From positions 117,017,801 to 117,081,800 of the forward strand of contig NC_084663.1 of assembly GCF_028389875.1 (NCBI RefSeq): 64,000 bases of DNA, read 5' to 3'. The DNA is from Rhea pennata (lineage: Eukaryota > Chordata > Aves > Rheiformes > Rheidae). Each line of letters starts with the position of its first letter. Within the stretch, counting starts at the first letter, position 1. The notes under the pieces are model-generated. The model was not told the DNA's origin, made no database searches, and saw nothing but the letters and a program-made list of their open reading frames with translations. Made by a program: the position numbers and the translations under genes. Below, piece after piece: positions 1 to 64,000 of this stretch.

Positions 1-271
1 CAAGACAAAGTGATTGCCTCTGTCAGCTATATCCTTTTTTTTTTTCCCTCCCCTCCACTGCTGAATGACTGCTTCTTTTTGTTTTTAAAACCTATTCACT
101 TGGGAAAATATAGTTTGACCCTGGAACTTATATGCTTCAAGGCCTTCTGGACATTCAACAGCGACATGCTCTAGATTCTGTATACCCATCACAGAAACAA
201 AATCGGTACTAAATGCAAAACATATGTTCTTCCCCACACACACTTCTCTTTTTTTTTTTTTTTTTTAATAG
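1..271 (+). other. IFNAR2 intron, partial
   Basis: AT-rich sequence ending in a polypyrimidine tract and AG at 270-271. No coding feature was seen. Confidence 0.6.
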
Positions 272-444
272 CATTCCTAGGACCACCAGAAGTTAATATA
301 AGTTCCTGTACAAACTGCATGAATATCACTGTAAAGCTGCCAACATCTCACTTGAGAAAAAATGAAAAGCTGCTGTCTTTAATCGATATATACAAAGAGC
401 TCGATTATGAGATAACACTGAAAACACGTGATGGACAGCATAAG
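272..444 (+). CDS. IFNAR2: IFNAR2 exon, start of second fibronectin-III domain
   Basis: Acceptor ends at 271 after a long T tract and the donor is GTAAAG at 445. The exon reads FLGPPEVNI then CMNITVKLP, the linker and first strands of domain 2. It enters in phase 1 and leaves in phase 0. Confidence 0.85.
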
Positions 445-3400
445 GTAAAGAACTTCTGGTTTTATTTGTACTTCAGAGAAGAAAGGAAAACAAAGTATAA
501 AATGGCCCTAGTAGTTAGCAGGCTCACAGAAGCGAATAATACATGAATAGAAAGTACTTAGAAAACAAAGAGAGAGCCAACATAATCTGTCAAGAGCAAA
601 CTTGGGTTCCTTATGCACCAGGGAAGTAGTCTAGAAAAAGAATGCTGTTTGCCCTGTATCTTTACAGAAGTCAAGCAATCTTGATTTTTACTCTTGGTTT
701 GAGTATTGAACAATAGAGTTAGATAGGCAGGATTATTACTTGATACAATCTTTACAGAATTGAGAAATCATCTTAAAATAATAGCAGATAATTCAGTAAG
801 GAACAATGCAAGGCAGAACGCTTAAGAATAGTGAGCTACGCAGTGAGTAGAGTGGAAACAACTAAATAGGCAGCAGTTTTGCCAGAAAGGATGAGCACAT
901 TCTGCAATGTTACAAGCTAGACGTGAGTCAAATGTTGCCAAAAAATGGAGACCACGTCATAGTGGATGTGGAAAGATACCATAGAGAACCTACAGGAAGT
1001 CTTTTCTTCACATTCTTAGTGCTTGTAAAGCTCACCTGCAACACTGTGTCCATTCCAAGGTTCAAAAAAGGCACAGACTGATTGTGTGGGATCCTAAAAG
1101 GAACAGTGAGGACTTGGGGGGAGGGGGAGATCCTGAACCATGGCTCACCAGGAAATACTGGAAGTATAGGGAGCTGCTTAGTGTAAACAAGCAAAGCATG
1201 TTGAGAGGCCCAAGTCTCTTGATGTAAACATTGACTGCAAAGAAAGAAGAAATAAACCTGACTGACTAAACCTTCACTCTGGGACAAAACCCAGCAAACT
1301 GAAATTGCAGCAGTGAAGGTTTTAAGTTAAGCATCAAGAGAGATTAATACTGGCACTGGCAAAGCACTGGAATAAAATGCCTAACCAGAGGGCAGACTGC
1401 CTGTACTGGCAATTTTGAACAGCAGGTCAGACAGATTAGTACTTTAATCACTCTAGCTCGTTTTGCTATGAGTTACAGAGCTTGTCACACAGCTTGCCTA
1501 ATATAGAGTTTTTCCCCTGGTTTTTGAATTGGAATATCATTGGCAGTTTCATACGTGTAGAATCTGTGTAAGACTGCTTCAAGGAGGCATATGATGACCA
1601 ACATCTGGAGACGGAAGGAAATTCTGCTCTTTTTTAATCTTTGATTATATGATGTTTCACAAATAGGCATATGGTGGGCATCTTAACATCAGCTAAAACT
1701 AGAGATGAAACTCTTGGCTAGGTAAACCTTCCTATGAAATGTCAGTTTTTGCAGTTTCACATGTTAACAACAATTTGATGCTGAAACATTTAAAAATTTC
1801 CCTATACTCTCCATTAGTTTCATCTCCCCCCAGCAATATTGCGTTAGAGCAAGCCTTTCTGTCAGTCAGCCTGTGCACTGAGTACTTTTCAGCAGTATCT
1901 AATTGCTAAAATAGGAAAGATTTAATATTGTCTTCTGTAGTGTGAGAATTATTAACCCAGCCCACTTAGTTAAGCTTATGAGCTGAGATGTAATACATGA
2001 TAAAAAACAATTAAAATACTAAAAGTAGTTCCTTTCCAAGGTTTTGAATCAAGTGCCTAATAATCAGTGAAGATGAATATGTTTGAAGAGTGTAAGAAAA
2101 CTAGCAATTTCATGGTACTTCTAAATTTTAAAATGTTACTGCATATCTCCATGAAGCAAACGCCCTCCAGATCCTGCAACTGCTTGATGAAATGAATGTT
2201 TGCGTGAATACTTCAAGGCTAGAAAAATATGAAAAAGCATTCCCCTCTTTGGGAATGCTTTGGTTTGCTGAATCCAGGGCAAAACTACTGGAAATCCTTA
2301 TAGATTTTCTTTCTTGCAAACAAAACTGTTCCATTTCAAAGAGCTAATACCCTCAAGTGAAATTTGATTTGTAAGAAGTTTCATTAAGTCAGTGCTAACT
2401 ACTGCATTATTTCACTGAAATAGCTGTAATGTCTTATCAAGGATTGGGGATCTCTCTTAGGCAAATAGCTGACTTTAAAACATTGTCTTTCATGGCAGAG
2501 GCCACGTGAAAAAACGACTTCAGAAATTTTTAGTACGATCATTGAAGATTTGTATCCAAATAGAAATTATTGTGTGTCCGTTATGGTCTCTGCATCTCTA
2601 AATAAACTTTCCATCTCGTCACCCTGGAAATGTGTAACTGCAGGCTCTGTAACTCAACAAGGTAATTGTTCTATGATCCAGAATGGATTGTATGACTTGA
2701 TTTTGTGCAAGCGTTTTGTTTTTATGTAGCAAGATATACAAGTCAATTAATTCTGAAAATAGTAAGAGAGAAAATATTTTCCAAGTGAAAAGCATCTGGG
2801 GGATTTGTAAGTAAAATATGAAAACCCTTCCATTGGGGGCTATGCATCTATTGTTAATTCTGCTAAGTGTATGTATCTACACTGACTGCATAAATCGTTA
2901 TCAAAGATGATATATTTATTTATTTTAATTCTTGAATCTAACCTTGAATTTCATCTTGTTTTCATCTTGTTTCATCTTGGTTTGGATCAGGACCTCTAGA
3001 TATCCTTTCTAACCAAAATTATTCTGCAATTCTAAATAGCTACGCTGAATGTATAATATGAAATGTGATCATTAGAAACTTCATTCATGATTTTTTTCAT
3101 CTTGCAGATTATAGTATAGCTACAATCACAGGTGCTGTATGTTTTTCATTGATGGTCGTTGTTGTCGTCATCAGCTGTATGTATGCAGGAGGTTTTTTTC
3201 TTCAAAAAAAATCACTTCCACATACCTTGGTATGTATTAATGTTCATATTTAAAAGTTAAACAAGTGCATATAATAACAAATTTGGAGTTAACCGCTTTC
3301 AAAGATAATCTGTGGATTACTGAATCTTGTGTATTATGCAGTGTAAATATTTGATCTTTTTCAAAAACATTTTTGCTACTTCTGGAATAAGTTAGTGTGT

Positions 3401-6400
3401 AAGTTGTAGTGACAGGGAGACTCCCCAGCCTAACTTTAAAAGAACTCTTTACAGCAGCCAAATGCAGGCTAGACCCCACAGCAGAGTATCCAACATGGAA
3501 TAACTGACCCCTTCTTTGAAAATTAGCTTATATGTCAATCCTTGCCACAGAGGACAGATGTCTTCCACTATCTGAGCCAGAGCAATAATTCCAAATCAAA
3601 ACCATTCCAGTTCTTGGGTGAAGTACATAGGGAGAAAACCTAATCACTAACAGCGTTGCTAAAGGTACTCTGAAAACTTGATGTTGGCCGCTCCTTAGCA
3701 AAGTGGTTTCTGGTTCATTTTGCCCAGCATAGCTTTACTTCATCTTGCAGCATTGTGCTCCGCTCTAGGAACAAATCTGGTCCCCGCCATGACTGAATAA
3801 AACTTTCCATTTATTACACCAAGAACCAGATCATTCCCTGAAGATCTGAGGATAGTTTAACTAGTCCCCTGAGTGCTGGAGTTATAGAAAGGCATTTAAG
3901 AGTTCCTGTAACTGAAAGCAAATATTTTAAATTTGCCTCAAGGTTTTTTCTTCACCACATTTCCTTAGGACACTATGCTAAAAAGACAAAGTACCTTTAA
4001 GTCCCAGTCTGTTTGAGCAACTAATCCTGTAGAGAAGCATAAATATGGCCTAGAACTGAGATGTTTGGCCTGTGAGGCTCATGAATTTGCAAAAGATGGT
4101 TCAGTAACTTAAGCAGATCTGGAGAAACAAAGAGCCAGTATAAGTGGTCTAAGGTATTTCTTCTGGAGCTATGCTTCTTGCTTATTGTCCACAAAAGGAG
4201 ACAAGGAGAGCATCTGAAAAGTACTAAAATAACAGTTCAGTAGCCTGGTAAGAAAGCAAGATTTGGATGATGTTTGCAAAGAAGTTGTTGGAAATGGTCC
4301 CACATGCAGCATGTAAGAACTTACTCTCAGTTCACATTGACAAGGAGACAAAGGACAGATCATCAAAGACTCCTGTAGAGATGAGATTTTGCTTTGAGGA
4401 AGCAATCTTCAAACACTTTCTCAGGAAGCCTGTCTACTTTGTAAACATCAGCAGTAGCTTTTGAGTCAAAGGAACCATCCTCTTTAGTGAAAACAGATAT
4501 ACCTAGGAGGTCCCCAACTTGTTAAGCTTCACATGTACCTCATGTTATAGATTGGGGTACAGTTATCTGCAGATATTTTTCTGGCAGGCAAGTTATCGTA
4601 TTTGTTACTTCAAGAAACGTTACGCAGTGGAGTTGAGCACCACTCCTCTGTGTGGCCTAATGGCCAGCTTCCTTCTCCAGGCTCAGTTATAATTTCTTAC
4701 TGTATTTTATTGTGAACAGGAGGTAATGGAAAACTTTAACAGGAAAAAAAAAAAGGAAATTTATATGCAAATTATCTCTACAGGAATATAGAGGTAATGT
4801 AGTTTCTCAGGATTGTGATCAGGCTGTCATAATATACTTGAATATTGAAGCTGGGTAAAAACAAAAGACAGAAGAAAAGAAACAATCTAGCTTTGGAAGA
4901 ACAGTTACTTGTGGGGGGGTCACATACACAAGGTGAGCAGTGGCATTTGGAAGGTACCTTCAGATTTAGAATACGTTCTAATTGCTGTACTATTTGGTCA
5001 GGTGTAGTGATTGGCTAAAGTGCATGATTAGGGAAGAACAGTTAAGTTAATGAAGAAAGGAAGATAATGGTAACAAATCTCTTTTTTTTTCTGGTATTTT
5101 GAATAAAATAATTTGTTCTGTGAGTGTGTCATGTTTTAACACTTGAAGAAGTCATTATTTACTGAAGTTAATTTCCAATTAATTTCAGGCAAGAATATGA
5201 TGCCTGGGGTCTCATTTCTATCCACTTCTTGGCTTTCTTCTTCTTTCTCTATAGTCTGTGATTTCTCTCGCATTTTGTTCTTTGAGTTTTTTTGTTTCCT
5301 TGTTTTTTACATAAGCCTTTACCATTTTCTACAAACACAGCTAGAGCAGATTGGTGTCAACTTTTTCTAAGACTTTTTTTTCCCCCCTCTGTTCTTAAAT
5401 TTACCTTGCTATCCCTAAGAGTGCTCAGTGTGACTCTGCCAAGTTGCTTCTAAGGTTAATCTTTAATTTTCAGCATTATTTTTGTCCAGTGCTTCAGCTG
5501 TCAGTAATCATCAGACAAGTGGCCAGTAAAACAAAGAAAATGGGTTTTAGGATGTTACCCAGGTCATTGCTTCAAATGGTAACTTTCTAATGGACATTGA
5601 AATCTTTACTCATGTAAGGCTCCTCTTCTTTGGCATGGTAATTATAAGAGGTAGTAGAGAATTGCAAGATTCACCTCAAGTCCAAGATGTATTTATGAAA
5701 TGAGCTTTTAGTCTCAGGTATCTCAAAAGTGAGAATTAAAACACTTTGTGTCTGATGCTGCTTGGTACTAGCAGTCACTTCTGTGTGCGTGCGCCTTGAT
5801 TTATAGTGCAGGGTTTTATGTTTACAGGAATAGAGAAGACAGAATAACTCTAGATGCTTTGAGCTTTGCAGAAAAGGCCAAAAACATGGTACAGAGAACC
5901 ATTTGTTTGATAACCTCACGTTTATAGGTACTTTTTCATAGTTTGATGTGCATGTAAATTTGTTTCTTTTTTTAATTCGCCTTGTTCTTTTAGGTATTCA
6001 CCAATACATTTGCCTATTCACCCTTTACATTTGAATCTGAAGAAATAACCTTTGTAGAGGTAACTTTTAAAGAGGTTAAAAAAAAGGCAAAGGAACATAG
6101 TGGCTATGGCAGTGATGAAGATGACGACGATGACAGTGGAAGCGATACCGGGAGTAATCATGACTATGCAAGGCGTGATATCTTCAGTCGAGCGCCTTTT
6201 TCCTCTGACACGTCAAATGCATTTCTGCAGTGCTCTACGGACAGTACTTGTGAAGACAGCAGCAGTCAGGCAAGTCAAAATCTAGACACTGACCTAGAAG
6301 ATTTCAAAGAGGAAGAAATGAACATTGAAGAAGGTAAAGGTGCAAGTACAGAGTTACTAAATCCTTTCTCTGAGGTAAATTGTACCTCTTCTGGATCAAG

Positions 6401-6677
6401 GAATAGTGCTTGCTTTACCATAAACTTAAAAACTGTGCTGCTGGGAACCTCTGAAGAGAACATAGATAGTTCTACTGCTCTCCTCTCTTCCGAGAAAGAT
6501 AAAGTTGACTGGCAAGATTCCGATGCTTTTGAATCAAAACTCCTTGATGACACAGGAACCATGCAGAAACCACTCTGTCATAACATCTCTCGTGAATGGC
6601 AACATTCTTCTGGTTCTGATGAAAGTGATTCGTCAGACTCAGATACGGACCAAAAAACTGAATACATAAGAAGATGA
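272..6677 (+). CDS. IFNAR2: Interferon alpha/beta receptor subunit 2, 3' part of gene (last four coding exons)
   Basis: Type I interferon receptor chain that binds ligand with high affinity and carries JAK1 and STAT2; single-pass plasma membrane protein. Coding exons seen at 272-444, 2499-2661, 3108-3229 and 5994-6677, all with AG/GT borders and matching phases (entry phase 1, then 0, 1, 0). They give about 379 codons. The first two encode the membrane-proximal fibronectin-III domain: a GPPEV start, then PNRNYCVSV, the conserved class II receptor cysteine strand. The third encodes the transmembrane helix and a basic juxtamembrane QKKSLPH. The last is an acidic, serine-rich cytoplasmic tail ending in TGA. 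The 5' exons lie before the window. Identity rests on domain order, the PNxNYCVSV-type strand and the position just upstream of IL10RB and IFNAR1, as in other amniotes. Boundaries are inferred without transcripts. Confidence 0.88.
445..2498 (+). other. IFNAR2 intron
   Basis: No gene or recognisable transposon was seen. It holds one short hairpin at 2234-2261 with 11-base arms. Confidence 0.6.
2499..2661 (+). CDS. IFNAR2: IFNAR2 exon, end of second fibronectin-III domain
   Basis: Acceptor CAG at 2496-2498, donor GTAATT at 2662. Encodes DLYPNRNYCVSVMVS and a closing SSPWKCVTAG, the paired cysteines typical of class II cytokine receptor domain 2. An acceptor two bases later would break the phase. 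Confidence 0.85.
2662..3107 (+). other. IFNAR2 intron
   Basis: Short intron between the domain 2 and transmembrane exons. It is AT-rich and includes a small direct repeat of TTTCATCTTG near 2950-2980. Nothing else was recognised. Confidence 0.6.
3108..3229 (+). CDS. IFNAR2: IFNAR2 exon, transmembrane segment
   Basis: Acceptor TTGCAG ends at 3107, donor GTATGT at 3230. Encodes a hydrophobic run rich in valine (VCFSLMVVVVVISCMY) and then QKKSLPHTL at the cytoplasmic face, where the JAK1-binding region begins. Phase 1 in, phase 0 out. Confidence 0.85.
3230..5993 (+). other. IFNAR2 intron before the tail exon
   Basis: GT at 3230, AG at 5992-5993. I see no coding exon, RNA gene or clear transposon here; the short open frames lack splice context and homology. 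Confidence 0.6.
5994..6677 (+). CDS. IFNAR2: IFNAR2 last coding exon, cytoplasmic tail
   Basis: Acceptor TTTTAG ends at 5993; open for 227 codons to TGA at 6675-6677. The tail has an acidic run of D, E and S at about 6106-6155 and a second S/D-rich stretch close to the C terminus (ending KTEYIRR). Acidic serine-rich tails with scattered tyrosines are normal for IFNAR2. Tyrosines for STAT docking are visible at SGYGS and HDYAR. Confidence 0.87.
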   Translation, partial: VFTNTFAYSPFTFESEEITFVEVTFKEVKKKAKEHSGYGSDEDDDDDSGSDTGSNHDYARRDIFSRAPFSSDTSNAFLQCSTDSTCEDSSSQASQNLDTDLEDFKEEEMNIEEGKGASTELLNPFSEVNCTSSGSRNSACFTINLKTVLLGTSEENIDSSTALLSSEKDKVDWQDSDAFESKLLDDTGTMQKPLCHNISREWQHSSGSDESDSSDSDTDQKTEYIRR

Positions 6678-8064
6678 ATAAGTGAGAACCACTATTTTAT
6701 AGCATACAAATATATATTGTCCTCTCTGTCTGTTTCTAGACTGAATACAGATTTGATCTTTCTCTTTCTTTTTTTTTTTTTTTTAACATTCTTGAAAGTA
6801 TATGTCTGTATATTGAAAATAAGTGAAACTCACTTTTAACAAATATTACTGTGGTATCTTCAGGTATGGTCCAGGTTGTATAATCTGGAGAGAAACCCAG
6901 ATGACTGTTCAGATGCAGAGATGTGGCAGAGATACAGAGCAGTTATTGTATTTTGCGTTTGATAGTGCTTACGAGGAGTTTATAGTATAGGAAGAGGTGA
7001 GTGGCTGGTCTCTTAACCAGACCTTCTGACTATCTGTGTTAGAAAGAACAGTAATATAGAAGGAATCTCTGCTGTTAATTCTTAGCTTTTTTTTTTTTGG
7101 GGGGGGGGGTGAAATCTGTTTTGCCAGATGGACTGTAGACATCAAGGTATGTATTGACTGTATTCAAGTCAACAAAGTGATTTCTGCATGAGTGTGTGCA
7201 GAGAAAGCTGATCTGAAATCGCAGAGAGGAAGGTAAAAATACTCAGATGCTTACAAAAAGATTGTCCTGAATAGGAATCAAGGCATTATATAAACCTTTT
7301 TTTAAAGTTTTTATAATTTTGTACAGTTAATGTATACTACATTTTTTAATGACATAAAGGTATTTTAAGAAACAGTTACTGCAGTGTAAAGTTATTCTAT
7401 AACACTTGTGCTTTGTGAAAATTCATAGACAAAGGTATGAAAAACCTGTAGCCTATGTGATGTGAATTTTCCTTTGACTTTGGCTTCTGCATACCTTGGA
7501 AAAGCTACCAGAGTTAGCCTACTGAGAAGTTATTCCTTACGGTAAGGCTTTTAGATGACAGGTAGCCAAGAAACCGGCTCTTTGCACCCTCTGAAGCTCT
7601 GCTTAGATGTTACTTTCCTGCCCACGGGTTGTTTCTGGCTGACACGGCTGGCAGTCATCGTTTCATCTGGATAGCCGAGAGTGATTTCTATCTATTGTAC
7701 TACTTCTAAGAACTAAATAGATGCAAGTACCTGACACCTTGGATCGTTACAAAGTAAACGTTTGCAGATTTGCACGTCAGCTATAGAGTTAGTGGATGAA
7801 AACTTCGCTCTTGGGGACCCTGTGATGGTGTGCTGCCTCTGGAGCAGTAAGTCTGCGCGAGCCTCTGCGCAATGGTGCGGGAGCCAGTGGAGGTGCTCGT
7901 AGGCGAGTGAGCGGCGCCAAGCTCACCCCAGGGGAAGCAGGAATTACCTCGGAGCCTCGTTCAATAACTAGGAAGGGGTAAATGGGCCAGAAACAAATGC
8001 ATTAAGCCTGGAAAAAAAAAAAAAATGGGTGTTTAAGTAACAGTTTGAGAACGGTTAGCGGGTG
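6678..8064 (+). other. IFNAR2 3' UTR and short intergenic gap
   Basis: Sequence between the IFNAR2 stop and the IL10RB promoter. Reading it by eye I found no AATAAA or ATTAAA; variants TATAAA (7289-7294) and CATAAA (7353-7358) are present, and the first AATAAA is at 8065-8070. It contains a T run followed by 11 G at 7099-7109. Confidence 0.55.
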
Positions 8065-8213
8065 AATAAAAGATTTTTGATGAGGGATGCAGAACACCGC
8101 GGCAGAAGTGGCCCCCGCGTTCCAGCCGCTGCCGGCTGCGCCCCGGACCGGGGCCTCGCGGCCTTGCCTCGGGCCCGGCCCCGCGGGCTGGCCGTGGGAG
8201 CGGCGCTCGGAGG

Positions 8214-8258
8214 CGGGCGGCGGCGGCGGAGGAGGAGGAGGAGGAGGAGGAGGAGGGG
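8214..8258 (+). repeat. GGC then GGA trinucleotide repeat in the IL10RB 5' region
   Basis: A short GGC run passes into about nine to ten GGA units ending in GGGG. It lies about 90 bases upstream of the IL10RB start codon, probably in the promoter or 5' UTR. Such runs vary in length and can fold into G-quadruplexes. Confidence 0.85.
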
Positions 8259-8348
8259 CGGCCCGGCGGGGCAGCCCGCTCCGCCCCGCAGCCGGCGCCG
8301 CGCCCGGCGCCATGGAGCGGCGGCGGCCGAGGGCGGCGCGGAGCCGCC

Positions 8349-8412
8349 ATGCGCGCCGGGCTGCGGGGCGCCGGGCTGCGGGGCGCCCTCTGCGGCTGCC
8401 TGCTGCTGTGCG
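8349..8412 (+). CDS. IL10RB: IL10RB exon 1, signal peptide
   Basis: ATG at 8349 in CGCCATGC context, followed by [12 protein letters not shown] and the hydrophobic core ALCGCLLLC. Donor GTGAGC at 8413. It leaves in phase 1, the phase typical for the first exon of class II receptors. Confidence 0.88.
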
Positions 8413-11400
8413 GTGAGCGGGAGCCGCGCCGCGCGGGGAGAAGGGGGGCGGAGGCGCGGGAGGCTCCGCGGGGCCGCGCCCGCGCCAGCGGCCCCGCCGC
8501 GCAGGGGCCTTGTCGCGCGGGGAGCCGCCGGCGGGGCAGCGCGCAGCCCTGCCGCGGGGCCTCGGCCGGGGCTGGCGAGCTGCGGTCGGATTTTTTCCCG
8601 CCGGTGAAGGGTACGCGTACCTGCACGGTGCGCTTGGTAGAGCTCTCACCTCCGGAAACATCTCGGGCTTCTCTCTATATGTTTTTTAAGTGGTGCTCGT
8701 TAAACGGAATGAGCAGCAAAGGCATTTTAAATGCCAATAAATCTCAATGCTAAGCCGTGCCGTAACGCAGCATGATAATAAATATTGCATATATAGATAC
8801 AGATTTTTTTTTTTTAATCTTTCAATCCTACACTGAGGTCTGCGTAGAAACACGCTTCACGATCACGTTCCGCAGCTAACCGATCCACACGTCCGTGTCG
8901 TTTCGGTAGCGCTGCTGGAGCACCTGCTCGCAAAAAATGCTGTTTTGACAATCTCAAAGTTCACGTACGCGCCCTGATAGTCGCTCAGTCTTAGGCAATA
9001 GCAAGTCATTCCTAATAAACGATGCTGTTATAAAGAGAGCGCTTACTGGAAATGATCGGCGTTAGCTGTTTTTTTTTTTTTTTTTTTTTCCATTGCGTAA
9101 GCTCAGGATGAATGACAGGCATTGAGGATTTAACTTAATTGCTAGATTGTACTCAGCCCATATTAAATTCTGTAAAAATTAATACTACTACTAAGGGAGA
9201 GGGTGAAGCAGGAAAGGGAAAGACAACTTTGTTTACGTTTTGGATTACTAAGAAGTCACTGGAGAACACACACACTAAAATGTTTTTTGTTTTTTTGTTT
9301 GTTTTTTGATTGCTTCTATAGCATTTGGAATAGTGCCAAAGCCCCAAAATGCAAGAATTATTTCAGTTAACCTTCATAGCGTTTTACAGTGGGATCCACC
9401 TAGGTTTCACAAAGGAAATCTAACTTACACTGCCCAGTTTAAGAGGTAAGTCTGGAGGAGTGGTACCTTTTCTCTCTCTTTTTTTTTTTTTTATTTATGT
9501 ATTTATTTGTAAGCTGTCTCAGAAATTCTCATTTTACAGCTGCACGTGCTCGTGTTCCCTCCTTTGCAAGAAGGTGGGGAGCTGTATCTTTGCCCTTGAA
9601 AGGCTTCTCTTCTGAGCTAACCATCAGGGCAGAGGCAGCTTGCACGCCTTCTACCTCCAGAGCTGGTTTGTACGTACTTTCCGGGAGCTGGAAGCGCATT
9701 TTAATATTGGCTGTTTTAACTATGCGCATGTTTTTGTCTGTCCAGGAGTTGTTATCTGCCGTTCAGCAGACTTAGTCCTGCTGAGCGTGTTTACATTGCC
9801 TAGCCCTTGGTCAGCACCGGCTCCGGCGTTTTGCCCTGCCTTGGCCACTGCCACCAGGGCCGGCTGCTTGTCTCTGCCCTTAGTAGAAATTTCTGATGAA
9901 CTGCAGCCAGGCGGCTTTTCGGCTGAGTGCCTCTACGCTTAGCACGCGTTTTTCCAAGGTCTGGCGGGTTGCTTTAATTTGGATTTGGCTTTGCCGCTGC
10001 ATCCTTCCAAGTCAATCTTTTCCTGTAGGAAAAGGTTTATATGCGGATGTGATGCAAATTCCCTAGCCCGGAGCTGGAGTCCCTACCTGCTTCGGTGCTT
10101 GGAAAAAAAAAAACGCATACGTTGAGTCAAAGGTCTCACAGTCCTGCAAAAGGTTGAATTCTTTGGGGGAAAACAGGGACAGGAAGTAAAGCTGAGAAGG
10201 AAACACCCGCAGGTGGGTGTCTGCTGAGGAGAAATCTCCAGAGCGCTTCCAGCTGGCACGGGTGCAGGCCGCCGGAGTTGAAAGGAGGTTTTCCTGAGTG
10301 CTGCCAGCAATCACCTATCGACCGCCACATCCCTGGGTAGACATCTGATGCAAAACAAAAAGACCGTTATCCTGTGCCGCGTGCTTCCCAGGCGGCTCTC
10401 GCTCACGTAAGGGGAAGCTAGGGATGGTTTCGAGGAAAGTCAGAATTGCATCTAAATGTCTAATACCTAACGTCTTGTTGAATCAGGTTTTGTAATCACT
10501 ATCAAGAAAAGGGTGTTTATTTTCTGAATCATAATCTTAATCACTAACTTCACAAAACAATATATTTATAGATAAGGGTAAAATGCACAATGTGCATGTG
10601 CATACCACTAATAATGATTCATGTGCATTTGATCTAATCTCTCACATTCGTAAGTCATAGTTGGTTGTGTTAACAAATAGATCTGCTGCTTTTCCAGTTA
10701 ATTGGGAGGAAAGGTATTTCATCATATATAACTTATGCATCAGATACTTTTTTCCTCCCTCGTCTTCCATACAGCAGCAGTCTCCCTAAAAGCACATTTG
10801 AAAACTTGAGCACAAACACGGGACTCACAGAGTGCGATGTCTCTTCCCTGTCTGCATATGGAGACTATATTTTACGCGTCAGAGCGGAGTCAAAAAATGA
10901 ACAGTCAGACTGGGCCATCATCAGATTTAAGCCGATGGATGACAGTAAGGATTTTTCTAATCTTCCACTACAATATTGTTTTCTATAAATGCACCTTTAC
11001 TATTCAGCTCCCTACAAAAATCTGTAACATGCAGATCATTGTAAATATACTTAACGTTGAACTATAAAATTCTAGTTGGAACACTTTTCTGAGTTACTTT
11101 CTTCTTCAATGCTGTGTTAGGCAAAAGGCTTTATATTTCTGTTTTTTATTAAAAAATACAACAGTTGGACATGGAAAGCTCAGGTTTGAGTCAATAAACA
11201 GTCTTCAGTGCACAAGACTGTTGTTCCAGTGAGGCTTTGCAGCGCTGTGTGAGAAGCAGTTTGCACACTGGCACTGCCGTGTGTTAGTAACGGAGGCATT
11301 AGCCGCGTTGCTGTCACCTGAGCCTGGGAGTTGGGGACTGGTCCTTGCCAGTGCACATCCTCGACTTCGTTCATTCTTACTCTGCTTATAGTCTAAAATA

Positions 11401-14400
11401 ATTTGGTTTTGCTTATGTAATTAATGTTAGCCAGGGTGGTGTGGTTTGTTTCGTTTTTTTCTCCTCGTAACTTTTAATGGGAAACCATGCAGGAGGCTTC
11501 TGCTACACCTTGTCTTCCAGAAACGCTTCTCAGAATTCTTCCTCTCTCTCTCAGCCTTCGTTTGCTTGAGTTTCGTCATTCAGTTCCTTGGATTTTGGAG
11601 TGTAATTTTACAGTTTATAGCCTCATTTGTCAATATACTTCTATTGCGTTTCCCTCTCCCAAAGCAGAGTGTTGAAATTGTTTAATCTGGCTAGAACAGA
11701 AGCACTGAAGCGCAACATTGCAAAGAAGGAAAAAAATTGCCGCATTGTCAGTATAAGGTTAAGCCAAAAGAAAGAGTAATATAAAGTATGGATTTCCAGA
11801 GCAAGCAAACTTGTAAATCATTAATGGAGTTAGTTTGACATACATCTGAAAGAGAATGTAGCCTTCTGAGCAGGCTGGGCTTTGAAAAGGCAGCCAATTC
11901 GTGAGCTGAGAAAAGCAGGATGTAGTAAAACTCACTGGAAAGAAAGACCTGGTAGTACTGGCTGAATCTCTGAGGAGGACCTAGGGATTTTTGATGTAGT
12001 CTTAGAGAGCTTATCTGAGCAGGGCATCATGATAAAAAATATCTAGTATTGCTTCCCTTGCAATGCTCTCTGCGGATGTGTTTTGTTTCTTAAAAGAATC
12101 CCACACTGTAGTATTATCGCAACAGCATAAGAGACCAGATATACATAATTTTTCAAAAGTTCAAAACAATATTCATGAGTCTGATGCGCATGTGACATCA
12201 GTCTATGATCCAACAAGCAGATTTTCTCAAATTGAAAAGCACCTATTTTGGGAGGAATACACAATTGTCTGTAAAGCGAGCTCTTCCTCTCTTAGACACT
12301 TTTTAGTGGGGCTCTAGCAAGGCAGACCTTTATTAGAGGCACCTAAGGCAGAGTTGTCCTGTTGGAATAACAGGAGACTTCAATGGAGAGGTCACTGCAG
12401 ATGCAGCTTCGCTGGTGACCCAGCTACTCTTGCAGTAATTCAGGTAGTGGCACAAAAGCATAGGAGAGAAAAGCCATTTTCAAAATATGAAAATATAATA
12501 TTCAGTCTAAGGACCTCAATCAGTAAGACCAGTGAGCCGTGTACAAAAATTCAGATGTTTCAGTTTTTCAAAGCAATCACAGTGAACGAAACATTAAAAC
12601 ACACTTCACCAGAGTGTTTCCTCAGGAAAGACTGGTGTGGCAACAGTTCATCTCAGAAGAGGAAGTGAGCAATAACACCCTATGCAAATGGTCTTACTTC
12701 TTCCAGGAGTGACAGCAGCTGGCAAGGGAGAACTGAGTAAATTTAGTGTATGGGAAATGTAGTCTGTAAAAATATCTGTTACTTAACTGTAAAAATAAAT
12801 TCCTCTGATGACCAGTTTTGTAAGGAAAAGGTTTAATTGTCTTTCACCTGTGAGAGGAAATTACTCTCTTCAAGTACATAAAAAGGTTTGACGCATAAAA
12901 CATGAAGTGTCACAAGGTGCATAAAAATGTCAAATTGAGAACTGTGTGAGACTGAGTTCTGTTGTTTCTTTTTTTCCACCATTCTCATACATAGCCATCA
13001 TTGGGCCACCTGATGTAAAAATGAAGTCAGAATCTGGGTCTTTGCACGTGGACTTCATAGGCCCTATTGCTGAACATAAACCTGACAAGTGGTCCTTAAA
13101 GCAGTATTATGGCTCATGGAATTACAGAATACTATACTGGAAGAAAGGCAGCAAAAAGGAGGTAACTTCTGCTCAGTTGTTATTCTGACTACATTTTCCA
13201 GGCCTGACTTTGATATATATGCTCTTCTGGGTAAAATGCTGTACTGACAAGTTTCTGAAAGCTAGCAGTAGTGAAATAAAACATCTCTCTCTACAAATTA
13301 CAATGAAGTAAAGTCATTACTGCTGGTATTTAGAGCGGAATGGCAGATGATCATGTCGTTAAACAGTAGCATGGATGTAATTTGCCCTTTCCATAATCAA
13401 AAATAATTGCTATGTTATGAGAGTTTACTCGCTCAGTTTGGCAGTGCATTTATTTTTGCAGGAGTACACAGTGCTGTTTTCCACACTCAATCTGTGTAGC
13501 TCACACACAAAAGCAAGGGTAAACTTAGAAGCTGTGACGTCGGCAGTGTCCGAGAATACAGCAATAAGCTGACCTAAATCCAAATCTCGTATCGCTTGGG
13601 TATTTGTGCCACAGCAGTTTTTGAAGAACTCTGAGCTCTGAATATTACCATGGTTGGTGCCTTACATTTCCTGTGGTCGCCTTCCTGCAGCTTTTCACCT
13701 CTTCATTTTCTACGAGTTGTAATTCACTTTCTTCTTTTTCCCTTGACAGATGTGTCCCTCAGCTCAACAGATTTCTCCTTATAGGATGCATGGAGAAAGA
13801 TCATAAATAATATATTAATTACAGGGTCATAAAGACTATTACATAAAAAAAAAAAGAAGCACTTTAGCAAAAGATATCAATCACTGCATAATTAGTGCTT
13901 TGTACATCAGTACAATTTTCATACTGCAGGGCTTTAGTGCATATTATTCTGATATGTATTTGTTATCCTGCAAAAATCCTTGGCATTCAACTCCAGGAGA
14001 TAAGGGATCCTCATTTCCCGAAAATGGAAAAGATCAAACGGGCCAGATGACAGAACTTCTGCCTTTTTTTTTTTTTTTTTTTTTTAAGTGAGTGGTTGCT
14101 TAAAACATTGAAACATCACTAGCTACATGTCTGAGAAAGAGTCTTATTATATAATGGAGCATGTTGTGGGGATTGCTGTAATGTGCAGCCACCATATAAC
14201 TGCAGGCACATAACCAATCATGCCTCTAAACAGCAAGCTGCATTTGCTCTCAGTCCACCTAATAGCTTCCACAGTCCTTTTTGCTTTGTCTAGATCTTCC
14301 ATCCCACATGCTGTGCCTCAAATTAAATTATCTTTGTCCGTAAGCAGCACTCTTAGCTGATCTCCTTTGGCTGGATAGTTGCTTCTGTCTGCAAGCAGAT

Positions 14401-17400
14401 CTCATTAATCGTGCCTCTGTCATGTTCTTTAGCCTAATACTTCATTAATGCATCTAGAATCATCCCTTAAGGTCTCACATACTAGCTACAGGTGAAATGA
14501 ACATATAGTTAGCAATTATTTTGCATAGATAGGGTGTTTCATTCTGCCTTTAAAAACTTTATCCGTGTTGCAGCTGTAACTGCTGAGGCTTGTACCGCTG
14601 AATGGAATACTAATCATTTAGCTAGTCACTCCATCAGACTCCTCATTTTCAAATTTTGTGTGTTCTTCTGTGTTGCTAGGTCATTCGCATAGATACCAAA
14701 CATAACTCTGAAATATTGTCTCAGCTGGAGCCATGGACAATGTATTGTATTCAAGTACAAGCGGTTATTCCCGAGTGGAACAAAACCGGGGAACTGAGTC
14801 AAGAGCTTTGCGACCAGACAACCCACAATGGCAAGTAGGATCTGATGCGGCAGAGCGGTAGAGACGGGGCCGCGAACTGGGAAAGCAGGCGTTCAAAAGG
14901 AGCCTCAGCGCAGCGTGTAAACCTTTCGGAAAAGCCGGTGTGCCTTCCTCTGGCAGTGTTTGGCTCTCTGTGCACACGCACCTTTAAAACGGGAGTTTTT
15001 AGAAGCGGAACGAAAGCTACAGGCTATATGTCACCGATCACACGATAGCTTGCTTCGGGGCAGGAGCAATCTCTTGATTTGCACAATATGTATTCACGTG
15101 CATAATAGATGCTTCATGTAACTTACGTGCTCAGACAGCTGGTGTCTCTGCCCCCGAGTTTACACAAGTTATCGTGGAGAGGAAGCCATCTGTGGGAAGT
15201 GTGGGGATGCTATAGGGCTAAGCTTTTCCTTGTATGTTTTTTCCTCATATACTTTTCCTACACATGTGTTATCTGCCAGTGGATATTGGTGGTGGTGGTG
15301 TTTCTTGTTAATTTATGGCTAGGCCAGTGCTTAGCAACCGTAGACTGGTTTAAAACATTTATACAGTGATGCATTGCATCTGTGTTCTTGTTACCTATTG
15401 CAAAACCCTTATGCGTGACAAGAATTTTTAAAAGGCTCAGTAGTTTAGAAGTTTGCAGGTTTTTGTTCTCTGCTGTCTTCAATTTCTTGCCATTATTACA
15501 ATTTTTTAAAGAGAGAAAATGGAAGCCTATACTCCTGATAGTGTTAACTTTTAGTTCCTATGCTCCAGAAACACCAAAGAGCGTAAATGTAAGCTCTTCA
15601 CATGACACCACCTTGTGGGTGGTTGTGTTGGTCTTTTTTCTTTAATCATGTGCCTAATATTGCACATGATTGCATGTAGAATCACTAGTATGTGTTACTG
15701 TAAATGTCTAATAATGATGGTTACAAGTTCATTTTATTGAGAGTCTCCTCAGCCTGCTCAGGCTAAAAACTTAAGAGCTAGGACACATGAAGAGCTAAGG
15801 CAGAGGTTGAGGGAAAATCAGCTGTAGAGCAGCTTTGCAGAGAGGGACCTGGGGATCCTGGTGAACAACAAGTTGACCATGAACCAGCAATGTGTTCTTG
15901 TGGCAAAGGAGGCCAGAAGTATCCTGAGCTGCATTGGGAAGAGTGTTGCCAGCAGGTCAAGGGAGGTGATCCTACCTGTCTACTCAGCCCTGGTGAGACA
16001 CATTTGGGGTGCTGGGTCCAGTTCTGGGCTCCCAGTACAAGAGAGACATGGAGCTACTGGAAAGAGTCCAGCAGAGGGCTATGAAGATGATTAGGGATTG
16101 CAGCATCCCTTATGAGGAAAGGCTGAGAAAGCTGGGCTGTTGGCCTGGAGAAGAGAAGGCTCAGGAAGGATTTTATCAATATATATAAGTATCTGCTGAA
16201 AAGATGCAAAGAAGGCAGGGCCAAACTCGTCTTAGTAGTGCCCAGTGACAGGAGGAGAGGCAACGGGCACAAACTGAACACGGGAAATTCCACTTCAGCA
16301 CAAGAAAACAGTTTTTTACTGTGAGGGTGGCCAAGCACTGGAGCAGGTTGCCCAGAGAGGTTGTGGAGTCTCCATCCCTGGAGATATTCCAAGGATGGAA
16401 GGATGCCCATCCTTCTGGGCATGGGCAACATGTTCTAGGTGACTCTGCTTGAGCAGGGCAGTTGGACTAGATGATCTCCAGAGGTCCCTTCCAACCTCAG
16501 CCATTCTGTGAGTAAGTATGAGAGGCTATGGAGTCTCCTTTCTTGGAGATAATTGAAACCCATCTGGGCACTGTCCTGGGCAACCTCCTGTAGGTGAACA
16601 AGTTTGAGCAGGGAAGTTGGACCAGATGATCCCCAGAGATCTCAGGTGCTTCCAGCCTCAACCGGTCTGTAATTCTGTTTCTTTGTGTCTGTAAACAAAA
16701 TGACCTATGTTTGCAGTTAAAATTTTGTAGACTTAATAAAGGTTGTTTAATTCCTTAGGAAAAGTGATATTTTGAAAATAATATGCTTAGAAATTAATAA
16801 CAACAGTTTTAATATTTTTCTTCTGTTTCTTTGCAGGTGTAACCCCTGCATGGATAATTGTCACTGTTCTTTTTGGACCCATGTTGGCTGTTATAATATT
16901 TGTTCCCATTTGCTTCTTTTCCTTTTTGTTTCTGTATCGACTGATCAAACATGTTTTCTGCCCTTCATATTATTTCCCACAACACCTCAAAGAGGTTTGT
17001 TTATTTGTGTTCTACCTAACAGAGTTAAAATCAGCTTTTTCAATAGAGCTGCCTGCCTCCCAAAGGCTCTCTCTGTGCCAAAACTTTTACAGCTTCTTTC
17101 ATTTCGCTTTCTTGCATATGCAGCTGATCGTTAGTCAAATGTAAAATGCAGGCTATTCTGAGGGGTTTTAGAGAGTATATGGGGACAATGCTGGTTATTG
17201 GTATGGAGGCTAGAGGAACCCATTCTATTATCTGCTTTTATATAGTAAAGAATTGTGTGTGATAAAATTTGCTCTTCTGCCAAGCAATTTGGACTAAACA
17301 GAAAAGTCATTCCAATAAGTAGAAAAGATAATGTCATGAACTTTGGTGTAAAAAGGTGAGAGAGTAAGGTGCTTTTCAATGTGAGAAGGGTGGTGGAAGT

Positions 17401-19463
17401 TAGTTCATTTAATGATTAATTTCTGTTGTTACAAGGTCATAAACTTTGCGTGAATGTTACCTCGATTTCCTTATGTTTTCATCAAGTTCTGTGGCACTAC
17501 ACAGATACAAGGAAAGAGCCATGAAATCAGACTTTAGTGTGTACAACACACTAAAATACTGTCTTTCTGAATTCTTACGCACAGAACACTCCAAAATATT
17601 AAAAAGCTAAGAGTTTTATTCCTAAAACAGTTGCATGATTTGTAATATGAAGCCTTATATGGCTTGGAAACAGGAAGTTTTTTTCATTCTAAAGTGGGAG
17701 AATAACAGGTGTTAACATGCAGTTCCTCTTTTTAGACAGTGAACAACTGAGATCTGTCTCCATGATCTTGTTTTAGAGTTACAATTGCACATTCCTCTCC
17801 TGAAACAAAGCTTTTTCCCCAATATAATAAAAGTCAACTTCAGCAAAGAATTTGGCAAGGTCTGAAAATTCAAGATAAAACGAGAGCAATGAACATTAGC
17901 TGTTGAGGAATACCACTGACCCTTGTTACCCAACTAGCAACTTAAATGCTGTATCAGAATCTCCTCCAAGAAATAGGACTATACAGAATACTACATTGGT
18001 AAAGTTATCATGCTATACTAGTCCAAGTTTTATGCACTTCCTCTTGGATCTATCGTTCTGACTCATTTAGAGTTCAGCAGACTTGAGCTTTATAATTGAT
18101 TTAGCACAAATCTTGCGCTTTAAGTTGAGCGCACACAGCAGTAGTTGCTCTTGCTGAACCTGGAACTCAGCTGCTGAGAAGCCAAAATTGTTTTGATTAA
18201 TACAGGATAAGGTAGAACTTAATTTTTACTCTCACATTTCTCACTAGAAAGGGAAACATCTTCATTTTGGGCTATCAAGTGGAATTGGTTAATCACAGCA
18301 AATTGTCTAATAAAGCTCAGCCACGCTTAACTAAACTGATATTATCAAAGGCAATAGTTTCACTACATTTGAGATTGCTGATTAGTGAGAGAGCATTTCA
18401 AATCACAGTTTAAGAGACTAAGGCTAGTAGTAATAATACTAGTATTTTTTTTAATTACAATGAACAGAACTGTTGATAGAGCCGCTTACTTTCTTATGTA
18501 CGGTATATTAAAACTGAAGAGTCAGGTCATAGGAAGAAAATCCAGTTGTACACATCCAGCTGCCACCAAATAAATGAACTCCCATGTGAGCTGCCAAAAT
18601 GAATGGTTGCCCTATTATTGCTAGGTTAAGTTGGTGTGCTGCTTTTGTGCTGGTATTCAAAATACAGTCATGATGTCCTGTGAAGTCCAAGGAGATTCTT
18701 GAGTCTGGTTCCATTTTAATAAGAGAAAAGGGCATGGGAGGAAAGTTGTGACATTTTAGTACCAAAATTAAGTCATCTTTCTCACTGAACTACCTAGCTC
18801 TGCAAATTGCCCTCCATCTCCTTTACTTGCATTAACGGTCATGGTTTATGTTGACATTTAAAGCTACTTGATGTCTAAGCTAACAACTTTCTGAGAAGGC
18901 AGGAACAATTCACATCTCATGGAGCTGTTCTACAAATCTCTCCGTGGATGACTCCTTTGCCTACAGTCAATTCACCATTTTTAGTCTTTCCTTCCAAACA
19001 AAACCTAGGTACTTTATTTTTTAAAACGAAGTTTATATTCCAAAGAAAGCACTGATCTCAGGGATATATTCTTATAAATACAGGCACTTCATAACATGTT
19101 AAAGTGAGCAGAGAAATCGTTACGTTATCACCAATCCAAAATTTCCAAGGATTGGTAAAGCCAACTAATAGGTAGAAAACATTAGAAAACAAATTTCTAG
19201 GCAGATATGGTATGGTGCCACCTAATTCTTGTTTCCTCTTCCCTTCACAGTTTTTGAGCAAGCCTTCTAATGGTTCGCAGTTCTTTTCTCCAGTCCCCCA
19301 AGAAGAGCATCTTCTTTGTGACAAGTTAACGGTTATTTCAGAAAAATCCCAAAATCAAAGTGAGGAGATTATGGATGAGGCCAGCAATACAACAGAGCAG
19401 CTTCAGGACTCTGAACAAGAATTTTCTAATGTAAAAGTAGTACCAGCTTCAGAAGGGGACTAA
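8349..19463 (+). CDS. IL10RB: Interleukin-10 receptor subunit beta
   Basis: Shared accessory chain of the IL-10, IL-22, IL-26 and type III interferon receptors; it binds TYK2 and sits in the plasma membrane. Seven coding exons: 8349-8412, 9322-9445, 10775-10944, 12995-13161, 14680-14830, 16837-16994 and 19251-19463. Together they give 348 codons, close to the usual size of 325-350. Residues 1-21 form a leucine-rich signal peptide; about 22-119 are fibronectin-III domain 1 (with TECDVSSL and a WAIIRF strand); about 120-225 are domain 2 ([16 protein letters not shown]); 231-258 are the transmembrane helix; 259-348 are a short tail starting [19 protein letters not shown], a family hallmark. Start chosen for its signal peptide and good context. 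Odd points: intron 5 uses a GC donor, exon 3 has a triple CAG acceptor, and an overlapping uORF precedes the start. Confidence 0.93.
8413..9321 (+). other. IL10RB intron 1
   Basis: The first 200 bases continue the CpG island; the rest is AT-rich with a T run near 9070-9090. No other feature was recognised. Confidence 0.6.
9322..9445 (+). CDS. IL10RB: IL10RB exon 2
   Basis: Acceptor TATAG ends at 9321; donor GTAAGT at 9446. Encodes [20 protein letters not shown] then [17 protein letters not shown], the first half of domain 1, with the conserved LQW and the N-glycosylation sequon NLT. Confidence 0.92.
9446..10774 (+). other. IL10RB intron 2
   Basis: Mixed base composition, GC-richer around 9540-10440. 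No exon, RNA gene or clear transposon was recognised. Confidence 0.6.
10775..10944 (+). CDS. IL10RB: IL10RB exon 3
   Basis: Acceptor CAG at 10772-10774, followed at once by CAGCAG so that three acceptors in frame are possible. Encodes [20 protein letters not shown] and [17 protein letters not shown], closing domain 1. Donor GTAAGG at 10945; phase 2 in, phase 1 out. Confidence 0.9.
10945..12994 (+). other. IL10RB intron 3
   Basis: No coding exon or clear transposon was recognised. Short open frames here lack splice context or family features. Confidence 0.6.
12995..13161 (+). CDS. IL10RB: IL10RB exon 4
   Basis: Acceptor ACATAG ends at 12994; donor GTAACT at 13162. Encodes [20 protein letters not shown] and [15 protein letters not shown], the first half of domain 2. 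The GPP opening and the YxxxYWK strand are family features. Confidence 0.92.
13162..14679 (+). other. IL10RB intron 4
   Basis: Contains a T run of about 20 at 14065-14085. No gene or transposon was recognised. Confidence 0.6.
14680..14830 (+). CDS. IL10RB: IL10RB exon 5, with a GC donor
   Basis: Acceptor GCTAG ends at 14679. Encodes [18 protein letters not shown] and ELCDQTTHN, the end of domain 2. The exon must leave in phase 1 to join exon 6, and the only site that does so is ATG followed by GCAAGT at 14831. The nearby GT at 14835 gives the wrong phase. Confidence 0.85.
15822..16510 (+). mobile_element. CR1 LINE fragment, 5'-truncated and decayed
   Basis: Shows CR1 3' sequence in order: GCAGAGAGGGACCTGGGGAT, GTTGACCATGA, GAGACATGGAGCTACTGGAA, AGGGATTGCAGCATCCC, then the terminal GACTAGATGATCTCCAGAGG and CCATTCTGTG. 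The reading frame is broken by indels and stops, so it is an old copy. It lies in sense in IL10RB intron 5. The 5' boundary is approximate. Confidence 0.85.
16519..16690 (+). mobile_element. Second CR1 3'-end fragment, tandem to the first
   Basis: Repeats the CR1 3' motif order in more diverged form: GGAGTCTCCTTTCTTGGAGA, GGGCAACCTCCTGTAGGTG, TTGGACCAGATGATCCCCAG, ending TCTGTAATTCTGTTTC. It abuts the 3' end of the upstream CR1 copy, suggesting insertion at, or duplication of, the terminal repeat. Confidence 0.7.
16837..16994 (+). CDS. IL10RB: IL10RB exon 6, transmembrane segment
   Basis: Acceptor TTTGCAG ends at 16836; donor GTTTGT at 16995. Encodes [20 protein letters not shown] and further hydrophobic residues, then [19 protein letters not shown], the juxtamembrane TYK2-binding region. 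Confidence 0.92.
16995..19250 (+). other. IL10RB intron 6
   Basis: AT-rich, with no exon or clear transposon recognised. Confidence 0.6.
19251..19463 (+). CDS. IL10RB: IL10RB exon 7, cytoplasmic tail
   Basis: Acceptor CTTCACAG ends at 19250. 70 codons to TAA at 19461-19463: starts [20 protein letters not shown], contains [11 protein letters not shown] as in other IL10RB tails, and ends in acidic sequence. It lacks STAT-docking tyrosines, as expected for this accessory chain. Confidence 0.92.
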   Translation, partial: FLSKPSNGSQFFSPVPQEEHLLCDKLTVISEKSQNQSEEIMDEASNTTEQLQDSEQEFSNVKVVPASEGD

Positions 19464-19969
19464 ATGCACTCCTCATACTTCACTCAGACTGAAAGAAAAG
19501 CAAATAGACTACTATGTTTAACTTCTGCATACTGCATATTTAAGAGTAAAAATTCATATGCAAGATTTTGTACATAGACTTTTCACAGAATCATACTAAT
19601 TTTTAAAGTACAAGAAACATGGCTATACATGAGGAATTAAATGATATGTAAATTTTTGCCACCATTTTTGGTGTCTCATTCTTAAGTTATCACAATACCT
19701 ACGACTCCATTTGTTTTTTAAATTAATATCATAATATATAATACTAGTTAACTTTGATGTACTATTTATTGAAAAAGCTAATCAAAATGGCCTACTGTAT
19801 AAGATTTGTAAAGGAAGATCATATTTTGCAAGGAAAGAGCTGATCTTACATTTTTTTAATGAGAAATGGTGTGTATTTCCTAAGATATCTCTATTGGCAT
19901 AATCTTTCTGTTGGATTTTTACCTGATGCTCAAATACAAAGTTACTCACAACAAGTTATGTACCATCTT

Positions 19970-19975
19970 AATAAA
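19970..19975 (+). terminator. IL10RB poly(A) signal
   Basis: AATAAA about 507 bases after the stop codon, followed within 30 bases by TTTTGCATTGCA and then T/G-containing sequence. It is the first canonical signal I found after the IL10RB stop. Confidence 0.65.
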
Positions 19976-22900
19976 CCAAACACAAATACTCAGTGTTTTG
20001 CATTGCAAGGTGTTATTCGTACTTCATCGCCACGGACAATAAGCAGTACGCTGCCAGATAGCCCTCTCGGTTCCGGTACCGCTGTCAGTCCCCTGAGCAT
20101 CTGCGCTGTTGTTTCTGTGATTTCTGTAATTAAATCTTGCCTAATCCACTGAAGTCTGTGAAAAATTTTGCAGCTAAAGCAGGAGTTAAAAGGTAGGATC
20201 ATTTCCTTTATCTGTTGATGTTCGGTCTCGATTGAAGAAAAGCGAACACAGGCAGGCGTAACGCTCGTGCTGCGTAACGCACACCTGCCTAGTCCTGCTC
20301 ATTCCAGTCGAGGCTATGGCCACACCAGTATCAGGGCATATTGTACGGCCTTTGCACTGTGCTGTAACCCTTTGAGTGCTGCAATTTTTTTTTCTTTCTT
20401 TTTCCTTTTTTAGCCTGAATGAAGACAAGGAACACACAGCATAGCTAATAGGGCTTACGCTTGTGCTAGCTGGCTGGTCAGCTGCTGTCAGGCAGAAGAG
20501 ATGAGGGTTGAGATTTCCCAACCTCTTTTCCTCACTCTTTTAACAGAGCTACTTTTGTCTACTTGGCTGCTAATTTTTATGGACGAGTTGGAATTTATTC
20601 TCTATCAAATGTGGCTGAAATTGGTCAGTAAGTTCAAAGGTTACGATGAGGGCACAGATAAGGCAGTGCTCTGTGCTGTGCTATGTTACTACAAATTAAT
20701 TAGTAAGCCAAACTGCGGGCAGGGGGACTAACATTAATACTCATTATACTCTTGGCAATTTGAGGATACAGTCTTCAGACCAAAGCAGGAGGAGTGTGTA
20801 CAGCAATACATCGCTGATATTTTAGGATGCTGGTTTCCCCATGTGAAAAGAGGAACCGTTTCCCTTCGTGATTTTTGCTGATACTGGTTGTTGCAGAATC
20901 ATGTAGGAGGAGAGGGAAAGAAACATTTCTCAGAATGTTTCTTCCTCTTTCAACATCTTCAGATGTGGGCAAAGCGAGGATTTGTCCTGACAGCTTTGTT
21001 TTACTCTTAACTTTCCTTTGATAGGGACCTACTATCTCTAAAGAACCATAGCTGGTTTAAGTTCATGTGAGCCCATCTTTAATTTACTGGCTGTATCACT
21101 ATCAACAATCTTTATCTAGCGAATTCCAAAATTAAAATTATACCATGATATTCCAACTGTACCACAACTAGCATGAAATAGGAAGGCATTCCCCAGCTCT
21201 GCTGCTCAATAGGTCATTGAAGTTTCCAGAAAGTCCAGAAACCCATATAATCCTTACAAACGTATAACCATAATCTTAGCATGTTCCAGTTGTCTGAGGA
21301 TGGTAATTTTCCAGACACAACTGTTGGACTCTAACATTGCTAGCATTGTGCTAATATAGATGTCTTGGTAAATAGAGGAAGGCAATCGTATGCCATGCAG
21401 AACAGAAATGAAGAGTCCAGAGCAGAATATATTTAATAAAGATCATTCTGAAAGGTTAGGGAGATGTTCTGTGAAATTCAGATTAGCTTATCTGATGCCT
21501 AAATTCTTATTTCCTCTAGAGCCAGTCTGGTAGTCAGGGTAGCTCCTAACACTGACAGCTGCTCACTTGTCTGCTCTCTGTTCAGTCCTCTAAACATCCA
21601 GCATTTAGGTTTGCGCAGCGTAGCAAAGCGGCGTTTGTGTTGCTGTTTGTAAAGGACTTCTGAAGTGATGTTAAATAGCGATTTGACCTTGTGGAGGACA
21701 ATGATTAACGCTTCACTGCTGACGTCTCACCTCTGGTGAAATCACTCAGCCACGTTATCCTTACACTGATTCACACGGCTCTTACATGAAGATTATGGTA
21801 TGCAGATATGACAGGGACAGGAGAGAGGCCCCCAAAGTAGAGAGGCAGGCGTAATGCGTGTACTGACAGAGGAAGCCGGAGAGGGGTAAGGCCCAAAGCA
21901 AGTGCAGATAGTACCCAAGAAATGTCAACAACGGAGTTCAACAAAGAGTGAAAATAGGCAAGGCTGTGTATTTTTAATGATTGTTAAAATTTAGCTTGCT
22001 CAGGCAGATAAGAGATTTCTTGGATGGCTCCTATTTTCTTTGCTATGTATGAAATTTGGCTATTCTGACACCAGAACCTGGTTTGTGACTAGAAAGACTA
22101 TTATAATAAACTGAATTTCAGAGCACTTGCGTGTAGTGCTCATTGAAGACTGCCTTGCTGTAAACGTGGAGGATGTTGGTCTCCAGGCACGATCCACGAT
22201 ATCGCAGTGAGCCTGCCATAAACAAGCTAGGTTCTTCCCATATGCACATAAAGAATGATACTTAAAATTCAGACACGTCGACACAAAGAGCAAATACAAA
22301 GAACTGCAATAAAGATCTGAAGAATTCACAGCACTATGAAATTCTGATTACATGGATAATGAGAAAAAAAAAAGTATTACACTTAACCTTGGCATTCTCC
22401 AATGAGTAGTCACATTAGCAGAGAGGAAGATCTTACCCACGCTTAGAAACTAAGTTTTAAAGAAGATCCTAGGAAATCTGCAGAAGGAACCTTCCACGTG
22501 AAGACAACGTCAAAGGAACACTAACTCACAAGAGACCTGTTCTGTTTCTACCATAGAGCCAGTACAAAATTGTCCTAATTTAAACAAGATTATTACCAGT
22601 ACCAATTATGCTCATCCGGTGATCATCAAATACATCTATTAGGAAGACACCGTTACCTTCTTCCCTATAAAAGCAGTAAATACAAACAATTTGTGATCAA
22701 GCTGGTGTGCTGACCTTCACCCAGGGACAGCCCTGGCTCACTTTTCACTTTAACTCTTCACCTCAGACACTTTCTGTTCACCTTGTTTCTTACTAAATTG
22801 TCTAAACCAAGCCAGACTTGCACTGCCTGCAGCTTTTACCCATGCTTTGCTAAGCAGCTGTTCCTGGGGATATCCGTTTTTTTCCAGTGTTTTGTTAGGT

Positions 22901-25900
22901 GATGGACTACGGGCTGCTAAACGAGTTCCAGTTAGACCAAAGGGCTTCATGACAGGAGGTGATATAATCAGAAACTCTAATTCTGGCCTCATCACGCCAA
23001 TCCCTGGGGATCCCCCAAGTCATATCCTGCAGAAGGCAGCTGTCTGGGACCCTTCTCTAGAAGAACCTCTCTTTCTTTGCTGATTGCAGAGGGAACTAGA
23101 TGATTTTTTTCCTCTTCAGCAAGGCTAGACCATACTGATACCTCTCAGACAGCTTGAACTCCTTTTCTCTGCAAAGAAGTTAGGCAGCGGGTTGTGACTG
23201 GCATTGAGCCAGACATGGCTACAGCCAGGTATAGCCGTGGCACTCAGGAGTAGTTAAGGCTGACTTTTTCTTTTTCTTTTTCTTTTTAGAGGTCAGCTTT
23301 TTCTAAGAGCTCTTAAAACCCGTTCAGATTTTCTTTTTTTCTTTGTTTTTTTCTTTCAGATTGACTGAACAGGCCTGGGGGGCAAGCCGTAGCTCTCCAT
23401 GAGCAGTAGCCCACACATCCACTGCCCCTTTGGAGAAACAGTAATTTAGAGAAGAGTTGACCTTGAACTAAGCTTGTGGAGACTATAATAAAAATGAATG
23501 AATAAAATAGCCAAACCTCAAACCTAGGTGTTATGACTAAAAAATGCAGGAGTACAACGTACAGGAGTGTGTTGCTAATTCTGGCATAGTCTGACGGGTT
23601 TTTGGTGAAGTAATCTGAGTAAAACAGCTATCCTGAAGGCCTGGGTGTCACTGGAAAATTATTTTACATATGAAATGCTAGCAAGAGCAAGAGGATTAAA
23701 GAACAGTGAAGTGGAGAGAAAAGAGGGGGAACAGCCGAGGCCTGCAGTGAACAAGAAGGATTGTTGAAAAGGGCACTAAGATAAGGCAGTAAGAGAAGGA
23801 GCAGGAGTTTAGAAGGTCCATGGGAGTGGAGTGAGGCTTTTAGCGAAAGGGGGACATTGGAGCCTATGGCCAAGCAAGGGACTAGGGACGAGATCATCCA
23901 TCAGCTCCAGGTTTTCTTCTTCCTTCTCCATGCTGGGATCTTCAGACATTTCCCTCCTCTACATGGCCTGGAGGCATCAGAGAAGGTTGTCTGGCTCTGC
24001 AGCGCAAGTCTTCATCTATGGGCTGGCCAGAAAGAGCCCATTTTGTTTGCTGAACAAAATAGCCTGGAAGGGCACAAATGGCTTTCAGAAACTCTACGTC
24101 CATGACAAACTGTACAAAAAGCTTGCAAACAGCCTCTTAATGAGAAATATACTGTAAGAATTTCTGGGTTTAAGTTCCTCAAATCTTTCTGAAGCAGATT
24201 GGGAAATAACAGAATTACTTAGCAAAATGCAGTTTTCCAGTAGTCATCTGTTATTGAATGAGTGGTTACAAAGTGTCTGTGAGAGGCTGTGCTCCCTTCC
24301 TTGACATTGCACTGTCATGAAAAAGGAAGGTGAAATTAGCTACTTTTAATTTATAAAAAGTACTGTGAATAATCAACAGGCTCAGCTGACTGTCTGCATG
24401 TAATATACTGGAAATTACTCACTTGTACTTCCTAATACAGAGCCCTCTCTTATTTCTTCCTCACAAATTGGATTTCCTTAAGTAACTTTTGCATGCTTTC
24501 AAGCAATTACTGTAAAAGAGTGAAGGCATGGAACAATAACGATGTCAAAAAGACAAATGAGATACCACTGGGGAAATACCATAGAGGAGATCCTGGCTCC
24601 AGCCACATTAATGTGCATTCACTATTGCTAGGATTTGCCCTGGAGAAAGCACCAAACCAAAGAATCTGTTTAATAGCTTTCAGCTCTTGCATTTTCCAAT
24701 TGACTTTGACATCATATAACTGATACATCTGCTCCCTTCTTTCAGCTGCCATTGTTTATATCATACTTTTAAAAAGTAGATTGCAATGTCCATGAGAGAG
24801 AGACTTTCAGCCCTATAAGCCCCGGGCACAATCCTGGTCCTTGTGAACTCCATGGCAGTTTTGTCAGGGAGGTACCTGGCACTAGAATTTCAGATATTGT
24901 TTATTCTTTACCAGACTATGCGAGTAATGTAGTTACAAAGATTATGGAAGTCACAACTGGGAGTTTGCACGTGGGTGATGTTGTCAGACATGCTGACATA
25001 ACAGCTGGTACCATGAAGCTCTGAAATACACTCAACCCAAGCAGAACTTCCAGAACTTTGTAATGAGATAATGAGGTATCTATAAAGACAAACATTGTAG
25101 AGGAATTACAGTTAGGTATTTTGAAGATACTAGCTAGCTCTTATCAAGCTGCAAAAAGACAGAGGTTGTCAGCAGACTGTCCATGTTCCGCAAGTTACAT
25201 TAAATTTGAGTAAATTCTAATCCCTCTGTCCTTCAAAGCCTAATGTGCCATTCTGACCAGATATCCATGTTTTTTTTCACCTGAGATTTCTTATGTGCTG
25301 AAAACATTCAGTCCTCTCACGGCTAAAAATATTTCTGATATTCAGAATGATATATGTACCAAAAATAACTCTTAAACCCTAGCATGTGAGGAGGATCAAA
25401 AGGAGAGGAGGGCAAGAGCTGGTCATGAGAGGCCTTGCAGAGCTCTGTAAGTGTGAGAATGCAACACTGGTGCAGGAAATAATATCCTCTGAAATGCACT
25501 TAATAACGAAGTCCTGTAGTGTAACACTAGGGAGTCCCCTACCACATTCATCCCTCCAGCTCTGAGCCTACCATTGGGCATTGCTCCCTGCTCTTTTCTG
25601 AAGAACAGCTAACATTCAGCACTGGTGCCTGCAGTGCAGGATGTCCAGTAGAAGACAAAACAAAGACCAAGATCTGTGCGGGCGCCACCACTGTATGTAA
25701 TCTATAAGAAGGGTAATAGCAGACAAAAAAAAACCAGTTTTACTCAATGAGACCTCGCTGATTTTAATCAGAAAAGCCTCAAGGGCTTTTAAAGAAGCGT
25801 GACATTACATGTTCAAGGAGATTCTGGTGGAGATGATCATCACTAAATGTGAGGGAAATCAAAAACATGTCTCCAAGAGTCTCTGACTGATATCTAATTT

Positions 25901-27029
25901 ACACTAATCAGGGCTGCAGCAAAGACCAGGCAAGAAGGGCACAGAGAGCAGGTACAAGGTGTGCCATCTCAGCACAAGCATGGGAGCAGCTGCGAGAAAC
26001 AGGCAACTTCAGCTCTTGGCTTCAACTGCATTGGAGCCTTCCGCAGAAGCAGGGATGGGGCCATCTGATTCCCATGCAGCAAGAGCTGCTCTCCAAACCC
26101 TGGGAGCTCCTCCTGGCAACATGACCATGCCCACCTTTTCCCTAAAGAAAAAGTGCAGTTTGCTAGAGCAACTTATAATATTATGACTGATGCCAGGTCT
26201 GTTCCCCTTACTCCAGAAGACTCACAGGATCCTATACTACCTTAGCATCTGAAGCCTTCACCAGACACTTAGATCACTTTATCTCTTACACAGCACCAGC
26301 AGAAAAAGCAGCAGGGATTGGAAAGTAGAGGACAAGCGCTACCTGGAAGGTTTAATGTAGCTGACTATTTTCTTCTCAAATTATAGCTGCGTCCTGGACA
26401 ACACCTGCAAAAGTCAGGGAGAAATTCCCACTAGGGGACAAATCTACAAAGATTCAGAAATTAGGATCAGAAAAAAGGGTATAACACCCCAGCAGGGGAT
26501 ATGCAACATAAAAGTCACCAAGCAGCTGGTCAAGCTGAAGTGCAAAATAGTATGAGAAGGAATATTGAAATATTTTGGAAAACTTACACTGCTATTATGT
26601 AGCCAGTCCTGGTGTGAAATACCCTGGTTCCAACAACAGGAAAATCTCAGAAGCAAATTCCTTGTAATGTGATGTTTGAAGGATACAGATACAGATCTGT
26701 TTACATGGACAAAAGTTCTCTCTGTTGCAGCCCTTTTGTGGAAAATCCCTAAACTAGAAACATATTGTAGTTCATACCATTTTCTTTCGAAGGGGGAGGG
26801 AAAAAATCTCCATTTGTGAAGAAGTCAGTGGGGTTTCGTGTGACACAATGCTGGGAAGGAAGCAGCAGAGGGGAGGTTGCTGTTGTTGGTGGGTTTTTTT
26901 GTTTGTTTGTTTGTTTGTTTTTTGAATGCATACTTATTGCAATGTTTTCAGCTTCCCAAACTATGTAGGTAAGCTATCCATGTGGAAGGCTATCCACTAG
27001 CTATATAACTGGCCACATAAGCTATCCAT

Positions 27030-27320
27030 TGCTGGGAAAAGTCTGGAGAAGGACAACAAAACATGCTCTATGAAGGAAAATTAAAAAGCTGGTATTATGG
27101 GCTGACAAAGAGAAGCCTGATGGGGATATAATAGCCTTCAAATATGTAAAACGCTGCTGAAAACAGGAAATGACTAATCTATTTCATATGTCCACGATAG
27201 GCAGGGAAGGAGTTACAAGACTGCAACAAGCAGTCCTATTAAGAAAAACTTTCTAATGATGACAACAGAAAAGATATTGAAGATACTGCCTTGGAGGTGG
27301 CATAAAAATCTAAAAACAAA
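27030..27320 (+). mobile_element. Ancient CR1-like fragment
   Basis: Decayed matches to CR1 3' sequence: GACAAAGAGAAGCCTGATGG (normally an 'agagaagactgaggg' type string), TTCAAATATGTAAAACGCTG, and AAGAAAAACTTTCTAATGAT. Order and sense orientation fit CR1, but divergence is high and the ends are uncertain. Confidence 0.55.
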
Positions 27321-28017
27321 TGAAAGGGGACAAAAACGACCGGTCCTGCCTTGGGGCTGTACAATGAACTACTGGACCTCCTAAGGTCCTTCCTTTCTGG
27401 CACGAATTTTCTATGTTTTTCTAAAAAGATAAAATACTTTACTTGCTTCTTTTATTGTGCTCCACAGTTCACAGGAGAAGAAACAAGCAAAAGATTTCTT
27501 CTTTGTCTGTTAGCCAACAAAAATAAATCCAGTGAAGCCTGCATGGCTTAGCTGCTGCCATTACACAGTACACAACACAATATTTCAGTATTGACAGTGA
27601 TAATCACAGGAGAACATATTGTCTTACCCTGTGTTGGGTTGTCTGTCTATCGTAGATATAGCCTCTCTTCCACCAGAGTGTGCCGACTCACGTTTTTGTC
27701 TCTTTCTTCTATAATACCAGTGAGGAAGTTGTGTCCATTTTACAGGAATACGAACTGTAAGCATGGTGGTATATTTATGAGATTTATAATTATTTCTACC
27801 AGTAATAAACTAGCAAGTTAGGTGGAGTTCATTTCATGATCAGATTGCAAAATGGTTGTTGTGAAATGTGATTCACATAAATAACTTGCTGTAAAAATGC
27901 TTTGCTGTGCAATGTTTGAGGTAACAAATTATCATAGAATAAATTTGGCTCATGGTGAGAAATGCCCTGCAACAATACATTCTCCTGAGACATGTTATAG
28001 TCACTCATTTATCTTCT

Positions 28018-28087
28018 ACAAGCTCCATCATAATGCATCACTTGTTTCAGTAACAAGCTCCATCATAATACATCACTTGTTTCAGTA
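28018..28087. repeat. 35-base tandem duplication
   Basis: Two adjacent copies of a unit beginning ACAAGCTCCATCATAAT and ending TTTCAGTA; they differ at one base (G or A after ATAAT). Confidence 0.9.
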
Positions 28088-31000
28088 ACAGTCCACTCTT
28101 GAAGCGCAGAGTATTTTTTTTTTTCTGGTGATGCTTTCATAACTGAGCAACTCAGCCTCATAATATGCTTTTAACCAACCTCACCTCTTTAATATCTGAG
28201 TACCCTCCATTCTGCAATTATATATCTTGCATAATTCTGGCAGCCAACTCCTAACTTTAAAGGATTTAGTTTTCTTCCTTCTAGACTTGAAAGAAATGTG
28301 CTAAGTACCTCTCTTGACTTTTAGCACTTCCTGACTGTCTATACTGGGCTGTTAAGTCTACAGCTGTGTAGAACAATTCATCCAGTCCACAGCTCCTTCT
28401 CAGTAGTCTTTTCCTAGGAGCCTCTTGAAAGTGACTTGCAAGGTGGAAACACTAGCCAAGACCTGGCAGTCACACTCTCAGGCACCAGCATTTTCCGTTG
28501 TCCAAAGCCCTCCTCTGATCATGTAGTAAGTGCTGCCACCAGAGCCCATAGCCTGATTTCAGGAGCAGTTGGGTGTGTGAGGAGTCAAGCGAGGCTGTAT
28601 GAACTGCTCTTAGAGCAGTTCCCTCATCCTATGTGGCCGTCTTCCTGCATGGTCCTCAGATCCATGCAGCTACAGGCTGCAGGCACAACATACATGCTGA
28701 ATATACATATCTACATGTATAATAATGTAATACATGTCTTTTGTGTAAGAAACACATCGTGTTTCTTATCAGTGTGAATGTGTCTGTAAGTTCACATACG
28801 TCAGAAAAGACCACACTTCCAGGAAATACTGAAACTTTTAGGTATCTGCCACATACACAATTTGCACGTGTACAGTAACCCTAGCACTTTTGGGAAGGGG
28901 TGGAGCACCCCTCAGGGACAAGTCTACCCTTCATGTGCAATATAACCCATCTTATGATGGGAAAGAGCTGCATAGTACCGGCCTGGTTTGACCCTATAGG
29001 ACAGGGTGAGTCTTCCTCAGGTGGAGGACTGTGGTATCACTGACACACAATGTGAAGGCCTGTTTTGTAGAAGCCCTTGGCAAAACAATATGCCATTTGG
29101 GTTTCTTAGTAGGGAAACCACCCATCTGGAGAGTCATACAGGTGTCAGGAGTGCGGCCAGTCAATGTCAATATTACCAAACAATTATCCACAAAGGACTA
29201 ATAGAAAACTGGCTGCCACTGAAAAGTTTGTCTCTTAAAAATGGCATTCATAACACGATAGAGCAGAGTTATTATTTCACTTAATTTATTAGAGAGTGCT
29301 TACTGCTAAAAGGTTAGATGTGTACTGCCTGTGGCAGTATAATAGCTACATTTAATGTTGCTTTGAAATCGTCATGTTAAGATTTCAAAGATGCTTCAAT
29401 GATACTAATATAACAACATCTTTTTAACAGCTTCATAAAGCAAATAAGTAATTGCCTTTGTTTTAAAGAACAACTGGTTTACACAAAAAAAACACACAGG
29501 AAGTTGTGGTGAAGCTGACAATATTTCACAAACAGATTATGCCCTACTTGTTTTGCTTTCACCACAACACTGCTTTTCCTCACTGATTGTCTGTTGACTA
29601 CATCATATGATGATCCTGATAGACATGATAGCCCAAAATTATTGATACTCAGTAGCATAACAGTTCTATTATTCACTTACTCAATTCTATAACACAATAA
29701 ATAAACCTCTGCATTATAAACTTATTGCATTGTATATCTATTGATCAAAAGAGATTAATAATAGAAATTAGAAAGTAAAGTTATATTCATTGTTTTAAAA
29801 CTCCATATACTACTTTTTTCTTAAAGAACTTGTGCTAAGTACAGGCACCTGTAACATGCTAGATAACAATAGACACTGGATGTTTCAGAGGACATCATTA
29901 CCCACAGTCTCTTATAATTCTTCAACAAAATGGTATTAGTCTCCTCTTAATCATCAGTCTTTTTGATAATACAGGTTTGCAGCTTTTGACTCCCTGAGTG
30001 GGCTAAGAGAGTTCATTCATTCATTTGCAGGAACTAATAGCATCTACATTTCACAAGCCCAGTTTATTATGAACATAATTGTTACATTTCTGACAATACT
30101 GGATCCATAGTATTTCACCTTCATTCACATATTTAGGAGCACCTAGAAATGGAATATGACTGAGATACAGACAACTCTCTAAAGGATATTTAATGACTGA
30201 CTTCCAGTGGAACTACATTGGCACTAGGATCTTCTGAAGCTTTGTTACTGATTGATGTCTTCAGTGACTGATCAAAAGGATGCACACTAGCATTTCTCTT
30301 CTTGGTCCCTGAGGACATAACACTTACCATTCTAATTACAATACAAATTCTTTCTAATTGCAGATTAAAAAAAAAAAGCAATCATCAATGTCAGGCAAAT
30401 AGGAGCAGCAGCAACAGATGTACAAATAGTACTGACATTGTGGTTACCTGTTCCCATGTTGATGATCACCCTAGAAAAGCAACTCATAGAAAGGTTATCA
30501 CATGAAAAAGAAGATGATGCAGACCATAAAAATTATTTGTCTGGCTCAAATTTTGTCATCTCAGATGGTACTGATGACTTAACTGCTTCATGTGCAGAGC
30601 AGGGTCCCTACACCTCTATCTCAGAATAAAACTGATTTTGCTGATTTTTATATCTTGCTTGAGTGGTCTTCAAGCATTTCGTAAGATTTATAGACCAAAA
30701 GAATTTAGGCTCCAATTATGCATATCTTGTGTGTCCCCTGCCTGTGTTCCTGGAGAGTCTAGGCTTAGTAGATGTGCTCTAAGTATATTGAATACCCCAC
30801 AGCAGAAAGGGCGACAGCAGCAGCTACTACCATGTTTATCCAGAAGTATGTCTGGAAGCACTGCTGCTTCCTTACGGAACAAATAATGTTCATAGCGCCT
30901 AAGACGTAGAAAATACAGGCCTTCACCTGCTAGAGTTTCAGATCCTCACCTTTGAGTACACTGTTATGCCCACTTAGGAGCAGGTTGTTTTCAGGGGGTA

Positions 31001-31791
31001 GGAAGTGAAAGGTAACGTCTCATTTTTCCCCTAATTGCAGCTGGACAATCTTACAAAAAATATGAAACAGAAAAAGGGAAGGTGAACTCTGCAGCCAAGA
31101 AACTAGGACTCCGGCCTGTGAAGCGAGCGAGCTGAGGTCCAAACGCCACTTCAAGGGCAGCAGCACACATGCCGCACTCAACACTCGCTGCAGCATTCCT
31201 CAGACGTTCAAGGAGCAGGGCACACCAGACCAGATCTTCTCCTTTCCAAACAAGTGCCCTAACTACTGAACTCAAGGGATGACATTTCCTCCTCTGTGAC
31301 TCAGTCTATCCTGTGGGGGGTTGTTTTGGTTTGGTTTTTTGATTATGTATAATGGGACACACTGTCCAAAAGGCCCTTTTCCCTCAGAGTTGTGTGAATG
31401 GGTTCTGTCAGCATCTATAGGTTTGGGGGGAAGAGCGAGCTACCAGACAATACAGAGAGGACCTGGATGCAAACGTGAGCACCGGAAAGGCCGCTGAGGA
31501 GTAATTTACCGCAAAGCCAAGCTCCTCGCTGCCAGAAGAGGCACAGTTATTTGGGTTTTCTCCGGAAATGCACTACAGAACATCCAAACCCACTCGTTCT
31601 CCTTATATAACATCTCCTACTACCACTGCTGCAGGCAAGCCCCCAGACAGACTGTTAATTGCCCCCAGGACGACATTTCTCGCTGTCTTACCACGACACG
31701 CCCGCCGACACCCCCTCGACATCCACCGCCATTTCCCCCTGCCTCCCCACCCCACCTCCCGCCGCCGCCGCCGAGGGGCGCGAAGGCTGTT

Positions 31792-31803
31792 TGCGCATGC
31801 GCG
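31792..31803. promoter_or_regulatory. NRF1-type binding site
   Basis: TGCGCATGCGCG matches the NRF1 palindrome in a CpG island, 75 bases before the IFNAR1 start codon. The ATG inside it (31797) is in frame with IFNAR1, but using it would put a charged 27-residue extension before the signal peptide, so I treat it as promoter. Confidence 0.6.
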
Positions 31804-31877
31804 GCCGCCCGAGGCTTCCGGGAGCGGCGCGGGCGCCCGCGGTGCCGGGAGCCGGAGAGGGTGGCGGCGCCGGGGAT

Positions 31878-31947
31878 ATGGCCGCGGCGGGGCTGCTTTC
31901 GTGCTTCCTTTCGTGCCTCCTGGTCGCACTGCCCCTCCGCTGCGCAG
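31878..31947 (+). CDS. IFNAR1: IFNAR1 exon 1, signal peptide
   Basis: Encodes [20 protein letters not shown], a clear signal peptide; donor GTGGGC at 31948, phase 1. An ATG in frame at 31797 overlaps the NRF1 site and is less likely. Confidence 0.85.
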
Positions 31948-34900
31948 GTGGGCTCGGGAGGGCAGGGCGCCGCGCCGCGCCGCGCCGTGGCGGGGGCAGG
32001 GGGGGGCGCCTCAGGGCTCGCCGCCGCGGCAGTTGGCGAAGCCGGGTCGGGGCTCGCGCCGCGGCCGTTGGCCAAGCGGGGTCGGGGCTCGCGCCGCGGC
32101 CGTTGGCGAAGGGGGGGGTGGGGGCGTGCCCAGCCCTCTCTCAGCCGTGTGGCCCCTGGCGGCGCCGCGGAAGCCGCCGCTACCCGTAGCCGTGGGTCGT
32201 GTTTTGTGCGTGGGCTGCGCGTGTGCATAGCCTGCCGGCAGTACGGGGGCTGCGGTGTAGGCACAGCTCAGAGGGTGTAAAAGCAGCTCGGGGCCTTGGG
32301 TCTGAACTGAGTGCCTCTTCTTGAGTGAGCAGGGCCTGGTATAAATTAGCCACACGGTGTTTTGGGTTTTACTGTAGAGGATACATTCAGGTAGTGGTCG
32401 CAATCCGATTTGTGTTGAGTTTGCCTGATACATATGAAAAGTAGTGACTGTAAGTGTGTTGCAAACAGGTTTTGGAATTGTACTGATTTGCTTGAAAGGC
32501 ATCCCTGCTTAGCTTGGTAGAGCATAGAGTATAAATAAGGAAATAAGAGAAGTGAGATTGCAAGAATTGAGGATTTTACCTCATGTGATAGCAACATGTG
32601 CCTTTTGTTACATCTTTAAGCAGAAGGAAACCATATGTTGCTCAGAACCGACTTTTTTGAGAGAGGTGTCAAACATTCCAGATAAGCCTTAGATTACCTT
32701 CCCGCATATTTACAGTACACAGCAAAATGCAGCAGAGCATATTTGGGTGTAGCTAGTTTGAATAACGGAGGTGTTTCAGCTATGGGCTAGCGCGTGTGTG
32801 TGCTTCTGAAACTGGGCTAGCCTGAGTTCCAATACGTCTGTGTAAGATTGCGTTGTTCCTGTTTGGTATACCTAAAAGAAGGCTAGAGGCCATTTTCTGG
32901 GGTCCATATTTTGTGGTAGGATTCAAGCAAATAAGCAGTTTTGGGACCTCTTCTTTTTCTTCCTTTCAGCTTTTTGGTATCCTCTGTTTTGTAAATGAGC
33001 ACTTAGTGCATCACCTCAAATTTCCAGTCCCAAATTGGAAGTATTGTGATACATGTGGCTACTTTGATTAACCCACACATTTGTAGAAAATGAGTAACAT
33101 GCCACATACCACAAGGATTAGAAGAAACTGTCTTGCCACAGTGACCTCTTCTGCCTTGCTAAAAACAGCCGTTCCTTTCTGCCACTCCTGGTTGAAAGTT
33201 CTTGCAGTGGCCTTGGTTCTGTAGAGAATGGAGCCAAAGCAGTTTGATTGTCTCAGGTACCGGTTTGGTTGTTATTTTTTGTTTTGTTTTAGTATCACAT
33301 ATAATAGATCTCCTTTCCTTTGTATGCTAAAAGTTGAGTTAAAGTTTCCATTGGTTCCACCCACGCACTTAACAAGATGCTCTACTTTGCTCTCTCCTGA
33401 AGGGGTATATTTGTCTTGCTAAAACTAGTGTCTTCTGTCATTAGATGCTCTTTTGTTAGGCTGCCATGTTACATAATCTTCATTATTTTCAACCATCACT
33501 TATTGAAAATATTCAGTAGAATTAATAAATTTCCATTTATTCTTTGAATATCACTAATCTATGATATTAGAACAAATTTTTATTTACTCAAGTTTATTAA
33601 AATATGATGAGAAGGAAGACAGAAAATCTTGCTCAAATTTTTTGTCTTTAATCTCTTTTTATGACAATCTAATCTCTTATAATAGTATTCACTACCAAAG
33701 TGTTGTGATGCTTTGCATCAGGAAACATGAATTGATCTTAAATGTGACTGCCTTTAATCAAGAGTAAAATAAGTCAGCAAGAAGTCTTGCTAACTTTAAT
33801 CTGATTTTCATTTGTTTATTTATGAAAATTTTGACTCTAATCGTCTAAATATCTAAAATACTAGGTTTATCTGAATTTTGGCTATCCTTTTTGCTCATCA
33901 TAAGATCGTGCTTCACACATCTATGTAAGCACTACAATTATAGTAGGCATTTATATTTTTAACACTTAATTAAACTATTTCAGTATGATTTTCCAGCTTA
34001 TTAAAAGTAGTTGCAGTTCACTGTCAAAATGGAAAGATATATTAAGTGGGGATCTGTTAATGATCTATGTGATACAATAGTAAATGCTTATTAAATCCGC
34101 ATATGAGCGGAAGGAGCTTACAGTTGTTCTGAAAAGCAGGAATAGAATTGGGAAGTATCTTGACAAACTGGAGAAACAATCTGGAAAAAGTACAAAGATC
34201 TCGAATAAGCACATGTGCAAGGCTCTATGTTTAGGCAAATACAGAATGAGAAGGGATGGTCTAAATAGTAGTTCTGCCAAGCAAAGATCCAGAGCTACTG
34301 TCTCATAACTTCTGTTCAAAAGCTCTAGTGCCGTGCTGTAGAAAGTCCCCAAAGTATTGAAGTGTAGCAGTGCTAATTAGAGTGAAAAGGTTGGGTCATG
34401 TATCTTTTAAACTAGACTTCCATTTATAAATCTCAGCTGGAGCATTGTGACTTTTTGGAGTATTCTTTTTCAAGAGAATTCAGCCATTTGCAGAGAATGC
34501 AAAAGAGAAAAATGAAAATCATTCAGAGAGCAAGAAAAAATGACTTACCAAGGAAAACTAAAGGAATTGTTACTTCCATTCAGTTTTCTCTTCTTTCTTT
34601 TCTTGTATTTAACCTGGTCTTCAAATAAATAGAAGTCTGAAGTAGTGTGTTTTAAACCCATGTAGTTTTCCTCTATGATATTAATGTGCCTAGAGGAGAT
34701 CTAGATTAGACTTCTGGTTTAGCAGTCTGTAGACCCTTTGTTGTCCATGGACCATGAAAAAATAACCAAGCAAGCATCCTTGTGAGGAAACTTAGATCTG
34801 TTCTGCAGAGATCCAGACTTCCAATAGAAAATATTGTGAAATCTGATTTGGGAGTGCTTTACTTTTTTATTTACAGAAAGCTTTTCCTAATCTCTAATGG

Positions 34901-37900
34901 TAAAGATAGTGAAATATTTCGGTAGATTGGAGACCTGTAAAAATAGATGATGCAGTGATGGAGACCACAAAACTTCTCTGCATAAACATCTGATGATGTA
35001 GGTAGAATTGGCCAGCTACTTTTTCCAATGTGAAATGTAGGTGATTTTTCAAGGTTTCTTTCAACTCAGTTTCTGTGCTTCCACTGTGTGAATAGATTAC
35101 TAGAAACTGTTAAAATGTGAATCATTAATCATTACCTTTTAACAGAATTCAGCCAAGGATATTCCTTGAATTATGAATTTATAGTTAGCTCTATGATCAT
35201 ATCAGTTTTCCTTACCTGCAACAGGAGGTGGAGTGAACAGATGAAAGCAGTGTATTTGGGACCTGAAACCTTCAGTAAGTAGTTATTTGGATTTGGGGAA
35301 GAAATTTGATGTCCTAGTGAGGATAGCTGTTTGGATTATCAGGATTGTCAGTCAAGACTGGGAGATCTTTTTGAAGTGGCAAGGGCAAGGAGGAACGTAC
35401 CTACTCAAATTCAGGATAGATCTGTAAGGAGTGTGTTGTGGTTTTTCTGTGTTTTTGTTTGTTTTTATGTTTCATACCTGATTGAGCCAAAAAGTTCTCT
35501 CATCCAGCACTTTCTCTTTAGTGGCTTTTAGTGGAGTAAGAAAGAATATACAAGTAAATACAAAGTGCACTTCACAGCTTTCTGTTATAGGCTCTGTAAC
35601 TTCGAGACTTTGTATTTAATAGCACTCTAGGGATTTTTTTTTCTGAGCAGAGCCAGGTAGAGTGTTTAGCACTCATTGAATCCAAAGGAAAAGAGTTCGA
35701 GTTCGACAGCTTAACGCGGCATTGAATGAAGTAGCAGTTCATCTGAGAGTTAGTGATACTTGTTTTGATGCTTCCTGCTCTATGTTAAAGAGACTGCAAA
35801 CAATCTTTTCATGTTTGCCTTTCAGTTGTCACTCATAACTTGCCTGTAGTCTGTCCTATCCTTTCCTTAGCCTGCTTTTCAGGCTGGAGAATCATAGTGC
35901 GATTTCCTCTGGGACAGAAGCTGTTCTGTACCTTGGGTTTTCTTTGTCACCCTTCTCTACCTTTTCTCATTCTATCATCTACTATTTTATGGGAGGTGAA
36001 CGCTCTAAAGCAGCACACAGTGTTGAAGGTAAAAGTACTTCATGAATTTATATAACAACATTGATCTTTCCATATTTCTTTTCTTTCCCTCTTAATTCTG
36101 TATCATTTTTTTTCCTGCTTTCTTAATTGCTGCTGATCATGGAAATTGTACTTTCTGAAAATTCTGTTAAAGATATAAGATCTTCCTTGAATGGTTAATG
36201 CAAGTTACTTTTAAACTTGTAATGGATCTTGAGTTAAAGTAACAGGTAATATCTCTGACTAGCGTATTTCTGTTTATCTGTGTTCTGGAAAGGCTATCTT
36301 GTGCAACCAGAAACAGCTCTTAATGCTTGGTTTCAGCAATTTGTAAGGAGGATTAAAAATGTGGTGTCATTTAAACTTGCCCAATGAAGTAGTCAGAGAA
36401 AGAGATAGTCATATCAGAGACTTATGGTAGTCTTCTTTTTGGTCCTATTACTAAAGCTGTTCTGAAATAAATCACTCCTAATTTGCTGTGAGTGCTCTTA
36501 TTCCAGCGTTGAAATACTACCTCTTCATCCAAAATGGTTGTGACAAAATGCATTGTAAGGTACCTCTAATATGGAATTAGAGGATTTATACAAGAATGGT
36601 TCTTATTTTTATGTTACTCTGCTGCTAACTAGTTTATTAGCCAGATAAGCCTCAAAGTGTACATTCACACAAATATTGTGGAACTATTACAAATCTCCTG
36701 ACAGGAGACTAATGTCTCCTGTATTAGTCTTCAATTAATTTCCTGAAAAGTTTCATACTTTTCCATGGCAACTAACATTACACTTCATTGCAAAAATAGT
36801 CTGTGTTGTGGCTGGAATAGTGTTGGATGAACTTAATTTCCTTTACAATAAAACTTGAAAGTTCATAAGCTACCTTTTATATTCCTTCTGGTGAGATTAC
36901 TAGTGGTTTCCTTCTTCTCTTTGCAGCTCGTGAAAGAGATGCTTTTGATGCCTTTTGTCCAGCTAAGAAGGGAAAATAAATTTTGATCTCTTATAGAACT
37001 ACTGAATATGTCTAGTGCTCTTATATTTAATGTTTAGATGGAGGAAAAACATACTACTCAGTAGATTTAATATAAAGATAGTATACAGCCTATTGAACTG
37101 TAAATATCAAGTTTACAGCTGTTCCCTTCCTTGTTCATCTGTGCCTCCCACACCTGCCCCAGTAGTAGTCAAATTTAAAGGTTTTCGTTTCATAAATGAA
37201 TTGAGGAGAAATAAGTATATGAATTTTTACTGGTTGTTTTGTAAGAGTATTTAAGAAGTATCTTGATGGTTATAATGTTTTGTGTGATTTTCAGAGGTAT
37301 CTGTGTTGGCTCCTTTCCTTGGGAATGCTTGGACAGAAAACTCATAATTTCATTGAAAGGCTTCAGACAGATGATGTTTATAAAGTAGGCTTAGTGGGTG
37401 GGAGCTTACTTTCCCCTTACCTCACCCACCTGCACCTTTGAAACATTAACTTTAATGATTGAATTGAAATTCATATTCCATGATATTTCCTGATTTTAAT
37501 CTCAGCACTTTAATTCCTTCTTAAATATCCCAAGGTTTTACAGATTCATTTGGAAAATCAAGAGGAAATGTCAGAATCCAGAGCTGTGTCTTTACAATAG
37601 TGTTTATGTTCAAAGGCAGGATATGATCATTTGCTGTGATATTTGCCAGCTTTTGAAACAGTTGGCAAATAGCTTAAAACATTACTTGGAAGTCTGATTC
37701 AGTATGTGGGTTTTTTTGGTTTTTTGATTTTTTTTTTTGCAGGGGTGTGACCTGGGGAGAAAGTGTATTTACTAGTTAGAATATAAATCTTGAAACAATT
37801 CTATTTCCAGACTTCAACTTCCCCACCTATCCTTTAGTTTTAATTCTTATTGTAAAGCTTGATAACTGTGTATGATATAAGGATTTGAAAGCACACAAAA

Positions 37901-40900
37901 GATGCTATGGAAGTGCTGTGGATTTTTTTTTATATATATATATATATACACCTAAGACAACAAAACCAACGGTCTTAGCGGAGAGTAACTTTTCATTTTT
38001 TATTAGTTTTAGAGCTCTGTAGGTGCGGTGTGGATCTCAGCTAATATCATGTTAACTAATCCTGTCTTCTTACAGTTTACTTCAAGACTTGATGTTGTTA
38101 AATGTAAAGAACCTACCTCAGGACTCTCCTGTTATAAAGACTTCTCTTCAGTACTCCAGTGTCAGGTTTTTAAACCTAGTGTGTATGATGGTGCTAGAGA
38201 ATTTAGGAAACTATCAGTTTCTATCTGCTTTAGGAAGCTTTTTAAAAGACAGTGGTTGAATTATGTTCTAAAAAGAAATGGTCTGAAACAGGTTTTCAGT
38301 AAAACTGTCTAGTAAAATCTTTATTACGAATAAATATTTGAACGGAGATTGAATGTATGAAAGATTTTTTTAATCTCTGCAAGTTTACAGAGAAAAGCAC
38401 TCTGTGTTTAATGTGAAAGACATCAATCTGTTAATGTTTCTGTAGGGCTAACATAGAAAAATATTACTCTGAATCACAACCCTTAAATAATTTTCTGCTG
38501 GATTATAAAGCACTGAATGTTACAAAGCAAGATAATAAAGTACCTTCTTGAGTTTAGAAGAAATTCCTAACAATCTGCTTAAATATATATTAGCATTTTT
38601 TTTAATAAGAATAGGACTACTACTTAGATACATTGCTATGTCACTGAGAAGAAAGGAAATTGAAGTTCTCTGGGCATTATTGAAAGGGTAGACATTTATG
38701 AAGTAGCATACATATCATACACCAACAGAGAAGGAGCTTATGGGAAGGAATTTTCTCTGAATTTAGTGGCACACATGTATTAGACATATTATACTTAGCA
38801 TCTTCTTCATGAAAGAAAACATATTATTTTTTCTAGGATGATTGGCTGTGAACTTGGAGAGACTTAAAGCAAGCACATGAAAACTTTTTGTATCCTAAAC
38901 AAAACATAATTCAGTTGCCTGAAGTGTATTTTTCTTGATGTTAATGTGGCTCTAATATTTTCTAGTAAGGAGACCTTATAATACTTACTATGAAATTATT
39001 CTGAGGGCAACTCTATGAAATTAAGAGCCTGATTTGGTTATTTCTGTGCACGTGTTCTTGCTCTCTCTAATGCACAGGCTCCCTCTCCCACATTCTCTCT
39101 CCTCCTCAGTCTTCTGTGCACCCTCTCCCTCCCTCCCTACTTGCACTTTTTCCCTCCCTCCGTCTTGCTTGTGCTCTCTACCTCCATCATATAGTAAGTA
39201 GTAGTAACCTTTAAATAAACAATTAACTCTTGCTTTTTTTTTTCCAAATGTGCATCTCTGACAAGTTTGTGTGCTCTATAATAATAGCAGAATTTATTTT
39301 CTTTATTAAAAGCTGGTAGAAGTTTCCCTTCGCCAATAAATCTATCAGTTTATTTGACAGCACAATATGTACCTGTTTCTCTTTTACTTGTATACATTCT
39401 AGCACAACTAAAATGTACGAATAAAATTAGTGTGTGCATTCAGACGGGTTTTTGTTTGAAGTTTTGTTCAACCTCATAAAGTCTCATGAATATTAACAAA
39501 AAAAACTCTCCAAATAGTGTTTTTTTCACAAACAGAATCATATGTCATCTTTAAAAATGTTTTTATATGTATACAATTTAAATGCTTTAGGATTTAGAAC
39601 ACTGTTGAAATGTTGAATGTTTTTCTAAACCATCTTGTGATCTGCTTTAAAATAGTGCAGCTTACATACAAATGTTTTGGTTAAAACTAATACAAACATT
39701 CTCAGTCAAATAAGGGGAAGTGACATCTTCCCTTGAAATGAGTATTTTCTTTGTGAAGGGACAGAAATATTCTAAGTTACTGTTTTTTGCCAACATCTGC
39801 AATAGGTTTCTTTTTCAAGCCTTTTCTTTCTGGCCTTTAGAATATTTCCTGCTTTCTGGCTTTCTTTGTCATTTTTACTACTCTGGCTGATAATGCAGCC
39901 ATCTGTAAGATGAATATCTAACAAAGCAAGTTATTTCCTTTGCTTGCTTTGTGATGATCCAGTATAGTTTTCATTCTTTGAGCATATATTAGTCCCTCAG
40001 CTGGGAGGAGTAACAAATTCATGCCTGGTGGAACTACCACAATAAGGTCTATGAAGTTTTATGTTTAGTGAGAAGAGCACAGGTGTCCACTGCCTAAGGT
40101 ACACGTATCCTGGGCTTTCAAGGATGTCTAATACGAGGTACTAGGCAGAATGCCTTAGGTGAAATTTAAGCTCTGTAACAATCTGTAACTGCTTAATTGA
40201 TGTCTTTGTTATTATTTTAGTGACTCTCACCTGAGCTTTTTCTTGGTTTACATGTACACCCAGCCCCTTCACCTTTTTTTTTCCTGTGAGATGCACTTTT
40301 GTTTTATTTTTTAGCTTATATTACCAGAAAACTTTCCAACCAAGTGTTGGTGCTATTGTAATTATGTAGCCTCACTGTTTTCAAGCATTGTCATAGAGTG
40401 GTATCAGATAATTCAAAGCAAAAGGTACCTTACAAGTAGCCAGATAAATTTCAGTTATCATAAGTATCAGAAAGTAATTCCTTCTTCCATAGCATTGTTT
40501 CTCCCCTTGATCCTGTAATAGCTAAATTGTATCCTAAATTGAACACCTAGGATTCTGCATGTCTCAGATCAAGTTAATGATAAATAAGTATTCTGTAGAA
40601 AACAGCATATGAATCATTTATGATGCAGTTCGTTTTTTTTTTAATAATAAAAAGAGGAGAGAGCTGTTCAGCAGATGGGTCTAGCATGCATCCTTCCTGG
40701 TCTGGTCTTTGATATTTTGGTCATTCTTATACATGTCCTGAGACTTAACCCTTGTCTTCCATAAGTCATTTTACGCACTGTTCTTTGTGTAAAAGAAAAC
40801 ATGGGTTCACCATGACTGAGTTACAAGAGCCTACTCTAGGGGGAGGCCTTGTTGAAAGCGGTTTGTATTGTTCTAGGCCATACATAGAATGTATGGCAGT

Positions 40901-43900
40901 AGCATGTGACATAAAACAAGTCTGAAATGTCAGATTGTTCTGCAAATGTGAAGTGACAGAATTAGGTCAGTCTCTAGGAGTTTGTAGCTGAGATACAGGT
41001 GTTGGATTCAGGAAAAAAAATACTGATTTAAATGCATTCAGACTGCTTATAATCCATCTGTAACGATGAACTACAGGCATTGAATCTTACAACTGTTTTG
41101 ATTTTAAAAGGGGAGAGGAAGATTTTTTGTACTGAGGAGAGAAATGCCTAGTCAATATGGGCAAAGGGGAGTACCTGATGCACAGCTCCTTAGACTGTAT
41201 ATTGAAGTGCCATTTGAATAGCGGGGGGGGGGGGGGGGGATTAACTCTTATGTTTGTTGTTATTTAGTTTCACTCTAACTCTCTCCTATTTTCCAGAGAA
41301 GTAGATCACCCCTCAATTGTTTACATATCACTTATCCCAATTTTTGCATAACTTCCTGGTAGGTCTAACTAATCTGAAGAGTCCTCAAGATATTCAGATC
41401 TACGTTGTAAATACAAACTTCACTCTGAGGTGGAACTACACTGAGGATGATACCCACATAACGTTTTCAGCTCAATATCGCTGGTAAGTGGTAACTTCAA
41501 GCTGAGATAGATAAGTCTGACACTTATTTGTGTTAGAGGAACAAATTAATTACTATGGTGGTTGGTGCTCTCATTAGCCATTCTGAAATCCATGAAGTAG
41601 ATGACAGGAAATTAAATCTTGAACTGAGGTGTGATCCTACAGGGATCACCTGTCTAATTTATATGTGAAATTAGATTATTTGCTGATAGTGGTATGTTAT
41701 AAATGCAGAGCACATTTAGTAGTAATGCTCCATATTGAAATGGATACACTGCTACCCTTGAAACTAGCATTTAGATTCCTGTATTCTTGTCTATTTTTTT
41801 TTGTTTAATTGAGCTACGTTTTGTCAGCCCCTCCTCCAATGAGTACACGCAGAGATTGAGAGAATTTGTAGCATAGATTTTGAAAAAAATATGAGTGTTT
41901 ATGGACTGGATTTCTGATCTGCAAATTTTAGTCACCAGATGAAGGAATTTAATTTTTGTTCTTAAATGTTTAATTGTTTTTTCTCGACTGCTTTATATAT
42001 TAATACATATGTATAGCAGTACATTTGGTATTTTGTAGAACTTTCCTGAAAAGTAGATACTCCAAAACACTTCTGAGATAAAGTAACTTAAGTTTTTTAT
42101 TTTAGGATTTCCTAGTAAATGATTTTGGATTAAAAAAAAAAACACAAAATGCTGGGCTACTTCTTCCTTAATGTGTAGATGACAAACTGTTGCTCTGAAA
42201 ATGCAGGCTTATTTCAAAAACGTAATACTGGTCTGTCAGAGGTAAGATAAAGATAGAATTGCAGAATCATAGAATCAGTAAGGTTGGAAGGGACCTCTGG
42301 AGATCATCTAGTCCAACCTCCCTGCTCAGCAGGGTCACCTAGAGCATGTTGCATCCAGACGGGCCTTGAATATCTCCAGAGAAGGAGACTCCACAGCCTC
42401 TCTGGGCAACCTGTTCCAGTGCTCCGTCACTCTCACAGGGAAGAAATTCCTCCTCACGGTCAGGCGGAACTTCCCTGTGGTTCAGTTTGTGCCCATTGCC
42501 TCTTGTCCTGTCACACGGGACCACTGGAAAGAGTTTGTCCCCGTCCCCTTGACACCCTCCCTTCAGGTACTTGTACACACTGATAAGATCCCCCCTCAGG
42601 CTTCTCTTCCCCAGGCTGAAGAGGCCCAGCTCTCGCAGCCGTTCCTCAAAGGGCAGGTGCTCCAGCCCTCGGATCATCTTCCTAGCCCTACGCTGGACTC
42701 TCTGCAGTAGCTCCATGTCTCTCTTGCGCTGGGGAGCCCAGAACTGGACACAGTCCTCGAGACGAGGCCTCCCCAGGGCTGAGTAGAGGGGCAGGATCGC
42801 CTTCCTCAACCTGCTGGCAACAGTCTTCCTAATGCACCCCAGGAGACCATTGGCCTTCTTCGCCACAAGGGCACATTGCTGGCTCATGGTCAACTTGTCA
42901 TCCACCAGCACTCCCGGGGGGGGGGGATAAAATTACTTCTTCAGGTCTGTGCCTCTTTTTGGTCAGATCATCACTTCATGATTTCTGAGTGTCTCTCTGA
43001 AGTCAGAAATGATTGTCTGTTAACTCACAGGAAACAGAGCTTCTGGGAAGCTGATTACTGTATTCCAATGTTTTCTTTTGTCTTATTGGTGAACTCCAGT
43101 TTTTATCTTTTGTGCTTTGACATTTCTCTGGGCTCTCAGTTTTCTTTGTTTCTTTGATTTTTTTCTGCCATCAGTATTTTTAAGTTTCTTCCAAGGGATT
43201 ATAAAATAAATGCCAGACTGGGATCATGCACTGAGGATTAAATTCTGGGTTTTGACAGTTCTTTGATGTTCTTTTCTGTGTGTTTAAATGGTGAACAAAG
43301 CAAATTGGTATCAAACCTTGTAGATTATGCTTAACTTTGGCTAATAAAGTAGTATAAATCAAATAGTAGATCTGTGAATTCCAGGGTAACTAAATAGAAA
43401 ACGCTGCTTACATTGGTGCTGGCAATAAATGCCAGAAATTGCTTAGTTGTTCTGTTAGCATTAAGAGGAAAAGTAAGAAGAAAATACAAACTTGAATTGT
43501 GTTGTTCTATTTGTTTTTTGTTTTTTCTTTTTTCCTTAAAGGTTTGAAGACTTTGAGACAAATGAAACAGAATGGAAAGATTTGCCCGGGTGTCAAAATG
43601 TCACTCACACTGAATGTGACTTTTCCTCAGCAATAACTGAATATTATGTTAAACATCATGTGCGTTTAAGGGCTGAAACAAGAGAAGACAAATCTCCATG
43701 GTCTAGTATTTTTGAAATGATTCCGTATTATATAGGTATGAGCTCCATATATAGTGTAATGTTTTTAGTTAAATCCTTTAACACATTATTGTGAAAAAGA
43801 TGTGTGATTTCCATTTTTTATAACATGGGCTAGTGACTTTCCCAACCTTGAAGTAATAAAAGATTCAGGTCATGCAGTGCTACAATTCCGTCTTCGTAGA

Positions 43901-46900
43901 GAGGGGAAAATAATCAAAATGGTTCTGCTTTTCTGACAGAATTTTCTGTCAGAATTTTTCTGTACTTCTCTGGAGTGAGGGGAAATCTTCCTGAAAAATG
44001 ACTTTTTTGGAAGTCATCTTCCGGCCTTGCAACTTTTTGTTAGTTAGCATCTGTATAATATTGAAGCCTCCCCTCAATATTCCTTTGTTTGTTTGGGCCA
44101 GTCTTCCTTCCTTACTCTTTTAAAAGAAATTGTACTGATTTTCATTACAGAGTCTGGAGAACATTAATTAGTAATACTGCATTTTAACCTCACTCTTTTC
44201 AGAACCAGGTAACACTGGTAGTTTATTAGGTTAGATTTCTATTAGTTACTGCTAGATAAGAATTAAAAATAAGATAGAATATGCAAGTACCATTTTATTA
44301 ATATGAATGCCTTTGCGGTAATTTTTCTTTAAGCAGTTTTGCTTGACTACCTTTTTTTTTTTCTTTTAATATTTACAGCTGAGATTGGTCCACCAGAAAT
44401 AGAGTTGCAGTCTACAAATGGAGTAATAAAAATTAAGGTTTCTCCTCCAGAAGCAAATCAGGTCCAGAAAATGTGGATAGATGATCTGAGTTTTAAATAT
44501 AACTTAGTTATCTGGGAAAACTCATCAAATGCAGAGGTATAATCATGTTTTGATTTTTATATAATTGCTATAATAATATAATTGCTTTGTTATGTAACTA
44601 TGTATAGCTTAAGCTACACGACTTTTTTTTAACTAGAGAATTGTATTAGATATTTTATAAATGAGCTTTTTATTTCTGTAAATATAAATACTGGAACCAG
44701 CTGCCAATGCATGAGGAAGGAGATGTAGCCATTTCAGATATATTGGAACAGGAGGCAGACTTGGCCAGTAGGAACGGGGAGAGATAAGAGATCAAGGCAG
44801 TAGGAAGAAACATTTATAATAAGGCATGGGGAGAGGAGAGATAAGATGCTTGCTTAATCTTGATGAGTCCATATAGCATGACTGCAGCTCTGAATACACT
44901 GTCCTGTGTCATTTTGTTTTCATACTGTAAATTGGGGGGGGGGGAGAGTTAGGGATGCTTTAGAGGTCGTAGAACTGCAGTAAATTAGTCTTCTAGCTTT
45001 CATGTATGTCTCATGCAACAGAATGTAACTATTCTCTAGAGATCAAAGTAGAAATTCTATGTTTTTTCTATGTTTGGGGATGTGCCAGTTAGATTAGGAT
45101 AGCAATTGAAGAGATACCTATGTTCAGCTAGAAGACCTAGTCTCAGATGTTAAAGAGAAAAAAGCGTGAAGCTAAGTGCAAGCTGTGTACTGATCGCTGA
45201 GACATCTGGTCAGCCAAGCAGGGTGGGAGCATTGGGGAGAGGAGAGAATACTCATTATCAGCTGAGGGATGCAAGTGCGCTATTGCTCCTCTGAATATGT
45301 GTCTGAGTGTGTGCTGTGAGTTAAGCTTCATGTAGAAGGGCCCTGCAGTCCCTTCTTGCTTACACATATAAAGGAGTGCAGCATCTTCCTCCCATTTGTT
45401 CACGTGGCTAAGCTGGAAAATTGCCTTCAGCTCGTCTGTTATGCTTCGTGACCTATTTTAGCATTTTTGAGGCTATATTAAATAAATGAGCTGAAACCTG
45501 GGGGGGGGGGCAAATAGTTTAAAAAGTAAGCTTATCAGGAAGAACAGTTGTCTTCATATGCTGCTCACAATTGTTTCTTGCAGTTCAGAAAACAAAGTAT
45601 ATTTCCTACTGATACAATTAACGATCTTGCACCAGAAACTATCTACTGTTTGAAAGTTCAAGCAACCCGTCCTTTGGATTTTCAAGAAGGCTTATTCAGT
45701 CCCATTCATTGCATAAAAACTACCCGTAAAGGTACAAAGAAAGGTCATTTTATTTTAAAATATGGTTACTTGGGCTAGAACTGCTAGAAAGTGAATTGTC
45801 CTAAAACAATAGAAATATGCAGAAGTACCAACTTCTTACTCATCTTGATATAAAAGCAATCTTAATAGTTATTTAGATTTTTCTATTTAAAATATGAATG
45901 CATAAAAAGTTGAGCCAAGCTTTATTTTAATTTTTTATGAGCCTTGACTTCTTTATTCTTGCAGATTCTGAAGAGCAGCTTAGTGCAAGTTTGCTTTTAA
46001 CTAATGACTTGTTTTGCATGTGTACATTAAAGTTCATTTATGTACTGCTCAGAGGCCTGTTTAAGAACTTTTCAATGTTTGTTTTAGGAAAAAAAATTAC
46101 AGTGGGAATGCAGAATGTCAGGCATTAGTTTCAACAGGTGGTACATCAACTCTAGTGGTTTTTTTTTTTCCCACCATCAGTATGCAGTACATAAGAGGAT
46201 AGATCAGAAGCTTTCTTATGAGGGAGTATCAGGTTACTTGCTCCTGAGGAGACTTCCCTCCTATCCTACAGTAACAAGTGGGTTTTAGTTTTTAAAACAT
46301 TTGCCACAGAATCAGAATTTAAGTAAAATGTTTACTTGTATCTTTTGCCTTAGATCCCTCACTGTGTGCCTGCACTGAGCAGTGAGTGGGTCAAGAACGT
46401 TTTGTTGCTTCAGATAGTTTGTGGCTACTGTACAAGACCTCTGAGAGTAGAAGAGACATCTTATCAGTGTTTGCTGCAAATATGCTGCACGCTGCCCATC
46501 CACGCTAAGGGGTGGCAGGAAAGAGGCCTTGTGCATGTGAAATGGCCCGCTTAACAGCTCAGCCTGAGCTAGGTAGTCTAAAAGGTTGGGGACTTGGCAA
46601 GTGGTTCTGTGTTGTCTTGACTTTCAGAACCTCAAAGAAGAGGTTCTATTATACATCAGTTCCCCAGAGTTAGGGGTCCTCGTCTCTTTCTGTGCCAGAA
46701 GTACTTGCCTATCTCTGCCTTGAGCCATACATTGCAAGAAATGTCCTTTCATGCATTGAAATTAGGATTGCTAACAGTGCTACAGCGAAGGATGTGGACA
46801 CTGGCAATGATGGAAAGCAGGGTGATTTTGACCCCAGGAATTTTTGTCAGCTATTCAAGTTTTGCTGTTTTGAGGGCCCTGGGATATGGCTCCCTGGTAT

Positions 46901-47078
46901 TTCTGCTGAGACAGAGCTTGATATTGTCCAAAAATCACATGGGAAAACAGGGCTGATAGATGTTGAGGAAGAAAGGAAAGGAAAAGCAGGAAGGCTTAAG
47001 AGGATCTGGAGTAAAGAAGTAGGATAAGCAGGAGCAGACAGAGAACAAGCTTATGTAAGGGCAGGAGATGAGGTGGGT

Positions 47079-47120
<42 letters not shown>

Positions 47121-50100
47121 GCTTGTAGGGAACTAGTAGTCAAAGATAGATTAAAAAAAAAAAAAAGACAAGGCTGCTACTTGGGCTCTATATGGTGTGC
47201 AAGCTTCTGAGAGTGTGGCATAATGCCAGAGACCCACTGGAATAATCTGTTATGGTAGACCCTGTATGTGGATAGATTCAGGTCTTTAGATCTCCACAGG
47301 CTTTCAGGTCACTTTCCTTTGATAGAAATCAGTTCACATATGTCAAAACCACATAAGGATCTGAACTAGTATAAGGCAATTGGAGATGATTGCATCCAAA
47401 AAATTCTTATTTGTCTAAGCCAAGTTAGTAGTGTAAACAATCTGTGTGGCAATTAAAATTTTGGTCGTTTAAAGTGTACTTGTGTGATGGATTGTGATAT
47501 GTGATAGTTGAGAAATCCATAAACAACTTAAACTTCATAAGTTTGGAGTTCATAAGCTCTTAAGAAGTTCATAAACTCTTATCAAACGTGTATTTTTATT
47601 GCTCACCTTGTTTTCAATATCTATTTTGTACACTGTCAAAGAGGTGCTGCAGTTCAAGCTTTGAATGTTTGAATGGACACTGCAGATAAAGCTAGGGAGA
47701 GGACTTTAAGTTTATCGTGGTATTCTTATAACTAATAAACATGATCATCAAGAAAATAACTTTAAGTTGACGTGTATATTTTACATTTTCTTTCAGTCAA
47801 GTCCTTACTAATGCCAGTTCTTTATTTCCACTAATTTTAATATGTCTGTGCTTGCTTTTTTTCCTGTACTGATTTTTAACTGATACCCTTTTTAGCAGTG
47901 ACTTAATAAGCTTCATATATCATGGACTTGAATTTGCCATCTTAATAATGAAAACAGACTATTATAAATTTGTTAGTCACATGAAAACTGCCGTGCCCGT
48001 TTAATATAGTGAGAAATTGAGGTACATAATGTAAAGCTTTTTAGTGACTGTAGGCTTCCTTTTCTTTTTATTTTGTGCAGCAAAAGACCTACTTTGTCCA
48101 ACACATGTGAGAATTTTTGCTTTGGACATGATGTTTCATCTTCACTGGAATAGTCAGTACAAACAGCATGTGAGCTATACTGTACAGTATCTCCTGTGAG
48201 TTAAACAGTTTCTATATGTTTGTGTAAACAGATTCTGTCATTTTAAACAATTTATTGTATTTTAGAAACTGTTACTAGAAATAGAAGTGCAATACTTGCA
48301 AAAGTGCCTTAATACATTTTGAAGCATTTGATACCTCATCTGGGCACAGTGTGGCTCTTAAAGGGATTGCAGATAACCTAGAATTTCAGGATGCTTGGTT
48401 TCTTTTGAGAGTGTTAAATACTTGATGATATGGAATTCTAAATATATACTAAATAACATTTCTGTGAGATGTAAAGTTTGCATTACTTAATGGTTTTTTT
48501 TAAGATATGAAGAAATTGGACAACTAATTGAACAAAATACAAGTGTTAAAGGTTTCAAATATCAGCATATTTGGTTACTTCTGGTCAGATAGTGAAAAGA
48601 AAAGAAAATCCGTTTGCAAACCTGTATCTTAATGTCTAGTTGTAGCACAAATACTGTGGGCATCATCTGGATGTTTTCTGATTTCTTGACTTGCATTTAG
48701 TTTTTCTGTGTTTTATACTAATAGAGGGGAGAGAGCTCCCCTTTTTTTAGGGCATTGTCAGACAAATAATCAATTTAGTAGAATTGTATGAAAAATCGTA
48801 ATTTGAATTTTCAGAATATTTAAAAACCAACATATAACTTTTCTATTGAGGGGGGTGACTAAAGCGGTAATTTCAATATCCTGCTCCAAATAGGCTCCTA
48901 ACATTCATTATTTCAATTATAAACAAATAATAATAATAATTAATCATTATATAGGTAAGTAAAATTTTAAAGACCATTCTTCCAAAAAGGAAGAAAAGTA
49001 TGAGGCACATGAGAGCGTGTTTTTTTCTAGAGTCTGTAGACCTCATATCAAAAAATGTTAAAACATATCTGTTCTAGGGGGTATTTGAAGAAGCTTCATG
49101 GTGATTACTCTGCAAAGTGGCTCCATGTGCCTGGATGTGAAAACATCACTAATACAAAATGCAACTTCTCATCTATCATCACTATTACTCGCGGATTTTA
49201 TTATCTCCGTGTACAGGCAGTGAATGAATATAATAGATCGTGCTTGTCTGATGAAGTGAAAGTAGATCCTCTGGTAACAAGTAAGCAGATGTGTTTTCTT
49301 AAATATTTTTATTTCTCAACCAACTTGTTGGTAATGCTTGTATTTGCAAAAATAAACTTGTCAGATTAATGAAATTGAATACATAGTTTCTGTACAGAAA
49401 CTCTGGTTGGAATCATGGCCTCATCAAATTCAGTGGGAGTTTTTCGAAAGTCTTTTCTAATTCAGCACAGGCAATATTTCACTATTTAGAAACACATCAT
49501 TTGCTGTAGTAAATTAAGGCAAAGCACTATATGGCATTTTATAGTCTCATTGTCTGCTGCATTGATCATCTTGTGAGACTGTACTACAAGTAAACCTAAT
49601 TTGACTTTTGCTATTCACTGCCTCCATTTTCCTTGCTTCTACCCTTGTCTCTTCCTTTTTCTCTGTCCTGCCACAGGGCACCTTTGATATTTGTGCTGAA
49701 TCAGTATTATACAAACACTGAGTTGCAACCCTGAAGAGTTTCATGAAAAAGCATTGTCTTAGACATCTTTCTTCTAAGTCAAAAATGTTACTGCCTCTAA
49801 AGTGAAATTAGTCATTTTTATCACTGTTGCACTTTTAATTTTGTGATAACTGTAAAAGCTTTTGTGGTAAACATTTTAGTAAGCTTTTACAGTTGACTTC
49901 AAATGAGTTACCAATTTGCGAAGTTGAGAAACATCTAATGTGTGGAGTGGCATCGTTTCCCTCTATATTGAAGACTGAATCAGTAGGTATTTTCTATGTC
50001 AGCTTTCCTTTGTCATTGAAGCTTTTGAAAACTAGATAATCCTTTAGTAAGATGAACAGTGACCTAAGTAAACAATTTTGGAAAAGAGAGCAAAAATCTT

Positions 50101-53100
50101 AATGATGATTCTCTCTTTAATTATAACTCTGTGGAAGAAGAGATATGCAAAAAAAACTGGGGCCTGTCTGATCAGATTAAGAAGCATTTGAGACTATCCT
50201 GTTGCTTGTAATTTGTTACTTCCTCCCACTGCATTGAGTTGTAAGGCACAAGCATCTACTACAAGTTTGTATTGGGGAGAAACTGAGTGAAATGGAATAT
50301 GAAATATTTAAGACATTAGTATTAAACAAAACCAACTTCAAACATCAAGCAGGCAAGTCCTCTTTCAAGAAATGTGACTTAAAAATTGTGCCTGCTTCTA
50401 AGGGAGCACCACCTCCCTAATGCTTTCCTTCATTTACAGAGAATAACACTGAGAGCGACATCCTGTTTGCAGCTCTTGCAAAACACACGACACAAACACA
50501 TAATGTTTCCTCGGAGAATGGAGAATGTGTTTTCATTAATGAAAAAAAGCTATTTAATGGCACTACTGAGCGTTTCTTACTATAACATAAATTATATCTT
50601 GATAATATCAATTCTCTCTCTTTTTTTGGGGGGGGGGGTTAATTCATTCTCTTAAATTAGAATATCAACAAAATAGTACAGTGTTAGGTGACATATTCAG
50701 TAGTTTCAGTTTGACTTGCACAGATACAATCTAACCATTAAGTGTATTTCACATTACTGAAACTTGCGCAAGCAAAATATGAATGTGGAAGAAGAAGAAT
50801 TAAAGCTTTTATTTTCTCAGCACTTGACATTCTAAATAAAGCTATTAGTAAAGTCAGGCTACAACCTTCTAAAAATTGTTGTAAATTTAAATTGCAGCAT
50901 TTTATGTGATATTTTTACTTGTATTCTTTCAATCTAATTTTTTACCTTTTAAAAAAATGTCTTAAGATGAAATCGGCCCTCCCATTGTAAAACTGGACAT
51001 CAGTGATGTTTTGCTCCATATCCAGATCTCTCCTCTGGGAGGATCTGAAACTAAGGCCTGGAGAGACCATTATAACTTATCTTACCGGATTCTGTATTGG
51101 AAGAATTCTTCAAATAATGAGGTATGAAGTGTCTAAATACTTAAAAACAGTATATGAAACTTGTTATGACTTAAATACTGCACAAGTTTTCCTCAAGAAG
51201 TCTATTTTCAAAAGAGGCAGATACATGGTGTATCAATCGTGAAATTCATGTAGATATTTTTCTAAAAGTTTCTTCTAAAAATCTGATTAAAAAGACTTAT
51301 CACAAAGTAGTCAAGAGATTTTAATCTTATTCTGTTGCTGTATGTAGTGTGATTTTGCAGAATTTGATCCTGTGGACAAGCCTATGGATGGCTCACTTTT
51401 GAACTGTGGCTGTAGGGTTCTTGTGATGTTGTCTGTCTTAGGGTATGACTGTGTATGCTGTCTTAATTACTGTGGTTTCAGGCTTGGCTAGCTAGTTCTT
51501 TTCTTTTTGTATTTGCAGTTTCTTAACTGTATGTGTTAAGAGATATGTTAATGAAGTCTTACATGCTATAGTTCACATTTTAATGCATCTTTCTGTATCA
51601 TTTAAACTCTTCTGATAGCAAAATATCTAAAATATCTAACTGAAATATCAGTTAGAAGTGGTTAACTTCTTACAGAATTACTTCTTCAGTTCAGCAGAGA
51701 CCAAAACTCTAATCTGGCTGAATGATTCTTACATTATTTATGTGCATCTTTTTTTCCTTCTTTTTTGCTTCCTTTCTTTTTTTTTCAGGAGGAAATGAAA
51801 ACGAAAGTGATAAAACAGACAATAGGGACAGTTTCTGATCTAGCACCCTCAACTTTGTATTGTGTAAAAGTACAAGCATTCTCAGAAACTTACAACAAAA
51901 GCAGTCATTTCAGCAAGGATGAATGCATCAGAACACCTGGAGGTAGGAAGAATTTGGGACCTGTTACACCTTGGTTTAGAATCAGTTATCTCAGATTAAT
52001 AGCTATAAACACACAGATATTATTGGGAAGATGTACTCTACGTAGATTTTATAAAAAAAAAAAAAAAAAAAAGTAATGAGTATGAATTAAACTTAGTTCT
52101 GTACAGTTAGTTTTCAATGGGCAAGCTTTAATTTCATTGTTTTTATGATATTTTTAGGGGGATACAAGGAAATACTAAATGCTTCATTTTCAGGATTATT
52201 TTGTTGTCTTAATTTTTCTGTGAATGAATTTAATTCAAAAAGAAATCCTATGCTGAAAAGCGAGGAGACAAATCATCAGACTTATTATGGGTGTAGTATT
52301 TTTAAACAGTTAATGCCAGATACTGTGTTGCAAAGTAGAATAGGGGAAGGGAAGAGGAAACTTGCAAGACTCTGCAACTTAAGCGCTGAACAACTTACAA
52401 CTGTTCAAATGAAAGTTTTCTTTGATTACTAAAATATTTTGCTGTCAAAAGCTGGATTCTGTTATTTGTACTCCATCTATTAGAGGGTCTCAAACTTAAG
52501 TTCTGGAGTTGAACCTAGCCTGTTAGAAGGCTTTCCACAGTTCCTGGGTTAATTCAGGAGGGCAGAACCCCATCTGAGTGCTGAAGTGAAATGCATCTCA
52601 CCTTTGTGCACCTTCAGTGCAAAAACTACCACTGAACTGGTGTCTAGACCACCAATATAGAGGATATGTGGAATATCTGTAGGATTGGATTTCTTCCCTG
52701 TTGGTTCATTGCTTGTTCTCATTTCATAGCCCATAGGAATTCTTATTTCTCTATCTCCACCTTTTCAAAGGAGCAAGCAGCCTCAAATTATGAACCTGTA
52801 CGCAAGAAGTAGTCGTAGATTTCCATGCATCAGGTGCTCCGTGATAACTATGTAGGTGCAGCCATTTTTTCTTGCTGTCAAATAATTGGATTGTGGTTCT
52901 GCTCTAATATACAAATGCCTATGTTCTTATATTTGATTAGTAATTTTAAATAGTAATTTATTTTTAAAATAATGATCTAAGGTATTAGAGTGGTATCATG
53001 TTTGTAATGGTTGTCATCCATGGGTATAGCATTACAAATATGAAATTTTATGATAAATACTTTAACAGATTTGAAGATCTATTCTTTAATTTTCCTAGTT

Positions 53101-56100
53101 TATGAATGCCTGAATTTAATATTTTTAATTTACCTTTTTTAGATAAAGTGGTACCTCTGATCATTTTAATAACATTCGTAAGTGCTTTGATTGCTGTCTT
53201 GCTTGGGGCAATGCTCATCATTTTTGTCCTATATCAAGCATATAATCGGATCAAGTATGTGTTCTTTCCTTCGTGTCATCCTCCTTCAAACATAGAGGTA
53301 AGATGAGATTTGTTTTCTCATTCATTGGGCAGATGTATTTTTAGAAAAATAAACTGAAAAAAACATGAAAAAGTTTTTCTCTGTATATTCTATGGCATTA
53401 CAGGTATTTACCAAGATTAACTTCATAGGTTTTAACAATAAAGTACAGAATTTCCTATAAGGGGGAAAAATGGATGGTGTTAATTTCTCAAATTCTATGA
53501 TAAGCAAAGATTTAATATTGGGGTTTTTTCTTTGGTCCATGTAAAACTATTACTAAAGATACTTTATTTCAGAGAGTACATGCATTTCTCCAATGTGAGA
53601 ATGTACTTGTGGTCTGCTGTATGAGACCAGAAATGTTTTCCTGTAGTGTTATCTGAGAGAGCATGCTTCAGCCTTTTGCCTTTTCCCTTTTAGTGCATGG
53701 CACTAAAAGGGAGCAGTGTCTTACTCACTTTTTCACTTCTTCTGGACTGCCAGCTTGATAATTTTTTCTCACTAATAGCGTTTATCTCTGCCCCCCCCCA
53801 CCCCCCCGTTTTTTTTGTTTTTTTTTTTAATTTGCTGCATTAGAACTCAGTGTTTCTTTGAAGGCTTCCTTAGAGGGAAGTAGGGAAGTCATGAATAGTG
53901 TGGAGAGATGACTAGGGATTGGGGGCAGGTTTAGCTCAGTTGGTTAGAACGTGGTGTTGCTAATGCCAAGGTTGAGGGTTCAATCCCCATATGGGCTGCA
54001 CTGAGGGTTGGACTAGATGATCTCCAGAGGTCTCTTACAACCTTACCATTCTATGATTTGTTTTAATCAGGGGGATTAGCTCAGTTGGTTACAGCGTGGT
54101 GCTGCTAATGCCAAGGTCGTGTGTTCAATCCCCGTACGGGCTATGGTGGGGGTTGGACTAGATGATCTCCAGATGTTGAGACCTGCATGGGTGAGCAAGG
54201 AGCTCTTGGCCAAATTCAGACAGAAGAAGAAAATACACAGAATGTGGAAGAGGGGACAGGCTACTTGGGAGAATTATAGGAATGCAGTCAGAGTATGTAG
54301 AGATGCTGCGAGGAAGGCTAAGGCCCATTTGGAATTGAGTGTTGCAAGGGTCAAGGACAACAGGAAAGGCTTCTTCAAATACATCAGCAGCAAGAGGAGG
54401 ACTAGGGAAAATGTGGACCCGCTACTGAATGGGGCAGGGGCCCTGGTGACAAGGGATACAGAGAAGGCAGAATTACTGAATGCCTTCTTTGCTTCAGTCT
54501 TCACTACTAAGGGCAGCCCTCAGGAATCCCAGAGCCTGGAGGCAAGGGAGAAAGTCCAGAGAAGGGAAGACTTTCCTTTGGTTGAAAAGGATAGGATTAG
54601 AGACCTTCTGGGCAGGCTAGACATCCACAAATCCACGGGCCCTGATGGAATGCACCCATGGGTGCTGAGGGAGCTGGTGGATGTTATTGCCAAGCTGCCC
54701 TCCATCATCTTTGAAAGGTCCTAGAGAACTGGGGAGGTGCCTGAGGACTGGAAGAAAGCCAATGTCACTCCAGTCTTCCAGAAGGGCAAGAAGGAGGATC
54801 CAGGCAACTATAGACCAGTCAGCCTCACCTCCATCCCTGGAAAGGTGATGGAACAGCTCATCCTGGATGTCATCTCCAGACATATGGAGGAAAAGAAGGT
54901 GATCAGGAGTAGCCAGCATGGATTCACCAAGGGGAAATCCTGCTTAACCAATCTGATAGCCTTCTATGATGGAATGACTGGCTGGGTAGATGAGGGGAGA
55001 GCAGTGGACGTTGTGTACCTTGACTTCAGCAAGGCTTTTGACACTGTCTCCCATAACATCCTCCTAGAGAAGCTCAGGAAGTGTGGGTTAGACGAGTGGA
55101 CAGTGAGGTGGATTGAGAACTGACTGAAAGGCAGAGCTCAGAGGGTTGTCATCAGTGGGGCAGAGTCTAGCAGCAGGCCTGTGGCTAGTGGAGTTCCCCA
55201 GGGCTCAGTACTGGGTCCAGACTTGTTCAGCTTATTCATCAGTGACCTGGACGAGGGGACAGAGTGCCTCCTCAGCAAGTTGGCTGATGATACCAAGCTG
55301 GGAGGAGTGGCTGATACCCCTGAGGGCTGTGCTGCCATTCAGAGAGACCTGGACAGGCTGGAGAGCTGGGCAGAGAGGAACCTCCTGACGTTTGACAAGG
55401 GCAAGTGCAGAGTCCTGTACCTAGGGAGGAACAACCCCATGCACCAGTACAGGCTGGGGGCTGACCTGCTGGAGAGCAGCTCTGCAGAGAAAGACCTGGG
55501 AGTGCTGGTGGATGACAAGTTGATCGTGAGCCACCAGCATGCCCTTGTGGCGAAGAAGGCCAATGGTCTCCTGGGGTGCATTAGGAGGAGTGTTGCCAGC
55601 AGGTTGAGGGAGGTGATCCTGCCCCTCTACTCAGCCCTGGGGAGGCCTCGTCTCGAGGACTGTGTCCAGTTCTGGGCTCCCCAGCGCAAGAGAGACATGG
55701 AGCTACTGCAGAGAGTCCAGCGTAGGGCTAGGAAGATGATCCAAGGGCTGGAGCACCTGCCCTATGAGGAATGGCTGCGAGAGCTGGGCCTCTTCAGCCT
55801 GGGGAAGAGAAGCCTGAGGGGGGATCTTATCAGTGTGTACAAGTACCTGAAGGGAGGGTGTCCAGGGGACGGGGACAAACTCTTTCCAGTTGTCCCGTGC
55901 AACAGAACAAGAGGCAATGGGCAAAAACTGAACCACAGGGAAGTTCCGCCTGACCGTGAGGAGGAATTTCTTCACTGTGAGAGTGATGGAGCACTGGACC
56001 AGGTTGCCCAGAGAGGCTGTGGAGTCTCCTCTAGAGCTCTTCAAGGCCTACCTGGATGCAACCCTGTCTAACATGCTCTAGGTGACCCTGCTGAGCGGGG

Positions 56101-57593
56101 AGGTTAGACTAGATGATCTCCAGAGGTCCCTTCCAACCTTACTGATTCTATGATTCTGTGATTGATACACTGTTTTCTGACTCCTCCATTAATAGAATTA
56201 CAGGGCATCAAATTGATTTATTAGGAGCCACATTCAAAACAAGAGCCTCTTCAGGCAGTGGGACCAGTGGGTGTCTTAGCCAAAAGAAATTGTAGGTGCA
56301 AAACCAGTTATTTGAATCAATGACATGCTCATGGAAGAGAATTCCCCTGAAGGGTCACTAAATTAAAAGAATCTACATTTGGAAGCTGAAGAATTGGAAG
56401 CTGGGATTGTGCTTCCATCCTTTTGCTATCTGTGAAGTTCATATTGCGTCTTTTACCCTCCTTCCATGTATTTGCATTGCCTGAGAGGCCACATGGTTCA
56501 AAAAGTGTTTTTATTACCTGTCCTGTAAACTTGGAGGAGGAAAAAATGCAAGCCCAATCTTTAGAGGAAGTTTGCTGTAGCAGGCAGTAGATGCTTCCAC
56601 TGTTACCTGAGCTCTGGTGGTCTGGATGGTTAAATTCCTTGAAAAGGGCATATGTTCCGTTTCCAGCTCTGCTTGGCACAGTGCACTGCTTACTAGTGAT
56701 CTCATTGTGGAATGAACGGAGTGACACAAGTGTGGTGCATTTTGAAATGTAGCGAGAACTGCTCTTCCCTGAGCTTTCTTTGATGTCACTCTGAACATTG
56801 ATTCGAGCAGTGTATGGCCTTCTTAACATGTATCTTCTTCTTACTGAAGCTGTTAAGATGTATAGGATACAGTTATTTCTAGAGCCTTAAAAGACTTGGT
56901 GTCCTACTGTACCCAACAGCTCGCTTTCTCATGTTTCCTTCAAACTTTACTTTTCAACTAATCATCATTTGTAGACTTTGCAAACAGATACCCATCACCC
57001 GCTTGCTATCATGTGTTCTTTGAGAATGTTCTAAATTGGGATTTTTCTTTAGTTCTCGAGTCTAGCTTCCTAAGGCTAGGATCAATGAAATACTATAATT
57101 ATATAGAGGATTGACAACCACAAAAATAGCAAAAAAAAAGTTGGCATTAAAGTGTTATAGTCATCCTGTAGTTCTTTAATATATTAATGCAGCTAAACTT
57201 CATTCTAACTTCCAGTTTGTTGGGGAAACAAATTGTGTATTAAAGGTAGAAAACCCAACAATGCTACAGAATACAATAAAGCAGATTTCTGCAGCTGCTG
57301 TGTAGAACGGGACCATTATTTAGGTATTATATATGATTATTTCTCTTCTGCTTCTCTTTTTGCAGGATCTTGGAGGACTACCTTTCAGCAGTCCATACAT
57401 GTTAACTGAAGAAGAGCCAACAGAAAAGTTTTCCATAATTGAAAGTATCATCACAGAAGAAACAAATCAAATTGATTTTAAAGACTACAAACATTCTAAA
57501 CAGAGCAGTCGAGATTCAGGAAATTATTCTAATGATGATGACACTTCAGGGAGCAAAGTGTCAGAAGAAGTGCTAGAAAAGGAAATAGTATAA
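31878..57593 (+). CDS. IFNAR1: Interferon alpha/beta receptor subunit 1
   Basis: Signal-transducing chain of the type I interferon receptor; binds TYK2. Eleven coding exons: 31878-31947, 41363-41483, 43542-43735, 44379-44536, 45584-45731, 48081-48195, 49078-49280, 50967-51121, 51789-51942, 53143-53297 and 57366-57593. All have GT-AG borders and closing phases and give 566 codons, near the usual 557-590. Residues 1-23 are a signal peptide. Four fibronectin-III subdomains follow, two exons each: about 24-128, 129-230, 231-336 and 337-439; the second and fourth open with IGPP. A transmembrane helix lies at about 442-470. The tail has YVFF (478-481), the AP2 endocytic motif masked by TYK2 in mammals, and DSGNYS (541-546), the beta-TrCP phosphodegron of IFNAR1. 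The start at 31878 has G at -3 and +4 and leads straight into the signal peptide. CR1 copies lie in introns 1, 2 and 10. Confidence 0.95.
32015..32117 (+). repeat. GC-rich tandem repeat, period about 35-36, three copies
   Basis: GGCTCG starts at 32015, 32051 and 32086, each followed by a version of CGCCGCGGCCGTTGGCGAAG and a GGGGTCG-type spacer. It lies just inside IFNAR1 intron 1, in the CpG island. Confidence 0.85.
34086..34700 (+). mobile_element. Ancient CR1-like fragment in IFNAR1 intron 1
   Basis: Degraded CR1 strings in order: CTTGACAAACTGGAGAAACA, ATGTGCAAGGCTCTATGTTT, AAATACAGAATGAGAAGGGA, GTAGTTCTGCCAAGCAAAGA, and GGAGAATTCAGCC-like remnants further on. Sense to the gene. Divergence is high and the ends are approximate. 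Confidence 0.6.
37930..37948. repeat. TA dinucleotide repeat
   Basis: About nine TA units after a T run, in IFNAR1 intron 1. Confidence 0.85.
39058..39186. repeat. Pyrimidine-rich (CT/CCCT) tract
   Basis: Degenerate CTCTCT, TCCC and CCTC units over about 130 bases in IFNAR1 intron 1. Confidence 0.7.
41223..41239 (+). repeat. Poly-G run of 17
   Basis: Seventeen G in a row, 123 bases before IFNAR1 exon 2. Confidence 0.85.
41363..41483 (+). CDS. IFNAR1: IFNAR1 exon 2
   Basis: Acceptor GGTAG ends at 41362; donor GTAAGT at 41484. Encodes [20 protein letters not shown] then LRWNY, the first half of subdomain 1 with the typical FTLRW strand and an N-glycosylation sequon. Confidence 0.9.
41484..43541 (+). 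other. IFNAR1 intron 2
   Basis: Contains an antisense CR1 copy at 42258-42915. The rest is AT-rich with nothing recognised. Confidence 0.7.
42258..42915 (-). mobile_element. CR1 LINE 3' fragment, antisense in IFNAR1 intron 2
   Basis: Read on the minus strand it runs from GGGAGTGCTGGTGGATGACA through an open frame (42911 down to 42339; contains [20 protein letters not shown] and [15 protein letters not shown]) to the CR1 end with TGATTCTATGATTCTGC at 42258. 5'-truncated. The open frame and close match to the copy at 54-56 kb mark it as young. Its 5' junction carries a run of 11 C (G on +). Confidence 0.92.
43542..43735 (+). CDS. IFNAR1: IFNAR1 exon 3
   Basis: Acceptor TTAAAG ends at 43541; donor GTATGA at 43736. 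Encodes [20 protein letters not shown] and [14 protein letters not shown], closing subdomain 1. Phase 2 in, phase 1 out. Confidence 0.92.
44379..44536 (+). CDS. IFNAR1: IFNAR1 exon 4
   Basis: Acceptor TTTACAG ends at 44378; donor GTATAA at 44537. Encodes [20 protein letters not shown] and [13 protein letters not shown], the first half of subdomain 2. Confidence 0.92.
45584..45731 (+). CDS. IFNAR1: IFNAR1 exon 5
   Basis: Acceptor CTTGCAG ends at 45583; donor GTACAA at 45732. Encodes [16 protein letters not shown] and PIHCIKTT, with the paired cysteines closing subdomain 2. Confidence 0.92.
47080..47117. repeat. Poly-T run of about 38
   Basis: Uninterrupted T run in IFNAR1 intron 5, followed at about 47152-47167 by an A run. 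No transposon body was recognised beside it. Confidence 0.85.
48081..48195 (+). CDS. IFNAR1: IFNAR1 exon 6
   Basis: Acceptor GTGCAG ends at 48080; donor GTGAGT at 48196. Encodes [18 protein letters not shown] and [10 protein letters not shown], the start of subdomain 3. Confidence 0.9.
49078..49280 (+). CDS. IFNAR1: IFNAR1 exon 7
   Basis: Acceptor TTCTAG ends at 49077; donor GTAAGC at 49281. Encodes [19 protein letters not shown] and [20 protein letters not shown], closing subdomain 3. Confidence 0.92.
49848..49894. repeat. Hairpin with 14-base perfect arms
   Basis: AACTGTAAAAGCTT at 49848-49861 and its exact reverse complement at 49881-49894, with a 19-base loop. In IFNAR1 intron 7. Confidence 0.8.
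50967..51121 (+). CDS. IFNAR1: IFNAR1 exon 8
   Basis: Acceptor CTTAAG ends at 50966; donor GTATGA at 51122. Encodes [18 protein letters not shown] and [15 protein letters not shown], the start of subdomain 4. Confidence 0.92.
51789..51942 (+). CDS. IFNAR1: IFNAR1 exon 9
   Basis: Acceptor TTTCAG ends at 51788; donor GTAGGA at 51943. Encodes [20 protein letters not shown] and DECIRTPG, closing subdomain 4. Confidence 0.92.
53143..53297 (+). CDS. IFNAR1: IFNAR1 exon 10, transmembrane segment
   Basis: Acceptor TTTTAG ends at 53142; donor GTAAGA at 53298. Encodes [20 protein letters not shown] and further hydrophobic residues, then [19 protein letters not shown], the juxtamembrane TYK2-binding part with the YVFF endocytic motif. 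Confidence 0.93.
53685..53711. repeat. Near-perfect palindrome, 12-base arms
   Basis: CCCTTTTAGTGC, then ATG, then GCACTAAAAGGG. In IFNAR1 intron 10. Confidence 0.85.
53921..54058 (+). mobile_element. tRNA-Ile-derived SINE with CR1-like tail
   Basis: The head resembles tRNA-Ile: an A box TTAGCTCAGTTGGTTAGA from 53931, GTGGTG, then TAATGCCAAGG and a B box GGTTCAATCC at 53977-53986. The tail is GGTTGGACTAGATGATCTCC, AGAGGTCTCTTACAACC, and CCATTCTATGATTTG, like the CR1 3' end, which would let it use CR1 machinery. tRNA-Ile/CR1 SINEs of this design are described from passerine birds (TguSINE1 type); assigning this copy to that family is inference. Confidence 0.8.
54070..54172 (+). mobile_element. 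Second tRNA-Ile SINE head, joined to CR1
   Basis: A box TAGCTCAGTTGG at 54077-54088 and B box GTTCAATCCC at 54123-54132, then GGTTGGACTAGATGATCTCC and AG. At 54173 the SINE tail stops and CR1 internal coding sequence begins. The rest of the SINE tail is not found after the CR1. Confidence 0.8.
54173..56161 (+). mobile_element. Young CR1 LINE, 5'-truncated, with nearly intact reverse transcriptase frame
   Basis: A single frame runs from the SINE junction to 56071 with only two stops (54722-54724 and 55121-55123) and no frameshift. It shows reverse transcriptase motifs in order: [54 protein letters not shown] and LADDTKLGG (the position before ADD is L rather than the usual F/Y). It then has the CR1 C-terminal region and an end in GATTCTATGATTCTGTG. 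It is sense to IFNAR1, in intron 10. The endonuclease domain and 5' UTR are missing. Not expected to make an active enzyme. Confidence 0.95.
55652..56347 (+). repeat. Left arm of a 696-base inverted duplication
   Basis: Equals the reverse complement of 60916-61611 over its whole length, with 3 mismatches and no indel by direct comparison. It begins at CTCGAG inside the CR1, includes the CR1 3' end (to about 56161), and continues through about 185 bases of non-repeat flank to AATTCCCC. Confidence 0.95.
57366..57593 (+). CDS. IFNAR1: IFNAR1 exon 11, cytoplasmic tail with degron
   Basis: Acceptor TTGCAG ends at 57365; TAA at 57591-57593. Encodes [20 protein letters not shown] and then [26 protein letters not shown] is the phosphodegron recognised by SCF beta-TrCP in IFNAR1. 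This exon lies between the two arms of the inverted duplication. Confidence 0.95.
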   Translation, partial: DLGGLPFSSPYMLTEEEPTEKFSIIESIITEETNQIDFKDYKHSKQSSRDSGNYSNDDDTSGSKVSEEVLEKEIV

Positions 57594-58975
57594 CTTAAGA
57601 AAATAAAACTCAAATGTTGGACTTGCAGTATATCAAGCACTTAAACTTTTTTATTATGAAGGTCTCGAGCTAATGAAGACAGGATGACTTTGGGTTCTGG
57701 GTGCTGAAGCTCCCAAATCTGAAATTTGCTAATGGAAAGTTAGAAAGTTACATTCCTTCTCTGCTGCAAGAGGACTCAAATCAAAGCACAATTGACTTCT
57801 AGTAACTTAGGCCATTTTGACGGAATTTTCTGCTTATGATAAAAAGAGTGCCATTTGAACAAAGGAGCAGATCTGTACGCTTTGTATACTTGAACCTGGT
57901 AACATCGATGAGACTCTACTGACGTTCTGCAAAAAGTTTCTCACTATTTAGGAGACTGAAGCATCAAAATCCAGTGTTGAATTTTTGTGTATTCACACAA
58001 GCAGGAGGAAATCGTTGCCTAATAGGATTTTAAGAACTTCTCTGACCTCTTCTCCCAGCCCCCTTGGGGCAGTGTTTTTTAGCTCGATGGGTCCACAGCA
58101 AAGGATATAAAGAGAGCAATAGCCTCAGCGAGGTGCCTCCTCTGAGCCTACTCGTAGAGTTCCTTGTGGCCGATGCTGCGGGATGCTCCTGGTGCCTGCT
58201 CTCCTGCTCATATATCTGTGTCCCTGCATCAGGGTGCTCTCCTCACACAGTGCTCAGTGATCTGGGCGAGTATGGGTGGGGGGACGGAGCAGGAAGGAGG
58301 TTCACTCTGCTTAACTATGAAGAAAAGTTGTAACAGTGGAAGCTCGTTTGACCAAATTATTTTGCACCACATGTAGGACAACAATGAATGTCCAAGCCAT
58401 GTGTACACTTCAGGAAGAAAACATATTATTAATTTAATGACAAGGCATGTTAAGAGGCATATTCTTAATTTTGCTTCTTTTTTGTTTTGTGGTTAGATAC
58501 CCAGAAGTGTAAAATATTTACTTCTTAATGAGTTTTATTTAGAAACGTGACTCTCTCTTAACAAAGAAGGAACTGATTTCTGTAATTAGAAGGACTCAAG
58601 TTGCATTAAGAATATATCCTAACAGAGTGGTGAGGATATTTGTCATTCAAAACTTTCTCAATTTGGTCTCATTTTATTAACAGACTTTTCTTTCTACAAA
58701 ATACCAGAATATGCTGCAATAACATTTTTCCATTTGCATATCACTTTCTTTTTTTATCCTAATTTTTAATGGTTTATTTTTTATGAAGAAATTGATTTAG
58801 AGTAAGCTGAGTTTTTTGAGTTTCGTATGGATTTTTTTATTGTAACAAGCAGCTTTTAGTTCTTGTTGATGTTTAATTTTTTTTAATTTCAAATATGTGA
58901 TATAATTTTATAAATATCCTTGTGTTCTTTGGAGAACATAATAAATTTTGCACATTTATGTATTTATTCCCTTCT
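57594..58975 (+). other. IFNAR1 3' UTR
   Basis: AT-rich sequence between the stop codon and the likely poly(A) site. AT-rich stretches with ATTTA-like pieces lie near its end. No transposon was recognised. Confidence 0.55.
58940..58945 (+). terminator. IFNAR1 poly(A) signal
   Basis: AATAAA about 1.35 kb after the stop, followed by TTTTGCACATTTATGTATTT. An earlier AATAAA at 57602-57607 is only 9 bases after the stop codon and is a less likely main site. Confidence 0.65.
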
Positions 58976-60103
58976 TGATTCTGTATTTTTTTGGATATAG
59001 TGATACCAAAGCTGTATTACAGATATTTAGGAAGTCTCCATGTGTCTTCAGTTATTGTCCTTCGTGAAAAGCACTGAAGAATACCGCATGTAAATTTAAT
59101 TAGGGTTTACAAAGGATTGTTGCATGATTTAGAAATATGAAAGAAGTGTTGATCCATATTCTGAACTAGGCCTTCCAATGAGAGTGCTGAATGTGAGCAT
59201 TCCAGTCATTGTGGTCTTTGGTAAATATTTTGTGAATTGTTGCAAGATAGTTACGAAAGACAGTATGAAGTCTACTGCATTTATGTGGTCTCTTCGATAT
59301 AAGTCCATGTTCTCTGTTCCACTGCAGCAATGAGAGCTGTATGTGCAACTGTTCCTTTTAGTGCTTTATGCTGAAAAGAGTTTGGGGTTTTTTTTTTCCT
59401 GACAACTTCAATTTCAGATTGTTTTTCTTAGTTGTGACCTACTTCTGCAATAAGGTTTGAGGAAATACTACTTTTTAAAAAGCTTAGTTGTAAGATGGGT
59501 TACAGCAAACCTTCTATCAGCTCTTTTTAGGATTGCCAGAAGAAGCAAAAACAGGATCTTAAGATGCAAATAATCATTCTGTCTATATTTTGTCTATCAC
59601 TTAAGCAAGAAAAATAAGTTCTTAAAAACCTGCTGCAGTCTTATTGTAATGTATGCTACGGATGTATCCAGAAATGATATTAGGAAAATAATTTGACAAA
59701 ACTTTCATAGTTCACCTTCTAAGATCTGGTCATTACAATGCATAAAGGAACATTGTTCCAGTTTCTAAAGTCTATCCAAAGATTGAGACCCCGAAGATGT
59801 TTTTCTTTTTCCTTGCCCAAAATATTTTTAACAAAAGAAGATATTTATTTCATATGGAAGAGGTTGATGAGGAACTATATTTGATACTCAGACACAGCCT
59901 TATTAAAAATTGAGTATTTTCAATTGGGCAGCATAGAGTTGGATTTGTCAGTATTGACTGTAGAAATTGCAAGCAAATTAATTGAATCCGGTGTGTTTGA
60001 AGTGAACATTGTTACCAATGTTGATACTGTGGAATACTTGGAATATAATCGATTTTTAAGACTTGATATGGGGAGGAGTGATGGATCATCTCTAACCTTC
60101 CAG
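58976..60103. other. Intergenic sequence after IFNAR1
   Basis: No gene recognised. A 61-codon open frame at 59924-60109 runs into the CR1 boundary and shows no domain. Confidence 0.6.
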
Positions 60104-60915
60104 GAGTAGCCAGCATGGATTCACCAAGGGGAAATCCTGCTTAACCAATCTGATAGCCTTCTATGATGGCATGGCTGGCTGGGTAGATGAGGGGAGAGCA
60201 GTGGACGTTGTGTACCTTGACTTCAGCAAGGCTTTTGACACTGTCTCCCATAACATCCTCCTAGAGAAGCTCAGGAAGTGTGGGTTAGACGAGTGGACAG
60301 TGAGGTGGATTGAGAACTGGCTGAAAGGCAGAGCTCAGAGGGTCATCATCAGTGGGGCAGAGTCTAGCAGCAGGCCTGTAACTAGCGTCCCCCGGAGCTC
60401 AGTACTGGGTCCAGACTTGTTCAGCTTATTCATCAATGACCTGGATGAGGGGACAGAGTGCCTGCTCAGCAAGTTGGCTGATGATACCAAGCTGGGAGGA
60501 GTGGCTGATACCCCTGAGGGCTGTGCTGCCATTCAGAGAGAGGTTGACAGGTTGGAGAGTTGGGTGGAGAGGAACCTCCTGAGGTTCAACAAAGGCAAAT
60601 GCAGAGTCCTGTACCTAGGGAGGAACAACCCCATGCACCAGTACAGGCTGGGGGCTGACCTGCTGTGGTGCAGCTCTGCAGACAAGGACCTGGGAGGGCT
60701 GGTGGACAAGTTGATCGTGAGCCACCAGCATGCCCTTGTGGCAAAGAAGGCCAGTGGTATCCTGGCTTGGTTGATTTAGGAAGAACAGGCTGAGGGAGGT
60801 GATCCTCCCCCTTTACTCAGCCCTGCTGGGGCCATGCCTCAAGTGCTGTGCCCAGTGCTGGGTTCCACAGTACAAGAGAGACATGGAGCTACTGGAGAGA
60901 GTCCAACAAAGGCAG
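60104..60915 (+). mobile_element. CR1 LINE internal fragment lacking its 3' end
   Basis: Starts abruptly at AGGAGTAGCCAGCATGGATT, matching the CR1 copy from 54905. It stays open to 60779 with DFSKAFDTV and LADDTKLGG, but the GVPQGS motif is degraded to SVPRSS. It runs to about 60915, where it meets the right arm of the inverted duplication instead of its own 3' end. The first 450 bases are very close to the 54.9-55.4 kb copy, the rest less so. Confidence 0.92.
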
Positions 60916-61611
60916 GGGGAATTCTCTTCCATGAGCATGTCATTGATTCAAATAACTGGTTTTGCACCTACAATTTCTTTTGGCTAAGACACCCACTGGT
61001 CCCACTGCCTGAAGAGGCTCTTGTTTTGAATGTGGCTCCTAATAAATCAATTTGATGCCCTGTAATTCTATTAATGGAGGAGTCAGAAAACAGTGTATCA
61101 ATCACAGAATCATAGAATCAGTAAGGTTGGAAGGGACCTCTGGAGATCATCTAGTCTAACCTCCCCGCTCAGCAGGGTCACCTAGAGCATGTTAGACAGG
61201 GTTGCATCCAGGTAGGCCTTGAAGAGCTCTAGAGGAGACTCCACAGCCTCTCTGGGCAACCTGGTCCAGTGCTCCATCACTCTCACAGTGAAGAAATTCC
61301 TCCTCACGGTCAGGCGGAACTTCCCTGTGGTTCAGTTTTTGCCCATTGCCTCTTGTTCTGTTGCACGGGACAACTGGAAAGAGTTTGTCCCCGTCCCCTG
61401 GACACCCTCCCTTCAGGTACTTGTACACACTGATAAGATCCCCCCTCAGGCTTCTCTTCCCCAGGCTGAAGAGGCCCAGCTCTCGCAGCCGTTCCTCATA
61501 GGGCAGGTGCTCCAGCCCTCGGATCATCTTCCTAGCCCTACGCTGGACTCTCTGCAGTAGCTCCATGTCTCTCTTGCGCTGGGGAGCCCAGAACTGGACA
61601 CAGTACTCGAG
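60916..61611 (-). repeat. Right arm of the inverted duplication (CR1 3' end antisense plus flank)
   Basis: Reads GGGGAATTCTCTTCCATGAG, then the reverse complement of the 185-base flank and of the CR1 3' end to CTCGAG at 61606-61611. On the minus strand the CR1 part is open (61566 down to 61192) and ends as in the left copy. Confidence 0.95.
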
Positions 61612-64000
61612 GCCTCATAATGGATATTCTTTAATTTATAGTAACAAATGGAGAGACGGCCATGGCTATTTATCTGTTTTTTGAAGATTATGTGACTGTT
61701 TAGGCCTATGTTGCCAGTTCGCATACTGAAAATGAAGACTTTTGACTCATTAATAGTTCTTTCAACATTGTTTATTTGGGGATATCCACTTAGGACTCCA
61801 GTATATGTGTGTATCCATATTATATTTTATATTTATAAAGAATTCTTACCCTTTTGTCTCAGCATTGTGATTTCCTTTGTCATCCCTGCCATCTCTGGCT
61901 TCTGTGAAATGTATCTTACAGCTCTGAATAATCCATACATTCAGACTTGCATGGGAAGACTCTCCCATCTCAAAACCCATTTGGACTACATGTGAAGTTT
62001 GGTTTTGTTTTTTCTGTTCCCATCAAGCTAGTAATTTCAGAATGAACCAAAACCTTGTAGCATATTCTACCTCTTGACTAGATTTTTAAATTCTTTCCTT
62101 CACTGAAAAAATTCTTCCTCTCAGCTCCTTTGTCCCTATGAGCAATTTCTCATGCCCGCTCTCAGGTATTTCCTATTTTATCTTATCAGCTCTCAGAAGA
62201 CATATGCTTAGAGCTCACCAGGTGGTTTGGTTTATTTGGATCCGGACCTATTGTCCCAGCCAGCCTGTAGACCAGAAGCTAACAGACTCTTGTTAACGCC
62301 GTTCTGCTCCCCTGCTAGGACCCCTCAGTATTAAGAATGTGCCAGGTGAGCCAGGCTCTTGGGGAACAGGGCAGGGGTCTTTCCCACACGTTGCATGGGG
62401 AAGCTGAAGGAGTCCGTGGCTGTGGCAGATGACTAACACTGGTGTATCCGCCTAGAGCTGAATGCTCTTTCTCGCAGCTTTTAGTCCTCCAAAGACCATG
62501 TGCTACACTGAAATTTTGGTGGTGTACTGAGAACCTTCATGAGCTCACTTCATGAACACCTTGTGACTAGTTTGGGGTTGCATCTCTATGAAGGTGGCAT
62601 TTCTTACGGCTATTGCTTCCAGCAAGAGTAGTCCTGATTCCTGTACATTATTTGGCATTTGGAGAGACTCCAACTCCCTTCCAATGTAGTTTCTGACCAC
62701 CATCTTAATAAGGAATTTAATTATTTTATTTATCCCATCACATTGGGCCTATAAAGTGGGACAGTATGTCCTCAATGTTAGGAGGGCTGCTGCTTTCTAT
62801 TTCAGCAGGAACAACTGTCTAATTGGAAGTGTTAGTTTTTTCCTGAAGGATATCTATTTTGTGATTTCAGTAATCCAGACAGTTTTCAGACTATTTTACA
62901 TGTATAGGAGGAATTCTTAAGTTAGTTTTTAGGATCAAGAAAAGGTGGAAGAAAAGCATTCAATGATTAAACCATCAACTTCAGGAGTAATTTCTTTGTC
63001 CTATAAAGACTCATGTAAGATCTACAAAGACAGTGAACTTTTTTGGTGTGTTCCAGCTTTATTTGCATTTTATTTATAGAATTCTAAGAGATCTTGGAAA
63101 GAAAAACAGCTTGCTATCAGTATTTTTCTATTACTGTTTTAAAATCTTTTTTTTCTTCTGATCAGCATTTCTGCATAAAACTCAGGATAAAAGATTTGTA
63201 TTTTAAAATTTAGTAAGAATTCAGAAAGAAAGAGGTCCAGTTCCAAAAACGTTTCCTAGTATTGTTTGTGAAATGATTTGCAGTGTGCATCAAGGAGTAT
63301 GACAAAAGGAGATTAAATTTCTGTATAGGGTAAAACATTTCATATGCGTAGTTCACCGTTAGCTTTGACAGTTTCTGTCTCTTTTTTACCTCTCTTCCCT
63401 AAGAAGGAAATGTCACACTTTCAATTATTTAATATGATTCATAAATACAGTTAATACTGCTTAACTACAGTTGATGCCTGGTTAAACAGAAGTTATTATG
63501 TTTACAGGAGTCAAGCTTGCTGTTCTACAATTGCTTGCCCTGCAGCTAGGAGGTAAGATCTACTAGATTTAGAGTATGTGAAAGGGAAGTTCAACTGAAG
63601 TTCTTCCTGACTTATTTGGGGAAATAACTATTTCACCTTGACAACTGTATGTGTTTTCCTGCCTGCAAAACTATCTGTGCTCTCTTAAGTCAAGATACTC
63701 CATAAAGGTTTTGTTAGGCTTTAATTCCATATTGTTTGATGTCACATTCAAGTGGATGAAAGGGCTTTAAGTGCTTAAAACCGTAATTGTAAAGTTATAT
63801 ATGTTTAAAAGATGGGGGTGGGGAGTGCGGAGATAGATGCCAGGTGCTGCCACAGACTAGACATTAGGGTGAGGAGGTTGAATACAAGTCACTGGCAGTG
63901 GCAAGCAGCTTGCCAACATCCCTCCCTTATTATTTTTTTTAACCAAAGGAAACAAAGCACACACCAGTTTCTGTTAGGCATTGTCTTACCAGGGGCAAAG
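61612..64000. other. Intergenic sequence to the window end
   Basis: No gene, RNA gene or clear transposon was recognised. IFNGR2 would be the expected next gene, but no exon or CpG island is visible here. Confidence 0.6.

Follow-up and report, generated by a model that had tools for sequence, protein, structure and literature searches.

The last exon of IFNAR1 in Rhea pennata (assembly GCF_028389875.1) is bracketed by two inverted arms, the right one of which was probably copied from the left locus by break repair, as part of gene conversion among neighbouring CR1 elements. The stretch analysed, hereafter the window, comprises 64,000 nucleotides of contig NC_084663.1, and the positions given are those of the window.

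Inverted arms around the last exon of IFNAR1

The gene was identified as IFNAR1 by its joined exon peptides, which match structures of IFNAR1, 3se3_A with an E-value of 2e-78. The two arms, the exons near them and three CR1 elements of the window are:

CR1-C, 42262..42918, minus strand: within an IFNAR1 intron; has private bases in common with CR1-A, mainly at 55552-55742
IFNAR1 exon 10 (transmembrane), about 53143..53297, plus strand: borders set by splice-site inspection
CR1-A, the likely source, 54175..56158, plus strand: start approximate, set by inspection; two open pieces, separated by stops, each with RVT_1
Left arm, 55652..56347, plus strand: located in intron 10 of IFNAR1; 3′ part of CR1-A to about 56160, continued by a single-copy flank of about 185 bases
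IFNAR1 exon 11, coding to stop, 57366..57593, plus strand: encodes the peptide DSGNYS
CR1-B, 60101..60912, plus strand: without a 3′ end; a patchwork of identity to CR1-A; adjoins the right arm
Right arm, 60916..61611, minus strand: reversed copy, with the flank at 60916-61104 and the CR1 3′ part at 61105-61611

Compared base by base, the arms are reverse-complementary over 696 positions with three mismatches and no indels (99.6% identity), just as an earlier reading made from the sequence only had described them, and the identity ends abruptly at both extremities. In each arm the CR1 3′ end accounts for about 510 bases and non-CR1 DNA for about 185, a division also given by that reading. The flank at 56160-56347 has two matches in the 1.27-Gb assembly, namely the two arms, in a search that skips very common words; the objection that it might be a high-copy repeat therefore fails, and the duplication is not refuted by it. 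Exact inverted matches of at least 40 bases form three antidiagonals within the window, one belonging to the arms (55659-56347) and two to CR1-A and CR1-C.

The mismatches, written as left/right in the left-arm orientation, are G/T at 55658, A/G at 55743 and T/C at 55772. At the latter two positions the left arm has CA or TG and both the right arm and CR1-C, the copy at 42 kb, have CG, as had been noticed before, and both have the appearance of CpG decay in the left arm. At 55658 it is the right arm that deviates, the left arm agreeing with CR1-C. At all three positions the right arm carries the commonest base of 59 other CR1 copies, a state that gives no indication of its being the copy. All three mismatches fall within the outermost 121 positions of the 696 (chance about 0.005). 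This clustering was considered as proof of a tract edge and dropped: the same 121 bases contain the starts of 5 of the right arm's 11 CpG sites, two of the differences are CpG changes, and the remaining one is 7 bases away from the edge.

It is very unlikely that the right arm was falsely joined during assembly. Repeats do invite misjoins, but the arms differ from each other at three positions and both ends of the right arm continue into other sequence through junctions with small changes, unlike a duplicated contig end.

The spacer between the arms contains exon 11 and AATAAA motifs at 57602 and 58940, which bears out the earlier placement of the exon and its poly(A) signal, while the left arm sits in intron 10 and a third AATAAA, at 61041, lies within the right arm. 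The assembled order across 56348-60915 is the normal one. Arms of such length and likeness around the last IFNAR1 exon are a plausible substrate for inversion of 56348-60915. An inversion of this kind is possible and, if it occurred, would remove from the transcript exon 11 together with DSGNYS, which we take to be a degron.

CR1 elements of the window

CR1-A is a CR1 LINE possessing both a reverse transcriptase domain and an octamer-type 3′ end. RVT_1 was detected in both open pieces (E-values 1.2e-15 and 1.9e-7), and stop codons at 54722-54724 and 55121-55123 interrupt the reverse transcriptase frame. The left arm does continue into a CR1 body, as had been claimed, but the word "intact" was used loosely for it. 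The 3′ end, TTCTGTGA, lies near 56153 and is the CR1 octamer given in the available part of PMC2612034.

CR1-B ends three bases before the right arm and is 90% identical to CR1-A in a patchy manner, with exact runs of 145, 77, 68 and 66 bases. No sequence similar to CR1-A was found in 61612-64000 or in 56348-60095. LINE insertions normally retain their 3′ end, and CR1-B has none, so it must have been cut in the event that produced the right arm or earlier. The sequence-only reading had overlooked that CR1-B adjoins the right arm and that CR1-A has private patches in common with both CR1-B and CR1-C. Twin priming (5′ inversion) was rejected as an explanation because unique flank separates the pieces and CR1-B is 90% like CR1-A.

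Two SINE-like units are located at 53925-54173, each consisting of a tRNA-like head and a CR1 3′-like tail, and the second seems to continue directly into the CR1-A body near 54173. Their heads score 26.5 and 26.0 bits with the Rfam tRNA model, below the gathering score of 29, and ARAGORN found no tRNA genes in the window. The units recall the passerine tRNA-CR1 SINEs described in PMC5729268, the available part of which considers conversion a less probable way for a SINE to have arisen.

Junctions of the right arm

The right arm ends in a junction on either side, while the alignment of CR1-A runs unbroken across 55652:

Inner junction, 60913..60919, plus strand: CAGGGGG, where the source has CAGGGG, probably microhomology plus one G
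Outer junction, 61605..61617, minus strand: minus-strand TGAGGC followed by CTCGAGT; like a family CR1 with a 5-base loss

The seamless course of CR1-A and the two broken ends of the right arm make the left arm the likelier source, in line with the earlier suggestion. That the right locus was the source instead, its minus-strand CR1 and flank being copied leftward into CR1-A, is quite unlikely: homologous copying does predict a seamless CR1-A at 55652, and it is the right arm that has the commonest base at all three differences, but it would then be a coincidence that the tract stops within 3 bases of the break in CR1-B. Neither a CR1 octamer nor a poly(A) tail, the marks of CR1 3′ transduction, is present at 60913-60919.

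At the corresponding outer edge, most of 14 genomic copies have GGGAGGCCTC and three have TGAGGCCTC, and a few bases further on CTCGAGT or a near variant of it follows, so that the outer edge of the right arm fits an older CR1 minus five bases, in a short piece of evidence noticed after the fact. At 55658 the right arm has T, as do 50 of 59 copies, and the G shared by CR1-A and CR1-C occurs in 1 of 59. An older minus-strand CR1 may thus already have been present at the outer end of the right arm. The statement that the arms are not two independent CR1 insertions accordingly holds for the copied DNA and perhaps not for the site.

Inverted templated insertions arise by template switching in the FoSTeS/MMBIR model, according to which a fork at the right locus would have jumped to CR1-A in inverted orientation by means of microhomology, replicated 696 bases there and returned into CR1-B, the 3′ part of which was dropped. 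Such switching, which needs no older minus-strand CR1, is a fair rival that we hold as a tentative alternative. It is favoured by the few bases shared at each junction and by the deletion at the target, but the family T at 55658, where CR1-A has G, and the resemblance of the outer edge to a CR1 with a 5-base loss suggest a CR1 that existed before, and the wider patches shared by CR1-A with CR1-B and with CR1-C would require conversion regardless.

Private sequence patches of CR1-A, CR1-B and CR1-C

The best non-self match of CR1-B is CR1-A (1127 bits, the next 1007) among 40 candidates scored of 7595 found in a first look, and that of CR1-C is also CR1-A (1008 bits, the next 986) among 40 scored of 7858. 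Among the matches scored for the CR1-A body the top one is on another contig, so there is no reciprocal best match.

Rare bases were defined as CR1-A bases present in at most 15% of 25 other copies, these being what is left of 48 loci after removal of 9 (self, window and duplicates) and of 14 for which no plus-strand match was obtained with the setting used. The right arm shares 15 of 17 rare bases, CR1-B 19 of 29 and CR1-C 10 of 26; the best of the 25 other copies share 9/44 and 6/30. The shared sites are arranged in blocks, mostly at 55159-55539 for CR1-A and CR1-B and at 55552-55742 for CR1-A and CR1-C, each interrupted by unshared sites, and a 34-base string of the former block occurs in two places in the genome, CR1-A and CR1-B only. 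Between CR1-B and CR1-C themselves hardly any sharing is seen (1 of 43 rare bases). Tracts of identity private to two copies and bounded by ordinary divergence, by which nonallelic gene conversion is recognised, are therefore found in the window.

Two further arguments were dropped. The 145-base exact run between CR1-A and CR1-B was not kept as a stand-alone proof, because long exact runs alone prove little when seven other copies have runs of 99-135 bases with CR1-A at some point along the element. For the same reason a simulation with uniformly placed mismatches, in which 0 of 20000 trials reached the observed value, was judged too lenient.

Sharing among CR1 copies in relation to distance

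The pair survey included 54 loci outside the window together with CR1-A, CR1-B, CR1-C and the right arm, compared on both strands, and 1651 of 1653 pairs had at least 8 informative sites. Fourteen pairs are less than 60 kb apart; 11 of them have the 11 highest sharing values, and three do not. Three of the 11 are the pairs among L027, L028 and L035, copies lying at C1:199.95-199.99 Mb with a spacing of about 21.6 kb. No difference separates L027 from L028 in the 3.7 kb compared, which indicates a segmental duplication; L035 lies at the same spacing.

The right arm and these three pairs were excluded from the distance averages, for which 1887 pairs were counted. Mean rare-base sharing was 0.345 below 60 kb (8 pairs), 0.080 at 60 kb-1 Mb (24 pairs), 0.036 at 1-5 Mb (24 pairs), 0.0153 beyond 5 Mb on the same contig (335 pairs) and 0.0157 between contigs (1496 pairs), in surveys that are partly selected, as near pairs come largely from common top-40 lists, which favour similar pairs. 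Since L069-L073 were taken as local matches of L014 and L051-L056 for their nearness to other matches, both pair surveys are not unselected.

Because many near pairs came from shared match lists, five probes not chosen for proximity were used, which are less selected than the pair surveys, yet all drawn from matches to CR1-A. Among the best 39 matches of each probe, those within 2 Mb numbered 2 for L010, 5 for L014, 0 for L012, 2 for L018 and 2 for L006, i.e. 11 of 195 listed matches against 0.61 expected under uniform placement. In a control for local density, 12 of 1560 matches of the other probes fell in the same windows, giving an odds ratio of 7.7 and a p-value of 1e-5, a rough value because the match lists overlap. 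The top match was local for three of the five probes; that of L006 was non-local, and the other probes also match its surroundings (7 of 312). With the window elements as probes, local matches among the 39 listed, those in the window included, numbered 5 for the 3′ part of CR1-A, 1 for its body, 2 for CR1-B and 3 for CR1-C. L018 (the C8 copy) has 4 of its 39 listed non-self matches within 0.9 Mb on C3:126.99-127.83 Mb, as if there were regional CR1 lineages.

Of five near pairs outside the window four are inverted, an excess which may be due to the loss of direct pairs by deletion. L041 and L043, inverted and 16.6 kb apart, are 77-93% identical per 100 bases for about 400 bases and 96-100% identical thereafter, a step such as a conversion tract would give, and L044/L051 show a similarly sharp change. 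Identity amounts to 99.5% over 1.4 kb in L052/L053 and to 98% over 1.0 kb in L055/L056; L024/L054, 26 kb apart, share little (4 of 45).

In this sample sharing thus falls with distance, as gene conversion would have it, the exceptions being probe L012 and the pairs L024/L054 and CR1-B/CR1-C. At 0.1-1 Mb the shared bases are scattered and form no clear tracts in L014 and its neighbours, so good support for conversion is confined to short range, and farther out insertion near a source may be the alternative. As an explanation of the likeness of CR1-A to CR1-B and CR1-C themselves, one minor CR1 subfamily or insertion near a common source is unlikely. The scattered sharing around L014 and the even likeness of L010 and L031 speak for it, but it does not predict different blocks for the two pairs, a 34-base patch absent from any third copy, or sharp changes of identity such as those in L041/L043 and L044/L051, and it leaves the copied unique flank unexplained.

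The process does not seem to be special to IFNAR1. It is conceivable, and suggested here with considerable reserve, that CR1 copies exchange sequence with neighbours to about 1-5 Mb, a reach well past the 10 kb or so stated for human Alu, and that tracts overrunning them leave inverted unique DNA round exons, e.g. that of the IFNAR1 signalling tail, as standing substrates for exon inversion.

Probable origin of the right arm

Returning to copying from the left by break repair, the event would have started with a break at the right locus, where a broken end with CR1 sequence would have paired with CR1-A some 5 kb off and been extended through the CR1 3′ end and then about 185 bases into the unique flank. 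The new strand would have been released and joined to the CR1-B stump through the CAGGGG microhomology with one added G, CR1-B losing its 3′ third. The outer edge resembles an older CR1, and what invaded may have been the 5′ remnant of such an element, on the minus strand and tail-to-tail with CR1-B; this is the least certain step. The wider process would be nonallelic gene conversion, by which near CR1 copies on one chromosome exchange sequence.

The edge site left aside, the arms differ at 2 of 689 bases, both being CpG sites changed on the left. Avian substitution rates are 1.5-2.2e-9 per site and year, from which we infer an age of about 0.66-0.97 My for the duplication, with an overall interval of 0.08-3.5 My, an estimate undependable if the arms convert each other.

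Avian insertion dating and subfamily sorting rest on CR1 divergence, and both ages and trees would be biased if neighbours overwrite each other. Tracts that overrun the repeat would also be a source of inverted repeats beside exons, and from the decay of sharing with distance one could measure, in a single assembly, how far ectopic repair reaches in a bird germline.

Comparison with known systems

Among the titles and abstract openings listed for CR1 or chicken repeat 1 together with gene conversion, in literature that covers subscription journals thinly, none reports conversion among CR1 copies, which does not imply its absence from print. The available part of PMC9214253 deals with biased conversion, and the term "gene conversion" does not occur in PMC8665684.

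Neighbouring copies of primate Alu undergo nonallelic gene conversion, with a range of about 10 kb stated in the available parts of PMC8230782 and PMC6598467. In Rhea, as in the Alu case described there, neighbouring copies of a dispersed repeat would be made alike in patches, and more so when closer. Unlike Alu, the repeat is a bird CR1 LINE, and excess sharing persists at 60 kb-5 Mb, without tracts, in a small and partly selected sample.

For gene conversion ending outside homology, the accessible text of PMC5104497 reports microhomology and added nucleotides. The case there concerns an induced break in mouse cells, and that in Rhea would be the fixed or segregating product of a germline event. 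In the mouse case copying passes beyond the homology and is completed by microhomology end joining, in some instances with extra nucleotides, and the Rhea event may have gone the same way.

The right arm resembles a FoSTeS/MMBIR product in being an inverted copy of DNA from close by, with a few shared bases at its ends and sequence lost at the target. It differs in that homology may have begun the Rhea event, its outer edge resembling an older CR1.
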